DNA of 55,823 nucleotides, from positions 1 to 55,823 of the forward strand of contig JAFYYG010000036.1 in the NCBI GenBank assembly GCA_017557625.1. The letters run 5' to 3'. The DNA is from Muribaculaceae bacterium. Its GTDB lineage: Bacteria; Bacteroidota; Bacteroidia; Bacteroidales; Muribaculaceae. Of this stretch, positions 1 through 55,823 are shown piece by piece. Position numbers and translations under genes: made by a program. The first letter of the stretch is position 1. Each line of letters starts with the position of its first letter. The notes beneath the pieces are model-generated. The model did not search any database. It was given only the letters and a program-made list of their open reading frames with translations, and was not told the origin of the DNA.

Positions 1-48
1 AGCTTCCCAAGCTGAGGGCCGCGGGTTCGAGTCCCGTCTACCGCTCCA
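1..48 (+). tRNA. tRNA-Gly (CCC), 3' part only
   Basis: The window opens inside the anticodon arm. The loop TTCCCAA at 4-10 gives anticodon CCC. The T arm (GCGGG, loop TTCGAGT, CCCGT) and the acceptor 3' strand CTACCGC follow. The discriminator is T and CCA is encoded at 46-48. The 5' half lies outside the window. Decayed accessory genes lie directly downstream, as is common where elements integrate at tRNA 3' ends. Confidence 0.9.
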
Positions 49-179
49 AGTTTTAAAATACTGAATAGCAGATAGATAACCCTAAATCACAGCCTTTTCC
101 ACCCTTTCCAATTAGCGAATTTTAGTCAAAAAAAAACCGCATTTTTGTATAAAAATAGGTAAAAATAGGGCTTTTTGGT

Positions 180-204
180 GCATTTGACGAGCATTTGACG
201 AGCA
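180..204. repeat. 11-base tandem repeat, two copies
   Basis: The unit GCATTTGACGA occurs twice head to tail in the spacer between the tRNA-Gly end and the phage-like remnant. It overlaps no convincing gene. Confidence 0.7.
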
Positions 205-281
205 GGTTTTGCTAAAAGTAGTGCATCAGTCCTTACGGAACAGCGAACCGTAATATGGTATTGGGTAATATGTGCTGTCGG

Positions 282-452
282 ATTGTAGGGCAATTCATTG
301 TCGCCGCCCCACGGCATATATGAGAGCCGTTCATCGATTATGACCGGCATAATGTTGGTGTCCTCCTTAAACACTTTTCCGCTGTCGACTTGGAATACTG
401 CCGAAGCGTTCAAGTTGGCGATAGTTTCTACACTATTAAAATTAACTCCATA
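282..452 (-). pseudogene. Possible prophage portal-protein fragment
   Basis: About 57 codons in one frame read like an internal piece of a Bacteroidetes prophage portal-type protein, with the stretches DTNIMPVIIDE and YMPWGGDNELPYN. The frame is open from 509 to 126, but the residues on either side do not look related, so this seems to be a fragment with both ends lost. No start codon, ribosome site or partner phage gene is visible. The position next to the tRNA-Gly end fits an old prophage scar. The family assignment comes from remembered motif similarity only. Confidence 0.35.
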
Positions 453-487
453 ATTCTGCGATTTTGTTTGCGCAAAATTATGGAGTC

Positions 488-754
488 TTATCCATTGTCT
501 AAAAGACAAAGATTATTCCGCTTCTTTATGTCGAAATACATTAAACGAGTCGTATCACCTTCTTCTTTTTGACTCAACAATATAAATCCATTATTCTCAT
601 AGAATGGAGTGGCCGAGAGGTAAGAATCTACTGTGATAAAGCGGAAAGCGGAACGACTTTGTTCATTATACAAAAAGTCTTTTATCATGTCCATTAGCAA
701 CTAGCCAATATTCTTTTCCCTATATTTTATTGAGACAGCAAAACGATGACAATA
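488..754 (-). pseudogene. GNAT acetyltransferase broken by an in-frame TAG
   Basis: The frame reads RFAVSIKYREKNIG, then TAG at 701-703, then LLMDMIKDF. This is the acetyl-CoA-binding motif A of a GNAT protein interrupted at one position. It continues through FRFITVDSYLSATPFYENNGF, a typical GNAT C-terminus. The motif style resembles TacT-type toxin acetyltransferases. The N-terminal third is missing or unrecognisable upstream of 754, and no antitoxin gene is visible. A downstream restart at 700 (TTG) would lack the cofactor loop, so it is very likely inactive. Confidence 0.65.
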
Positions 755-942
755 ATTGGAATTTGCGGCAAAAATGTTCAAAAACATGCATTTTTCGCAA
801 ATTTTTTGAGATTCATTTGCGTGTGCTCTTAGGTGATCGCAATTCGCCGTTTTATCAGACGATTAATAACGATAAAAAACGAGCGCGACGTTTTGCAAAA
901 TTCGCGCAATTCGCCGTTTTTTTTCAAAAAATGTCGCAAAGT

Positions 943-975
943 TTTGTGGTAATCGCCAAAAAAGTTGTATCTTTG
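943..975 (+). promoter_or_regulatory. Bacteroidetes-type promoter for the TonB receptor gene
   Basis: A TTTG at 943-946 and a TATCTTTG -7 box at 968-975 are separated by 21 bases, close to the Bacteroidetes consensus. The implied leader before the ATG at 1080 is roughly 100 bases and AT-rich. The upstream stretch from 755 has no supportable gene. Confidence 0.65.
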
Positions 976-1079
976 AAAACTTAATGCTAAATGTGGCGTA
1001 AAAGCTTCAATTAATTAACTTTTTTTAGGTTAAGTGTGTTAAATTTGATACATAAACATAATTAATCAAAATACTATTT

Positions 1080-3830
1080 ATGAGACTAAAACTATCATTG
1101 CTTCTAACGCTCTTTTTGAGCCTCTCTGTAGCGGCTCAGACAGGGCTGCGGGGCATCGTGGTCGATTCAAGGACCAATGTGCCTGTAGTGGGGGCTACTG
1201 TCTTGCTCGATGAGCAGGGTGCCAGTGCCATTACTGGGCCAAGTGGCGACTTTGTCATCACCGATGCCAAGCCAGGAAACGACCGTCTGCTAATTTTCAA
1301 CTACGGTTATCGCGACCTGGTTCTTGATGTCGTCGTTCTGAACGGCATCGATGACTTGGGAATAATTAAGCTTAATCCCACTTCCTCAACAATGGAGGAT
1401 GAGAATGAGGAGAATGCCGAGATTGTTCTCACCGAGTCGATGCTTGAAGACGAGGAGGGTAACGCACAGCAGGTTGGGGCGCTCACCGGAGCCACCGACA
1501 ACCCCTACTACAAGGCTACCAACTACAACTTCAGCACGATGCGCTTCCGCATTCGTGGTTACAACAACGAGTACAGCCAGACCTACATAAACGGCATCAA
1601 CTTCAACGATGCCGCGCGCGGCCGCTTCAACTACTCGATGATTGGAGGTATGAACCAGGCATTTAAGAGCCGCAGTGTAGGATATGCCACCGAGCCCGTC
1701 AGCTTTGGATTTGGCGACATCGGCGGTGCCACGAATATATTCACTACCGCCAAGGACTACGCTCCCGGTTTCCGTGGAAGCATTGCCTATACCAACAGCA
1801 ACTACCGCTGGCGCGGAATGATTACCTACAGCACCGGCCTCAACAAGCACGGATGGGCGATGACTCTAAGCGCTATCGCACGCTATGCTGGCGAGGGTAT
1901 CATCCCGGGCTCGTTCTACAACAGCTGGGGCGCCTTCCTGGCTTTGGAAAAGGTGATCAACCCTCAGAACTCGGTGTCGCTCACCTTGTTTGGCGCACCA
2001 ACCAAGCGTGCTAGCAACGCCGCGACATTCATCGAGGCCTACGACCTTGCCGGAACCAACCTTTACAACGTGAACTGGGGTTGGCAAGAGGGCAAGAAGC
2101 GCAACGCCAAGGTTGTTGACTCCTTTGACCCGACAGCCATCCTGAGTTGGATTTGGAAACCCAAGACAGGAACCACGCTGACCACCGGTCTGGCGTTCCA
2201 CAAGTCGTTCTACGCCTCGAGCGCTCTCAACTGGTATAACGCCCGTGACCCGCGTCCCGACTACTACCGCTATCTGCCTTCTTACTACCGCACCACAAGT
2301 CCCGAGACTGCCGACCTATTTGAGTGGGAGTGGCTCAATATGGAGGAGAAGCGTCAGCTCAACTGGGCAGAACTCTATCAAGTGAACTACCTCAACAACT
2401 ATGAATATGAGCAAGGCGGTGAGGACAAGGGTTCGAGCTATGTGATAGAGAAGCGACACAGCAACCAGTTCAACTGGATGCTGAGCAGTAATCTCAATAT
2501 GCGTCTTAATTCTATTCTCACGCTGCAAGGTGGCATAGGAGCCAACTATAGCCGCTCGTCTTACTACAAGACTATGAAGGACCTGCTCGGTGGACGCTAC
2601 TGGCTCGACGTGGACCAGTATGCCGAGCGCGACTTCCCCGGTGATGCCGATATGCTTCAGAACGATATGGACAACCCCAACCGCCGCATCCTCGAGGGTG
2701 ACCGCTTCGGTTATGACTACGACATCAACTCCATCACTGGTCGCCTGTGGCTGCAGAATGTGGTGAATCTTAACCATTTCGACATCAACTATGGTGCTCA
2801 GTTGAGCGCCACCACTTTCCAGCGCGACGGTAAGATGCGCAACGGACGCGCACCTGAGAACTCTCTAGGCAAGGGCGAGAGCCACAGCTTTATCAACTAC
2901 GCTTTCAAGGCAGGCGTCATCTATAAGATTGACGGCCGTAACAATATCCAGGCGCATGCCTACTACGGCACCCGCGCCCCTGAGTACTACAACGCCTACA
3001 TCTCGCCACGCATCAAGGACGACGTGATCACCGACCTCAAGAGTGCGCGCATCCTCTCGGGCGACTTAGGCTATGTGTGGAACTACCGCAAGTTCAGGGG
3101 TTCTATCACCGGTTTCTGGACCGAGTTCTGGGACATGACCGAGAGAACCTCGTTCTATGACGACTACAACAGCACCTTCGTGAACTACTCGCTCACTGGT
3201 GTGAGAAAGGAGCACAAGGGTGTGGAGCTTGGCGCCGCCTACAAAATCACTCCTTCGCTCACTCTTAATGCTGCAGCAACTTTCGCACGCTATCAGTACA
3301 AGAACCGTCCTCTTGGAACCCGCAGCTTTGAGAACGGCTCGGTAGAGGATGTCACCCAGACTGTTTACCTCAAGAATTTCTACGTGAGCGGCACTCCTCA
3401 GGAGGCTTACAGCCTCGGCATCAACTGGAGCGCACCCCACATGTGGTTCTTCGAGCTCAACGGTGTGTGGATGAACCGCTCATACGTCGATCTCTCGCCA
3501 ATTCGCCACGAAGTTCTTCCCGAACTCTACACCATGGCAAGCAGCGAGCAAGAGCTCATTCAGATGATGCAGGATATCGGCAAGCAGGAGAAACTCAACG
3601 AGGCGCTGATTATCAACATGAGCATCGGTAAGGTGATTTACCTTACCCGCTCGTCGTCGCTTAACCTCAACCTGAGCCTTAACAACCTGCTCAACAACAC
3701 CAATATCCAGACTGGTGGTTATCAGCAGGGCCGTTTCGACTACAAGAACTACACCACAGCCAAATTCCCCAACAAGTACTACTACGCACAAGGTTTCCGC
3801 ATGTACTTGAATGTGGGAGTGAGATTCTAA
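1080..3830 (+). CDS. TonB-dependent outer-membrane receptor
   Basis: 916 residues. A signal peptide (about 1-20, ending VAAQ) is followed by a carboxypeptidase-regulatory-like beta-sandwich (about 23-98) with the GLRGIVVDSRTNVPVVGATV pattern. Then come a plug region (about 125-235) and a long aromatic-rich beta-barrel ending in a terminal Phe, as outer-membrane barrels do. Such receptors import a ligand using TonB/ExbBD energy. There is no SusD-type partner. Instead a DUF5689 lipoprotein follows 49 bases downstream on the same strand, probably as its surface partner. The substrate cannot be read from sequence. The nearby secreted nucleases and phosphatases make nucleic-acid or phosphate-linked compounds one possibility. 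Confidence 0.85.
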   Translation: MRLKLSLLLTLFLSLSVAAQTGLRGIVVDSRTNVPVVGATVLLDEQGASAITGPSGDFVITDAKPGNDRLLIFNYGYRDLVLDVVVLNGIDDLGIIKLNPTSSTMEDENEENAEIVLTESMLEDEEGNAQQVGALTGATDNPYYKATNYNFSTMRFRIRGYNNEYSQTYINGINFNDAARGRFNYSMIGGMNQAFKSRSVGYATEPVSFGFGDIGGATNIFTTAKDYAPGFRGSIAYTNSNYRWRGMITYSTGLNKHGWAMTLSAIARYAGEGIIPGSFYNSWGAFLALEKVINPQNSVSLTLFGAPTKRASNAATFIEAYDLAGTNLYNVNWGWQEGKKRNAKVVDSFDPTAILSWIWKPKTGTTLTTGLAFHKSFYASSALNWYNARDPRPDYYRYLPSYYRTTSPETADLFEWEWLNMEEKRQLNWAELYQVNYLNNYEYEQGGEDKGSSYVIEKRHSNQFNWMLSSNLNMRLNSILTLQGGIGANYSRSSYYKTMKDLLGGRYWLDVDQYAERDFPGDADMLQNDMDNPNRRILEGDRFGYDYDINSITGRLWLQNVVNLNHFDINYGAQLSATTFQRDGKMRNGRAPENSLGKGESHSFINYAFKAGVIYKIDGRNNIQAHAYYGTRAPEYYNAYISPRIKDDVITDLKSARILSGDLGYVWNYRKFRGSITGFWTEFWDMTERTSFYDDYNSTFVNYSLTGVRKEHKGVELGAAYKITPSLTLNAAATFARYQYKNRPLGTRSFENGSVEDVTQTVYLKNFYVSGTPQEAYSLGINWSAPHMWFFELNGVWMNRSYVDLSPIRHEVLPELYTMASSEQELIQMMQDIGKQEKLNEALIINMSIGKVIYLTRSSSLNLNLSLNNLLNNTNIQTGGYQQGRFDYKNYTTAKFPNKYYYAQGFRMYLNVGVRF

Positions 3831-3879
3831 TGACACACATTTATAATATATTGAAATAATCAAAAATAAGATATACACT

Positions 3880-6138
3880 ATGAAACGTTTTAATTTATTC
3901 CTAAATGCATTGTTGCTTTTGCTCGTGGCTGTGGGATGTAACGAAGACTTCGACACGCCACCTATGGTGGTGCCTCACGCCGAGCATCAGGCCAACATGA
4001 CAATAGCCGAGTTCAAGGCTAAATACTGGCAGGACGGTCGCAACTTCATCGACACCTGCAAGGAAGACACCTACATCCACGGATGGGTGACCAGTAGCGA
4101 TGAGGAGGGAAACATCTATAAGCACCTCTACATCCAGGACGAGACCGGCGGTCTTGGTATCTCTATCGATGCCAACAGCATCTGCAACACCTACCGCCTG
4201 GGCCAGGAAATCGTTATCAACATGAAGGATTTCTGGATTGGCAAGTACAATGGCGAGTACCTCATCGGCAAGCCTGAGTGGTATGCCGCTCAGAGCGTAT
4301 GGGAGGCTGGACGTATGTCGCTCGACATGTTCAAGGAGCATGTGGAAATCAACGGTCTTCCTAACCTCGATAAGATTGCTCCAGTAGAGATTGAGATATC
4401 TGACGTGATTGGCCACAGCGATGCCGAGACACAGCTCAAGTATCAGGGACAATTCGTGATTATCCGCAACGTGGAGTGGGAAGGTGCCGACGGTGCGCTC
4501 ACCTTCAGCGAGAGCGCTTCTTCCACTACCCGCAACATCAAGGATGAGAACGGCAACGTGCTGGGTGTGAACAACAGCAACTACGCCAACTTCCGCGGCG
4601 ACCCACTGCCAGTGGGCAAGGGCGACGTGCAAGGTATCCTCTACATGACAGGCTCCGACAAGTGGGGACTCTATCTGCGTGACGCCAACGACTGCATCGG
4701 CTTCGACAACAACACTAAGGGATATCCTAGCGACCCATGGACCGTGCCCGAGGCCATTGAGCTACAGAACCAAGGTAAGAAGGGTTGGACTACCGGCTAC
4801 ATCGTGGGTGTTATCGCTCCTGGTGTTAACGAGGTTACAAAATACAACGACATTGAGTGGAATCCCGATTCTTTGTTCACTCTTGACAACACTCTTGTGA
4901 TTGCCCCAAGTCCAGACGTTCGCGACTATAAGCAGTGTATCGCAATTTCTCTGCCGCAAGGCTCTAGCTTCCGCCGCGACGCCAACCTGAGAGACTTCCC
5001 CGAACTTCATGGAACTCAAATCTGGGTTAAGGGTACACTTGCCACATTTATGGGTATGGCAGGTATCCTCGACAACAGTGGTTCGATTGATGAGTATCGT
5101 CTCTCTGTCATGACCGGTGGTGTAACCGAGCTTATCGAGCCATTTGAGGGTTCTGCTATTCCTGAAGGATGGAAAATTTTGAATGTCAAGGGCGACAAGA
5201 ACTGGTATATGGCATCATTCCAGGATAATGGCTATATCGCTGTCACTGGTTATAATGGCAAGCAGCCACCATTTGAAGCATGGCTCATATCGCCACCTCT
5301 TGATATCAAGAATGCCGGCAGAAAGGAAATGAGCTTCCAGACAGAGGTGCGTTATTATCGTGGTACCGACATGCTTGAGGTTTATGTGATGTCAACTAAC
5401 GACCCATCAACTGCCGAGCTTGTTAAGCTTAATCCAACACTTGCTACAGCCGAAATTGGTGGACAGTCTGATTTCATCAACTCTGGAACTATTGACTTGA
5501 GCGCATTTGCCGACGGTACTTACTGTATTGGTTTCCGTTATGTTTCGGAACAGCAGGCTAACTACACCACCTGGCAGCTCGACAACTTCAAGTTTGGTGG
5601 CAAGGCTCTGTTGCAGACCATTGACGACTTCGAGACTATGAACGACGGCCAGACAACCGCATTGCAAGGTTGGACAACCCTAACTTCCACCAAGGGATGG
5701 GCAGCGTCGAATGCCGCATTGCTCAAGGGCGGTGCCACCGATGCCGCGCCAGTATATGCCGCTATCGGCAAGAAGGCCGACGAGAGTGACCGCTGGGCCT
5801 ACGCTGTGCATCTGAACGGCAACATATCGGCTAAGGGTGCCCTTGTTTCGCCTGTTATCTCTGGCGGCATCAAGACTCTCACCTTCAACTACGGTTACTT
5901 CCTGACCGAGAGCAATGGTGTGCAGTTCCGTGTGAAATTGATTTCTGGCGGACAGGTAGTTAAGCAGTTTGATGTGATTAACAAAACGGCGCAGAAGAAC
6001 ACCGCTTACACTCACACCGAGACATGCAACATCTCGGGCGATGTGCAGATTAACGTCGAGCCCCTGTGCCCTTCCAACAGCAATAAGAATACAGACCGCT
6101 TCGCAATCTGGAATATCATGTGGGAGAACATGAGATAA
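3880..6138 (+). CDS. DUF5689 surface lipoprotein with jelly-roll-like domains
   Basis: 752 residues. A lipoprotein signal with lipobox LVAVGC puts the lipidated Cys at residue 20. The N-terminal part (about 35-270) has DUF5689 features (GWVTSSDEEGN, HLYIQDETGGLGISI). A related OB-like segment follows (about 285-410, beginning PWTVPEAI, GWTTGYIVGV). Two choice-of-anchor-J-like segments complete it (FEGSAIPEGW near 425; a second from about 585). Such proteins usually sit on the Bacteroidetes outer membrane. The gene directly follows the TonB receptor, so the two probably form a receptor-lipoprotein pair. A strong hairpin terminator ends the unit. No catalytic motif is seen. Confidence 0.75.
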   Translation: MKRFNLFLNALLLLLVAVGCNEDFDTPPMVVPHAEHQANMTIAEFKAKYWQDGRNFIDTCKEDTYIHGWVTSSDEEGNIYKHLYIQDETGGLGISIDANSICNTYRLGQEIVINMKDFWIGKYNGEYLIGKPEWYAAQSVWEAGRMSLDMFKEHVEINGLPNLDKIAPVEIEISDVIGHSDAETQLKYQGQFVIIRNVEWEGADGALTFSESASSTTRNIKDENGNVLGVNNSNYANFRGDPLPVGKGDVQGILYMTGSDKWGLYLRDANDCIGFDNNTKGYPSDPWTVPEAIELQNQGKKGWTTGYIVGVIAPGVNEVTKYNDIEWNPDSLFTLDNTLVIAPSPDVRDYKQCIAISLPQGSSFRRDANLRDFPELHGTQIWVKGTLATFMGMAGILDNSGSIDEYRLSVMTGGVTELIEPFEGSAIPEGWKILNVKGDKNWYMASFQDNGYIAVTGYNGKQPPFEAWLISPPLDIKNAGRKEMSFQTEVRYYRGTDMLEVYVMSTNDPSTAELVKLNPTLATAEIGGQSDFINSGTIDLSAFADGTYCIGFRYVSEQQANYTTWQLDNFKFGGKALLQTIDDFETMNDGQTTALQGWTTLTSTKGWAASNAALLKGGATDAAPVYAAIGKKADESDRWAYAVHLNGNISAKGALVSPVISGGIKTLTFNYGYFLTESNGVQFRVKLISGGQVVKQFDVINKTAQKNTAYTHTETCNISGDVQINVEPLCPSNSNKNTDRFAIWNIMWENMR

Positions 6139-6163
6139 GCGTTTGTTTATCAAATGTATAATA

Positions 6164-6197
6164 CAAAAGAGAGTGCCACACATGGCACTCTCTTTTG
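6164..6197 (+). terminator. Intrinsic terminator after the DUF5689 gene
   Basis: A 15-base perfect stem (6164-6178 with 6183-6197) with a 4-base loop ends in TTTT. It lies 26 bases after the stop codon of the lipoprotein gene. Because the arms carry A-runs and T-runs it could also stop transcription of nrdG from the other side. Confidence 0.85.
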
Positions 6198-6208
6198 TCG
6201 TCTTAGAG

Positions 6209-6227
6209 GTTGCGGCTGAGCCGCAAC
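6209..6227. repeat. REP-like hairpin, copy A
   Basis: GTTGCGGC, loop TGA, GCCGCAAC, followed by ACACAGGGAACCT. A second hairpin at 6787-6805 has the same architecture and a similar tail but different arm bases that still pair. The two copies flank nrdG. Confidence 0.6.
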
Positions 6228-6254
6228 ACAGGGAACCTGTTGAGGATTAGCGGC

Positions 6255-6752
6255 CTAATCGTCGCTCCACAGGGTGAGCTTTTTGTTTTTTAGGGTAGCC
6301 TGCACGTCGATGAGACGCTGGTTGTTGCTGCCGCGGAAGCGGAGCTTGGTGTTCCTCTGGTCTAAGAGGAAAGGGCTGTCAACGAGCACGTCGAGCTGCT
6401 TGACAGCTTCCATGAGTTTTGGCTGTTGCTTAACCTGCTCCCATGTGTAACCGGTGTAGCACCACACGTTTTGACCAGTCTCCTTCTTGATGCGGCTGAT
6501 GAGGTGCGCCAGCGGCTCGGGTTGCGCCAAAGGATCGCCGCCCGAGAATGTGACGGGAGCCTCGTTGTAGGCGATAACCTCCATCAGTTCGTCGAGGGTG
6601 CGTTCCTCTCCGCCACCCATGCGCCACGACTCGGGGTTATGGCATCCAGGGCAGTGGTGGTTGCATCCCGCTAAATAAATCGACGTGCGCAACCCGGGGC
6701 CATCAACGCTGGTCCCTTCCACAACATGAAGCACACGCAATTTATCAGTCAT
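6255..6752 (-). CDS. nrdG: Anaerobic ribonucleotide reductase activating enzyme
   Basis: 165 residues, full length. It is a radical SAM protein with the cluster motif CNHHCPGC (Cys30, 34, 37) and the SAM-binding FSGGDPL segment. It uses a 4Fe-4S cluster and S-adenosylmethionine to create the glycyl radical on NrdD, which lies directly upstream on the same strand. The 111-base spacer contains two 7-base-period arrays and a hairpin. Cytosolic; allows deoxynucleotide synthesis without oxygen. The start is the ATG at 6752, giving the usual DKLRVLHVVEGTSVDGPG opening. Confidence 0.95.
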   Translation of the reverse strand: MTDKLRVLHVVEGTSVDGPGLRTSIYLAGCNHHCPGCHNPESWRMGGGEERTLDELMEVIAYNEAPVTFSGGDPLAQPEPLAHLISRIKKETGQNVWCYTGYTWEQVKQQPKLMEAVKQLDVLVDSPFLLDQRNTKLRFRGSNNQRLIDVQATLKNKKLTLWSDD

Positions 6753-6786
6753 AAGTGTTAAGAGTCAAGTTTTAAGTGTCAAGTGG
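6752..6786. repeat. 7-base-period array, 5 units
   Basis: TAAGTGT, TAAGAGT, CAAGTTT, TAAGTGT, CAAGTGG stand head to tail between nrdG and nrdD. The array touches the first base of the nrdG start codon and abuts the hairpin at 6787. Confidence 0.75.
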
Positions 6787-6805
6787 GCTGCGACGGAGTC
6801 GCAGC
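6787..6805. repeat. REP-like hairpin, copy B
   Basis: GCTGCGAC, loop GGA, GTCGCAGC, followed by ACGGTGAACCT. The arms differ from copy A at 6209-6227 by paired changes, so the fold rather than the sequence is kept. Confidence 0.6.
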
Positions 6806-6822
6806 ACGGTGAACCTCTAGGA

Positions 6823-6850
6823 CGATCCTCGATCCTCGATCTCCGATCCC
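6823..6850. repeat. 7-base-period array, 4 units
   Basis: CGATCCT, CGATCCT, CGATCTC, CGATCCC lie head to tail just past the nrdD stop codon. The sequence is unrelated to the array at 6752 but has the same period. Confidence 0.75.
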
Positions 6851-6863
6851 CGCGCCACAGGTG

Positions 6864-9071
6864 CTACTTGTGCACCACGCGGTCGCGGAGCTCGGCGAGC
6901 TTGCCGCTGTTCCAGCGATCGGTGGTGCCCACGAGGTAGCCCGTGATGCGCTGTAGCTTGTCTATGTTGGTGCCGTGGCATTCTGGACACTCGTGCAGGT
7001 CTTCGGTAGCGTCCTCATATCCGCAGTCCAAGCAGCGGTTGCGGTTGTGGTTCACTGAGCCGTAGCCGATGTTGTACTTGTCCATCAGGTCCACGATGTC
7101 CATGATAGCCTGCGGGTTGTGTGTGGCGTCGCCGTCAATCTCCACATAGAAGATGTGACCGCCTCGGGTGATCTCGTGGTAAGGAGCCTCAACCTCGGCC
7201 TTGTGCTTGGGGCTGCATTTGTAATAGACAGGCACATGGTTGCTGTTGGTGTAGTAGATTTTGTCGGTGATACCGGCAATCTCGCCGAAGTCCTTGCGGT
7301 CACGGCGTGTAAACTTGCCGCTCAACCCCTCGGCAGGAGTAGCCAGCACGCTGTAGTTGTGCTTGTACTGCTCGCAGAACTCGTTCACACGCTCTCGCAT
7401 GTGACCAATAATCTTCAATCCCAGTTCCTGGCTCTCCTTGCACTCGCCGTGATGCTTGCCAGTGAGGGCGATAAGGCACTCGGCAAGGCCAATGAAGCCA
7501 ATGCCCAGTGTGCCTTGGTTAATGACGCTCTCGATGGTCTCGTTAGGCTTAAGGTTCTCGCTGCCGTTCCACAGTTGTGTCATCAGCAGCGGGAACTGTT
7601 TAGCCATAGCCGTCTTCTGGAAGTTGAAACGGTCGTCGAGCTGACGTGCAGTGACGTCGAGCACGTTGTCGAGCTTGTGGAAGAACTCCTTGATGCGCTC
7701 CTCTTGGTCTTCAATCTTCATGCACTCGATGGCGAGGCGCACGATGTTGATGGTAGAGAATGAGATGTTGCCGCGGCCAATACTCGTTTTAGGGCCAAAG
7801 CGGTTCTCAAATACGCGTGTGCGACAACCCATCGTCGCCACCTCATATTTATAGCGCTCGGGGTCGTTGATGTCCCACTGCTCGTGGTAGTTGTAGGTTG
7901 CATCGAGGTTCACGAAGTTGGGGAAGAAGCGACGAGCGGTCACTTTGCAGGCGAGTTTGTAGAGGTCATAGTTGGGATCCTCGGGCAGGTAGCTCACGCC
8001 TTTCTTCTTCTTCCATATCTGAATGGGGAAGATGGCGGTAGAGCCATTGCCCACGCCCTCCCAAGTGGAGTGCAGTAGCTCGCGTATGATGCAGCGTCCC
8101 TCGGCACTTGTGTCGGTGCCGTAGTTGATGGAGCTGAACACCACCTGGTTGCCGCCGCGGCTGTGGATGGTGTTCATGTTGTGGATGAACGCCTCCATCG
8201 CCTGGTGCACACGGTTGGCGGTGCGGTTGATAGCGTGTTGTAAAACACGTTCACGACCTTTCAGTCCGTCAAGCGGGCGGATAATGTAGTCGTCAACCTT
8301 CTGCTCATACATGTCGCTGTAGTCCTCGCCGTTGATATCCTCGAGAATCTTCACCTCCTCGACGAAGGAGCGGCGAACGAACGGTGCCAGGTAGAAGTCG
8401 AAGGCGGGAATCGCCTGACCGCCGTGCATCTCGTTCTGTGCGGTCTCCATCGAGATGCAGGCGATGACGCTTGCGGTCTCGATGCGCTTGGCTGGACGTG
8501 ACTCGCCATGTCCTGCCCAGAAGCCGTTGTTCAAGATTTTGTCCAGCGGGTGCTGAACGCAAGTGAGGCTCTTGGTGGGGTAGTAGTCTTTGTCGTGGAT
8601 GTGGAGGTAGTTGTTGCGCACTGCCTCGCGAGCCTCGTCGCTGAGCAGATAGTCATCAACGAATGGCTTGGTAGTCTCGCTGGCAAACTTCATCATCATG
8701 CCGGCGGGCGACTCAGCGTTCATGTTGGCGTTCTCGCGAGTGATGTCGTTGTGCTTGGCATTGATAATCTCGAGGAACATGTCACGGGTCTTGGCCTTGC
8801 GAGCCACGCTGCGTTTGTGGCGATAGTTGATGTAGCATTTCGCCACTTCCTTGCGGGGGCTCTTCATGAGCTCCAGCTCGACCATGTCCTGGATGCCTTC
8901 CACACTCATTTGGCTCTTGCCGCGCGCGCCAATGTGGTCGGCGATGCGCTGTATCAGCGCCTCGTCGTCGCCCGCCTCAGTGGCTAGCATCGCTTTGCGT
9001 ATTGCCGCTTTGATTTTCTCCTCGTTGTATCCAACAACTCGTCCGTCACGTTTTACTACTGTTTGTATCAT
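6864..9071 (-). CDS. nrdD: Anaerobic ribonucleoside-triphosphate reductase
   Basis: 735 residues. An ATP-cone regulatory domain (about 1-95, VVKRDGRVVGYNEEKI) precedes the ten-stranded barrel that reduces ribonucleoside triphosphates. The C-terminus has a zinc site (CLDC about 680-683, CPEC about 695-698) and the glycyl-radical loop RITGYLVG with the radical Gly near 711. It works with NrdG, encoded just downstream. A clear promoter lies at 9185-9216 with a leader of about 100 bases that contains a small GC hairpin near 9138-9160. All key residues are present. Confidence 0.95.
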   Translation of the reverse strand: MIQTVVKRDGRVVGYNEEKIKAAIRKAMLATEAGDDEALIQRIADHIGARGKSQMSVEGIQDMVELELMKSPRKEVAKCYINYRHKRSVARKAKTRDMFLEIINAKHNDITRENANMNAESPAGMMMKFASETTKPFVDDYLLSDEAREAVRNNYLHIHDKDYYPTKSLTCVQHPLDKILNNGFWAGHGESRPAKRIETASVIACISMETAQNEMHGGQAIPAFDFYLAPFVRRSFVEEVKILEDINGEDYSDMYEQKVDDYIIRPLDGLKGRERVLQHAINRTANRVHQAMEAFIHNMNTIHSRGGNQVVFSSINYGTDTSAEGRCIIRELLHSTWEGVGNGSTAIFPIQIWKKKKGVSYLPEDPNYDLYKLACKVTARRFFPNFVNLDATYNYHEQWDINDPERYKYEVATMGCRTRVFENRFGPKTSIGRGNISFSTINIVRLAIECMKIEDQEERIKEFFHKLDNVLDVTARQLDDRFNFQKTAMAKQFPLLMTQLWNGSENLKPNETIESVINQGTLGIGFIGLAECLIALTGKHHGECKESQELGLKIIGHMRERVNEFCEQYKHNYSVLATPAEGLSGKFTRRDRKDFGEIAGITDKIYYTNSNHVPVYYKCSPKHKAEVEAPYHEITRGGHIFYVEIDGDATHNPQAIMDIVDLMDKYNIGYGSVNHNRNRCLDCGYEDATEDLHECPECHGTNIDKLQRITGYLVGTTDRWNSGKLAELRDRVVHK

Positions 9072-9184
9072 TGTTTATAAGTAATGCTATAATAATATAA
9101 AATAAGGTGTAGATTAATTGCAATAGAATGGCGCATAAAAAGCCCAATTACTCGGGCTCAAAGATTCTCCTTTTATTTGCGATG

Positions 9185-9216
9185 CAAAGCTACAAAAGGT
9201 TGGAGAAATGGCAAAA
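9185..9216 (-). promoter_or_regulatory. Promoter for nrdD
   Basis: Read on the minus strand, TTTTG, 19 bases, then TAGCTTTG. This matches the Bacteroidetes -33/-7 pattern exactly. The rest of the gap (to 9387) is AT-rich and shows nothing else. Confidence 0.75.
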
Positions 9217-9387
9217 TTTTTTTTCAAGAAATTATCAACAAATTTTCGTTTTGGAAAACTATTTGACTTGACAGAAAAAAATAAAATATTGAAAATCAAG
9301 AAAATAAAAAATATTTTTGAAAACTTTGCATAAAAATTTTATTATACAAAATTTCTGTTTTTGTGACATTCACTCTTTTTGAGCAAT

Positions 9388-9424
9388 AAAAAAGTGCGAA
9401 GCGCATGGCACTTCGCACTTTTTT
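9388..9424. terminator. Bidirectional-looking terminator
   Basis: A 14-base stem (9388-9401 with 9411-9424) with A-runs on one side and T-runs on the other. It lies 19 bases past the end of the minus-strand nuclease gene and faces nrdD from behind. Confidence 0.8.
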
Positions 9425-9443
9425 TAAAAGTTGGATTATATGG

Positions 9444-11291
9444 CTATTGCCAAATACTGGTGTTGAGTGACGCTTCCACCACTTCTTCTATGTCATCGGG
9501 CAGGTTACAGAAGAAGTCGATGCCTGTCCTCTGCTCCAGCTCGTCGATAGTTATCATGCAGCTTTGAAGTGTAGTTGAGCTACATGAGCTGTTGATTTGC
9601 TCGGTCCAATAGGCCATAGCTTCGTATTGTCCGTTCTTAAGGCGTAAGACAGCCATATACCAATAGCGTGGAATAGGCAGCGTACCAGTGATGTTCACGC
9701 CATACAGGCTCTGCACCTCACTCTTGGGAATGAGGCCCGATGTTGTGGAGCCATTGAGCGTAACATTGCCGATGGTGGCGCCCTTGCACACGTAGAGCGT
9801 GTCTCGGAAGGAGTTGCTGTAGCCCCAGTTCTGAACCTTTCCCTCCATGCGCTGCCATAGGCCGGCATTGTGCGCCTGATATTGCGGGTGGATGTTGCTG
9901 GTGACAAAAGTGTGACTGTTCTGTTCACTGCTCGACTGACGGTCCTCGCTGGCACAGATGTGACCGCGGGCAAACATCGTCATGTTGTTGCCGTCAAGGT
10001 TTGTGACAGAGGTAGTGTACTTTCCGCTGGTGTATTCGTTAGTGTTAACTTGGTAAGCGGTTGGCACATCATCGTCAACCGAGAATGAGGGAGTTCGTCC
10101 CACATTGTTGTTGGGCGTGCCTGCGTGCATTGTGAAGCAGGTCCAGTGATTGGCTCGCTGGCTCTTGTCAAGTTCAAGCGAGAGCGAGACGCCATATTCG
10201 GAAGTTGCCTTAACCACAACTATATAGTTAGAGTTAGGTGTGATGTGTGGGTATTCGATGCGCCAAGCCTGGTTGTAGGTGGCACTCGAACTGGTGGGTG
10301 TGGCTCCTGACTGCGGAATATTGTAGGAGGTCTCTTTCCAATTGGCATTGATGTTATTGTCTACGACTTGTTCTACGGTGTAGGTAGCGGTGGCCACTGC
10401 GCTGCTCTTGCCGTTGAGCACTGCTATCGCCTTGATGGTTATGGTTCCCACTCCTAACGACAGGGTGAATGGAGACAGACCGTTGTCCCAATAGTTGGTG
10501 GTTGACGGATTGCTGCCATCTATTGTGAAGTAGATTTTGCTGCCTTGCGGACCGGTGATGATGATGTCATGGTCACCTTCGAACACTGTTCCCGATGGGT
10601 GGCTGAAGGTGGGGGCGGGCACTGTGGGAGCTGGTGGCTCATCACCAGTCAAGAGGTAGTTGTAAATCATGGTAATGTCGGCGCTAGTGATATCGCCATC
10701 GCCATTCACGTCGCTGGAGGCGAGATAGGTCTCGTCGCCGCTGAGCAGATAGTTGTATAGGGCGGTGATGTCAGATGCTGTCACACTGCCGTCGTGGTTC
10801 ACGTCACACGGGTCGTAGTCGGGCACTTCCATCTCATAGGTTACCGTCATTGAGTAGAGGGTGTTGCCACCGGTGCCAGTGAAGGTGACCTGGCTGGCGG
10901 AACCGCTCCAATAGCTATTTTCTGAGTCAAAGCCAGCGGGAGATGCTGTGAAGCGCTGCTTAGTGTAAAAACCGTAGAAGTCAACACGCTTGATGGTTGC
11001 ACCACTTGCAGCTTGGAAGGAGAAAGTATTGCCACTGGTGGTGTAAAACGTGTATTGGTTCTGATAGAAAGTTGAGCGAGGCGAACTGCTGCCTGGGATA
11101 AACGTGATATCGCCCACTGTGATATTGTTCTCCAGGTAGGTGGGATTGCTACTTGTGGGTGTGGGCAGGCCCAGCTGTGTCAGTGCCTCGGGAGAGCTGA
11201 AGTCGAAGGTCACGCTCCTTGTCTCGGTAGCCGCCATGGCACCCAGAGCCAGGCAGGCCAACATCGAGAATAAATAAATTCGTTTAAGCAT
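9444..11291 (-). CDS. Secreted NUC-family endonuclease with dockerin repeats
   Basis: 615 residues with a signal peptide ending near residue 20 (LALGAMA). In order: a beta-rich N-terminal region, two dockerin-type calcium repeats (DVNHDGSVTASDITALYNYL and a second starting DVNGDGDITSADI, about 165-220), a chitobiase/CHB_HEX-like domain (about 228-300), and a C-terminal DNA/RNA non-specific endonuclease with ARGHICASEDR (catalytic His near 444). It probably digests nucleic acid outside the cell. The final domain shares an RISIDELE(R/Q)RTGIDFFCNLPDD-like tail with the nuclease at 13731. A candidate -7 box with one mismatch lies at 11314-11321. No cohesin gene is in the window. Confidence 0.85.
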   Translation of the reverse strand: MLKRIYLFSMLACLALGAMAATETRSVTFDFSSPEALTQLGLPTPTSSNPTYLENNITVGDITFIPGSSSPRSTFYQNQYTFYTTSGNTFSFQAASGATIKRVDFYGFYTKQRFTASPAGFDSENSYWSGSASQVTFTGTGGNTLYSMTVTYEMEVPDYDPCDVNHDGSVTASDITALYNYLLSGDETYLASSDVNGDGDITSADITMIYNYLLTGDEPPAPTVPAPTFSHPSGTVFEGDHDIIITGPQGSKIYFTIDGSNPSTTNYWDNGLSPFTLSLGVGTITIKAIAVLNGKSSAVATATYTVEQVVDNNINANWKETSYNIPQSGATPTSSSATYNQAWRIEYPHITPNSNYIVVVKATSEYGVSLSLELDKSQRANHWTCFTMHAGTPNNNVGRTPSFSVDDDVPTAYQVNTNEYTSGKYTTSVTNLDGNNMTMFARGHICASEDRQSSSEQNSHTFVTSNIHPQYQAHNAGLWQRMEGKVQNWGYSNSFRDTLYVCKGATIGNVTLNGSTTSGLIPKSEVQSLYGVNITGTLPIPRYWYMAVLRLKNGQYEAMAYWTEQINSSCSSTTLQSCMITIDELEQRTGIDFFCNLPDDIEEVVEASLNTSIWQ

Positions 11292-11586
11292 AGTCTTTTA
11301 AGTTTATTTTATTCTAAGATAATCGTTTATTTTTATTCCAAGTAATCGTTTGGTGCCTAAGCAGAGCACCTAAAGCACCACAATTGGAAAAGTTGTGCAA
11401 GTTACACATTTTTCTTAAAATGACAAAAAAATTGTGGAATAAAACTACTAAAAGTCACAGCAACACCACCAAATTCCAAACCAAATTCCAAACCACAATT
11501 ACCAATTTTTATATGCGTTTAACCTTTAATAAATGTGTTTTGGTAGAAAACTTGTTCAAGAAGAGCTATTTCTCAAAGCTTTTCAT
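11292..11586. other. Divergent intergenic region
   Basis: This AT-rich gap lies between two outward-facing genes. It holds a small hairpin (GGTGC/GCACC, 11352-11370), a direct repeat of CCAAATTCCAAA near 11467-11495, and a weak minus-strand -7 box (TATCTTAG, one mismatch, at 11314-11321). No gene is visible. Confidence 0.5.
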
Positions 11587-11594
11587 TAACTTTG
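11587..11594 (+). promoter_or_regulatory. -7 box TAACTTTG
   Basis: A perfect TAnnTTTG box 32 bases before the ATG at 11627. No well-spaced TTG partner is visible upstream. Confidence 0.5.
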
Positions 11595-11626
11595 CATGAT
11601 TTTTGGAAAACAAAAGCAAAACATAT

Positions 11627-13711
11627 ATGAAAAAACTAATTACACTATTTTTAATCGCCACCCTCGCCACAAGCGTCGGGTGGGCTGATGAGTATTCTTA
11701 CACGTTTACAAGTAAGCAATTCTCTACCAATGGCTCTAAGGACTTGGGAGGAGTGACCTGGACCCTATCTGGTGATGGTAACTATTGGGGATATGATGGA
11801 ACCAAAGGCCAGCAATTTGGTAGTGGCACATCCCCATATAAAACTTTGTCGCTTACCACATCAGGCATTTCAGGCACCATTCAGAGTGTTGCTGTGAATG
11901 CAAGTACTGCAAATAGTGCTTCGGCAAATATTTCTATATCGGTAGGTGGTACAACTTATCTATCAAATCAGTCATTGACTTCAACAGCAACAACTTATAC
12001 TAGCTCAGGCAATGCTTCGGGAACAATTGTGATATCCATGTCACAAACAACCTCAAAAGCTTTATATATTAAAAGTATAACAGTGACCTATTCCACAGGC
12101 TCCTCCGCCACTGTTCAGGAGCCAACTCTCACCGACGAGTTCACTTTTTGGCCGGTGATGAATGAGGCGGCGAGTGCTACGGTGACGATTACTCCTGCTA
12201 GTGGCAATACGGTGCGATATACCACCAATGGCAGCACTCCATCGCGCACCAATGGCACAGAGATTACCGCTGCCACTACCATCAATATCAGTGGCACAAC
12301 AACAGTGAAAGCTATCTCATACGTTGGAACTCAAACAAGCTCGGTTGTGAGCAAGACCTACACGTTAGGACAGACGGTGACTGGCATCGCCGCCTTCAAG
12401 AACTTGACAAGCGGTACTACTGTGCGCCTCTACTTGCCCGATGCCAACAATGCCCGCACACTGTTTGTTAAGGGCAATGACGCGTTTGTTCGCGACAACA
12501 GTGGCGCGATATGTATTTATAATGTGACTACCAACCCGCCGCTGGCCTATAACCAGCACATCGCAGGTTGGATAATCGGCACTTACACTAATTACAACAA
12601 CTTGCCCGAGTTCACTGCCTCATCAGCCACCAATAGTTGCTACCTTGTCATTGCCGACCCAGTTACCGAGGCCGACGTTGAGCCAGTGGAGATTGAAGCT
12701 GACAATTATAACGACTATTATGCCGATTGGGTGACAATCAGTGACCTTCAAGTGACAGCGGCAAGTGGCAGCACTGCCACTGCCACCGCGGGCAATAGCT
12801 CGTTCTCTATCTATAACAAATACAACCCCGACTATTATCAGCTTCCCTACGTGGGTGCTATAGTTGACATCAGTGGCATCGCCGCTCCCTATAACAATAC
12901 ACAGCAGCTTCGCCCCATCTATCAGAATGATAATTGGCCTATCACCTACGTGGTTGATGCTCAAGAAGGTTTTGTTGCTCCTGACACCGATATTGCCAAT
13001 GCACAGGTGAGGCTGAAACGCAACCTTATCCCGCAAGACTGGAGCGTGCTTACCGTGCCTTTTGAACTTGAGGACTTTGAGGGCGATGTGCTTCAGTACA
13101 CTGGCGTGACGCTTGGTGAGGTGGGCAACTATGAGATGAGTGGTCAAACCTATCCTATATATAGCGGTGTGATGCAGTTTGAGGACTATTATGGCCCCCT
13201 TCAGCCTGGCACGCCCTACCTTGTAAAACCTTACACTTTGCAGCATGGCATGACGCATAATGGGGTGACATTGAAAGCCGGAACTGCAGGTGCAGTGACC
13301 AAAACCCTTGCCGCTCAGCAAAATGCTCCAGGCATCAATTTGATGGCGAATGAGCAACCTGTCTATGCTGGTGACTACTCGCTGGTGGGTACCTATTCGC
13401 CGACGACCTTGCCACAGAATGAGTCAACAGTGGTAATTCTTGACAGCAACAATTTGAGCTGGACATCGCTTGTCGATGATACCTCTGTAGGTGGCACTGA
13501 GGGATATATCACCGTGCCTAATGGTGCTGGTGTAAAACTCGCGCTGCCTGGAAGTGAGGTGATTACAGGTGTTGTTGACATAAGGTTAGATAATAACACT
13601 CCAAAAGATGCTGTTATCTACAACATTTTGGGACAGAGGCTCACTCGACCGCTTAGTGAGCTGCCGCCGGGTGTGTATATTGTGAATGGTAAAAAGATTG
13701 TTAAACGTTAA
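11627..13711 (+). CDS. Secreted protein with CHB_HEX-like domain
   Basis: 694 residues from the ATG at 11627, which begins the signal peptide MKKLITLFLIA. An upstream TTG would only add a non-signal extension. An N-terminal beta domain (about 22-165) resembles those in other Bacteroidales secreted proteins. It is followed by a chitobiase-like domain (near 180-260, GNTVRYTTNGSTPSRTNG) and an OB-like region (FKNLTSGTTVRLYL). The last 30 residues (IYNILGQRLTRP...GVYIVNGKKI) form a short C-terminal tail common in this order. No catalytic residues are recognised. It sits 19 bases upstream of a secreted nuclease with which it is probably co-transcribed. Confidence 0.7.
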   Translation: MKKLITLFLIATLATSVGWADEYSYTFTSKQFSTNGSKDLGGVTWTLSGDGNYWGYDGTKGQQFGSGTSPYKTLSLTTSGISGTIQSVAVNASTANSASANISISVGGTTYLSNQSLTSTATTYTSSGNASGTIVISMSQTTSKALYIKSITVTYSTGSSATVQEPTLTDEFTFWPVMNEAASATVTITPASGNTVRYTTNGSTPSRTNGTEITAATTINISGTTTVKAISYVGTQTSSVVSKTYTLGQTVTGIAAFKNLTSGTTVRLYLPDANNARTLFVKGNDAFVRDNSGAICIYNVTTNPPLAYNQHIAGWIIGTYTNYNNLPEFTASSATNSCYLVIADPVTEADVEPVEIEADNYNDYYADWVTISDLQVTAASGSTATATAGNSSFSIYNKYNPDYYQLPYVGAIVDISGIAAPYNNTQQLRPIYQNDNWPITYVVDAQEGFVAPDTDIANAQVRLKRNLIPQDWSVLTVPFELEDFEGDVLQYTGVTLGEVGNYEMSGQTYPIYSGVMQFEDYYGPLQPGTPYLVKPYTLQHGMTHNGVTLKAGTAGAVTKTLAAQQNAPGINLMANEQPVYAGDYSLVGTYSPTTLPQNESTVVILDSNNLSWTSLVDDTSVGGTEGYITVPNGAGVKLALPGSEVITGVVDIRLDNNTPKDAVIYNILGQRLTRPLSELPPGVYIVNGKKIVKR

Positions 13712-13730
13712 GCTTTAGGAGGACACTACA

Positions 13731-15605
13731 ATGAAAAAGACTTTACTTGTTGCCCTCTTGGGCTTGATGACAATGATGAGTGCACTGGCAGCCGACACCG
13801 ACCCAGTGACCATGACAATCACGTTGAAAAACGGAACCACCGTGACCTATAACGCTTCTAATATGGACAGCGTGCGCTATGTGGGTGGACAATTTGGCGA
13901 CAATGGTGCCATAGGTATGAAGATTTACCTCACAGGTCAAAGCCATAGCGTGGACTATCTGTATTCTCAAATTACAAACGTCACCTACGACACTACACCT
14001 GTAGTAACCAGCGACATCTTTACTCGTGTGACCAGTGCCAGCCAACTCGTGGCAGGGAAAAGATATATCATCGTCTATGAGAGTACTCCAGTGGCGATGG
14101 GAGCAATTTCCAGTACGAATACAAAATATGGTCTTTCGGTACCCGAAAGTGGTAATTTTGCCTATACCGATGGCGTTGTTCAGTTGACCGAAGGAACTGG
14201 CGTTAAAGTGTTGACTCTTGGCGGTAGCGATGGTGCATGGACATTATCTATGGATGGCGCATTGTTGAATCACACAGGTACTGCTAATACATTATCAACT
14301 GGTGCTGAAAATAACACTTGGACGATTACGATTGATGATAATGGCGATGCTGTTATCCAAAATGTTACTGATTCTGAGTACTATATTATGTATAATAAGA
14401 CTTCGGGTCAGGAACGTTTCTCTTGCTACAAAAACACTCAACAACCCATCCGACTCTACGTTGAGGATGACGGCAGTGCAGCAAGCGTTGTTGCCACGCC
14501 TACATTCTCGCCCGGCGGTGGAACTTACACCTCGGCGCAGACGGTGACCATCAGCACAACTACAAGCGGAGCAACTATCTACTATACTACCAATGGCAGC
14601 ACTCCAACAACTAACTCCACAGCTTACACTGGAGCGATTACAGTGAGTGCCAACATGACCATCAAGGCAATCGCTGTTAAGGATGGTGTCTCGAGCACCG
14701 TGGCAACAGCTTCTTACATAATCAGTACTGGCGGAAATAACAATGTCAATGCCAACTGGAACATCGCTGGCTCTGGCATTCCACAGTCTAAGGGCGACCC
14801 GACCTTCACAAACCAGAGCACCGACGACTACGCTTGGCGACTTGAGTATCCTCACATCAACACCGCAAGCGGCAACCAGCGTGTGGTGAAATCGGTAAGC
14901 ACATACGGTATTGTTTATTCAATAGAGTGGGACAACAACAAGATTGCAAACCGCTGGAGCTGCTACACTATGTGTTCGAAGAACAATGCCTCCAATGTGG
15001 ATCGGACCAATAAATTCTATACAGATGGAGCTGTGACAGTCTCTCCTGCTAATTCTTATACAAATAGTAGTACATATTCTCGTGGTCACTTGTGTCCAAG
15101 TGCCGACCGTCTGGCTACAGAAGATCAAAATAAGCTCACTTTCTATATGACCAATATGCAGCCGCAATATAGTGCTCATAATAGTGGCTTGTGGAGTACG
15201 CTTGAGGGTTACGTGAGGACCAAGTGGCAGCCTACCAACAATACCGATACCCTCTATGTGGTGAAAGCCGCGACAATCGAGAACGTCACACTCAATAACA
15301 CTACAAGTTCAGGAATCATAACCACCACAACCGATGGCTCTGGTCAAACATTGTTAGTTCCTAAATACTTCTATATGGCATTCTTGTATTATGAGAAATC
15401 GACTGGTGACTACAAGGCCTTTGCCCTGTGGACCGAGCATCTGAATGCCAACAATCCTAGTGCCGCTACGGTAATTAGTAACCGCATCTCTATCGATGAA
15501 CTTGAGCGGCGAACGGGTATAGACTTCTTCTGTAACCTGCCCGATGACATAGAAGCCACAGTCGAGGCCACGGCGACCTATTGGGATAATAGTTCTAATA
15601 ATTAG
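13731..15605 (+). CDS. Secreted NUC-family endonuclease
   Basis: 624 residues. A signal peptide ends near residue 20 (MSALA). N-terminal beta regions come first, then a CHB_HEX-like domain (about 255-330, GATIYYTTNGSTPTTN) and a C-terminal DNA/RNA non-specific endonuclease with YSRGHLCPSADR (catalytic His near 453). It probably degrades extracellular DNA or RNA. It starts 19 bases after the previous gene behind a strong TAGGAGG ribosome site (13716-13722), which is unusual in this phylum. The nuclease half is a paralog of the minus-strand gene at 9444, but this protein has no dockerin. Confidence 0.85.
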   Translation: MKKTLLVALLGLMTMMSALAADTDPVTMTITLKNGTTVTYNASNMDSVRYVGGQFGDNGAIGMKIYLTGQSHSVDYLYSQITNVTYDTTPVVTSDIFTRVTSASQLVAGKRYIIVYESTPVAMGAISSTNTKYGLSVPESGNFAYTDGVVQLTEGTGVKVLTLGGSDGAWTLSMDGALLNHTGTANTLSTGAENNTWTITIDDNGDAVIQNVTDSEYYIMYNKTSGQERFSCYKNTQQPIRLYVEDDGSAASVVATPTFSPGGGTYTSAQTVTISTTTSGATIYYTTNGSTPTTNSTAYTGAITVSANMTIKAIAVKDGVSSTVATASYIISTGGNNNVNANWNIAGSGIPQSKGDPTFTNQSTDDYAWRLEYPHINTASGNQRVVKSVSTYGIVYSIEWDNNKIANRWSCYTMCSKNNASNVDRTNKFYTDGAVTVSPANSYTNSSTYSRGHLCPSADRLATEDQNKLTFYMTNMQPQYSAHNSGLWSTLEGYVRTKWQPTNNTDTLYVVKAATIENVTLNNTTSSGIITTTTDGSGQTLLVPKYFYMAFLYYEKSTGDYKAFALWTEHLNANNPSAATVISNRISIDELERRTGIDFFCNLPDDIEATVEATATYWDNSSNN

Positions 15606-15627
15606 TTGCTAATTATGAGTTTTTTAC

Positions 15628-15672
15628 AAGGGTGATTTATGCAGGATGCGTGAGTCACCCTTGATTTTTTTT
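15628..15672 (+). terminator. Terminator after the nuclease gene
   Basis: AAGGGTGA at 15628-15635 pairs with TCACCCTT at 15655-15662 across a 19-base loop. A run of T follows from 15665. Confidence 0.65.
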
Positions 15673-15715
15673 CAACTTTTTCTTTCAAAATGCGTGTGAA
15701 TTCAAGAAAAAGTAG

Positions 15716-15723
15716 TATTTTTG
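15716..15723 (+). promoter_or_regulatory. -7 box TATTTTTG
   Basis: This matches TAnnTTTG and lies 50 bases before the ATG at 15774. A well-spaced -33 element is not obvious. Confidence 0.45.
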
Positions 15724-15773
15724 GAAAATAATTAATAATCTACCCGAAATATAAACATAAAACACATAGATCT

Positions 15774-16907
15774 ATGAAGAAGTTATTATTCGCCGCATTG
15801 GCGGCAATGGTTTTATTGCCAGCGATAAACGCACAAGACAATGTGCAGCAAGGAAAGCGCTATAAGGTGTATGGCGTGATGTTCTATAACCTCGAGAACC
15901 TCTTCGACACCATCAACTCTAATGGAACCTACGACCTGGAGTTCTCGCCTAATGGCGCGCGCCAGTGGGACGGTCGCAAATACTGGATGAAGATTCACAA
16001 TATGGCGTTTGCCATTTCACAGATGAAGACCGACGCCACACCCTACGGACCAGCTATTATAGGTGTTAGCGAGATTGAGAACGAGACAGTGCTCAAAGAC
16101 ATCTGCCGTGACCCGCAAGTGCGTGACTGGCATCTGCAAGTAGCACCTTATCATGACAGCCCCGACCGCCGTGGTGTGGATGTGGGAGTGCTTTATAACC
16201 CGCGCTTTTTCCGTGTGCTCAATGTCACCAATCAGCGCCTTAGCGAGGAGGATTTTGACCGTGCGAGGGCGGCTGCCGTTCCCGAGCGCCGTAACGATCC
16301 AGGCTATGATTGGAACGACAATTTCCGCACTCGTGACCAGATGTGCGTGGTAGGCATTCTTGCCGGCGACACAGTTGCGGTGATGGTTAACCACTGGCCT
16401 TCGCGACTGGGAGGTCAGGAAGCGTCGAGTCCCAAACGTGAGGCTACTGGCTACATGTGCCGTCGCACCATCGACTCGCTGGTAAACGTACACGGCAACA
16501 ACATTGGCATCATCTTCATGGGTGACCTTAACGACGACCCTATGGACAAGGCATGCGCCGAGTCGGTGGGCGGAAAGCGCAATATTGAGGACGTCAACGG
16601 CCCCGGTGAGATGTTCAACCCCTTCTGGAACGTGTTGGCGAAGGGCGTGGGAACATTGGCATACCAAGGACAGTGGAACCTCTTCGACCAGATTATGTGC
16701 AACGGCTTCTTCACAAAGTACCGCGATGGAAAAGACAAGCCGCAACTCACCTACCTGCGCTGTGAGGCGCTTAACCGAGACTTCCTCAAGACTCAAGAAG
16801 GCGACCGTAAAGGCTACCCCCTCCGCACCTACAGCAGCGGCGTCTTCCTCAACGGCTTCAGCGACCACTTCCCAACAGAGATATTCCTGGTGAAGGAGGC
16901 GGAGTAA
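15774..16907 (+). CDS. Exported endonuclease/exonuclease/phosphatase-family protein
   Basis: 377 residues with a signal peptide ending near NAQ (residue 21). The EEP fold signatures are visible: YNLENLFDT, SEIENETVL (metal Glu), NHWPSRLGG, FMGDLNDDP and a C-terminal FSDHFPTEI carrying the catalytic Asp-His. Family members cleave phosphodiesters in nucleic acids or lipids. The neighbouring secreted nucleases favour a role in nucleic-acid breakdown, but this is inference. It has its own -7 box and a palindromic terminator that starts inside the last codons. Confidence 0.85.
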   Translation: MKKLLFAALAAMVLLPAINAQDNVQQGKRYKVYGVMFYNLENLFDTINSNGTYDLEFSPNGARQWDGRKYWMKIHNMAFAISQMKTDATPYGPAIIGVSEIENETVLKDICRDPQVRDWHLQVAPYHDSPDRRGVDVGVLYNPRFFRVLNVTNQRLSEEDFDRARAAAVPERRNDPGYDWNDNFRTRDQMCVVGILAGDTVAVMVNHWPSRLGGQEASSPKREATGYMCRRTIDSLVNVHGNNIGIIFMGDLNDDPMDKACAESVGGKRNIEDVNGPGEMFNPFWNVLAKGVGTLAYQGQWNLFDQIMCNGFFTKYRDGKDKPQLTYLRCEALNRDFLKTQEGDRKGYPLRTYSSGVFLNGFSDHFPTEIFLVKEAE

Positions 16908-16929
16908 AAACGCCATGGCGTTTTTACTC
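16902..16929. terminator. Perfect 28-base palindrome over the stop codon
   Basis: The palindrome starts with GAGTAAAAACGCC and ends with its complement. It includes the TAA stop at 16905-16907 and has T-runs on the exit side, so it could act as a terminator in both directions. Confidence 0.7.
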
Positions 16930-16950
16930 GTGGAAGGTGGAACGTGGAAC
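16930..16950. repeat. 7-base-period array, 3 units
   Basis: GTGGAAG, GTGGAAC, GTGGAAC. This is the reverse complement of the CTTCCAC array at 17501-17521, so the two arrays face each other across the four-helix-bundle gene. Confidence 0.75.
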
Positions 16951-17043
16951 GGCATCAAGCGATACCACTTTTCTCGTTACAAGGTTATGTAAACTCAAAG
17001 ATATCAGTTGTGTAAGTTATTTAAACGATAATAAGTATTAAGA

Positions 17044-17439
17044 ATGGACTCATCTTATTTCTTGTATGAGAAACTTGAGGTGTGGCAATTGTCTATGGAG
17101 CTTGTAGACAAGATTTATGAGTTGCTTCGTAATTTTCCAAATGAGGAAAGATTTGCCTTGGCAAGCCAAATTCGCCGTGCAGCAATATCTATCCCTTCAA
17201 ATATTGCCGAAGGAACAGGAAGGTTCTCTAATAAAGAAAAGGTGCATTTTATTGATATAGCCCATGGTTCACTTTATGAGGTGCTTTGTCAATTGAGAAT
17301 ATCTAATAAGGCTGGTTATATTCAAGATGAAGATTTAATTAGTATTAAGGCTCAGGCAACCAGGATTGCTAAAATGTTAGGTGGCTTACGCCGTTCCTAT
17401 CTTAGTAAATTGGGCAATTCAGAAGATGACAATACATAA
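17044..17439 (+). CDS. Four-helix-bundle protein, S23/IVS type
   Basis: 131 residues. It has the pattern of the TIGR02436-type family: YEKLEVWQLSMELVDKIY, QIRRAAISIPSNIAEG, a GSLYEVLCQL helix and a final helix with MLGGLRRSYL. Relatives are encoded in 23S rRNA intervening sequences and also as lone genes in Bacteroidetes. Their function is not established. It ends two bases before the U32 peptidase reading frame. The gene is bracketed by inverted 7-base arrays, which suggests that a repeat-bounded segment carries it. Confidence 0.85.
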   Translation: MDSSYFLYEKLEVWQLSMELVDKIYELLRNFPNEERFALASQIRRAAISIPSNIAEGTGRFSNKEKVHFIDIAHGSLYEVLCQLRISNKAGYIQDEDLISIKAQATRIAKMLGGLRRSYLSKLGNSEDDNT

Positions 17440-17441
17440 AA

Positions 17442-18773
17442 ATGAATGAAATTCAATTAAAAGAAAACCCCAATTTTGAGAATCTAGATTCTCAAAAAAC
17501 CTTCCACCTTCCACCTTCCACTTTCCCCGACTCAAAATCGCGGAGCGATTTTGAGTTAATGGCTCCCGTGGGGTCGTGGGAGTCGCTGGTGGCGGCGCAG
17601 CAGGGTGGGGCGGATGCTATATATTTTGGCATCGAGAACCTGAATATGCGCTCTAAGTCGAGCGTGAACTTCTCAATTGACGACTTGCACACTATAGCGC
17701 AATGGTGTGAGGAGCGTGGCATCAAGACCTACCTCACCGTCAACACTATCATCTATGACGAGGACATCGACTATATGCACCGCATCGTTGATGCCGCCCG
17801 CGAGGCACACATCAGCGCTATCATCGCCAGCGACATGGCGACCATCCTCTATGCCCGTAGCATCGGGGTGGAGGTACATATCTCCACGCAGGTCAATGTG
17901 AGCAACAGTGAGGCGGTGCGCTACTATGCCCAATATGCCGATGTGATGGTGCTAGCCCGCGAACTCAACCTCGACCAGGTGACGCGCATCCATGAGACCA
18001 TCACTGCCAGTGATGTGCGTGGACCGCATGGCGAGCCAGTACGCCTCGAGATGTTCTGCCACGGAGCTCTATGCATGGCGGTGAGCGGTAAGTGCTATAT
18101 GAGTCTGCACGAGGCCAATAGTAGTGCCAACCGCGGCGCCTGCCGACAGATTTGCCGTCGCAGCTATGTGGTAACCGACCGCGACACGGGCGACGAGCTC
18201 ACTATCGACAACAAATACATCATGTCGCCCAAAGACCTCAAGACCATCCACTTCCTAAACAAAATGGTGGATGCGGGAGTGCGGGTCTTCAAGATTGAGG
18301 GCAGGGCACGAGGTCCGGAATATGTGCGTACCGTGGCGAGCTGCTACAACGAGGCTCTCAACGCCATCGTCGATGGCACCTACTGCGACGAGCGCATAGA
18401 GCAGTGGAACGAGCGGCTGGCACGCGTCTTCAACCGTGGCTTCTGGGATGGCTATTACCTGGGTCAGAGGCTTGGGGAGTGGACCTCGAAGTACGGCTCC
18501 AGTGCCACCCACGTCAAGGTCTATGCCGCCAAAGGCATACGCTATTTCTCCAAGATTGGTGTCGCCGAGTTCTTGATGGAGGCTGGCGAGCTGCACGTGG
18601 GTGACGAGATTATCATCACAGGTCCCACCACAGGCGCGCTGCCCATGACCATCGAGGAGATACGCGTTGACCTCAAGCCAGTGGAAAAGACCGTGAAAGG
18701 CGAGCGTTTCTCAATCAAAACCGACACAAAAATTCGCCCCAGCGACAAACTTTTCCTCTGGAAACAAGTTTGA
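17442..18773 (+). CDS. U32-family peptidase-like protein
   Basis: 443 residues from 17442. The conserved domain starts near residue 39 (ELMAPVGSWESLVAA, GADAIYFG). It continues through the U32 core (HISTQVNVSNS, EMFCHGALCMAVSGKCYMS, NRGACRQICRR) and a C-terminal beta domain. Relatives act in collagen-like peptide degradation or in rRNA and tRNA hydroxylation, so the substrate is open. The first 39 codons are made of repeat DNA, so translation may really start at the ATG at 17559. If 17442 is used, the start lies two bases after the upstream stop, allowing coupled translation. Confidence 0.85.
   Translation: MNEIQLKENPNFENLDSQKTFHLPPSTFPDSKSRSDFELMAPVGSWESLVAAQQGGADAIYFGIENLNMRSKSSVNFSIDDLHTIAQWCEERGIKTYLTVNTIIYDEDIDYMHRIVDAAREAHISAIIASDMATILYARSIGVEVHISTQVNVSNSEAVRYYAQYADVMVLARELNLDQVTRIHETITASDVRGPHGEPVRLEMFCHGALCMAVSGKCYMSLHEANSSANRGACRQICRRSYVVTDRDTGDELTIDNKYIMSPKDLKTIHFLNKMVDAGVRVFKIEGRARGPEYVRTVASCYNEALNAIVDGTYCDERIEQWNERLARVFNRGFWDGYYLGQRLGEWTSKYGSSATHVKVYAAKGIRYFSKIGVAEFLMEAGELHVGDEIIITGPTTGALPMTIEEIRVDLKPVEKTVKGERFSIKTDTKIRPSDKLFLWKQV
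17474..17555. repeat. Palindrome + 7-base array + GGA hairpin
   Basis: There are three adjacent elements. A perfect 24-base palindrome centred on TCTAGA lies at 17474-17497. CTTCCAC repeated three times lies at 17501-17521, with a degenerate fourth unit. A hairpin with 11-base arms and a GGA loop lies at 17531-17555. All three are inside the open frame of the U32 gene, ahead of its conserved domain. Confidence 0.8.
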
Positions 18774-19038
18774 ATAATCCATGATGCACAAGATAATGCT
18801 TAATGCGTAATAATGAACGGTTTCAGTCGTAGGCTCAAGGGTTCTATATACGACTGTTTTGCCATCGTCTATTGTGCGTTAATCAAAATTGCCTCCCAAA
18901 ATATTGCTGTAGTGGGTGTCGATGCCGTGCAAATTTCTATATATTCTTGCAAATCTCATTTTTTTTATGGAAATTTGCACAATTTTTCACGTGAGTATTC
19001 AATATATTTTTTAATTTATTATCGAAATAAAATTTGAA
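18774..19038. other. Intergenic gap
   Basis: 265 bases. The first 40 hold a degenerate copy of the TGCACAA/TGCTTAA-type repeat seen after aat at 39264. The rest is AT-rich. No perfect -7 box, RNA gene or small gene is visible. Confidence 0.4.
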
Positions 19039-19683
19039 ATGAAAAAGTTTTTATTGATGACGATGGCCATTGTCGCCATGAATGTTGCAGCTCAAGAGAT
19101 TGGAACTAAACCATTCACTGTAAGGTATATTGATGAGGATAAGTTGTATCAGCAATATGTTGTGGCGCAACAGTATGTGGAGCTGCAAAATAAGCTCAAG
19201 AATGATTTCCAGAAAGCGCAGCAAAAGAAAAGCAAGGAGATAGAGACATTCTATAACCAAGTACAGAATAAGTATAAAAAGAACCTCTATAAGACACAAA
19301 AAGCGTTTGAGGCCGACCAGAAGAAGCTCGAGCAGATGCAAGAAAAAGCTCAAAAGGATATGGAGGCCATGCAAAAGAGCATGGAGGTTCAGCTCAACAA
19401 TGAGCAGATGAAACTTGCCAATGAGATTGACCTTTTCCTCGCTGACTATGCAGTGAAGAACGATTACGATGCCATTCTGCGCAAAGAAGCAGCGATGTTC
19501 ATCAATCCCAAGTGGGATGTAACCGATGAGGTTGCCGAGGGACTTAATGCGCGCTACAATGCCGCTAACGCTCCTGCCACTGTTGTCGATCCAGCTGTTA
19601 CAGGTGAGCCCAAGGTTGAGGAAAAAGGTGCTGCTGATATAACGAAAGAGGTGCCAAAAATTGAGGATGCCCCCTCTGAATGA
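19039..19683 (+). CDS. OmpH/Skp-family periplasmic chaperone-like protein
   Basis: 214 residues with a signal peptide ending near VAAQ (residue 19). The middle (about 35-130) is a long charged coiled coil rich in Lys, Gln and Glu, and is followed by a short conserved segment with DYDAILRKEAAMFINPKWDVTDEV. That is the pattern of Skp/OmpH chaperones, which hold unfolded outer-membrane proteins in the periplasm. The acidic C-terminal tail is low complexity. It begins a run of plus-strand envelope genes to 23739. This is probably an extra Skp-like paralog, since the main copy usually sits beside bamA. Confidence 0.75.
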   Translation: MKKFLLMTMAIVAMNVAAQEIGTKPFTVRYIDEDKLYQQYVVAQQYVELQNKLKNDFQKAQQKKSKEIETFYNQVQNKYKKNLYKTQKAFEADQKKLEQMQEKAQKDMEAMQKSMEVQLNNEQMKLANEIDLFLADYAVKNDYDAILRKEAAMFINPKWDVTDEVAEGLNARYNAANAPATVVDPAVTGEPKVEEKGAADITKEVPKIEDAPSE

Positions 19684-19711
19684 GTATAAACCTTTTAAAA
19701 CATAACACATT

Positions 19712-20152
19712 ATGAAAAAAATATTTTTAGCTTTAATAGCAGTGTTCTTGGTGGCAGGCGTTGCCCTCGCCGAAGACAAAATCGTTGAGATACCATTCAA
19801 AAAAGTTCCTGACTTGGCTCAGAGGACAGTGAAAGCATATTTCCCTGACAATACAGTGGTGAAAGCCGAGAAAAATAAGTCAAAAGACATGAAGAATCGC
19901 ACTCGCGTATATCTCGACAATGATGCGACCCTGGAATTTGACAAGGACGGCCACTGGATGATTGTGGACTGCCGCAGCAGTCACGTGCCCATGAAAATGG
20001 TGAATGGCATGGTTCAGATGTATCTTAATGCCAACTATCCTGGTCATGAGGTGTTGTTTATGGGACGTGAGATTAAGAACGGTGATGTCACCTTCATTCT
20101 CGATGACGGCACCGAGCTGCATTTCACCAATGAGAACACTATAATAGAGTAA
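19712..20152 (+). CDS. PepSY-like (DUF2874) periplasmic protein
   Basis: 146 residues with a signal peptide ending near ALAED. The mature part has two repeats of the beta-lactamase-inhibitor-like PepSY fold: RTVKAYFPDNTVVKAEK then VYLDNDATLEFDKDGHW, and YLNANYPGHEVLFMGREI then FILDDGTELHFTNEN. Such proteins are common in Bacteroidales, and their biochemical role is unknown. The gene lies 28 bases after the Skp-like gene and 6 bases before the PAP2 gene, so the three are probably one transcript. Confidence 0.8.
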   Translation: MKKIFLALIAVFLVAGVALAEDKIVEIPFKKVPDLAQRTVKAYFPDNTVVKAEKNKSKDMKNRTRVYLDNDATLEFDKDGHWMIVDCRSSHVPMKMVNGMVQMYLNANYPGHEVLFMGREIKNGDVTFILDDGTELHFTNENTIIE

Positions 20153-20158
20153 CGATTA

Positions 20159-21952
20159 ATGAGAAAAATCGGGCTGATAGCGCTGGTGCTTGTCGGTGTT
20201 ATGGGATTCCTTAATACTGCGGCACAAGAGGTTGAGGCTATGGATTTTTGTGACGCCAACTCCCCCTCTAAGATTGAGGGGGACAGGGGGGGTATGACAA
20301 GCGATTCTGCGATGCTCGTTACGGAGAGCGATGTCATCGTTGACAATGGCACCTATGATGCAGCGCCCTCGCCAAGTGTCGCATCTTTTGCCAGCTCCGA
20401 GCTTAAGCTCTATGAGCCGCCCAAAGCTCCCGACTTCAACTTCATCAAAAGCCGTACTAATCCTGCAGTGAAACCTTATCGCTTCCTTGACGACCAGACG
20501 TGGGTGGGCATTCCGCTTTTTGCGGCAGGTCTTATTGCCAAGGGCGAGAAAACGGCTTTCAGGCAGGACTACAACAACCCCAACACCAAAATTCGTCTTA
20601 TCAAGTATAATTTCCATAACGAGATTGACAACTATACTCAGTATCTGCCGTTGGCACTGACCATCGGCATGAAGATTGGTGGAGTTGAGAGCCGTAGCGA
20701 CTGGCCCAGGTTCTGGGCGTCGGCAGCAGCTTCGTCGGCAATAATGGCGGGATTTGTGAATGGCATCAAATACACCGCCAGCGAGATGCGCCCCGACGGC
20801 TCCACACGCAACTCCTGGCCCAGTGGGCATACTGCCACTGCTTTCCTGGCAGCAACTATCCTTCACAAGGAGTATGGTCTTACTCGGTCGCCGTGGTATT
20901 CCGTAGGCGCCTATACTGTGGCTACAGCCACTGGTGTGATGCGTGTGTTGAATAATCGGCACTGGATAAGCGATGTGCTTAGTGGAGCGGGCATCGGTAT
21001 CCTTTCGGTGGAATTGGGGTACGGTTTGATGGACTTGCTGTTCAAGAACCGTGGATTGCAGCGAGGTGACCTAAACGTCTATCCCGACCTGCGCGCCAAT
21101 CCGTCGTTTTTTGCTATCTCGATGGGTATTGGTCTTGGCAATAAGAACTTGACGCTGCCAGCATTCCATTTTGATATTCCGAGCGAGATTATGGATGGTG
21201 AAAGTTCCGATTCTGATGCGCCATTGGAGCTCAACTTCCGCTCGGCAACGGCAGTTGGTGTCGAGGGGGCTTATTTCTTCAACCCCTACATTGGCGTGGG
21301 TGGACGATTGAGAGTAAAGGCCACTCCTATCAACGGATGGAGCAAGTTTGCACTGAGCGAGGAAGAAGATATGCAGCAGTTTTTTAATGATCCTCTGTTT
21401 ATCAATTCTTCTCAGAACATTGCTCTTACTATCGAGAGTGATCACATCACCGAGTTTGCAGCCGATGCGGGTGTGTATTTCAGTTGGCCATTCTCGTCTC
21501 GATTTGCCTTAGGCGCTAAGGCATTGATAGGACGCAGCGTGATGGACGATATTGACATCAACGCAAGTTACTCAGGCGAGCAACTCAAGTTCAACGAGGA
21601 ATGCATGTTTGATGATAACGCTCTCATGTTCACTCCTTCGGGAGAAATGGTTGACTATAAGTGGGACTATATCGATGTCTCGGCTTCCAACTCAATGAAA
21701 TTTGGCACAGGCATCTCTTTAACCTATGCTCACAAAAACAACTTCTCATGGCGTGTGTTCTGCGACTATGACTATTCGCGCAAGACCTTCAAAGCCATCT
21801 ATCATCCATTGGGACTGATGGAAGGGCTGTCGCCCGATGTAGTATCTTTCATGGAGGTGTTTGGCTGGGATATGACCAAGCCGGCAGTGTCGAGCGTGAA
21901 GAAGAACTTGCACCAATGGGTGCTGGGCGGAGCGCTGTGCGTGTCGTTTTAA
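20159..21952 (+). CDS. PAP2-family phosphatase with C-terminal barrel-like region
   Basis: 597 residues with a signal peptide ending near NTAAQ (residue 23). The acid-phosphatase core has all three motifs: KYTASEMRPDGS (K-x6-RP), SWPSGHTATAF and NRHWISDVLSG. Family members remove phosphate from lipids or small molecules at the membrane or in the periplasm. The last 250 residues are rich in alternating aromatic strands and look like an outer-membrane-type beta region. Residues about 34-47 (NSPSKIEGDRGGM) are encoded by a G/C-rich repeat also found at 32541, inserted in frame between the signal peptide and the enzyme domain. Confidence 0.8.
   Translation: MRKIGLIALVLVGVMGFLNTAAQEVEAMDFCDANSPSKIEGDRGGMTSDSAMLVTESDVIVDNGTYDAAPSPSVASFASSELKLYEPPKAPDFNFIKSRTNPAVKPYRFLDDQTWVGIPLFAAGLIAKGEKTAFRQDYNNPNTKIRLIKYNFHNEIDNYTQYLPLALTIGMKIGGVESRSDWPRFWASAAASSAIMAGFVNGIKYTASEMRPDGSTRNSWPSGHTATAFLAATILHKEYGLTRSPWYSVGAYTVATATGVMRVLNNRHWISDVLSGAGIGILSVELGYGLMDLLFKNRGLQRGDLNVYPDLRANPSFFAISMGIGLGNKNLTLPAFHFDIPSEIMDGESSDSDAPLELNFRSATAVGVEGAYFFNPYIGVGGRLRVKATPINGWSKFALSEEEDMQQFFNDPLFINSSQNIALTIESDHITEFAADAGVYFSWPFSSRFALGAKALIGRSVMDDIDINASYSGEQLKFNEECMFDDNALMFTPSGEMVDYKWDYIDVSASNSMKFGTGISLTYAHKNNFSWRVFCDYDYSRKTFKAIYHPLGLMEGLSPDVVSFMEVFGWDMTKPAVSSVKKNLHQWVLGGALCVSF
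20259..20298. repeat. G-rich repeat inside the PAP2 gene
   Basis: The sequence runs ACTCCCCCTCTAAGATTGAG, a G-run, ACAG, a G-run, then GTATGAC. The copy at 32541-32572 has TTCCCCCTAAGATAGAG, a G-run, then AGTATGAC. They share the same order of blocks with small gaps. Confidence 0.7.
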
Positions 21953-21973
21953 AAAGCAATTAAATTTTATTAT

Positions 21974-22699
21974 ATGAGAAAGATAATACTCACATTATTA
22001 TTAACAGCCTCGGTCGTCTCTGTGGCAATAGCTCAAAACAGCTACATCCCTTACAAGACATTTGACGGCGAGCACAAGAACGAAATTTCAGGCTATGCGA
22101 TGGGTGGTAACAACGTTGTCACCGATGGTTTTGGAGGCCTTGCGGTTTCTTACACGCGTCACCTCACTCCACGTTGGCATGTGGGCGGCGATGCCCAAAT
22201 GCAGTTTGGTAAGGAATTGTTCTCAGTTGACGTGCAAGGCGGTTATCGCCTGCCCATTAAATGGGGAAATATCTCTTTTGATGGTAAGATTATGTACAAC
22301 TTCTATCACAAGTTTGGCTTCCATGAGATGGCCTATAACATTTCGGCAACTTGGGAGAGCGCTTACGTTGATATTCGTCTTGGCGAGACTCTGGTTCACT
22401 ACCACAGTCACGTGTGGGGCATAGGATGGGGATATACTGAGACTCCACTGCTCACCTTTGGCTTTGGCGTGAACATCCGTCACCGCGACAATCCCTGGAA
22501 CTTGGGACTCTTCTTCCGCAACTATGACGATTTCTACTACGAGAACTGGAACATCAACTGGGGTATTCGTTGGTATGCCAGAATCAAACAACGTTGGAAT
22601 CTCTTTGGTGAGTTCAACATCCGCCCAGCAGGCTCTATGAGCCAGCTTGCTAGTAAATATGAGGGTTCAGTAAAATTAGGTTTGAAATATAAATGGTAA
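21974..22699 (+). CDS. Outer-membrane beta-barrel protein, unknown role
   Basis: 241 residues with a signal peptide ending near VAIAQ (residue 20). The mature part alternates aromatic and polar residues in short strands (for example WESAYVDIRLGETLVHYHSH) and ends in KLGLKYKW, with a terminal aromatic residue as expected for BAM-assembled barrels. No enzyme motif is seen. It lies 21 bases after the PAP2 gene, and its stop codon overlaps possible starts of the next gene, so it belongs to the same transcript. Confidence 0.65.
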   Translation: MRKIILTLLLTASVVSVAIAQNSYIPYKTFDGEHKNEISGYAMGGNNVVTDGFGGLAVSYTRHLTPRWHVGGDAQMQFGKELFSVDVQGGYRLPIKWGNISFDGKIMYNFYHKFGFHEMAYNISATWESAYVDIRLGETLVHYHSHVWGIGWGYTETPLLTFGFGVNIRHRDNPWNLGLFFRNYDDFYYENWNINWGIRWYARIKQRWNLFGEFNIRPAGSMSQLASKYEGSVKLGLKYKW

Positions 22700-22701
22700 G
22701 A

Positions 22702-23739
22702 ATGACAATGAAAGCAAGACATATATATATTGCAGCTACACTGGCTGCTGTAGCAATGCTCAACACCTCATGCGAGAAAGTAAGCCCACAGGGTGTGCTC
22801 ATGGCAGGAACTGCTGTTGAGGACCGTGTGGAGATGTCCTACAAATATTATCGGGAAAACAACATGGAGCAGAAGTTTGACTACGATTTGGAAGATTTTA
22901 CCAAAGATGGATATTCATTCCTCGTTGGAGCCGACAGTCACATCACCACCGACTTGGGACGCATGAACGAGATGTTCCAGATAGGTCTAGACAACGACGA
23001 CCTTTTCTTCTGCCATTTGGGCGACATCGCCGACACCAAGCCCGATTATTACATTAATCTTCAAAATTGCCTTTCTGAAGCCAAAGTTAAATATGTAGAG
23101 AAGTATTACACCTTCGATGAGGAGACTCATGAGTACTACCGCAAAGGTGCACAAATCCCGCTCCCTAAAGAATATCGTGACATCCAGTTCCCATTCTTTC
23201 CAGTGGTAGGTAATCACGATCTCACTCATAACGGCTGGGCATTGTGGAGCAACATCTTTGGCTCATCGTTCTACGAGTTTGAAGTAGCTGTTGGAGTCGA
23301 TGATAATGGTAAACTAATATGTGACCATTTCATCTTCCTCGATACTGCAAGCGGTACGCTGGGCAAACTGCAGGTTGACCTTATTGAGCAAGGAGTGCTT
23401 GATGGCAAAAACTATTACAATTACCGTTACACCTTTGTCTTTAGCCACACCAACATCTTCCTGCCACAACACATGCAGTTCGCTTCAACATTCCCACGTG
23501 AGGAAGCCTACTTCTTGCTCAAGCAGTTCGACAAGTGGGAAGCATCGATTGTGTTCTGCGGACATGTGCACAAGTGGGATGAACAAGTTTTCAACGGGGT
23601 TTACTTCCTGACTCTTGACTCAATGAGCGAGCGCAACAGTCCCGAACCAGGCGACTATCTCGTGCGCGTGAATATCGACAAGGATGGAATCCTCGATATC
23701 GAGAAGGTGCACATGAGCTATGTGGCGCCAAAGAAATAA
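22702..23739 (+). CDS. Metallophosphoesterase lipoprotein
   Basis: 345 residues from the ATG at 22702. ATGs at 22693 and 22708 are also in frame, the first overlapping the previous stop. The lipoprotein signal ends at LNTSC. Calcineurin-like metal motifs are present in order: VGADSHIT (the usual D-x-H shifted to D-S-H), HLGDIADT (GD), VVGNHDLTH (GNHD), FSHTNIF and FCGHVHKW (GHxH). The target is unknown; phosphomonoesters or phosphodiesters in the periplasm are likely. It closes the envelope gene run that begins at 19039 and is followed by a hairpin terminator. Confidence 0.8.
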   Translation: MTMKARHIYIAATLAAVAMLNTSCEKVSPQGVLMAGTAVEDRVEMSYKYYRENNMEQKFDYDLEDFTKDGYSFLVGADSHITTDLGRMNEMFQIGLDNDDLFFCHLGDIADTKPDYYINLQNCLSEAKVKYVEKYYTFDEETHEYYRKGAQIPLPKEYRDIQFPFFPVVGNHDLTHNGWALWSNIFGSSFYEFEVAVGVDDNGKLICDHFIFLDTASGTLGKLQVDLIEQGVLDGKNYYNYRYTFVFSHTNIFLPQHMQFASTFPREEAYFLLKQFDKWEASIVFCGHVHKWDEQVFNGVYFLTLDSMSERNSPEPGDYLVRVNIDKDGILDIEKVHMSYVAPKK

Positions 23740-23758
23740 GATTCCCGCTATAAACTAA

Positions 23759-23793
23759 AAGAAAGTGCTGCGAGTTTTTCGCCGCACTTTCTT
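23759..23793. terminator. Terminator between convergent genes
   Basis: AAGAAAGTGC (23759-23768) pairs with GCACTTTCTT (23784-23793). The inner bases GCG/CGC extend the stem. It lies between the plus-strand metallophosphoesterase and the minus-strand patatin gene and could serve both. Confidence 0.75.
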
Positions 23794-23896
23794 ATATGTT
23801 CCCAATTCTTCAAAACAGGCAGAATGCAGAATTTATTGGTTAATGAAAACTAGTGGTGCCCACATTTTGTTACAGCAACGTCTCTTTTTGTGGTCA

Positions 23897-24865
23897 TTAA
23901 TGCCTATTTTTCTTTTGTGTCAACGCTTTTATTTTTGTTGTATTAATTTTGGCGCCTTTATATCCTAAACTCATCATTTCATTCGCGTCATCTTCACTAA
24001 AGCTTGTAATGGAAAATTTTTTAGAGATTTTGTCGTCATTGAAGGGGTTAATGCAAATGTCGGCATCTTCCCAGTTCTTATTGTGCTTATTTATGTCGTC
24101 CGAATGAGTTAAACACCAATCAATCAGCCAATGTACTAATTTGATATTGATATTCTTTTTATTATTATGTTTTTGCATCTCCAAGTCAACAGCAATCACA
24201 ATTACCTTCTCTTCCTCCATTTCTGCCCCCATTTTTTTGACTACATCAACAGGTAGGTTGTTGAGCATTCCGCCATCAACTAGTTCCATGCCGTTATAGT
24301 TGACAGGGCCATAGCCTAACGGGTATGTCATTGACGCTCGTATAGCTCTTGCCATATCGTCATCAGAATCAAAAACATACTCTTTGAGATCATTATTGTC
24401 TATGATTTGAGATGCGGTGCAGCGGAACTTGATTTTTGCATCCCCTATACGTGTGCAACCTTTTTCTGCCAGTACTCTGCGCAGGTTGTTTTCAAGAACA
24501 TCTCCCTTGACGAGACCTAAGAAAGACCTGTCCCCGGCAATACTGAAGATGGCCTTTTTATCAAACAGCGAAAGCCAATCTTCGTTACGCCATAGCGAAT
24601 CAATTTCATTGGCAGTATAACCAGCCGCATAAAGTCCTCCCACTAATGCGCCCATACTGGTTCCAGCGATATAGTCAATTTTTATACCTTCTTCATCCAA
24701 GAATTTCAACACGCCAATCTCGGCAGCGGCCTTGGCACCACCTCCACCCAAAGCAAGTCCAATTTTAGGGCCATCATTTGAGGCTCTATGAGTTTTTTTG
24801 CGGCAGGCATAACAAATCGCGCATAACAATAATGCTCCAAATAATATAATGATAGTTTTTTTCAT
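23897..24865 (-). CDS. Patatin-like phospholipase, membrane-anchored
   Basis: 322 residues. The N-terminus is a hydrophobic segment ending at Cys15-Cys21 (ALLLCAICYAC), fitting a lipoprotein or membrane anchor. The patatin catalytic set is complete: oxyanion loop LALGGGGAK, nucleophile elbow GTSMG (Ser70) and DGG with Asp197. Such enzymes release fatty acids from lipids. The gene ends a minus-strand series with a small lipoprotein (19 bases upstream), an exported CHAT protease and a ClbS-like protein. The unusual C-terminal segment after about 210 is Lys- and Asn-rich and not recognised. Confidence 0.85.
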   Translation of the reverse strand: MKKTIIILFGALLLCAICYACRKKTHRASNDGPKIGLALGGGGAKAAAEIGVLKFLDEEGIKIDYIAGTSMGALVGGLYAAGYTANEIDSLWRNEDWLSLFDKKAIFSIAGDRSFLGLVKGDVLENNLRRVLAEKGCTRIGDAKIKFRCTASQIIDNNDLKEYVFDSDDDMARAIRASMTYPLGYGPVNYNGMELVDGGMLNNLPVDVVKKMGAEMEEEKVIVIAVDLEMQKHNNKKNINIKLVHWLIDWCLTHSDDINKHNKNWEDADICINPFNDDKISKKFSITSFSEDDANEMMSLGYKGAKINTTKIKALTQKKNRH

Positions 24866-24884
24866 GAGTGTGTTATAGTGTAGC

Positions 24885-25382
24885 TTAATCTGTTTCTTTG
24901 TGATAGATAAACTGTGTTATAGGGATGGAATCCCAACCACCTTGCTTTTCAAGAATACCTTGAATCTTATATTCTATCTTTCTTTTAAAACTAATATAAT
25001 ACACATCATTACGGTCAAATTTTACCGTGGCTAAGAAATCACGATCATTGAAGGGGTCTCCAAGATATTTTCCATTAATTCGACCTTCAAAAGAAAAAGT
25101 GCCACTAACTCCGTATGTATTAGTAAGAGTATCTGATAGATAGACATTCTTAACTTTAATGGACGTGTTGATATACGTTCGTTTGTTCCATTTTTTGGAG
25201 AAATTATCGATTAAGAAACTATCAAGCAGATTCTCATAAAACTCGTAGTTCTCGGGATCCTCATATGGATTGATTCTTTCGCTCACGATTTTGTGACGAT
25301 GTTTATATTTATGTTTATTGCAAGAAGCAAATGACAGCACTGTTGCAACAATCATCAGTATGGGTAAATAATACAATTTCAT
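24885..25382 (-). CDS. Small lipoprotein, unknown function
   Basis: 165 residues with a lipoprotein signal ending LSFASC. The mature N-terminus is strongly basic (NKHKYKHRHK), followed by an alpha/beta region without recognisable motifs (YENLLDSFLIDNFSKKW, TFSFEGRINGKYLGDPFNDR). It lies between the exported CHAT protease and the patatin gene, 90 and 19 bases away, on the same strand. A role linked to those two proteins is possible but not shown by the sequence. Confidence 0.65.
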   Translation of the reverse strand: MKLYYLPILMIVATVLSFASCNKHKYKHRHKIVSERINPYEDPENYEFYENLLDSFLIDNFSKKWNKRTYINTSIKVKNVYLSDTLTNTYGVSGTFSFEGRINGKYLGDPFNDRDFLATVKFDRNDVYYISFKRKIEYKIQGILEKQGGWDSIPITQFIYHKETD

Positions 25383-25472
25383 TTCGTGGTTTTGTTGAAG
25401 TTTTTATTTGTTATCTATTGCCTTGCTCGCGGTTCGTGTTGTTTTAACAATATTTCTTGAGTTAAATGCATG

Positions 25473-27821
25473 TCATTCCACGGCATCGAGCAGTATGAAC
25501 GCGGCCCAGTGAGGGCGGGTGGTGGGTTTCTTGTGTTTCTCGTCCTTGAAGTTGCCGTATATTTCTTTGACTTTGTCCTGCGCAATGTGGAAGGCCTCTT
25601 GCTTGCTTTTTCCGCTTTTGAGTGCTTTGTAGAAGCCCTCCATCATGTAGCGCGTGGCTTTGTCGTCAACGGGCCAGAGGCTCATGATGATGCTCTGCGC
25701 CCCCGCTTTCTTGAAGCCTCGCTGCAGTCCAAAAACTCCCTCGCTGCCGACAATGTCACCGAGCCCCGTTTTGCAAGCCGAGAGCACAACCAGGTCCAGA
25801 CCTCTCAGGTCGAGATTTGAGATTTCTTGCGCTGTGAGCACTCCGTCGTCAATACTGTCGGGAAACTCCTCAGAGGAGTCGAATATGTGTTGTGCCCCGC
25901 TGAAGAACAGTCCTGTGCGTGTCATAGCCATGTCTTCAGTATCTTTGTGGAAATTATCTAGTTGCAGGAATCTCACGTTCTTTTGCCTAGCGATAGAGTC
26001 AATCCAATAAAAGCCGTGCGTGGCGATATGGATATACTTTTTTTTCTTTCTTGAGAGATTTTTAAACGATGATTCGGTTGCGTCACAGGCTGTCACTTTT
26101 TCGGCATCTGAGCCTAGCACGTTCTTTATGTTGTCAATTTCGATAAGAGACTCCATCAGGAAATTCAACCGGGTGTCGTCCCGCAAGCCAAAATCTGCGC
26201 ATCGAGTGTGTTTTCTCAATGAATTCTTACTGACTTTTTTCGTCTCGTGATTATACTGCCTGTTGTTCTCTTTGTTTTGAATATTGCAAACATAGTCAAT
26301 TCCACCATAAAGCACCGCACCGCTCGATTCAACAGTGTTGCGCTTTATCGCAAGCTCACGAGTGGAGGATAGTCGATAAATGTTGTAGAGGTCGCCCATC
26401 ATCTTGCCAGGATTCTCCCAATGCGGCATCGACTCGATGGCGATTGTGTGCAACAATCCGCTGGGCGAGAAGTAGATGTTCTTCACGCCATCAAGTTCGG
26501 GAGCCAATTTTCCCCAAATCAGCTTACTCAACTCGCGAGTGGTATAAGCCTTATCCGCATTCAACTTATTCTCTTCACAAAGCTCAATTAAATGCGGCTG
26601 GTCATATCCAGGTCGCACTGTGAGTGCGATATACATTATGCTGTTGGTATCAAACTTAGGATAAGAAAGGAATTCAATGGCAATGTCGTTGTCGCCAAGT
26701 CTTTCTTGCACATCCTGCCAAGTGAGCTGAAGGTTTTTAGTGAAATCGCCAAATTCCCTTGATATATCAAGCAACTCATTTTCTAACGCTTTAGCTTTTT
26801 CTTCTATTTTTTTAGATTCATGTTCTTGTTGGGCAAACGGTTTTTCATAAACCTTTATTAATTGAGCGCGTGTATCATTCAATTCTTTAAGTTTTTCGAT
26901 AGCAACATCGTCTCCACTCTCATTTATGAGTAGTTGTAACTCGGATTCAGTGCTGAATAATAGTCCCTTTGCAAACATGGCACACTTTTCATAAAGTTCG
27001 TTGGCGTATTTTTCTCCTTTGTCACATAGCACAATTGTTGGATAAATAGATTGGTATATTTCGGAATTACCAAGCCAAAACAGATTGCGTTGCGATGTAA
27101 TAAGACCACTGAGGTTATGAATTACGAAAGGATAATCTACAGTCAGCGTTTTTTGAATATAAGAGATTGCGTTTTCCAAATCTTCCTGATAGTAATAGCA
27201 AACAGCTATCTCTTCCAACAATAACACATAATCATAACTATCTTCATTTCCAGTAAAGATATAAATGTCAAGAGCGTGCAATAAAAAATCTATAGCATAG
27301 TCATAATCCTTTTGTTCAAGAAACACGCTGCCTAAGAGAGCTAACAGTTTCCCCAATCCATAACAATCATTATTGTTTATTTGTTTGTTCAGATAAATAT
27401 TATAAGCTTGAAAATATAGGTCTCTGGCATTATCAACTTCTCCATAGTTAAAATAGCAATTGCCCATATTCATTAAAAGACTTGCTACTTCAGGATCTTC
27501 CTTTTTCCCTGTTTTGATATAAATGTCCAAGGCTTGAGAATAGCACTCAAATGCTTTCTCGTTGCCTGATTCTGTTTCATAATAATAACAGTCTCCGAGT
27601 TTTGATAGTATAAATGCTCTTAAAGGGTCAGAATCAGATATGTCCTTGCAAGAAAGTAACCGCTCTCCAATTTCAATAGCTTTGTCATACTCACATATTT
27701 TACTATAATGCTGATACTCTCGCATCAACGAGTCCACTTCCTGCCCCCACGATGATACTGCAGTGACGATGAGCATCATCACTGGCAGGATTGTGAGTTT
27801 TAGGTTGGATGCGGTTTTCAT
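25473..27821 (-). CDS. Exported TPR-CHAT protease-like protein
   Basis: 782 residues. An N-terminal signal peptide (LPVMMLIVTAVSSWGQ, about 11-27) is followed by tetratricopeptide repeats (about 30-330) that often bind protein partners. A coiled-coil linker comes next, then a C-terminal CHAT domain (about 460-780). The catalytic pair of the caspase-like fold is visible: His602 in HIATHGFYW and Cys683 in VLSACKTGLGD. The ending GLQRGFKKAGAQSIIMSLWPVDD is typical. CHAT proteins in other systems are cytosolic proteases; a signal peptide points to periplasmic or outer-surface action here. It starts 4 bases after the ClbS-like gene ends, so the two are probably co-transcribed. Confidence 0.85.
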   Translation of the reverse strand: MKTASNLKLTILPVMMLIVTAVSSWGQEVDSLMREYQHYSKICEYDKAIEIGERLLSCKDISDSDPLRAFILSKLGDCYYYETESGNEKAFECYSQALDIYIKTGKKEDPEVASLLMNMGNCYFNYGEVDNARDLYFQAYNIYLNKQINNNDCYGLGKLLALLGSVFLEQKDYDYAIDFLLHALDIYIFTGNEDSYDYVLLLEEIAVCYYYQEDLENAISYIQKTLTVDYPFVIHNLSGLITSQRNLFWLGNSEIYQSIYPTIVLCDKGEKYANELYEKCAMFAKGLLFSTESELQLLINESGDDVAIEKLKELNDTRAQLIKVYEKPFAQQEHESKKIEEKAKALENELLDISREFGDFTKNLQLTWQDVQERLGDNDIAIEFLSYPKFDTNSIMYIALTVRPGYDQPHLIELCEENKLNADKAYTTRELSKLIWGKLAPELDGVKNIYFSPSGLLHTIAIESMPHWENPGKMMGDLYNIYRLSSTRELAIKRNTVESSGAVLYGGIDYVCNIQNKENNRQYNHETKKVSKNSLRKHTRCADFGLRDDTRLNFLMESLIEIDNIKNVLGSDAEKVTACDATESSFKNLSRKKKKYIHIATHGFYWIDSIARQKNVRFLQLDNFHKDTEDMAMTRTGLFFSGAQHIFDSSEEFPDSIDDGVLTAQEISNLDLRGLDLVVLSACKTGLGDIVGSEGVFGLQRGFKKAGAQSIIMSLWPVDDKATRYMMEGFYKALKSGKSKQEAFHIAQDKVKEIYGNFKDEKHKKPTTRPHWAAFILLDAVE

Positions 27822-27825
27822 ATGT

Positions 27826-28368
27826 TCATTTCCGCTTGTCGATGCTCTTGCTGTGCTTTTTGAGGATTTTTGTGGCTTGCTGGTATGGGCTAGATGTCAC
27901 GCTGGCGAAGTAGGCCGCCATGTCGGTGGTGTAGGTGCATTTGTAGTAGCCTTTGGTGAATAGCTCCTCTTGAGTAAAGCCGTCGGCGAGTTGGAGCATC
28001 TTTTCGTGGCTCTGTGCCAGCATCGTGCATGCGTCAGCGAAAGAGGTTGCCTGGTGCTTCTCCACCAACATTTTGTCCATGGCATGGTAGTCCCTGCGGT
28101 ATTCATCGGGCAGATAGTCACGCTGCTGTCCGGCACGTATGTTTGCCACGAAATCGCACATCAGGTTCTGCCACTCATAGATGTGTATGAGCAAATCGCG
28201 GGTACAGCGGTCGTAAATCCACCGTGCGCCACATTTCTTGGGGTTATCGGTCTCATCAAATTCGCTATTGATGGCGCATTCAGTCATGCTGTCGAGTTGA
28301 GCTTGCAGTGTCGCATAGCCACTCGCCATCTCCGCTATCAATTCGGCTTTTGTTGTAATCTTCGGCAT
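27826..28368 (-). CDS. ClbS/DfsB-family four-helix protein
   Basis: 180 residues from the ATG at 28368 (MPKITTKAELIAEMASGY). An upstream in-frame ATG adds 12 poorly conserved residues. The sequence fits the DUF1706/ClbS fold: WIYDRCTRDLLIHIYEWQ, YHAMDKMLVEKHQ and LFTKGYYKCTYTTDMAAYFASVTSSPY. ClbS itself is a cyclopropane hydrolase that protects colibactin producers, but most relatives in gut bacteria have no known substrate. It heads the minus-strand group with the CHAT protease, and only 4 bases separate the genes. Confidence 0.75.
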   Translation of the reverse strand: MPKITTKAELIAEMASGYATLQAQLDSMTECAINSEFDETDNPKKCGARWIYDRCTRDLLIHIYEWQNLMCDFVANIRAGQQRDYLPDEYRRDYHAMDKMLVEKHQATSFADACTMLAQSHEKMLQLADGFTQEELFTKGYYKCTYTTDMAAYFASVTSSPYQQATKILKKHSKSIDKRK

Positions 28369-28423
28369 ATCTTTGAGAATTAAGAAAGGTGTGTCAAAAT
28401 GCATAATGGCGTTAGATGCTGGA

Positions 28424-28602
28424 TGGGCGCGCTACGCGTTTAAAATTGAGGGAGGTTCGCTTATCGCATACCGTGCTTTGCACGACTATTGCTGCTCACT
28501 CCCTCGAGCTGAAGGTTTATTGAAAATTTGAATAAAAATTTTTGATTCGTCAAATATGAAATTTTATAATGAATTTTAATGAAATTTTAAGCGTAGCGCC
28601 CA
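28424..28602. repeat. Inverted-repeat element between hutI and the ClbS-like gene
   Basis: The ends TGGGCGCGCTACGCGTTTAA (28424-) and its near complement (28582-28602) enclose about 180 bases. Inside, GAGGGAG at 28448 pairs with CTCCCTC at 28499, and an AT-rich half follows. It carries no gene and looks like a small non-autonomous element or a large hairpin. Confidence 0.55.
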
Positions 28603-28609
28603 TTCCGCA

Positions 28610-29851
28610 TTAAATCTGTTCCTCACCTGCCAGGAATGTGCGGGCGATGATGGGGGTGGTGTAGGCATAGGGGATGAAGTCGATGCTCGAGATGGGCTTG
28701 GTGATGAAGAAGTTTGCCACTTTGCCTGGAGCAATGCTTCCGTAGTCGTTACTAAGACCCATCGCCGCCGCGCCGTTGATCGTAGCAGCGTTGAATGCCT
28801 CGGTGGGTTGCAGACGCATCTTGATGCAGGCGAGTGACACCACAAACTTCATGTCGCCACTTGGCGTGGAACCTGGGTTGTAGTCGCTGGCAATTGCCAC
28901 GGGCAGACCTGCGCTAATCATCTTGCGGGCAGGGGCAAACGGCATATTCAGGAAGAACGAAGTACCAGGCAGAGCGGTGGGCATAGTGTCGCGACCGCGC
29001 ATCATGGCGATGTCTTCATCGGTCATGCTCTCAAGGTGGTCAACCGAGAGGGCGTTGTGCTTCAATGCCACCTCCACGCCTCCCGATGGCGCAAGCTCCT
29101 GACCGTGAATCTTGCCGCGCATGCCATATTTGAGACCTGCCTCAAGTATGCGCGACGTCTCCTCAGGAGTGAAGAACCCCTCATCGCAGAACACGTCAAC
29201 GAAGTTAGCCAGTCCCTCGGCCGCCACTGCGGGCAGCATGTCATTGATGATGTGGTCAACATATTCACCTTGACGACCTGCATACTCACGTCCCACGGCA
29301 TGAGCGCCGAGGAAGGTCGATACCACTCTCAGTCGTGTGCTCTCTTGAATGCGGGCGATTACACGCAGCATCTTGAGCTCGTCTTGCGTGTTGAGGCCGT
29401 AGCCGCTCTTGATTTCAATGGCTCCGGTGCCTTTGGCAATCACCTCGCGCACGCGTTCCATGGCTTGGTCGTAAAGCTGTTGCTCGGTCATCTCATGGAG
29501 ACGGTCGGCACTGTTGAGGATGCCTCCGCCATGACGGGCAATCTCGGCATAGGAGAGACCATTGATTTTGTCCACAAACTCCCTCTCGCGGCTGCCAGCA
29601 TACACAATGTGGGTGTGAGAGTCGCACCAGCTGGGCATCACGGTGCCTCCAGCTGCGTCAATCGTCTTGTCAACATCGGTTGGCGCGGGGCGGTTGTCGG
29701 TTGTGTCAAACTCGGTGATGATGCCGTCTTCCACAAGCATCCAGGCATTATGGATGGCATCGAACTGAGCCATCTCGCTGCCGCATTTTTTCAGCACACC
29801 CCCGCCGTCGATACCGGCGAGGGTGGCGATATTCTTAACTAACAGTTTCAT
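28610..29851 (-). CDS. hutI: Imidazolonepropionase
   Basis: 413 residues. An amidohydrolase-fold enzyme that opens imidazolone-propionate to formimino-glutamate in histidine breakdown, in the cytosol. Metal and substrate motifs are in place: CDSHTHIVYAGSREREF, GTGAIEIKSGYGL, FLGAHAV, IHGQELA and IASDYNPG. Its ATG overlaps the hutH stop codon (ATGA at 29848-29851), so the two are translationally coupled. The other steps of the pathway (hutU, ftcD) are not in the window. Confidence 0.95.
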   Translation of the reverse strand: MKLLVKNIATLAGIDGGGVLKKCGSEMAQFDAIHNAWMLVEDGIITEFDTTDNRPAPTDVDKTIDAAGGTVMPSWCDSHTHIVYAGSREREFVDKINGLSYAEIARHGGGILNSADRLHEMTEQQLYDQAMERVREVIAKGTGAIEIKSGYGLNTQDELKMLRVIARIQESTRLRVVSTFLGAHAVGREYAGRQGEYVDHIINDMLPAVAAEGLANFVDVFCDEGFFTPEETSRILEAGLKYGMRGKIHGQELAPSGGVEVALKHNALSVDHLESMTDEDIAMMRGRDTMPTALPGTSFFLNMPFAPARKMISAGLPVAIASDYNPGSTPSGDMKFVVSLACIKMRLQPTEAFNAATINGAAAMGLSNDYGSIAPGKVANFFITKPISSIDFIPYAYTTPIIARTFLAGEEQI

Positions 29852-31323
29852 TTGCGCAGGAATTGTATTGCTTTCTCAATTAGAGGATACATTATCACGT
29901 CGTCGCCAATGAAAGGCACCTCCTTGCGGAAATCCTCGTGCATCTTCATGATAACGGGCGAAGACTTCTTGGGGAAGCGGAACTCCAGCGCCTGGGCGGC
30001 GTTGAACAGTTCTATGGCAAGCACGCGCTCGGTGTTGAGCACCACCTTGTAAAGCTTGATGGCGGCGTTGGCACCCATACTCACGTGGTCCTCCTGGTCT
30101 TGGCATGAGGGGATACTGTCGAGGCTCGACGGTGCGGCAAGCGACTTGTTGAGGCTCACCACGCTGGCGGCGGTGTACTGGGTAATCATGAAGCCGCTGT
30201 TAAGGCCTGGATTGGCAACAAGGAAGCTGGGCAGGCCGCGAGTGCCGGAGACGAGGCGGTAGATGCGGCGCTCGCTGATGTTGGCGAGTTCGCTAAGTGC
30301 GATAGCGAGGAAGTCCATAGGCATGGCGATTGGCTCGCCGTGGAAGTTCCCCGCGCTTATGATCAGGTTCTCGTCGGGGCAGACGGTTGGGTTGTCGGTC
30401 GCACTGTTAATCTCGGTGTCGATAACCGATTTCACATAGCGGATAGTGTCCTTGACAGTGCCGTGAACCTGTGGCACGCAGCGGAAGGAGTAGGGGTCTT
30501 GCACGTGCTCCTTGTGGCCCGCTATGAGTTCGCTGCCAGTGAGTAGCTCTTTCATGTGGGCTGCCGTCTCGAGTTGGCCTTTGTGGGGACGTACCAGATG
30601 CACTGCCTCGGTGAACGGCTCAATGCGGCCGTCGTAGGCATCAAGCGACATGGCGGCGATGCGGTCGGCCCAGTCGCTCAGTCGCTCGGCTTGCAGCAGC
30701 GACCACACGGCAAACGAGCTCATGTTCTGGGTGCCGTTAAGCAGTGCCAGGCCTTCCTTGCTGGCGAGTTCGATGGGCTCCCAACCTTTGAGCTTGAGCA
30801 GCTCGGCTGCGGGCATCACTTTTCCCTCATATTCCACCTCGCCGAGGCCTACCAACGGCAGACTCATGTGAGCCAGCGGCACGAGGTCGCCCGAGGCGCC
30901 AAGAGAGCCTTGACGGTAAACCACGGGTATCACGCCCTCGTTGAAGAAGTCAATTAGGCGCTCCACGGTGTCGAGCTTACTGCCCGAGTAGCCGTAGCTC
31001 AGCGACTGGATTTTAAGGAGCAGCATGATGCGCACTATCTCGTTGGGTACACGCTCACCCACGCCGCAGGCATGCGACATCATCAGGTTGATTTGCAGTT
31101 GCGAAAGTTGGTCTTTGCTCACCTTCACGTTGCACAGCGAGCCAAAGCCGGTGGTCACACCATAGACAGGCACGTCGCTTGCGGCAATCTGCTCATCGAG
31201 GTACTTGCGACAGCGCACGATACGCTCGCGAGCGTCATCGCTCAGTGCGAGCTTGATGTTTTTCTCAATTATTTCGCCCACACGCTCTATCGAGAGGTGC
31301 TCAGCGCTAATGTAATGTGTCAT
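29848..31323 (-). CDS. hutH: Histidine ammonia-lyase
   Basis: 491 residues, normal length. It removes ammonia from histidine to form urocanate, the first step of histidine use. The Ala-Ser-Gly triad that forms the MIO cofactor is at residues 143-145 (GSLGASGDLVPLAHM), and the active-site Tyr of VYGVTTGFGSL is near residue 54. It lies first in a two-gene unit with hutI. A -7 box is found 47 bases upstream of the start. Confidence 0.95.
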   Translation of the reverse strand: MTHYISAEHLSIERVGEIIEKNIKLALSDDARERIVRCRKYLDEQIAASDVPVYGVTTGFGSLCNVKVSKDQLSQLQINLMMSHACGVGERVPNEIVRIMLLLKIQSLSYGYSGSKLDTVERLIDFFNEGVIPVVYRQGSLGASGDLVPLAHMSLPLVGLGEVEYEGKVMPAAELLKLKGWEPIELASKEGLALLNGTQNMSSFAVWSLLQAERLSDWADRIAAMSLDAYDGRIEPFTEAVHLVRPHKGQLETAAHMKELLTGSELIAGHKEHVQDPYSFRCVPQVHGTVKDTIRYVKSVIDTEINSATDNPTVCPDENLIISAGNFHGEPIAMPMDFLAIALSELANISERRIYRLVSGTRGLPSFLVANPGLNSGFMITQYTAASVVSLNKSLAAPSSLDSIPSCQDQEDHVSMGANAAIKLYKVVLNTERVLAIELFNAAQALEFRFPKKSSPVIMKMHEDFRKEVPFIGDDVIMYPLIEKAIQFLRK

Positions 31324-31369
31324 GATTGGTCTTGTTAATGCTAATAGTTGTTTTTATAAATTTTGACTG

Positions 31370-31377
31370 CAAAGTTA
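31370..31377 (-). promoter_or_regulatory. -7 box for hutH
   Basis: TAACTTTG on the minus strand, 47 bases from the hutH start. No TTG at standard spacing. The rest of the 325-base gap to 31648 is AT-rich and also holds the promoter of the RiPP precursors on the other strand. Confidence 0.55.
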
Positions 31378-31588
31378 GTCATAATTCGTAACAAAAAGAA
31401 AAATGAAGTCGATTTTATTTCAACCCCACGTTAAAAAAACGACACATAAAGCAAGCGAAATAATATGTATTATAAACACAGTATTTAAATGGTGCAGTAT
31501 TTAATATAGACCTATTAAAAATCATAGTCGTTTGACAAAACAGAATCACAAAACAGAATAAAAAATTATATTATTTTTCACTAAAAAG

Positions 31589-31619
31589 TTGCGTAGAAAG
31601 ATATTTGTTGTTATCTTTG
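31589..31619 (+). promoter_or_regulatory. Promoter of the CXXX precursor genes
   Basis: TTG at 31589-31591, 20 bases, then TATCTTTG at 31612-31619: a good Bacteroidetes promoter. The ATG of the first precursor is at 31649, so the leader is about 20-25 bases. No other perfect promoter is seen before the maturase genes. Confidence 0.75.
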
Positions 31620-31648
31620 GCGCATAATAATAATATAATTAATCAATT

Positions 31649-31963
31649 ATGAAAAATAAGGATATAGAATCGCGACGTGAGTTCTTCAAGAGTACCGCAC
31701 GCAAAGTGTTGCCTGTGGTGGGCGCTTTGGCGGTAGGGAAGGCGCTATTTGCCGGCGAGACTCACGAGAGCCACAAATCGATGGATTGCAACAATGGTTG
31801 CGATGGCGGCTGCTGGGGCGGCTGTGGTAATGATTGCCGAGCCTCGTGTTCTGGCTCCTGCGATGGCGATTGCTATGGCGACTGCCATAAAACCTGTAGT
31901 GGCAGCTGCGACGGATACTGTGCCGGCACTTGCTCCGACACTTGCGCTAACAGTAGCTCGTGA
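31649..31963 (+). CDS. CXXX-repeat RiPP precursor 1
   Basis: 104 residues. The leader (1-46) begins MKNKDIESRREFFKSTARK and runs into a hydrophobic stretch (VLPVVGALAVGKALFAG), which together look like a twin-arginine signal. The core has 14 Cys at residues 47, 51, 55 and every fourth residue to 99. Between them are mostly Gly, Asp, Ser, Asn and Thr with single Trp, Tyr, His and Arg, and the tail is ANSSS. Known CXXX-repeat peptides are radical SAM targets in which thioether links are expected. The adjacent maturase genes make that role very likely. The mature product and its activity are unknown. Confidence 0.85.
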   Translation: MKNKDIESRREFFKSTARKVLPVVGALAVGKALFAGETHESHKSMDCNNGCDGGCWGGCGNDCRASCSGSCDGDCYGDCHKTCSGSCDGYCAGTCSDTCANSSS

Positions 31964-32024
31964 TAACTGAGTTTTCAATTTAAGTTATTAGTTGACAAGT
32001 GTTAGAAACGTAAATAAATTGATT

Positions 32025-32330
32025 ATGGATAACAAAGAAATACAATCACGCCGTAAGTTCTTCAAAAGCGCAGCCAAGAAGGCACTGCCTGTTGTTGGGG
32101 CGATAGCCGCAAGCCAGTTGCCGTTTGTGAGCAATGCCCATGAGAGCCGCAACACGATGGGTTGCTCCGACAGCTGCTATGGCAACTGCTATGGCGACTG
32201 CTCTGGCACGTGTTACACAGGCTGCACAGGCTCTTGTGACGGTTCCTGCCGAGGAGGCTGCCAGAACAGCTGCGACGGTGGCTGCATGGGCGACTGCTAC
32301 GGCAGCTGCCGCAGTAGCAGCAGTCGATAA
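32025..32330 (+). CDS. CXXX-repeat RiPP precursor 2
   Basis: 101 residues from the ATG at 32025. An upstream in-frame codon at 31992 would add 11 residues with no match to precursor 1. The leader (IQSRRKFFKSAAKKALPVVG) is a close copy of that in precursor 1, and the first Cys is again residue 47. There are 13 Cys at strict four-residue steps to residue 95, then RSSSSR. Spacer triplets are Gly/Asp/Ser-rich with Tyr, Met and Gln. It lies 61 bases after precursor 1, so the pair looks like a tandem duplication whose core has diverged. SNA-HES near residue 38 is a possible signal-peptidase site. Confidence 0.85.
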   Translation: MDNKEIQSRRKFFKSAAKKALPVVGAIAASQLPFVSNAHESRNTMGCSDSCYGNCYGDCSGTCYTGCTGSCDGSCRGGCQNSCDGGCMGDCYGSCRSSSSR

Positions 32331-32488
32331 GGGTAGCGAGTAAGATACCCAGACTGGTCGAATACCCGACATTGTGAGAAGACCATGCTAGACCTTCGAA
32401 GATGGTCGCAGCTTGGTCCTTGCTGTATCTTATGAGATGTGCCTCGATGAGGAATTTCATCGCTGATGGTTAATGTTTTTATCTACAA
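32331..32488 (+). other. Structured spacer after the precursors
   Basis: 158 bases without a gene. Short complementary words are dense: TAAGATAC with GTATCTTA, and GACCAT or GACC with ATGGTC around a CTTCGAAG palindrome (near 32380-32410). The region could fold and reduce read-through from the precursors into the enzyme genes. This is inferred from complementarity only. Confidence 0.4.
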
Positions 32489-32739
32489 TAATATAAGGTG
32501 AGTTCGATGAATTTGTTTTCTGATAATCATTGCGTTAGCAGTTCCCCCTAAGATAGAGGGGGGGAGTATGACAGACTCAAGGATTTACAATTTCACTATT
32601 GTCATGCCCCTCAGTCACTTCGTGCCAGCGGATTCCTCCCCTGCCTGAGGGGAGGTGCCGTAGGCGGAGGGGAGGGAGCCTTAGGGGAGCAGCTGATACA
32701 CAGCAATTTAGTTTCGTCGAACTCACGTTAATATAAGGT
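32489..32739. mobile_element. MITE-like insertion with 11-base direct repeat
   Basis: TAATATAAGGT occurs at 32489-32499 and again at 32729-32739. Just inside are inverted ends GTGAGTTCGATGAA (32498-32511) and TTCGTCGAACTCAC (32713-32726), 13 of 14 bases matching. The inside has a further inverted pair around CCCCCTAAG and CTTAGGGGAG-type blocks and carries the G-rich repeat also seen in the PAP2 gene. No open frame for a transposase fits in its roughly 230 bases. The right direct repeat restores the AT-rich leader of the maturase gene. Confidence 0.65.
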
Positions 32740-32745
32740 ATAAAA

Positions 32746-33945
32746 ATGAGCGAGACAGATATTAAAATAAAAGACAGCACAGCATCGTGGCAAGATGGTG
32801 TGGCAAAGACCATCACCTTCATTGTCACCAAGGACTGCCAACTGGCTTGCAAATACTGCTACTTGGTGGGCAAGAACGAGAAAGAGCGCATGTCGTGGGA
32901 CGTGGCAAAGCGAGCCATTGACTACATCCTTGACCACGAGCGCGATTTTCCAGAGAAATCGGTGATTTTTGAGTTCATTGGTGGCGAGCCGTTCCTTGAG
33001 ATAGACCTTATCGACCGCATCTGCGACTATATCAAGGTGGAGCTATACAGCCGCTGTCATCATTGGTTCGACTCTTACCGCTTCAGTTTCTCGACTAACG
33101 GCATAAACTACCACACCGATAAGGTGCAAGCATTCATCAATAAGAATATCAGCCATTTGAGCATCGGCATCACTATCGACGGCACCCAGCGCAAGCACGA
33201 CCTTAACCGAGTGTGGAAGGGCGTCGAGGAGCGGGGAAGCTATCTAGATGTGGTGCGTAACATCCCGCTGTGGTTGCAGCAATTCCCTGAAGAGGCTACA
33301 AAAGTTACCATCAGCAGCGCTGATATACCATATATAAAGGAGAGCGTACTTCATCTTTATGGTCTTGGTATCCATGCGGTTAATATCAATGTGGTGTTTG
33401 AAAATGTGTGGAAGGATGGCGATGACAAGCTCTTCGAGAATCAGCTGATGCTGCTTGCTGATGACATTATTGATGGTGGCTATTACAAGGACTATGCCTG
33501 CTCGTTCTTCAGCGAGAATATTGGCAAACCGTTAGATCCTGAGCGAGAGAATAATAACTGGTGCGGGGCCGGGAAGATGCTGGCTGTTGACGCAGCGGGA
33601 AATTTTTATCCTTGCACACGATTTGCAGCTTATTCTTTGCGGTCGAAGGAGCCAATAGTCATTGGAAATGTGAGCGACGGCATCGACAAGAATAAGCTCC
33701 GTCCGTTCCTCGCACTTGATCGCATTACTCAAAGCCCTGACAAATGCAAGACCTGTAATGTGGCAAGCGGCTGCGCATGGTGCCAGGGTGAGAACTACGA
33801 TGCGGCAGAGACTAATACCATCTATCAGCGCGCTACAGCTATCTGCCTGATGCATAAAGCAAGAGTGCACGCCAACAATTACTACTGGAACAAACTCTAC
33901 CGCAAACTTGAGATGGACGGACGAAGCACAAAGTGCGAAGGATAA
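32746..33945 (+). CDS. Radical SAM/SPASM maturase, CXXX-repeat target
   Basis: 399 residues. The radical SAM cluster motif is CQLACKYC (Cys31, 35, 38), followed by FEFIGGEPFLE for SAM binding. The C-terminal SPASM domain binds two more 4Fe-4S clusters through Cys273, 290, 334, 337, 343, 346 and 367 (C-x16-C, C-x2-C-x5-C-x2-C, C). This matches maturases of the family named for CXXX-repeat targets, thought to build thioether bonds from Cys to neighbouring residues. It sits 415 bases after the second precursor and 47 before the second maturase. Substrate assignment rests on the adjacent precursors. Confidence 0.9.
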   Translation: MSETDIKIKDSTASWQDGVAKTITFIVTKDCQLACKYCYLVGKNEKERMSWDVAKRAIDYILDHERDFPEKSVIFEFIGGEPFLEIDLIDRICDYIKVELYSRCHHWFDSYRFSFSTNGINYHTDKVQAFINKNISHLSIGITIDGTQRKHDLNRVWKGVEERGSYLDVVRNIPLWLQQFPEEATKVTISSADIPYIKESVLHLYGLGIHAVNINVVFENVWKDGDDKLFENQLMLLADDIIDGGYYKDYACSFFSENIGKPLDPERENNNWCGAGKMLAVDAAGNFYPCTRFAAYSLRSKEPIVIGNVSDGIDKNKLRPFLALDRITQSPDKCKTCNVASGCAWCQGENYDAAETNTIYQRATAICLMHKARVHANNYYWNKLYRKLEMDGRSTKCEG

Positions 33946-33992
33946 GTACACTAATTCCGATTTTCTATTCCACAAAAACGATTAATGAAATT

Positions 33993-34931
33993 ATGCTCCA
34001 ATACTTAGTAATATTACTCGACGACACCAGCGTGAGTTTTTGTCATTATGATGTGACTAAACCTGAACGTCGCTTGATAAGCCTTGATGATTTGCGGCAA
34101 GGTATCCGTTTTGGCATGATGGAGAATCTGATGATTCAGTTTATCTATCCCGATTATGCTCTGCCACAGGAATATCTCGATGTGATTGACACCATCGACC
34201 ATAGCAACATCAAGCCACTGTCGGCACTTGACTGCGAGACCGATATTGTAGTGGTTGATGGGTGGAAATACAATGTCGCCAAGCTCAATGGTGCTGTGGT
34301 GGTGCTGAGAACGAGTTGGAACCAGCTAAGCAAAAACCATAACAATCTAAAAGGCCTGCTCAATGTGGTGATGCGTCTCAGTGTGGTAATAACTGATGTG
34401 GAGCGCATGACTGCCAGTGATCATGAGCAGTATAAGGCTGTGCTTGAGTTACTTGGCAAAGATGTGGAATCGATATGTCTCAGTGGTAAGTCACCACAGT
34501 TCAATCTGCTCACTGACCGTTTGATGCTCACTGAGATGAACAACTGCGGTGCTGGAGATATGACTATCACTCTCGCGCCTAACGGCAAGTTCTACATTTG
34601 CCCAGCGTTCTATTATGAAAACGAGGCAGACAGCGTGGGCGACCTCAACAATGGTCTTAACATAAAGAACCGACAGCTCTACAGCCTTGACCATGCACCC
34701 ATCTGCCGCAAGTGTGACGCTTGGCAGTGCCGCCGCTGCGTCTGGCTCAACCGTAAGACCACACTCGAGGTCAATATCCCGAGCCGTGAGCAATGCGTTG
34801 CTGCCCACCTAGAGCGCAACACCTCACGGCAACTGATGCTCTCGCTGCGCAGCAAAGGCACCTTCCTGCCTGATATAGAGGAAATCAAAGAAATTGACTA
34901 TCTTGACCCCTTTGAAATTATAAGACAATGA
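33993..34931 (+). CDS. CXXX-repeat peptide maturase, SPASM-like without radical SAM motif
   Basis: 312 residues from the ATG at 33993 (MLQYLVILLDDTSVSFCHYD); a longer frame upstream adds an unlikely N-terminus. No CxxxCxxC radical SAM site is present. The C-terminal third has a SPASM-like set: Cys185, Cys203 (in GKFYIC), CRKC at 238-241, CRRC at 246-249 and Cys268. The protein therefore looks like a companion that keeps auxiliary cluster ligands but has lost or replaced the SAM core. It resembles the family called CXXX repeat peptide maturase. It is 47 bases after the radical SAM gene and overlaps the next gene by 4 bases. Confidence 0.8.
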   Translation: MLQYLVILLDDTSVSFCHYDVTKPERRLISLDDLRQGIRFGMMENLMIQFIYPDYALPQEYLDVIDTIDHSNIKPLSALDCETDIVVVDGWKYNVAKLNGAVVVLRTSWNQLSKNHNNLKGLLNVVMRLSVVITDVERMTASDHEQYKAVLELLGKDVESICLSGKSPQFNLLTDRLMLTEMNNCGAGDMTITLAPNGKFYICPAFYYENEADSVGDLNNGLNIKNRQLYSLDHAPICRKCDAWQCRRCVWLNRKTTLEVNIPSREQCVAAHLERNTSRQLMLSLRSKGTFLPDIEEIKEIDYLDPFEIIRQ

Positions 34932-35200
34932 AGAAATTAGTAGGAAAAGTCACTGAAGATGAGCGCAATGAGATTCAGGCACTATTCGAACGACGCAACG
35001 GATTGAGAGAACTCGCACAAGTGCTCACACCTGATAATGTAGAACTCTACGACCGTCTGGTGAAAGATATGGGCGAGAACGCCACGTTGTTCCAGAACTG
35101 GTGGAATAGGATGGCAGAGAAATATAAATGGGAAAGCGCAGATGGCGGAAACTGGGAAATTAACTTCAACAACTGCGAAATCTTCTTGAAAACTGTTTAA
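34928..35200 (+). CDS. CXXX-repeat peptide modification system protein
   Basis: 90 residues. It is a small acidic-basic helical protein, KLVGKVTEDERNEIQALFER at the N-terminus, ending WWNRMAEKYKW, GGNWEINFNNCEIFL. It matches the third member of CXXX systems, whose role is unknown; binding the leader or bridging the enzymes is possible. The start overlaps the previous stop (ATGA at 34928-34931), so the two are translationally coupled. The frame after the stop, shifted by one base, stays open and protein-like to 35291. Confidence 0.8.
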   Translation: MKKLVGKVTEDERNEIQALFERRNGLRELAQVLTPDNVELYDRLVKDMGENATLFQNWWNRMAEKYKWESADGGNWEINFNNCEIFLKTV

Positions 35201-35291
35201 GAAGCGTGCGGAACTTGACCATGAGATAGACAAAACTCTCGCAGAGATACAGAAAATTTTGGGTATTAACATCAATATAGAGAAACTATGA
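35190..35291 (+). pseudogene. Orphan C-terminal fragment after the CXXX operon
   Basis: In the +1 frame relative to the previous gene, 33 codons read KLFKKRAELDHEIDKTLAEI then QKILGININIEKL and stop. There is no start codon. Either one A was lost from the AAAA at 35189-35192 and this is the true tail of the modification protein, or it is the tail of a deleted upstream gene such as an HsdM-type methylase, which often ends in such a charged helix. The ATGA join to the next remnant favours a lost operon. Confidence 0.4.
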
Positions 35292-35398
35292 GCGAAAAGA
35301 ATCTCCAATTAATGCCTACAGAATCTCAGATGCAAGATTTGCAACAGATTATAGAATAGGCCCGAAGTCGTGTTGCAGCATCAGCCAACTATAAATAA
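35288..35398 (+). pseudogene. DUF1016/YhcG-like nuclease remnant with amber codon
   Basis: An ATG at 35288 gives 23 residues ending MQDLQQIIE, then TAG at 35357-35359, then ARSRVAASANYK and a TAA. Read through, IIE-x-ARSRVAASAN resembles the N-terminus of YhcG/DUF1016 proteins, which carry a PD-(D/E)XK nuclease domain and often sit in type I restriction loci. Everything after residue about 36 is missing. The assignment is by remembered motif. Confidence 0.4.
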
Positions 35399-35401
35399 AA
35401 A

Positions 35402-35438
35402 ATCAGCTAATAAGCTGAGTATTCGTTTATTAGCTGAT
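35402..35438 (-). terminator. Terminator of tRNA-Arg
   Basis: ATCAGCTAATAA (35402-35413) pairs with TTATTAGCTGAT (35427-35438). On the minus strand a T-run follows the stem. It lies just past the 3' end of the tRNA. Confidence 0.8.
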
Positions 35439-35446
35439 ATAAATCG

Positions 35447-35518
35447 TACTCCGACTGGGAATCGAACCCAGATTTTAGGTTTAGGAAACCCACGTTCTAT
35501 CCGTTGAACTATCAGAGC
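35447..35518 (-). tRNA. tRNA-Arg (CCT)
   Basis: A complete cloverleaf: acceptor GCTCTGA with TCGGAGT (two G-T pairs), anticodon loop TTCCTAA, and T arm CTGGG, TTCGATT, CCCAG. The discriminator is A and CCA is not encoded. A TACCTTTG promoter box lies upstream and a terminator downstream. It reads CCU/AGG arginine codons. Confidence 0.93.
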
Positions 35519-35564
35519 AGCCGCAAAATGGTGTGCTACGATAGGGTAGTGGCGTTTTGCGGTG

Positions 35565-35572
35565 CAAAGGTA
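35565..35572 (-). promoter_or_regulatory. -7 box for tRNA-Arg
   Basis: TACCTTTG on the minus strand, 47 bases before the tRNA 5' end. No consensus TTG at standard spacing. Confidence 0.55.
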
Positions 35573-35626
35573 AGAAATATTATTATAAAAATCGCTTTTT
35601 TGGCACATAATTTGCTCGTTTATTAG

Positions 35627-35634
35627 TAACTTTG
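35627..35634 (+). promoter_or_regulatory. -7 box for clpS
   Basis: TAACTTTG 90 bases before the clpS start. It is divergent from the tRNA-Arg promoter. The predicted leader would contain the two hairpin repeats at 35644-35714. Confidence 0.55.
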
Positions 35635-35643
35635 CATTTCTGT

Positions 35644-35714
35644 GGCGGACGAGGCAGGTCTTGTCCCTACATTGAGGATATTACGGCGGACAAGGTGTGC
35701 CTTGTCCCTACATT
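35644..35714 (+). repeat. Two 30-base hairpin repeats in the clpS leader
   Basis: Copies at 35644-35673 and 35685-35714 share GGCGGAC(G/A)AGG at the start and CTTGTCCCTACATT at the end. Each can fold (GGACAAGG with CCTTGTCC in copy 2). The second ends 9 bases before the clpS start codon. Confidence 0.75.
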
Positions 35715-35723
35715 AAATAAATT

Positions 35724-36026
35724 ATGGCAAAACAACAGGGCTCTGTCAAGGAGAGGGAGAGGGTTTTCACCAACTTTCCCAAGCATTATAAGGTGATATT
35801 CCACAACGATGACTTCACGACTATGGAGTTTGTGGTGAAAGTGCTTATGGAGGTGTTCTATAAGTCGGAGAGCGATGCTACAGCCATCATGCTCGCCGTG
35901 CATGAGCAGGGCAGGGGTGTGGCTGGGATTTACAGCTACGACATTGCGTTGTCGAAGGCCAATAAGGCTACGGCTATGGCCAAAGCCGAGGGCTTCCCCC
36001 TTCGCATAACGGTTGAGCCAGAATAG
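35724..36026 (+). CDS. clpS: ClpS adaptor
   Basis: 100 residues. The conserved ClpS fold is clear: KVIFHNDDFTTMEFVVKVL (N-degron pocket and ClpA contact), then AVHEQGRGVAGIYSYDIA. It delivers proteins with Leu, Phe, Trp or Tyr at the N-terminus to ClpAP. It is first in clpS-clpA-aat, a unit that covers recognition, degradation and tagging. Its leader contains two hairpin repeats. Confidence 0.95.
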   Translation: MAKQQGSVKERERVFTNFPKHYKVIFHNDDFTTMEFVVKVLMEVFYKSESDATAIMLAVHEQGRGVAGIYSYDIALSKANKATAMAKAEGFPLRITVEPE

Positions 36027-36030
36027 ATTT

Positions 36031-36058
36031 TAGTTCATAGTTCACAGTTCACAGTTGC
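36031..36058. repeat. 7-base-period array, 4 units
   Basis: TAGTTCA, TAGTTCA, CAGTTCA, CAGTTGC directly after the clpS stop codon. The same word family recurs at 42484. Confidence 0.75.
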
Positions 36059-36109
36059 TGTGGTATAGAGAACTTATATTGGGATGTTTTAAAATAATAA
36101 AGAGATGTT

Positions 36110-38464
36110 ATGTCAAAAGAGATAAAAAATAGTTTTCATTTGCAGGTTGCGATGCAACTGGCGATAGATAATGCCGTTTCCATGCGCAATCCGTTTTTCA
36201 CTCCTGAGCATTTGGTGGCAGCGATATTGGTGCAGGAGCCCACTATATTGGCGCTTCATGACATGGGCATAGATCATGGTGAACTTCTCAGGCCGCTGCG
36301 CAACTACACTAAGGAACTTGACTTCGTTCCCGCTGGTATGGACTATAATTTAGAGCCTTCGCAGCAGTTCCAGCAGTTGATGATGGGTGCTGTGGATATT
36401 ATGCGTTCGGCGGCAGCCCAGGAGTTGGAAATCACTCATGTTATAAAGGCTGCGATGTATCTTAAAGACTCGTTGGTTGCCAATGTTCTGAACGAGTATG
36501 CCCAGAAAGACAGCGATTTCTTGAGCAATCTCATCTGGAACATTGAGGAGTTTACGGGCCAGTATGCTGTCAAGGGCGGAGATTTGGTAAGTAATGGCCC
36601 CATGTCGATAGTTGAAGATGGGGGCAAGCGCAATGTGCAAGTGTCTCCAAAGAGTGATTTGCCGTGGGATGACGACATGGATATTGGCACTTGGCACGAT
36701 GATGATGAGTATTTGCGCGATGACAATTCACGGCAGCCGGGTATCAACGACTATGTCACCTGCATCAACGACCACCTCAAGGACCACAACCCGCTCATCG
36801 GGCGTGAGGCGGAACTTGCGCGCACCATCCATGTGCTGTGTCGCAAGGACAAGAACAACCCGCTGCATGTGGGCGAGCCAGGAGTGGGCAAGACGGCTCT
36901 CATCTACGGCCTGGCGCAGCGCATAGAAGACGGCGATGTGCCCGACACGCTCAAAGGCTTCAAGATTTACCAGATTGACATGGCAGCGATGCTTGCCGGC
37001 ACGCAATACCGCGGCGACTTCGAGAAACGAGTGAAGCGGACGATGGATTACTTGTCGAGCCTCGACAATGCCATCGTCTATATCGACGAGATTCATAGCA
37101 TAATCGGTGCTGGAGCCACAGGTGACAGCGCGATGGATGCCTCTAATATGCTAAAACCCTATTTGGAGGGTGGCAAGTTGCGATTTATAGGAGCAACTAC
37201 CTACGAGGAGTTTAACCGCCAGCTCTCACGCAACAAGGGCATTGTGCGTCGCTTCCAGCAGATTGACATCCTTGAGCCATCGGTTGATGAGACCATCGAG
37301 ATAATCAACGGCCTGAAGAAAGGTTATGAGAATTATCACCATGTGACTTATGTTCCTGCGGCGATAGACTATGCGGTCCGCGCGAGCGCCAAGCATATCA
37401 TGGGTCGATTCCTGCCCGACAAGGCCATCGACCTCATCGACGAGGCGGGTGCCTATCGCCACATACATCCCACCGACAAGAAACGGCAGACAGTGGACAA
37501 GGCGCTTATTGACGACGTACTCATGAAGGTGATGAAAATCAACGCCACCGCCATGAAGGAGGACAACAATGCGCAGCTCAAAACCCTTGAGAAGCGCATA
37601 AAGAGCGTTATCTACGGTCAGGATCAGGCGGTGCAGGAAGTGGTAGAGGCTGTGCAGCTGTCGAAGGCAGGGCTTATCGACGACGGCAAGCCGCTGGCGT
37701 CGCTGCTCTTTGTGGGACCCACCGGTGTGGGCAAGACCGAGGTGGCGCGCGTGCTGGCGAGGGAACTGGGTGTGGAACTGGTGCGCTTCGACATGAGCGA
37801 ATACACCGAGAAGCACACTGTCGCCAAGCTCATAGGTTCGCCAGCTGGCTATGTGGGCTATGAGGACGGCGGTCTGCTCACCGACGCCATACGCAAAACG
37901 CCCAACTGTGTGCTGCTGCTCGACGAGATTGAGAAGGCTCATGAGGACATCTACAACATATTGCTGCAGGTGATGGACTATGCGCGCTTAACCGACAACA
38001 AGGGGCGTCATGCCGATTTCCGCAATGTGGTGCTTATCATGACTAGCAATGCAGGGGCGCAGTATGCAGGCATGACCGTGGGATTTGATAGCCGTGGCAG
38101 TCGCGGCGGCGATATGCTCAAGCAGGTGAAGAAAACTTTCAAGCCCGAGTTTATCAACCGTCTTTCTAATATCGTGGTATTCAACGATATGGATGAGACA
38201 ATGGCAGGCTTGATTCTCGACAAGCGCTTGCGCGAGCTGCAAGCGATGCTTGCGCCCAAGAAAGTGACTCTCAATGTGGATCACAAGGCAAGAGCTTTGT
38301 TGCTCAAGGAAGGTTTCACCGCCGAATATGGCGCCCGTGAGCTCGACCGTGTGCTCCACCGCGAGCTCAAGACCAAGCTCATGCGCGAGATCCTTTTCGG
38401 CAAGCTGAAACGCGGCGGCACCGCCCGCATCACTGTCCACGACGGCATAATTGCACTGAAATAG
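36110..38464 (+). CDS. clpA: ClpA, AAA+ unfoldase of the Clp protease
   Basis: 784 residues. A double-Clp N domain (about 1-150) that binds ClpS is followed by two AAA+ modules with Walker [11 protein letters not shown] and [10 protein letters not shown] and matching Walker B ([19 protein letters not shown]). It lacks the long middle coiled coil of ClpB. It unfolds substrates and feeds them to ClpP, whose gene is not in this window. It follows clpS by 83 bases, with a 7-base-period array in the gap. Confidence 0.95.
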
Positions 38465-38524
38465 CTGCTTTTTTGAATGCCGCGGGTACGGCTCACTACA
38501 CCAACATCACCCATGCTGGTTTTT

Positions 38525-38549
38525 CCTCTCCTCTCTCCTCTCTCCTCTT
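38525..38549. repeat. CT-rich 7-base-period array
   Basis: CCTCTCT is repeated with a seven-base step (30-36, 37-43, then a partial unit from 38544) in the gap between clpA and aat. Confidence 0.65.
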
Positions 38550-38564
38550 AACTCTATACTGTAT

Positions 38565-39263
38565 ATGGTTTTTGAACTTGATGATGAAATATTAGCTTTT
38601 CCGCATCCTGAGTTGCCGGTTCTTGACGACCGTAACGGGTTAGTGGCCATTGGAGGTGACCTTAGCGTGGAACGGCTTATGCTCGCCTATGATCACGGTT
38701 TCTTTCCCTGGTATGCCTTTAAGTATAAGGATATTCAGTGGTATTGTCCTCGTGAGCGTTTCGTCATATTCCCTGCCGAGGTGCATGTGAGCCACTCGAT
38801 GCGCACTTTGATTAACAAGCACATTTACAGGGTGACGTTCAATACTGCCTTCCCGCAAGTGATAAGGGCGTGCAGCACGGTAGATGGTCGCATCAACGAG
38901 GTGGGAGCGTGGCTCGGCGACGACATCATTGAGGCATATACCAAGCTTCATGACCTGGGAAGGGTGCGCAGCGTGGAGGTGTGGTGCGGCGACGAGCTTG
39001 TGGGCGGTCTCTATGGAGTGACAAGCGGCACTGGTTTTGTGGGCGAGAGCATGTTCTCGCGGGAGCCAAACACCAGCAAATTAGCGCTTATCGCCCTGGC
39101 GCGGCAGATGCAAGAGCACGGTGGCTCGCTTATCGACTGCCAGATTCACACCTCTCACCTCGAGAGTCTTGGGGCACGCTTCATAAGCTATAAGGATTAT
39201 ATCACTACCCTGCATGGCGAGGATGCCTACCACACTTGGAAAGAGAGGCCTATATTATTCTAA
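38565..39263 (+). CDS. aat: Leucyl/phenylalanyl-tRNA-protein transferase
   Basis: 232 residues. It moves Leu or Phe from tRNA to N-terminal Arg or Lys of proteins, making N-degrons for ClpS. The family signatures are present: GLVAIGGDLSVERLMLAYDHG, FPWY, WYCPRERFV, GGLYGVTSGTGFVGESMFSR and IDCQIHTSHLESLGA. It is third in the clpS-clpA-aat run, 100 bases after clpA. Confidence 0.95.
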   Translation: MVFELDDEILAFPHPELPVLDDRNGLVAIGGDLSVERLMLAYDHGFFPWYAFKYKDIQWYCPRERFVIFPAEVHVSHSMRTLINKHIYRVTFNTAFPQVIRACSTVDGRINEVGAWLGDDIIEAYTKLHDLGRVRSVEVWCGDELVGGLYGVTSGTGFVGESMFSREPNTSKLALIALARQMQEHGGSLIDCQIHTSHLESLGARFISYKDYITTLHGEDAYHTWKERPILF

Positions 39264-39319
39264 TGCACAATGCACAATGCTTAATATCGATTGTTCGAAT
39301 GCTCGATTGTTCGAATGCT
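39264..39319. repeat. 7-base array then 16-base direct repeat
   Basis: TGCACAA, TGCACAA, TGCTTAA start at the base after the aat stop codon. Then CGATTGTTCGAATGCT occurs twice (39288-39303, 39304-39319). A related CGAATGCTCGAA-type stretch lies at 41520-41578. Confidence 0.75.
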
Positions 39320-39365
39320 CGATTACTCTAAAAATTGAATCGAGTTCTCTCGAAAATCTCCAACA

Positions 39366-39394
39366 AAAAAACCACCCGAGTTGGGTGGTTTTTT
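39366..39394 (-). terminator. Terminator of secreted paralog 1
   Basis: AAAAAACCACCC (39366-39377) pairs with GGGTGGTTTTTT (39383-39394). It lies 25 bases past the end of the minus-strand gene and also follows aat on the plus strand. Confidence 0.85.
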
Positions 39395-39418
39395 GTGCGT
39401 TGTAGCAGTTAAGATTAA

Positions 39419-40228
39419 TTACTTAACATACTTCTTGCCGTTCTGGATGTAGATTCCGTGCTCGGGAACGCTCTGGAGCTCGCGGCCCTGGAGGTCGAAG
39501 ATGCGGTTGTCAACTGGTTGGTCAACAGCGATAGTGCTGATGGCAGTAACCTCTTCAACTAAGCTACCAGTCTTTTGGAGCTCTAATTCAACGGGTGCGT
39601 CGGCAGTCCAAGCGGTCAGAGGCTCTGGGCATACTTCCTCACCTACGGCTTTGGTGTAAGCGAATGAGCAGCCAGAGGGAGTGTCCTCAGCAATAATCTT
39701 GTAAATGCCATCCTCGCAACTGCTCATGTTAATGAAGAACTTGCCAATGCCAAGATTCTCACATTCAGGATAGAAACGGCAATCGAGTGTGCTGAGAATC
39801 TCGATAATTACTAACATGTCGTCTTTTAAACTGTTCTTGTTGTCCAACATGTTGGGCAATTTTGCTTCACGCATTGCATCATCAACAGCAATTTCAATCT
39901 CATCGCCAGTTTCTTCATCCTCACCAACAGTAGTTGTCCAATTTTGGAGGATTGCAGGACCATAACCCTGTACACTGAAATATTCACCATTTGATTTTCT
40001 GAAAACTAAACTCTCACTGCCTTCAGCCTTTTTAACATTCATGTTGAAGCCATTAAGGTTCTTACTTGTGTTAGTAAGTTGGAGTTCAATTTCTACTTTG
40101 TTAAGAGCATCTGCATTGAGAAGTGCGAAGTTCAATTTCGATGGGCAGGGGCCATAGGTTGGATTTACTTCTGCAAAAACGCAGAGAGAAACCATAGCAG
40201 CTGCAAAAAGAGTAAAAATTTTCTTCAT
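39419..40228 (-). CDS. Secreted protein, paralog 1 of a tandem pair
   Basis: 269 residues with a signal peptide ending near VFAEV (residue 20). The mature protein is acidic and beta-rich, with LNADALNKVEIELQLTNTSK resembling a cohesin-like or BACON-like surface domain, but no family is claimed. The last 30 residues (DNRIFDLQGRELQSVPEHG... NGKKYVK) are a Bacteroidales C-terminal tail. The neighbour at 40508 is clearly homologous over its whole length (LQLTNTSKNLNGFN vs MLTNASENLNGFN) and identical over the last 30 residues. No enzymatic motif is seen. Confidence 0.65.
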   Translation of the reverse strand: MKKIFTLFAAAMVSLCVFAEVNPTYGPCPSKLNFALLNADALNKVEIELQLTNTSKNLNGFNMNVKKAEGSESLVFRKSNGEYFSVQGYGPAILQNWTTTVGEDEETGDEIEIAVDDAMREAKLPNMLDNKNSLKDDMLVIIEILSTLDCRFYPECENLGIGKFFINMSSCEDGIYKIIAEDTPSGCSFAYTKAVGEEVCPEPLTAWTADAPVELELQKTGSLVEEVTAISTIAVDQPVDNRIFDLQGRELQSVPEHGIYIQNGKKYVK

Positions 40229-40460
40229 GTTAAATCGATTTTAATGTTAAAAATTTAATTAATATTTATTAGTCACGTTTGTCAATTTATAACAATCTCC
40301 TCCATTTGAAGCTGAAAAAATGTTGCTTCGCATGGATTTCAATGCAAAATAAGTAAAAGTTTTTTGAACAACCAAACTTTTTTGAAAAAAAACACCAAAA
40401 AATTATTTTTTTTTATTTTTCCTTTGAAATACCTATCGAGGAGCAGTAGAAGGTAAACAA

Positions 40461-40486
40461 AAAAACCACCCGTGTGGGTGGTTTTT
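40461..40486 (-). terminator. Terminator of secreted paralog 2
   Basis: AAAAACCACCC (40461-40471) pairs with GGGTGGTTTTT (40476-40486). It is nearly the same hairpin as after paralog 1, so the terminator was duplicated with the gene. Confidence 0.85.
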
Positions 40487-40507
40487 AGATCAGCAATTAA
40501 GTTTTAA

Positions 40508-41305
40508 TTACTTAACATACTTCTTGCCGTTCTGGATGTAGATTCCGTGCTCGGGAACGCTCTGGAGCTCGCGGCCCTGGAGGTCGAAGATACGGTTGTC
40601 AACATTTGTGTCGGTGCTGATAGTGCTGATAGCAGTTTGAGGAACCTCGTCGGTGATCACGCCATCAACATTGTACAGAGTGTACTCGATTGGAGCGTCT
40701 GGAGTCATAGCTACAGTACCCTCTGCACCACCGGTGTAAGAGAACGAGTAGCGAGAAGGAGTAGAAGGAGCGCTCAGAGTAACTTGAGGAACTTCTGCCT
40801 CATCTTCCTTAGTAGCAGGCCATCTCATGTAGAATACACCGATAGCAGTTGGCTCATCAAGAACTGGGAAGAAACGGCACTCGGTGGTTGAGAGAAGCTC
40901 AATAATAACGAGGTTATCTTGTTTCAAGTTGCTCTTAACGTCGCACATATTAAGCAGTTTTGCTTCACGCATTTCGTCGGTTACAGGAACTTCAATTTCG
41001 TCGCCAGTGTCCTCATCCTCTTCCATAGTGGTCTCCCATCTTTGGAGGATTACGTTAGCGTAACCAGCAGCAGAGAAATAGTTACCACCTGATTTTCTGA
41101 AAACAACAGGTGAGCCTTCGGTCTTCTCTAACTCAAAATTGAAACCATTGAGGTTCTCGCTAGCGTTAGTGAGCATAACCTCCACCTGGATCAAATTGGG
41201 ATTGGTGCCATCAAGAAGCTTTAAGCTGATTTCTGATGGGCAAGTTTGAGCGTAAGCGCAAACACCGAGCATTGCAGCTGCTAAAAGAGTGAAAAATTTC
41301 TTCAT
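40508..41305 (-). CDS. Secreted protein, paralog 2 of a tandem pair
   Basis: 265 residues with a signal peptide ending near AYAQ (residue 20). Same architecture as the gene at 39419: NLIQVEVMLTNASENLNGFN, MEEDEDTGDEIEVPV, and the identical C-terminal tail. The acidic EDE(D/E)TGDEIE stretch is shared and might bind calcium, but this is a guess. The two genes also share a TTTATTAGTCACGT leader (40268, 41344), so they probably share regulation. Function unknown. Confidence 0.65.
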   Translation of the reverse strand: MKKFFTLLAAAMLGVCAYAQTCPSEISLKLLDGTNPNLIQVEVMLTNASENLNGFNFELEKTEGSPVVFRKSGGNYFSAAGYANVILQRWETTMEEDEDTGDEIEVPVTDEMREAKLLNMCDVKSNLKQDNLVIIELLSTTECRFFPVLDEPTAIGVFYMRWPATKEDEAEVPQVTLSAPSTPSRYSFSYTGGAEGTVAMTPDAPIEYTLYNVDGVITDEVPQTAISTISTDTNVDNRIFDLQGRELQSVPEHGIYIQNGKKYVK

Positions 41306-41579
41306 TTTAAAATGATTTTTTTGTTAAAAGTTTAATTATTATTTATTAGTCACGTCGTTTCGATAGTTAATGCGTGAGCGCAAAGTGCGCTTCACTAGAA
41401 AGATTGTGCAAATTAAGAAAAAAAAATCCAAACTAACAAACAAAATTGCAAGAAAAATTAAAAAAAAATACAAATCCGCCAATCTTGTAAATATTGGCGC
41501 AATAGTTCGATTGTTTGATCGCTCGAATCGTAGAATGCTCGAACGCTCTAAAAATCAAACATTCAAAAACGCTCGATAG
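41306..41579. other. AT-rich gap with degenerate repeats
   Basis: The shared leader of the secreted paralog lies on the right side of paralog 2, then a very A-rich stretch, then GATCGCTCGAATC-type degenerate repeats (41517-41578) related to those at 39288. No gene is visible. Confidence 0.45.
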
Positions 41580-42491
41580 CTATCTCAGCATGGTGTTGAA
41601 GCTGTCGGGGACGGGTGAAGTGAATGTGACCGCTTTGCCAGTGATGGGGTGGATGATGGAGAGGGTGGTGGCATGGAGTGCGATGCGGTTGATGGGGCTT
41701 GGATGGCCACCATACTTGCGGTCGCCGCTCACAGGATTGCCTAGATCGTGCATGTGCACCCTGATCTGGTTCTTGCGACCGGTCTTTATCTCTAATTCCA
41801 CCATGGCGAAGCGTCCGCCCTGCTTGACGACGCGGTAGCGTGTGACGGCGAGCCTACCAAGCTTCTTGTCGTCGGTGGAATACATCTCAAAGGTCTCGGG
41901 GTTCTCGGCGAGGAAGCTCTTGACGGTGCCCTCTTTCTGTTCCACTTTTCCCTCTACCACTGCGATGTATTTGCGCTCTATCACCATGTTGTTCCAGTTG
42001 CTGATGAGCTTGTCGCGTGCCTGCTTGGTGCGTGTGAGCAGCATGAGTCCCGAGGTGTCGCGGTCGAGGCGGTGCACGACATACACGTTGGCTTTGTCGC
42101 TGAATCCGCGCGCATATTTCTTCACTATATTATATACTGTATCATCGCTTGGCTTTCCAGCGGCGGTGGAGAGCACGCCATAGCCTTTGTCGACGACGAT
42201 GATGTCGTTGTCCTCATACACAAGCTTGATGCGGGGGTGGCTGAAGACTTGGAAGGAACGGTCGAAGTTCACCCATAGTTGGTCGCCGGCACTGACGGGC
42301 TGGTCAAACTGTTTGGATGGCACCCCGTTGATTGCCAACTGGTTGTGGCGTAGCATCGACTTGAGTTTTGTGGGTTTGTGGTCGGGTAGCAGCGTGGCGG
42401 CGGCAGCGAGCAGCGTGCCGTCTTCTTTGATAGTGAGCTTCGCCACATTATCGGTAGCGGGCCCTCGGCGAGGAGAATGTTTATAGTTCAT
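41580..42491 (-). CDS. RluA-family pseudouridine synthase
   Basis: 303 residues. An N-terminal S4-like RNA-binding domain (LKSMLRHNQLAINGVPSKQF, about 43-75) is followed by the synthase core with catalytic HRLDRDTSGLML (Asp near 145) and GRKNQIRVHM. It turns uridine into pseudouridine in rRNA or tRNA. Which positions it modifies cannot be told from sequence. It lies between 7-base-period arrays. Confidence 0.9.
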   Translation of the reverse strand: MNYKHSPRRGPATDNVAKLTIKEDGTLLAAAATLLPDHKPTKLKSMLRHNQLAINGVPSKQFDQPVSAGDQLWVNFDRSFQVFSHPRIKLVYEDNDIIVVDKGYGVLSTAAGKPSDDTVYNIVKKYARGFSDKANVYVVHRLDRDTSGLMLLTRTKQARDKLISNWNNMVIERKYIAVVEGKVEQKEGTVKSFLAENPETFEMYSTDDKKLGRLAVTRYRVVKQGGRFAMVELEIKTGRKNQIRVHMHDLGNPVSGDRKYGGHPSPINRIALHATTLSIIHPITGKAVTFTSPVPDSFNTMLR

Positions 42492-42609
42492 AGTTTAGAG
42501 TTTATAGTTCATAGTTATTGACTGGTTTTTATGGAAGTTCTAGATTATAGATAATATAGATTATCTAGAGATTCTAGATTGTGCATTATGCATTATGAAT
42601 TGTGCATTT
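42484..42609. repeat. Two 7-base-period arrays between RluA and XerD genes
   Basis: TAGTTCA, TAGTTTA, GAGTTTA, TAGTTCA, TAGTTAT lie at 42484-42518, overlapping the RluA start codon by a few bases. TGCATTA, TGCATTA, TGAATTG, TGCATTT lie at 42582-42609. Between them is an AGATTATAGAT-type degenerate palindrome-rich stretch. Confidence 0.75.
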
Positions 42610-42610
42610 T

Positions 42611-43552
42611 TTAAATATTATGCATTATGTTCCTTGGGTGGTGGGTGAGGATTTCTTGACGCAGGGTGGAGCGGTCAATGTGTACATATATCTCGGTGGT
42701 CTCGATGCTCTCGTGTCCGAGCATCTGTTGGATGGCGCGCAGGTTGGCGCCGCCCTCAAGCAGGTGGGTGGCGAAAGAGTGTCGCAATGTGTGGGGACTC
42801 ACCGACTTGCGTATACCCGCCAGCTCGCACAGCTCCTTGACGATGTAAAAAATCATCACGCGCGTGAGCCGGCCTCCGCGGCGGTTTAAGAAGAGTATGT
42901 CCTCGCAGCCACGTTTTGCCTCCTGGTTGCTGCGGGTCTGCTCTAAGTAGAGGTTTATTTGCTCTAGCGCCTCTTGTGAGATGGGGACGAGTCGCTGCTT
43001 GTCGCCCTTGCCGATAACGGTTATATATTCCTCTTGCTCAAAGATTTGCGAGAGACGCAGTTCCACTAATTCCGAGACTCGCAGTCCGCAGCCGTAAAGC
43101 ACCTCGATGATGGCGCGGTTGCGCTGACCCTGTGGCTTGGAGAGGTCGATGCAAGCTATCATGCGGTCAATCTCGTTGATAGTGAGCACTTCGGGCAGGT
43201 GCCGCCCGATGCGTGGCGCGGGTAGCAGTAGGGTGGGGTTTTCATTGATGACACCTTCCATCTTGAGGAACTTGTAAAAGCTCTTGATGCCTGAGATGAT
43301 GCGTGCCTGCGACCGTGGCGAGATGCCCAGGTCGTGGAGTGTGCCCAGGAACAACTCTAGGTCTTGTCGCGTAATGTCGGGGGCACTCTTGCCATTGTTG
43401 TCGGCATACTGCAACAGGTGCTCCACATCGCGGCAATAGTTTGCCGCGGTGTTTTGCGAGAGACCTTTCTCGATGCGCAGATAGGCATCAAATCGCTTCT
43501 TTAGGATGTCGATATTGGGTTGTTCCACAGTTAGATGAAAAAATGTCATCAA
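42611..43552 (-). CDS. xerD: XerD-like tyrosine recombinase
   Basis: 313 residues. An N-terminal SAM-like DNA-binding domain (about 15-105) and a catalytic domain with the full set Arg158 (CGLRVSEL), Lys182 (GKGDKQ), His254 and Arg257 (HTLRHSF), His280 (LGHESI) and nucleophile Tyr289 (TEIYVH). It is full length and collinear with chromosomal XerD, which resolves chromosome dimers at dif. No sign of an associated mobile element. The second start at 43549 is equally possible. Confidence 0.85.
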   Translation of the reverse strand: MMTFFHLTVEQPNIDILKKRFDAYLRIEKGLSQNTAANYCRDVEHLLQYADNNGKSAPDITRQDLELFLGTLHDLGISPRSQARIISGIKSFYKFLKMEGVINENPTLLLPAPRIGRHLPEVLTINEIDRMIACIDLSKPQGQRNRAIIEVLYGCGLRVSELVELRLSQIFEQEEYITVIGKGDKQRLVPISQEALEQINLYLEQTRSNQEAKRGCEDILFLNRRGGRLTRVMIFYIVKELCELAGIRKSVSPHTLRHSFATHLLEGGANLRAIQQMLGHESIETTEIYVHIDRSTLRQEILTHHPRNIMHNI

Positions 43553-43599
43553 AAGAGAGGTCTCTTTGATGACACAAATTTAATTTTTTGCACCAATTA

Positions 43600-43950
43600 T
43601 TATTGGGCACCACCTTGACCGCCAGGGGTCTGCTGTCCGCCTGTAGCTGCTTGATCTCCTGGGTTCTGTGGCAAGTTTTTCATGTTTTCTAAGCTTGGCG
43701 CATCTTGTTGCTTATTAATGCTCAAAGCTCGGTTGGCCATGAATGCGCTAGCGATACTGAGCACACAGATGAAGATGGCAAGTCCCCAAGTGGCTTTCTC
43801 AATAAAGTCGGTAGTCTTGCGAACACCCATAAATTGATTATAATTGCTGGCGCTTGCGGCAAGACCGCCACCTTTTGACTTCTGAATGAGAACAACACCA
43901 ATCAGCATAACTGATGCTAAAAGGATAAGAATTGAAAGTGTAATTGTCAT
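43600..43950 (-). CDS. secG: SecG, preprotein translocase subunit
   Basis: 116 residues. Two membrane segments (about 3-22 and 54-73) flank a loop with KSKGGGLAASASNYNQFMGVRK, typical of SecG. The C-terminal tail is Gln/Gly-rich. It assists SecYE in the inner membrane. It follows the next gene upstream by 12 bases on the same strand. Confidence 0.9.
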   Translation of the reverse strand: MTITLSILILLASVMLIGVVLIQKSKGGGLAASASNYNQFMGVRKTTDFIEKATWGLAIFICVLSIASAFMANRALSINKQQDAPSLENMKNLPQNPGDQAATGGQQTPGGQGGAQ

Positions 43951-43962
43951 TTTATCAAATAG

Positions 43963-44709
43963 TTATAGTTTGTTTTTAATGTCTTCGTTAAGCACAATTT
44001 TGCGCAAAAACCGAATTTGGTCTGCAAAGTAAATACTTTTTTTTGGAAAATTCAAATTTATGCTCTCAATAATTTCAAGAGCTTTAGAATATTTATGTCT
44101 TGCGATGTACATTTTTGCCAGACTTTCACTAAGCATAGTGCTATCATTTTGGGTAGATTCCTCCACCACATCTTGCGCCACTTGCTGCACATCTTCTTGC
44201 TCAATGTGGCGCTCTACTTGCGGGCTGCTTGCTATGGTCTCTTGCTCCTGCTTGCGTGAATGTTTGATAAAGCTGTTTATAAGCTCATCTTCCTTGCTGG
44301 TGATGCCTGGTGTCTCGTCGGCGTGTTGTGCTGCGAGAATGTCGGCATAGTCGGGCGTGGGGTTGAAGATGATGTTGCTAAGGGCATCAAGCTCTTTTTG
44401 ATTATTGCCATCGCCAAAGGTGTTGAGAAAGATTTCTATGGCCTCAGTTGAGTCGGGTGACGATGTGTCCTCTGTGGGGTAGAAGTGGGCAAAGGCGGCG
44501 GGTGCCTTCCCAACAACTATGGCAAGGTCACGTCGGTCGGGACTCATCACGGCAAGGCGCTGCATAGCATCGTCGTCACCGTTATGCTTGAGCTGCAAGA
44601 GCAAAGGCAGCGTGAAATAAGGGTATTGACTAGTAGCCTCGTCAACCCATTGCTGATCAAGCTTCTTGCCCTCACCCAGCACCTTCTCTATGTCGTTAAA
44701 TAGATTCAA
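43963..44709 (-). CDS. Conserved hypothetical protein near secG and lptE
   Basis: 248 residues, cytosolic (no signal peptide). An N-terminal half with WVDEATSQYPYFTLPLLLQL and a C-terminal TPR-like helix pair (LAKMYIARHKYSKALEIIESINLNFPKKSIYFADQIRFLRKI) are visible. The middle is acidic and Gln-rich. It lies between secG and lptE, an arrangement common in Bacteroidetes. It might serve envelope assembly, but there is no direct sign. Confidence 0.65.
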   Translation of the reverse strand: MNLFNDIEKVLGEGKKLDQQWVDEATSQYPYFTLPLLLQLKHNGDDDAMQRLAVMSPDRRDLAIVVGKAPAAFAHFYPTEDTSSPDSTEAIEIFLNTFGDGNNQKELDALSNIIFNPTPDYADILAAQHADETPGITSKEDELINSFIKHSRKQEQETIASSPQVERHIEQEDVQQVAQDVVEESTQNDSTMLSESLAKMYIARHKYSKALEIIESINLNFPKKSIYFADQIRFLRKIVLNEDIKNKL

Positions 44710-44747
44710 TTATATTATTACCTTGATTATCTATAAATTCCAGATTA

Positions 44748-44768
44748 TGCATTCTGCATTGTGCATTG
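44748..44768. repeat. 7-base-period array, 3 units
   Basis: TGCATTC, TGCATTG, TGCATTG directly before the lptE stop on the plus strand. It is the reverse complement of the TGCACAA-type family after aat. Confidence 0.7.
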
Positions 44769-44774
44769 TAAAAA

Positions 44775-45287
44775 CTACCAGTTTCCCAACGTTTGGTTAA
44801 AGATGAGATCCACGAGCTCGGCGCTGATTTCTTCGCAGAGTTGGTCTTGCACGTCGACGAGCAGTTGGTTGCTGTCAAAGTCGCGGTAGGCCGATACGGT
44901 GACTTCGTTGCTCAAAGCGTCGTTGACGTTGTCGATATATTTAATTCTCACGCTGATAGTGAGTCGTGTGCGAGTGGCGTAGGCATTGTCTCCCACAGCC
45001 TGTGGACTAAGGCTGTAGTTGGTGATTTCGCCCTCAAAGCGTAGGTCGCTGTTTGGACTGTCAACTTGGTGAAGGCGCGTCTGTTGTGTCACCACGTCTT
45101 GCAGCTTGTTCTGAAACAGCTGCTGCAGAGGTGGATAAACGAGTGCGGCACGAATCGGGATATTTCCGAACGATACGGTCTTGTACTTGTTGTAGTCGAG
45201 TGCCGCTCCATTGAACTTGTAGCTGATGCACGACTGCGCTATGAGCATGACCAGCAATGTGATGAGTATCTTGCTTGTGGTGCGCAT
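44775..45287 (-). CDS. lptE: LptE-like LPS assembly lipoprotein
   Basis: 170 residues from the ATG at 45287 (MRTTSKILITLLVMLIAQSC), where the lipobox IAQSC gives the mature Cys. Translation from an upstream in-frame codon would add 12 residues and spoil the signal. The body (YKFNGAALDYNKYKTVSFGNI, IRAALVYPPLQQLFQNKLQD) is the Bacteroidetes LptE pattern. It plugs LptD and helps LPS reach the outer surface. It starts 4 bases after the sigma-54-type regulator ends. Confidence 0.85.
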   Translation of the reverse strand: MRTTSKILITLLVMLIAQSCISYKFNGAALDYNKYKTVSFGNIPIRAALVYPPLQQLFQNKLQDVVTQQTRLHQVDSPNSDLRFEGEITNYSLSPQAVGDNAYATRTRLTISVRIKYIDNVNDALSNEVTVSAYRDFDSNQLLVDVQDQLCEEISAELVDLIFNQTLGNW

Positions 45288-45291
45288 AGTG

Positions 45292-46611
45292 TTATTTGCG
45301 GTTGTTGCGGTATTCAAGGCCATATTCTTTAATCTTGCGGTAGAGGGTTCGCTCGCTGATGCCCAGTTCCTCGGCAGTTTGGCGACGACGTCCGTGATTG
45401 CGCTCTATGGCACTGATAATCACTTCTCTCTCGGTGTCTTCGAGGGTCTTGATTTTGTCCTCTTCCACGTCGATAGCTGTTGCTTTTATGTCGCTGAAGG
45501 AGTGGCGAGGTTGCTGGCTGCGTGGCATATCTTCAATATCGTAGTCCTCGGCAACGTTTTGCCACACCATACTGTCGTCGTCGCTGTGATGCGCAGTGGA
45601 GAGCTGCGAACTCTGTCGCTGCAGGTCGTTGATGTTGCTGCTCAAGTGCATCTTGCTACCTTGATGCTTGGCGGCGATATTGGCGTTGGCGATAGTTTCC
45701 TTGATGTCTTTCAACTCGCTCTGCATCTGCATGATGAGTTTGAAAATCAGCTCCCGTTCCTGGGTATAGTCGTGCTGTACTTTGTCATAAACCACTGGCA
45801 GATTGCCGCTGTGGTTTTTTTGGTTGAGATATTTTTTCACCACTTCGCCAGTGACGATGCCGCTCTCGAAAGATGACATCTCTCGGATAAGGCTCTGCAA
45901 CTCACGCACGTTGCCGCTCCAGCTGAAGGACATTAGCTGGCGGTAGGCGCTCTCGTCAAACATCAGCGGCGGACGGTGGTGCTGTTCGGCGTAGTCGTAG
46001 CTGAATTTCATGGCGAGCATCTTGATGTCCTCACCGCGCTCACGCAGCGGCGGCACTTCGATGCGTATGGCGGCGATGCGGTAAAACAGGTCCTCGCGGA
46101 ACTCGCCAGCCTTGACCATCTGCAGCAGGTCTTTGTTGGTGGCGGCCACCACGCGCACGTTGGTTTTGCGCACTTCGGATGAGCCAACTCTGAGATATTC
46201 ACCCGACTCCAGCACACGCAGCAGTCGTGCCTGTGCGTCGAGGGTGAGGTCGGCGACCTCATCGAGGAAAATGGTGCCGTTGTTGGCCACCTCAAAGTAG
46301 CCGGCGTGCTCCTTCTCGGCACTGGTGAACGACCCCTTCTCGTGTCCAAAGAGTTCGCTCGAAATTGTGCCGGCGGGAATGGCGCCGCAGTTCACGGCAA
46401 TATACTTTTTATGCTTGCGTGGACTGTTGTCGTGTATTATCTTGGGAAAGAACTCTTTACCCGTGCCGTTTTCTCCATTTATGAGCACCGAGATGTCGAT
46501 GGGGGCAATGATGAGTGCCCTCTTCACAGCGTTGAGCAATGCAGGTGCCGAGCCAATGATGCCGTAGCGCTGCAGGGTGGTGCGGATGTCGTTGTCGGTT
46601 ATTTTTGCCAT
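45292..46611 (-). CDS. Sigma-54-type AAA+ regulator without receiver domain
   Basis: 439 residues. The AAA+ domain starts near residue 18 (Walker A GENGTGKE, residues 46-53) with Walker [12 protein letters not shown] and R-finger segment [10 protein letters not shown] coiled linker precedes a C-terminal Fis-type helix-turn-helix (about 398-432, [20 protein letters not shown]). There is no N-terminal receiver or sensor. The loop that normally reads GAFTGA and touches sigma-54 is GSFTSA (93-98). It overlaps the acyltransferase gene by 13 bases and lies 4 bases before lptE, so it may report on envelope biogenesis. Confidence 0.85.
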
Positions 46612-47468
46612 TTTCTTAAGTTGTAGGTTTGTTGTTTTAAAAATGCGCCTAATTCTTCGGGTGTCTCGTATTTTGCCTGCTCCTCGGGGGTGATGATGTC
46701 GCCAATCGACACGCGGAAATGGTGGTTGCTCTTGCGGAACACCTCAGCGGGTAGGCGCAAGGTGCGCAAGCGCCAGTCAATCATTCCGAGGGCGACAAAC
46801 TTCCAGCTGTTGTGGCCATGGAAATAGATGGGTACGACAGGGACTTTAAGCTTCTGGATGAGGCGAATTATTGTGGGCTGCCACTCACGATCCTCGATGC
46901 GCAGCCCCCACGTGAGTTTTGACACGGCTCCAGCGGGGAAGAATCCCAATGGATGCCCTTGCTTCACATGGCGCATGGCGTCGGTGATGCCTTTTACTGA
47001 GACGGCGCGCTTGGCGGGGTCGTCGCTGGCGAGTGCGTCAACAGCGATGAAGCTGGGCCGCAGCGCCGTGATATTGTTAAGAATCATGTTGACCATCACC
47101 TTGTAATCGGGGCGACGTGTCGACACAATGTCGATGAGCGTTACGCCATCGAGAGCACCGAAGGGGTGGTTCGACACGGTGATGAATGGTCCTTCGGGCA
47201 GGTTGTCGAGCTGCTGCTCGTTGCTGAACTCAATTTTCGCATTGAGCTCGGTGAGCAGGTTATGGGCAAAGTCTCGTCCCGGGTGGTCGATGTTGCGGCT
47301 GTGAAAGTCGTTGGCCTTGTCAACCTTTAGCCAATGCAGCATCTTGTTGACAAACTTCTCCTTGCCATTAAAGAACGGTGCCGCCTTGCGTATGTCATCA
47401 TAGTCGAGCACCGTGCGCTTAATGGGGGCTTGCTCTTGGGCGTCTTGTATATTATTGTTTTTCTCCAT
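46599..47468 (-). CDS. Lysophospholipid acyltransferase-family protein
   Basis: 289 residues. The acyltransferase catalytic motif is visible as SNHPFGALDGV, followed by FIAVDAL and GFFPAGAVSK, which fits PlsC/hemolysin-type acyltransferases. It probably transfers a fatty acyl group to a lysolipid or amino-lipid at the inner membrane; a glycine-lipid enzyme is one option in this phylum. It lies upstream of the sigma-54-type regulator and shares 13 bases with it. A -7 box lies 62 bases upstream. Confidence 0.8.
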   Translation of the reverse strand: MEKNNNIQDAQEQAPIKRTVLDYDDIRKAAPFFNGKEKFVNKMLHWLKVDKANDFHSRNIDHPGRDFAHNLLTELNAKIEFSNEQQLDNLPEGPFITVSNHPFGALDGVTLIDIVSTRRPDYKVMVNMILNNITALRPSFIAVDALASDDPAKRAVSVKGITDAMRHVKQGHPLGFFPAGAVSKLTWGLRIEDREWQPTIIRLIQKLKVPVVPIYFHGHNSWKFVALGMIDWRLRTLRLPAEVFRKSNHHFRVSIGDIITPEEQAKYETPEELGAFLKQQTYNLRKWQK

Positions 47469-47529
47469 TATTTGCTGATTTTTAAGGTGATAGGTTGCAT
47501 ATTACATTCCTTGTCACCATTTGTGGCTA

Positions 47530-47537
47530 CAAAGATA
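47530..47537 (-). promoter_or_regulatory. -7 box for the acyltransferase operon
   Basis: TATCTTTG on the minus strand, 62 bases before the start at 47468. It may drive acyltransferase, regulator, lptE and on toward secG. No TTG at ideal spacing. Confidence 0.5.
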
Positions 47538-47624
47538 CAGCAAAAAACTGAAAAAATGTCAGTTTTTTGATTTTTTTTAGATAGCTAGGAATAGCTATGA
47601 ATGGATAGGAGTAGCTAAGGATTT

Positions 47625-47742
47625 CAATAACCGATAATCAATAATCAATAATCAATAACCGATAATCAATAACCGATAATCAATAATCAATAACCCATAA
47701 CCAATAACCCATAACCCATAACAATAACCGATAACCAATAAC
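47625..47742. repeat. 7-base-period array of 17 units
   Basis: A perfect run of heptamers of form C(A/C/G)ATAA(C/T), for example CAATAAC, CGATAAT, CCATAAC, from 47625 to the base before the acid phosphatase stop codon. One unit at 47723-47728 lacks its first C. The 40 bases before it hold ATAGCTA-type degenerate words. No gene lies in it. Confidence 0.9.
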
Positions 47743-49038
47743 CTACTTAGGCCAGTTGACGGTGGTTTTCAGCTTCTGCTGGTAGTAGGGCTTGATGTCG
47801 TTCCAGCGGTAGTAGGGGAAGGTGTCGGTGTGGAAGGGTAGGGTGGCCTCGTGTTCGTTGAAAAGCACTTTGACGAGAATGTCGTCATTGTCGTTGCGGT
47901 AGAACACCATTTGGATGTTGCAGCCCATGGGGAAAATCTCGTAGTTGCGCCAGGTCTCGTGCAGGGTGTTGAGGTCGTCGCACGAGTAGTTCACATTGTC
48001 GATCTCGAGCAGGCACGCTAATGGCAAGACGCAGGTCTCGTGGCCAAAGCGCAATGTCGCGCCTCTCTTGCCTTGTGCTATGGCATCATCGGCAGTCTCT
48101 ATCATGTTGGTTAGCAACGCTCTCTCAATGAATGGCATGCGGTTTCCGCCTTGTGGTGAGTTTGCCCATTGCAGATACCAATAGATGTTCTTCACTTTCC
48201 AGAGTTCGTAGATTTCCTCATCGGTGAAATACTGGAACAGACTCATGCCGTCGAAGGCGTGGTGGTTCTGGAGGCTGCCGGCGATGTCAAACACCGCCTC
48301 CATGAATTTCGCGCTTTTGAATCGGCCTGCGATAACCGAAGTATCGTTTACCAGTTGGCTCATGAAACGTGAGGCATTGATGCGTGCGTTGAAGATGCTG
48401 TCGCTGATGTGGCGGATGGCCTTGCGCTGAGGGTTGGCGAGGGTGTCTTCGCCATATCCCCAACCCATGTAGTACATGTCGTGGTAACTGGCATCGGTAA
48501 GAATCTTGATTTCAGGATTATAAGACTTGAAGGCTTGAGTCTCGTTGCCCATTGAGAGGATGCATCGCAACACCACTGTGGAGCGTGCGTCGATGACGGC
48601 GTCTCCGTCAAACACCTCTGGGAAGTTGTCGCACATGCGCTGCGCTATGCCCTGATGCTGCTCGGCACCGATATCGCTCAAGTCGCCCACGCGTCCCTTG
48701 GCCTCGAGAGCCACTTTGCGCAAGTCGTCGAGGAGCACCTCTCCTTGCTTGGTCAAAGCCCCTTCTTTCTGCAGAGTCTTGAGGGCCTCCACGGGGTTGT
48801 CGTAGCTGCTCTGCTTGGTGAGCCATCGGCTGCCGTGCCGCCCGTAATGGTTGATAAAGAACGGCATGTAGCCTTCGGGAGCGGGTGTGAGCTGTGGCAG
48901 TTGCTCACTAGGATAGGCATAATGGTTGCTGGCGCTACGGTTATGGTTTGCTGCCAGCTGCTGTTGTGCTAGCTCAGGTTGAGCCATCGCCCCAATCGAG
49001 GCGACACATATTAATATATATAAAAAGACTTTGCGCAT
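47743..49038 (-). CDS. Exported histidine acid phosphatase (phytase-like)
   Basis: 431 residues with a signal peptide ending near AMAQ (residue 20). The catalytic NHYGRHGSRWL gives nucleophile His68 and Arg67/71. The distal proton-donor motif is GHET (LRFGHETCVLPL), where HD or HE variants occur. It fits the branch-2 family of acid phosphatases and multiple inositol-polyphosphate phosphatases. It likely removes phosphate from sugars or inositol phosphates in the periplasm or outside. It stands alone between a heptamer array and mutS. Confidence 0.85.
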   Translation of the reverse strand: MRKVFLYILICVASIGAMAQPELAQQQLAANHNRSASNHYAYPSEQLPQLTPAPEGYMPFFINHYGRHGSRWLTKQSSYDNPVEALKTLQKEGALTKQGEVLLDDLRKVALEAKGRVGDLSDIGAEQHQGIAQRMCDNFPEVFDGDAVIDARSTVVLRCILSMGNETQAFKSYNPEIKILTDASYHDMYYMGWGYGEDTLANPQRKAIRHISDSIFNARINASRFMSQLVNDTSVIAGRFKSAKFMEAVFDIAGSLQNHHAFDGMSLFQYFTDEEIYELWKVKNIYWYLQWANSPQGGNRMPFIERALLTNMIETADDAIAQGKRGATLRFGHETCVLPLACLLEIDNVNYSCDDLNTLHETWRNYEIFPMGCNIQMVFYRNDNDDILVKVLFNEHEATLPFHTDTFPYYRWNDIKPYYQQKLKTTVNWPK

Positions 49039-49088
49039 GGATGGAAACTATTTACTATTTTACTGCTATCTATTCTATTAAAAACTTA

Positions 49089-51704
49089 CTATTTTTTCCC
49101 TGTAATGATAGATTTTATGTCATTCAGCTTGTTGAGTGCCTCCATGGGAGTGAGGTTATTGATGTCGGTGTTGAGGATTTCGTCGCGCACTTGGCTCAGG
49201 ACGGGGTCGTCGAGCTGGAAGAACGACAGCTGCACGCCGTTTCGGTTGTTGGCGACATCGTCGAGGTCTTTGCTCAGCGAATCGTTGTTGCTGTTCTGCT
49301 CCAGTCGCTTAAGTACCTCATCAGCACGGTGTACGATGGTCTTTGGCATACCGGCGAGCTTCGCCACATGGATGCCGAAGCTGTGTTCACTGCCTCCGCG
49401 CACGAGTTTGCGCAGGAACACCACCTTGCCGTTCATCTCGCGCACGCTCACATTGTAGTTCTTCACGCGCTTAAATGTCTTTTCCATCTCGTTAAGTTCG
49501 TGGTAGTGGGTGGCGAACAGCGTCTTGGGGCGTGCCTGTGTCTCGTGGATATATTCCACAATGGACCAGGCTATAGAGATTCCGTCGTAGGTGCTCGTGC
49601 CGCGCCCCAGCTCGTCGAAGAGGATAAGACTTCGCTCGCTCAGGTTGTTGAGGATTGACGATGCCTCGGTCATCTCCACCATGAAAGTCGATTCACCAAG
49701 AGATATGTTGTCGCTGGCTCCCACACGGGTGAAAATCTTATCGACAATGCCGATGCGGGCCGCCTCGGCGGGGACAAAGGAGCCAATCTGAGCCATGAGC
49801 ACTATTAGGGCGGTCTGGCGCAGCAATGCCGACTTGCCCGCCATGTTGGGACCAGTGATGATCATCACCTGCTGCTCGTCGTTGCTCAACTGGATGCTGT
49901 TAGGCACATACACCTCACCCACAGGCAGTTGCTTCTCAATTACGGGATGACGTCCCTCGGTGATGTCGATGTCGAGCGAGTCGTCCACGATGGGGCGGTT
50001 GTAGCGGTTCTCGAGTGCCACACGAGTGAAGGAGAGCAGGCAGTCGAGTTGGGCTATGAGTGCCGAATCGTTCTGAATGGCGGGGATATAGTCGCTCACC
50101 GCCGCCACAAGTTCGTTGAACAGCTGGTTCTCGATTGTGAGAATTTTCTCCTCAGCACCGAGAATCTTCTCTTCTAATTGCTTGAGCTCGGGAGTGATAT
50201 ATCGCTCTGCGCTAACAAGCGTCTGCTTCCTTATCCACTCCTCGGGCACTTTGTCCTTGTGGGTGTTGCGCACCTCAATGTAGTAGCCAAACACGTTGTT
50301 GTAGGCAATCTTCAGGCTGGGAATGCCAGTGCGCTCACTCTCATGCTGTTGAAGCTGCATCAGATAGTCCTTGCTGCTTGATGAGATGTTGCGCAGTTCG
50401 TCAAGCTCGTCGCTCACTCCGTTGCGTATCACGTTGCCACGGTTGACCTGGCTAGGAGCGTCGGGATTGAGCTCGCGCTCTATGCGGTCGCTGATGAGCG
50501 GGCAGGGATTCAATTGCTCGCCAAAGCTGTACAGTACCTCGCTGTCGCTCTGTTCGCACATCTGCTTGATGGGTTTTATGGCTTGTAGCGCGCATTTTAA
50601 TTGCACAAGCTCACGTGGCGAGATGCGTGCCACCGCTACCTTCGACACCAGTCGCTCGATGTCGCCAATCACTTCAAGCTGCTCTTTGAGCAGTTCACGT
50701 CCCTGAGTGTCTTTGAAGAAATGCTCCACCACATCGAGGCGGCGGTTGATGGCTTTCACGTCTTTTAGCGGGAACATCATCCAGCGGTGCAGCAGGCGTG
50801 CACCCATAGGTGACAGGGTGTTGTCGATGACGTTGAGCAGACTTTTGCCGTCGTCGGCCATCGGAGCTATGAGCTCAAGGTTGCGCACCGTGAACTTGTC
50901 GAGGCGCACATAGCGCTCGGCCTCGATGCGTGATAGTGAAGTGATGTGCTTGATTTGGGTGTGCTGGGTGAGGTCGAGGTAGTGGAGTATGGCACCCGAG
51001 GCGATAATGGCGCATGTCATGTTGTGGATGCCGAAGCCTTTCAGGTTCTTGGTCTCGAAGTGCCTGAGCAAGCGGTCGGTGGCCGACTCCTCGGTGAAAA
51101 TCCAGTCCTCCATCTCAAAAGTTAGATACTTTGATGAGGCCGATTGCTGGAAGCGGGTACGATTACTGCGCTCAATAAGCACTTCTTTGGGGGCGAAGTT
51201 GCCGAGCAATTTGTCAACATAATCGACCGAACCCTCGGCAGCGAGGAACTCGCCGGTGCTTATGTCGAGGAATGCCACGCCGGTGGCCTTCTTCCCAAAA
51301 TGCACGGAGGCAAGAAAGTTGTTCTCCTTGCGGTCGAGAAGGGTATTGCCCATCACCACGCCAGGCGTGACAAGCTCGGTGATGCCGCGCTTCACGAGTT
51401 TCTTTGTGAGTTTGGGGTCTTCGAGCTGGTCGCATATGGCAACACGCTTGCCAGCGCGCACCAGTTTGGGCAGGTAAGTATCGAGGGCATGATGTGGAAA
51501 CCCCGCCATCTCCAGGTTTTTGCCGCCGGTGCCGTTGGAGCGGCGTGTGAGCGTGATACCCAAGATTTCGCTGGCCACGATAGCGTCGTTGCCGTAGGTC
51601 TCATAAAAGTCGCCCACACGATAGAGCAGCAAAGCATCGGGATGCTTCGCCTTCATCTCGTAGAACTGTCTCATCATAGGGGTTTGCCCCACTTCCTTTG
51701 CCAT
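49089..51704 (-). CDS. mutS: DNA mismatch-repair protein MutS
   Basis: 871 residues, full length. Domain I (about 10-125) has [28 protein letters not shown] with the mismatch-reading Phe-x-Glu. Connector, lever and clamp domains follow, then the ATPase with Walker [14 protein letters not shown] and the [15 protein letters not shown] signature. It binds mismatches and recruits MutL. A -7 box lies upstream at 51726-51733. Confidence 0.95.
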
Positions 51705-51725
51705 AATGCGTGTTTTTTGTGACTA

Positions 51726-51733
51726 CAAAGTTA
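51726..51733 (-). promoter_or_regulatory. -7 box for mutS
   Basis: TAACTTTG on the minus strand, 21 bases before the mutS ATG. That leaves a leader of about 15 bases. Confidence 0.55.
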
Positions 51734-51822
51734 CGGTTTTTTCTTTAAAGGAGTGAAGAAAAAAGAAAAATTTATTATTGCCACCAATGCCACTTCGCGA
51801 TGTAGCACTATAAATAGTAGAA

Positions 51823-53043
51823 TTAGTTATTAATAACTTTTTTACTGACAATGGCTGGTCTTCCTCTCATGTGTCCGCTTTCGATTATATTTGCAAGATC
51901 TGCAGCCTTTTCGGCAGTTGGAATGCCTGAGATTTCGCAAACGCCGGCATCAAACTTTTCACTAATTTTGGGGTAAGAATAAACCTGATCATCAATAACG
52001 ATAGCGATTGGTAATCCGATATTCTCTTCAGTGATGCGTGACCAGCGTTTGGCGCCTTCGTTGTTCATAAACATTTTCACCAAAAATCCTCCTTCTTTGT
52101 ATTCATAAGGTTCAGCGTAGGTAATTACTTCACCAGTGAGACATGGTGAGTAGTCAATATCGGTCTTTATTGCTATCAGTGTAATAGAATTGGATTGTTG
52201 ATCTTGATGACCTGTGGATGAACATATCCAGTGCAATTTTAGGTTATAAGGAAGAAATTCTTTGGCTATTTTATTGTTAATAATTTTATTAACTGCTGCA
52301 GTGTCACTAACCAGAACGTGTCCAACCTCACAGTAGAATTTATCATTAATATTGCCGAGCATGGTCATCAGGCTCTTGGTTGTGTCATTGGATATGCTAA
52401 TGGCGTAGTTGCTAAGATTTTTAAGACTATCTACGACTTCATGATATTTATAAGTCTCATAAAATTCTAAATTACCTTTAGATTGTAGTAACCTAATCAC
52501 GCGATCCAAATCATCAACCATAGGCATTTTTATCTGTATGCGCCCTAATTTTTCTGTGTTGTTGATTTCGAAACCCTCTATACCAATGCGTTCGAGGCGT
52601 GTTCTTATAATCTTGCAATTATCTTCAAGGTTTATATATATTTCTCTTTTAATCAAATCTATTGCTTCATCTTGTGTGACAAAGCTGCTCCCTTTAAGGT
52701 AATCTACATTCTTGGCAAATAATGATATAGGGTTTCCGCCAAGGTTGAGGTAGTTCATGTAGAATTCTTCCACGAAATTGTTGTTTTCAAGATTTGTATT
52801 TGAAAGTGCTTGTTCAAAGAGAGAAATGATAGAGTCATTCTCTAATTTGCTGTAATTTGCAAGCTCTTTTAAGATGTCTTCATGTGTGAATTCAAGGATT
52901 AATTCTACATGTTTATCTGGAATGATTTTCACTTTAGTTTCTTTTTCTATATTGCCTTTACAAGAGTTCATAAAGCAGCAGCTCATAGCAAGGAATACTG
53001 CGATGAAAAGTCTCGTTGTTCTGATGCTAAGTATTTTATTCAT
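51823..53043 (-). CDS. Lipoprotein built from a SecD-like periplasmic domain
   Basis: 406 residues from the ATG at 53043 (MNKILSIRTTRLFIAVFLAM, lipobox FMNSC); the frame upstream is unlikely. The body resembles the periplasmic P1 base and head of Bacteroidetes SecD: an IIRTRLERIGIEGFEI and RIQIKMPMVDDLDRVIRLLQ pair followed by NLEFYETYKYHEV, then KMFMNNEGAKRW, GLPIAIVIDDQVYSYPKI and AADLANIIESG. All six SecD membrane helices are missing. So it appears to be a free, lipid-anchored version of the SecD head, perhaps a periplasmic helper or a decoy; its function is unknown. Base use is more AT-rich than in its neighbours. Confidence 0.75.
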   Translation of the reverse strand: MNKILSIRTTRLFIAVFLAMSCCFMNSCKGNIEKETKVKIIPDKHVELILEFTHEDILKELANYSKLENDSIISLFEQALSNTNLENNNFVEEFYMNYLNLGGNPISLFAKNVDYLKGSSFVTQDEAIDLIKREIYINLEDNCKIIRTRLERIGIEGFEINNTEKLGRIQIKMPMVDDLDRVIRLLQSKGNLEFYETYKYHEVVDSLKNLSNYAISISNDTTKSLMTMLGNINDKFYCEVGHVLVSDTAAVNKIINNKIAKEFLPYNLKLHWICSSTGHQDQQSNSITLIAIKTDIDYSPCLTGEVITYAEPYEYKEGGFLVKMFMNNEGAKRWSRITEENIGLPIAIVIDDQVYSYPKISEKFDAGVCEISGIPTAEKAADLANIIESGHMRGRPAIVSKKVINN

Positions 53044-53113
53044 AAACAATGGATTTGATGGTGAATAATAAAGGGAGCTATAAGAGTTAGCTCCCCATAA
53101 ATTGATTTTGTAT

Positions 53114-54067
53114 TTAATACACCAGCGAAATGTTGTCAATCCAGAACGCCATTCCTGGGGTGCCAGTGTAGGCAGTGCCGCAGCCTGAGGATGCCATCAC
53201 GATGATGTGTGTTGGGGTAGCGTTAGCGTCATCCCATTTCTCCTCGATTACGGGAACCATCTTGCCCTTGCTGTTCTTGGCATAGTAAGACTTATCCTTT
53301 GGAATTAGTCCCATGTAAGACTGGTAGCCGGCGTGCTTAGTGATGTCACCATACCAGATGGGGATGCGGTGCTTGTTGACCCAGTTGGATACTGTCTTGC
53401 CAAAGCGCTGGCGACCAGTGCCTACGCGTGCAGCGTGTAGATTGCCGTTGCTGTCTTCCCAGCGGCGCTGCAGCAGCACGAACACCTCGGCATAGTCTTG
53501 CCCCGACAGGTTCTTCTTGCTGCCAAAGCCTGGGCAATATACTCTCTGTCCTGAGGGAACCTCGACTTTGTAGTCAAATTGCAGGTAATTAGGCCTTTTG
53601 GTGAAAGCTACTCCCATGTTCATCTTGCTGTAGGGGTTTTTTGTGCTGCTCACAGGTTCCATCATCTGTCCCATGAATATGCTTCCCGACACCAGTACGT
53701 CGATGTTGATGACTCCCACGGCCTTGCAATGCTCAATCATAGTGGTGAGCTTGGCGCAGAAACCATTTCCACGCACATCGGGGAACACGGCGTTGCTGGT
53801 TTTCACTATCCCCATCACTTTGGCTAAGACGTTGCTCGTTGCCCATGGCGAGCCGCCCATGTTGTTATATGCCTTAGGACCATAGATATTCTGTGAAGGT
53901 CCAATCTCAAAAACTTTCTTCTCCTGTCCTCCAATCACTTTCGACTCTGTGATGTGTCGTGTGATCCATTTGTCGAAATTGCCATAAGTTAGCGGCACCA
54001 CTGTCTCGGCATGGGCACTCATCAGTCCCAGGCACGATAAGGTTGCCATCAATAAAAATTTTCTCAT
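53114..54067 (-). CDS. Secreted PCMD-domain protein
   Basis: 317 residues with a signal peptide ending near AHAET (residue 20). The mature part fits the PCMD family: GSPWATSNVLAKVMGIV, FPDVRGNGFCAKLTTMIE, INIDVLVSGSIFMGQMMEPV and TKNPYSKMNMGVAFTKRPNY. These proteins bind or act on carbohydrate at the cell surface in Bacteroidales, but no activity is certain. No susCD-type genes are nearby. Confidence 0.75.
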   Translation of the reverse strand: MRKFLLMATLSCLGLMSAHAETVVPLTYGNFDKWITRHITESKVIGGQEKKVFEIGPSQNIYGPKAYNNMGGSPWATSNVLAKVMGIVKTSNAVFPDVRGNGFCAKLTTMIEHCKAVGVINIDVLVSGSIFMGQMMEPVSSTKNPYSKMNMGVAFTKRPNYLQFDYKVEVPSGQRVYCPGFGSKKNLSGQDYAEVFVLLQRRWEDSNGNLHAARVGTGRQRFGKTVSNWVNKHRIPIWYGDITKHAGYQSYMGLIPKDKSYYAKNSKGKMVPVIEEKWDDANATPTHIIVMASSGCGTAYTGTPGMAFWIDNISLVY

Positions 54068-54113
54068 GTTTTGTAAGTTTAAATATAGTTGTTATTAATT
54101 GTTTGTTAATGTT

Positions 54114-55394
54114 TTATCTATGTGCGCTCTCGCTTAGCAGGCGGTGTCCAATCTTGCAGTAGATGCATTTGCGGGCTTCGCAGTAGCTGCGCCTAAGCTC
54201 TATCAAAGCCTGCGAGGTGAGCGCGCTGTCGCACTCGATGCCTGCTGTCACAAATGTTTTGACTATCGAATTGCTCTCGGGTTTAAGACTCTCAAGCAGG
54301 CTTATCGCCTTGTCGGTGAGGGCATAGCTGCCAGTTATCTCGCCATAGGCATAGTAGAGCGGTGCCACGGTGTTGATAAGCACGATGTCGATTGATTTGT
54401 CACTCAGTGCCATCGTGGGGCGCTCATTGGGTTTGCCAAAGGAGAAATGGTTGCTCCAGTAGCCAGTCAGCTCCACTTGGAAAAGCTGTCGCAGCTCTTT
54501 CTCTCCGTCGGCGTCAAGAATCTTGCTCATCAGATTGAACCCGCCCTCAATGTATTGCGCCAGCATCGCTATGCGGCGGTATGGGAAGTTCTGCGGCCTG
54601 ATGCGGAACATCTTCCACGCCTCGCTCTCCATGGGGCGCAGCGAGAACTTGTTAGCGAGAAAGGCATACTCCGAGCACAGGTGGCGGTAGTAATCATCGG
54701 CACTAGCTGCCGAGGGGTCGAGCAGGCCCGCTTGCCCAAAGAGCAGCGCCTCGACTTGCAGCAGCGAGTCGCTGTGCTTGTGCAGCAGCCGCAGCGGTGT
54801 GCGCCGTGCCAGTCGTTCAAAGGCCTCGTTGTTGATGCCGAAGCCCAGGTTGCGCGCCACAGTGACGTAGCACACCTCCTCCCAGCTGCCGTGGTAGAGC
54901 TCCAGGATGTCGCGCACTCGCTCCACCTTGCTGTGCAGCCGCTCAAACGCTAATCTCTCAATCCATTCGGTAATGGTGAGTTGGGGCACGTTGGAGATGA
55001 TTCTGGCGCACGGCAGTTCCTGATGGCTGTTCATTAGTTGGTCGTAGCTCATGTTGAACAGTGGTGACACTTGCAGTACCAGTTGCGGGATGCGTTCGCC
55101 GTTGGTGCGATAGACCGGTGCGTCGTCCTTATCGACCACATGCAGCACCACGCTGTCGTAGGCGCTGTCGTTGTCGTGGCCGTGGCGTTTCCAGTCGCTC
55201 GCCCTCACATGGATCTCGATGTTCCCTACCCACGTCTGTCCGTCAATCTCCACTTTGGCGTTGAAGAAATCGGGGCCCGCGTCGGTGTTTAGGAGCCCCG
55301 GGTCGAGGACCCTCACGTGTCGGCCATCGTTGGTTACCATGTCGTCGGCGCGCCACAGCCGGTGTTGCCATATATACTGCATCAACTGTTCCAT
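54114..55394 (-). CDS. DUF2851-family protein
   Basis: 426 residues, cytosolic. The N-terminal half has VLDPGLLNTDAGPDFFNAKV and GNIEIHVRASDW, the hallmark of DUF2851, in a nuclease-like arrangement of acidic and His/Asp residues. The C-terminal half is helical. Its C-terminus contains CEARKCIYCKIGHRLL, a possible small metal site. Role unknown. It stands alone before the tRNA-Phe gene. Confidence 0.85.
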   Translation of the reverse strand: MEQLMQYIWQHRLWRADDMVTNDGRHVRVLDPGLLNTDAGPDFFNAKVEIDGQTWVGNIEIHVRASDWKRHGHDNDSAYDSVVLHVVDKDDAPVYRTNGERIPQLVLQVSPLFNMSYDQLMNSHQELPCARIISNVPQLTITEWIERLAFERLHSKVERVRDILELYHGSWEEVCYVTVARNLGFGINNEAFERLARRTPLRLLHKHSDSLLQVEALLFGQAGLLDPSAASADDYYRHLCSEYAFLANKFSLRPMESEAWKMFRIRPQNFPYRRIAMLAQYIEGGFNLMSKILDADGEKELRQLFQVELTGYWSNHFSFGKPNERPTMALSDKSIDIVLINTVAPLYYAYGEITGSYALTDKAISLLESLKPESNSIVKTFVTAGIECDSALTSQALIELRRSYCEARKCIYCKIGHRLLSESAHR

Positions 55395-55395
55395 A

Positions 55396-55446
55396 GTTTA
55401 GTCGCTCGCTTCGCTCGCTGGTTTAGTCGCAAGCTGTCGCTTGCTG
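55396..55446. repeat. Two tandem 25-base GTTTAGTCGC units
   Basis: GTTTAGTCGCTCGCTTCGCT-type (55396-55420) and GTTTAGTCGCAAGCTGTCGC-type (55421-55446) units. The second folds as GCAAGC, loop TGTC, GCTTGC. They lie upstream of the DUF2851 start and might be part of its leader. Confidence 0.65.
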
Positions 55447-55567
55447 GTTTTCTTGCGAAATAACCCGCTAAGGTACGGCTTTTTTCTCATATGTAGTTGA
55501 TTAGTTTCCGTTTTTTTCCATTTTTGAGCGTTTTTAGAATATAATTTGATTTTTTTGCGCAAAAAGT

Positions 55568-55598
55568 TTGGTCATCTCAAAAACTTGCCGTAACTTTG
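55568..55598 (+). promoter_or_regulatory. Promoter of tRNA-Phe
   Basis: TTG at 55568-55570, 20 bases, then TAACTTTG at 55591-55598. The tRNA begins 26 bases later. Confidence 0.75.
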
Positions 55599-55623
55599 CA
55601 CTCGCAAATCGCAAAACCACGAT

Positions 55624-55696
55624 GGTGCCTTAGCTCAGGTGGTAGAGCAATGGACTGAAAATCCATGTGTCCCCGGTTCGAATCCTGGAGGTACCA
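55624..55696 (+). tRNA. tRNA-Phe (GAA)
   Basis: Acceptor GGTGCCT with AGGTACC, anticodon stem ATGGA/TCCAT around CTGAAAA (anticodon GAA), T loop TTCGAAT. The T stem CCCGG/CCTGG has one C-U mismatch (bases 55674 and 55686). The discriminator is A and no CCA is encoded. Confidence 0.9.
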
Positions 55697-55823
55697 CAAT
55701 TATATTTATAAACCGCTGGCTATTAAATAGTTGGCGATTTTTCTTTATAAAACGTTACCTAAAATCTACCTTAATATTGCGGGGGTGACTCTTTTTTATA
55801 ATTGTTCCTACTAATTTTGGTAG
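55697..55823. other. End of window, no gene
   Basis: 127 AT-rich bases after tRNA-Phe. No -7 box with a gene behind it, hairpin or array stands out. Confidence 0.4.

Follow-up and report, generated by a model that had tools for sequence, protein, structure and literature searches.

The precursors of a CXXX-repeat RiPP locus in a 55,823-nucleotide contig (the window, meaning the whole stretch that was analyzed) of a gut-type Muribaculaceae bacterium begin with a leader that looks like a twin-arginine (Tat) signal peptide, a resemblance overlooked by an earlier, sequence-only reading of this DNA. We consider it likely that the peptides are cross-linked in the cytoplasm and then exported in folded form to the envelope by the Tat pathway. 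In the mechanism that we propose, the radical SAM/SPASM maturase (TIGR04115) would modify the ladder cysteines in the cytoplasm, most likely to thioethers, with the help of a pseudo-radical-SAM partner (TIGR04119) and a small accessory protein (TIGR04116). The peptide, rigid once modified, would fit Tat rather than Sec; TatC would read its SRRxFFK motif, and signal peptidase I would cut near an A-x-A-like site, so that the ladder remains in the periplasm. Relatives whose leaders carry a lipobox would yield a lipoprotein.

The locus occupies positions 31649-35200 of the plus strand, where two precursor genes are followed on the same strand by the TIGR04115, TIGR04119 and TIGR04116 genes. All three maturation proteins exceed the curated NCBIfam cut-offs, which confirms the earlier assignment to the CXXX-repeat RiPPs; the radical SAM/SPASM enzyme and the 90-residue protein were correctly recognized (Table 1). 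The three downstream genes are open, as are the precursors, in agreement with the claim that no inactivating change is obvious. Other parts of the earlier description need correction. The locus is not fully compact, for a spacer of 415 bases containing an interspersed repeat separates precursor 2 from the maturase gene. The "good promoter" is present as a match to TTG-N20-TATCTTTG, which we take to be the Bacteroidota promoter consensus, but this pattern occurs three times in the window against a mean of 0.68 in shuffled sequence, and 4 of 100 shuffles reach three. Taken alone, the locus is ordinary, because CXXX-repeat RiPPs are a known type of system.

Table 1 Features of the CXXX-repeat RiPP locus and its flanks (positions in the window).
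Feature	Position	Strand	Remarks
Promoter-like match TTG-N20-TATCTTTG	31589..31619	+	ends 29 bases 5' of the precursor 1 start codon; statistics weak
Precursor 1, 104 aa	31649..31963	+	Tat-type leader and 14-Cys CXXX ladder
Twin-arginine motif SRREFFK, precursor 1	31670..31690	+	sequence
14 Cys at four-residue steps, precursor 1 residues 47-99	31787..31954	+	
Precursor 2, 101 aa	32025..32330	+	Tat-type leader and 13-Cys CXXX ladder (residues 47-95)
Twin-arginine motif SRRKFFK, precursor 2	32046..32066	+	sequence
Interspersed repeat, spacer between precursor 2 and maturase	32510..32740	+	23 matching genome pieces, own copy counted
Radical SAM/SPASM maturase, TIGR04115	32746..33945	+	610.2 bits, cut-off 350; CxxxCxxC at residues 31-38
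TIGR04119 protein, pseudo-radical-SAM partner	33993..34931	+	predicted radical-SAM/SPASM fold without CxxxCxxC
TIGR04116 accessory protein, 90 aa	34928..35200	+	96.2 bits, cut-off 50; helical hairpin with short strands
Usual tatA + tatC site of relatives	35201..35445	.	neither gene present here
tRNA-Arg, 3' of the locus	35446-35518	minus	

The two small genes do encode 14 and 13 cysteines, and every step is exactly four residues. Given the number of cysteines, the chance of a perfect ladder is 2.5e-13 for precursor 1 (last 64 residues) and 2.0e-12 for precursor 2 (last 61 residues). Profile searches, which the sequence-only reading had proposed as a check, placed the three maturation families above cut-off and both precursors below that of TIGR04117 (44.1 and 38.5 bits for precursors 1 and 2, cut-off 50). 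We do not treat this shortfall as decisive for membership in the system, TIGR04117 being one of several precursor models. Three of four full-length or near-full relatives with the same type of leader also miss its cut-off. With the Cys-rich repeat model TIGR04114 (cut-off 20), precursor 2 scored 26.2 bits and precursor 1 scored 19.7.

For comparison we assembled 86 loci, made up of the best 80 of 294 by likeness to the window maturase together with genomes of the genus and the order, and hence not a random sample. The window itself is counted among these 86 loci, as well as among their 139 precursor frames and the 65 loci with room downstream; one locus (G066) was excluded as its maturase is cut by a contig end. 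The first cluster of neighboring genes was rejected as a single family, since it consists mostly of precursors missed by our six-Cys rule, chained with secreted proteins.

The CxxxCxxC motif is present in the TIGR04115 maturase at all 86 loci. What had been described as a second Cys-rich enzyme matches TIGR04119 (233.8 bits, cut-off 150) and has a predicted radical-SAM/SPASM fold, but it lacks the CxxxCxxC motif, which is likewise absent from the first 60 residues of all 82 separate proteins of the family. Because the motif is missing despite the predicted fold, we favor a partner role over a catalytic one for this protein. Its gene was assigned the ATG start at 33993, since relatives mostly begin with MLQYL-like residues at this point; the GTG at 33933, which gives the long ORF, was rejected. 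The structure model of the TIGR04116 protein has a mean pLDDT of 94.7.

The entry 5wgg, entitled 'Structural Insights into Thioether Bond Formation' and, we assume, the SCIFF maturase CteB, is both the best-scoring solved relative of the TIGR04115 maturase by sequence and the top solved match to the predicted fold of the TIGR04119 protein. Outside its own family, the window maturase scores 193.2 bits with the PapB model NF047865 (cut-off 340), 141 with CcpM and 110 with SCIFF, all below the respective cut-offs. Like the window maturase, the PapB and SCIFF enzymes combine radical SAM and SPASM domains and act on a Cys-rich substrate. By analogy, thioether links on the ladder cysteines are a reasonable prediction. 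PapB joins Cys to Asp or Glu in CX3D motifs (PMC9413430), whereas the residue four past each ladder Cys in the window is the next Cys; across the family, Asp accounts for just 4-5% of the residues at any one X position of the CXXX ladders.

The ladder cysteines might instead hold a metal or an iron-sulfur cofactor, or be modified in some way that does not involve thioethers, with Tat needed for a loaded, folded protein as it is for classical cargo. Proteins that require Tat are primarily those binding cofactors in the cytoplasm, according to PMC7317946, and the bufferins, Cys-rich RiPPs with Sec signals, are described as chelating copper (PMC12452194). We nevertheless judge this explanation rather unlikely: the best outside model of the maturase, albeit below its cut-off, is that of the thioether-forming PapB (PMC9413430), 5wgg points in the same direction, and no metal-handling gene was recognized on inspection of the eight recurrent neighbor clusters listed.

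Both window leaders combine the SRRxFFK twin-arginine motif with a hydrophobic stretch. A strict Tat motif was found in 129 of the 139 precursor frames, drawn from 79 of the 86 loci, versus 11 of 2,043 control frames; with rows left unselected, an RR pair occurs anywhere 5' of the ladder in 135 of the 139 frames, although a few of these 135 pairs do not resemble Tat signals. All 129 frames with the strict motif have an uncharged stretch of at least 11 residues, and 95 have an A-x-A-like site. In precursor 1, the putative cleavage site for signal peptidase (LFA) looks weak to the eye. A lipobox pattern is present in 21 of the 129, one of which (L061) appears by eye to be false. The remaining 20 precursors all have one or more acidic residues within five positions past the Cys, and 17 have at least two. 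The aligned leaders represent 83 of the 134 listed, and the invariance of their RR columns is partly due to the selection of rows by an RR pattern.

The genes downstream of related loci also point to Tat. Of the 65 loci in which 1.5 kb or more of sequence follows the TIGR04116 gene, 50 have both tatA and tatC there, a count that leaves out nine tatC loci with less room; tatC is found in 59 of the 86 loci overall, and tatA always lies between the TIGR04116 gene and tatC on the same strand. Neither gene is present in the window, nor in 14 of the 64 other loci with room. It was therefore wrong to call the locus complete, for it lacks the tatAC pair that most relatives possess. As a check on the non-random choice of the 86 loci, we drew 393 genomes across the order: besides the window's own, 12 encode a TIGR04116 protein above cut-off, with tatC adjoining in 8 and no tatAC beside the locus in 4. 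Two of these 12 genomes (G108 and G110) also belong to the 86-locus set. A tree of TatC sequences unites 48 of the 55 CXXX-associated proteins and a relic from the window's genome in a single clade (SH-aLRT 95) and separates them from 16 housekeeping rows, 15 from the genus, which make up a clade of their own.

An RR leader could also be a recognition tag for the maturase and nothing else, its likeness to Tat signals being incidental and any export following another route. The curated Tat-signal models do give weak scores: no match to TIGR01409 or PF10518 is listed for either full-length window precursor, and with E up to 1 these models match 12 and 1 of the 83 aligned leaders, respectively, window precursor 1 not among them. 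Moreover, the leader belongs to the precursor model TIGR04117, which matches 78 of the 83 (E up to 1). Yet we regard a tag without export function as quite improbable, because most related loci hold tatA and tatC, because two loci with precursor-like frames lacking RR have an ABC exporter instead, and because about 20 precursors have a lipobox directly past the hydrophobic stretch, a placement difficult to account for without a signal peptide.

Returning to Tat export as the preferred reading, the window's genome encodes housekeeping TatA and TatC elsewhere (G000:C35), the TatC being confirmed by Pfam. The organism would export its peptides through this general system, because its own CXXX-type tatC is only a broken relic at another site (G000:C58), accompanied by the apparent remains of a fuller locus. 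The relic and the missing tatAC might also be taken to mean that the locus in the window is a remnant whose products ceased to be exported or used when the organism lost the dedicated translocase. We find this very doubtful, given that its five genes are open, that loci without tatAC are scattered across the maturase tree and that housekeeping tatAC is available. Furthermore, the maturase and its counterpart at locus L129 share 83% identity at a divergence that has saturated synonymous sites, and this indicates purifying selection over that interval. In the usual description, RiPPs exit through ABC exporters once a protease has removed the leader; an ordinary antimicrobial thioether RiPP of this kind, exported in trans, has precedents in the Anaerococcus- and G108-type loci with their ABC exporter (and, in G108, a subtilase-family protein), but it is a highly improbable account of the window, where neither an exporter gene nor a peptidase gene was seen from the precursors to the tRNA-Arg and where RR and a hydrophobic stretch set the leader apart from the precursor-like frames of those loci.

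For the family as a whole we lean, more cautiously, towards a specialized TatAC pair of the Bacteroidota's own that serves cross-linked RiPPs and stands beside an active/inactive radical-SAM pair. It would export rigid Cys-ladder peptides in folded form, those with a lipobox being anchored as lipoproteins, possibly at the cell surface, and the window species would have lost this private translocase and resorted to general Tat. If so, a RiPP leader that doubles as a Tat signal and is encoded beside its translocase would couple the cross-linking of peptides with the export of folded proteins and would explain why the cross-link is needed before export. It would also place the product in the envelope, perhaps at the surface, and strains that possess a full locus would allow the function of the CXXX family to be tested. 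One candidate is Xylanibacter rarus 109 (L080), recorded under the title of a strain and not of a metagenome-assembled genome; it carries tatA and tatC along with all three maturation genes and several precursors. A further question open to study is posed by the motif-less radical-SAM protein that accompanies an active one.

Compared with known systems, the window shares with the NCBIfam CXXX-repeat RiPP system (TIGR04114 to TIGR04119) both maturases and the accessory protein above cut-offs, and a Cys at every fourth residue; it differs in that most of its relatives have tatA and tatC, which the family names, on which this comparison is based, do not mention. The ABC-exported CXXX loci (L127 of G108, with a TIGR04118-like precursor, and the Anaerococcus prevotii plasmid NC_013164) have the same maturase and TIGR04116 families, but there the two maturases are fused, the locus includes an ABC exporter and RR is absent from the precursor-like frame; the L127 precursor scores 33.4 bits with TIGR04118 (cut-off 35). 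Bufferins and the RiPP-lipoprotein hybrids of MNIO enzymes resemble the present system in being RiPPs with a cleavable signal peptide or a lipobox, although they are made by other enzymes and bufferin precursors are reported to have Sec signals; neither Tat nor twin-arginine occurs as a word in the main texts of the two reports (PMC12452194, PMC12636315). Finally, the TatAdCd and TatAyCy systems of Bacillus, as described in PMC3827258, likewise link a TatA-TatC operon to cargo genes, but the linked cargo is a protein such as the phosphodiesterase PhoD and not a RiPP.

The sequence-only reading had described a CXXX-repeat RiPP locus with two precursors and three maturation proteins, and the locus is real: profile searches placed the radical SAM/SPASM maturase (TIGR04115), the second maturase-family protein (TIGR04119) and the accessory protein (TIGR04116) above their curated cut-offs. 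The two precursors scored 44.1 and 38.5 bits with TIGR04117, both below the cut-off of 50, and one of them passed the repeat model TIGR04114. Given the exact four-residue Cys ladders and the three families above cut-off, the locus represents an already known system type. TIGR04116 exceeded its cut-off in 18 of the 120 relatives searched, own genome included. Upstream, on the opposite strand, lie genes that we take to be hutH-like and hutI-like; a tRNA-Arg gene and a clpS gene lie downstream. An interspersed repeat (23 matching genome pieces, itself counted) separates precursor 2 from the maturase gene. Behind the locus, a coding-like frame from ~35200 ends where a small open frame begins, and this stretch had no match among the loci compared.

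Coordinates of features in the window and in related loci (L, loci; G, genomes; G000, the window's own; C, contigs)
Feature	Location	Positions	Remark
Precursor 1 gene	window	31649-31963	14 Cys, steps of exactly 4
Precursor 2 gene	window	32025-32330	13 Cys, steps of exactly 4
Interspersed repeat	window	32510-32740	
TIGR04115 gene	window	32746-33945	above curated cut-off
TIGR04119 gene	window	33993-34931	above curated cut-off; start is the ATG common to relatives
TIGR04116 gene	window	34928-35200	above curated cut-off
Small open frame	window	35291-35361	
Broken CXXX-type tatC	L112 (G000:C58)	7864-8279	match to G042 CXXX tatC
Single-copy upstream-flank match	L112 (G000:C58)	10583-10886	match to G042 locus
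DUF805b RNA (RF02914)	L114	4051-4085	upstream of CXXX precursor
Repeated TIGR04119, TIGR04116 and tatA matches	L047	3237-9182	several precursors, one tatC, single locus
TIGR04116 gene right behind small Cys-rich ORF	L160 (G307)	4692-4970 and 4356-4631	
TIGR04119-TIGR04116 fusion	L168	6726-8273	adjoins precursor with RR and lipobox
TIGR04119-TIGR04116 fusion	L169	6436-7974	adjoins precursor with RR and lipobox
Fused CXXX maturase, TIGR04116 gene split over two frames, ABC transporter	L166 (NC_013164.1)	204-4287	Anaerococcus plasmid

In both window precursors the N-terminal part runs from a charged stretch through SRR-x-FFK to an uncharged stretch, and the Cys ladder follows; the Tat consensus is S/T-R-R-x-F-L-K (PMC3383694). 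The set examined comprised 86 non-redundant loci, window included, of which 79 yielded 139 CXXX precursor frames. RR occurred somewhere 5' of the ladder in 135 of them, and the strict Tat motif in 129; among 2,043 other frames taken from these loci, 11 had it. Past the hydrophobic stretch, these 129 frames carry an A-x-A-like site (95), a lipobox pattern (21) or neither (13). One lipobox hit (L061) appears false by eye; in the remaining 20 cases acidic residues follow the lipobox Cys (at least two in 17), resembling the lipoprotein export signal of Bacteroidetes (PMC5080379). RR leaders ending in a lipobox were also found in the more distant order loci L163 and L164, and in L168 and L169 from another class of the phylum. 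Counting against a Tat signal, curated Tat-signal models matched the 83 aligned leaders weakly (E ≤1; TIGR01409, 12; TIGR02811, 22; PF10518, 1) and at this threshold did not match window precursor 1.

By eye, same-strand genes with signal-like N-termini lie upstream of precursors in L050, L054, L055, L059, L060, L084, L085, L094 and others, several ending like outer-membrane barrels; a second set near CXXX precursors shares an I-x-PY end (L012, L052, L090, L096, L118, L120 and others). The DUF805b RNA of L114 (Rfam) was not found in 15 further loci.

A tatC gene is present in 59 of the 86 loci, which were selected by likeness to the window maturase or by genus and order. In all 59 it lies on the maturase strand with tatA between it and TIGR04116, and a median of 176 bases separates the tatC frame from the stop of TIGR04116; the L114 proteins match Pfam TatA_B_E and TatC. 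Fifteen loci, the window among them, have no tatC despite at least 1.5 kb past TIGR04116; in six the TIGR04116 gene was not seen in the stretch examined, in four the sequence stops in tatA at a contig edge, and two stop close to an edge with neither tatA nor tatC. Because the space after TIGR04116 is under 1.5 kb in nine of the tatC loci, the like-for-like tally is 50 of 65. In a draw of 393 genomes from the order, 13 exceeded the TIGR04116 cut-off, window's own included, and tatC adjoins TIGR04116 in 8 of the other 12 (not in G307, G461, G331 or G108; G108 and G110 overlap with the 86-locus set). For G450, G455 and G110, this is the only tatC found in the genome. The phylum draw gave TIGR04116 in 3 of 395 genomes, own included; in both of the others TIGR04116 is fused with TIGR04119, and the 15 kb examined of each gave no tatA or tatC match. 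No maturase was found in the 10 kb examined of L160. Bacteroidales-type loci with tatAC also occur in MAGs titled Ruminococcus, Clostridium and Clostridia (L061, L102, L109), possibly misnamed bins.

In a quick TatC tree (78 rows, several long branches), one clade (SH-aLRT 95) holds 48 of 55 CXXX-linked TatCs plus a relic from the window's genome, and a separate clade (support 100) holds 16 housekeeping TatCs, 15 of the genus. Of the seven CXXX-linked TatCs that lie elsewhere, five form a group, another is L072, and L116 sits next to a housekeeping row, so there may have been more than one recruitment. On the maturase tree, tatAC-less loci are scattered (12 label changes, 11 with edge cases uncounted, versus a shuffled mean of 14.1), which points to tatAC having been lost or gained repeatedly, not to a single old type. 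The window locus groups with L129 (G068), L033 and L034 (support 98); tatAC is absent from L129 and L033 too and present in L034.

The window's genome, an 88.46% complete draft, carries housekeeping tatA/tatC on contig C35. Its relic, on C58, matches residues 5-30 and 161-262 of the G042 CXXX tatC, the middle being gone. About 2.3 kb beyond lies a 304-base stretch, single copy in each genome and 82% identical to the flank just upstream of the first precursor in G042. From the broken tatC and this flank, C58 apparently retains the remains of a fuller, lost CXXX locus, with other genes now between. The window maturase and its L129 counterpart share 83% identity, with synonymous sites saturated, and the window locus therefore does not look dead.

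Around the observed genes, motifs, linkage, phylogeny and broken relic we propose that the ladder would most likely be cross-linked in the cytoplasm, then exported folded via Tat, with release or lipidation following at the membrane; we infer the thioethers, this order of events, the export and the site of action. The window itself is without a dedicated translocase, and its Tat link is predicted from sequence. As first described, the locus belongs to a known system, and the Tat link would be its new element; a literature search, with the founding paper and curators' comments outside it, turned up no publication connecting Tat leaders or a TatAC with CXXX loci, and priority is uncertain.

Two loci with non-Tat-type leaders offer a comparison. 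In G108, of the same order, the two maturases are fused, the locus encodes an ABC exporter plus a protein of the subtilase family, and the Cys-rich precursor lacks RR (TIGR04118, 33.4 bits, just below the cut-off of 35). On an Anaerococcus prevotii plasmid, where a class III lanthipeptide cluster adjoins the CXXX genes, the maturase is fused too, and the small Cys-bearing ORF has no RR and was matched by no family model. Both loci contain an ABC exporter, and this exchange of ABC transporter for tatAC is the strongest argument that tatAC would export the ladder peptides.
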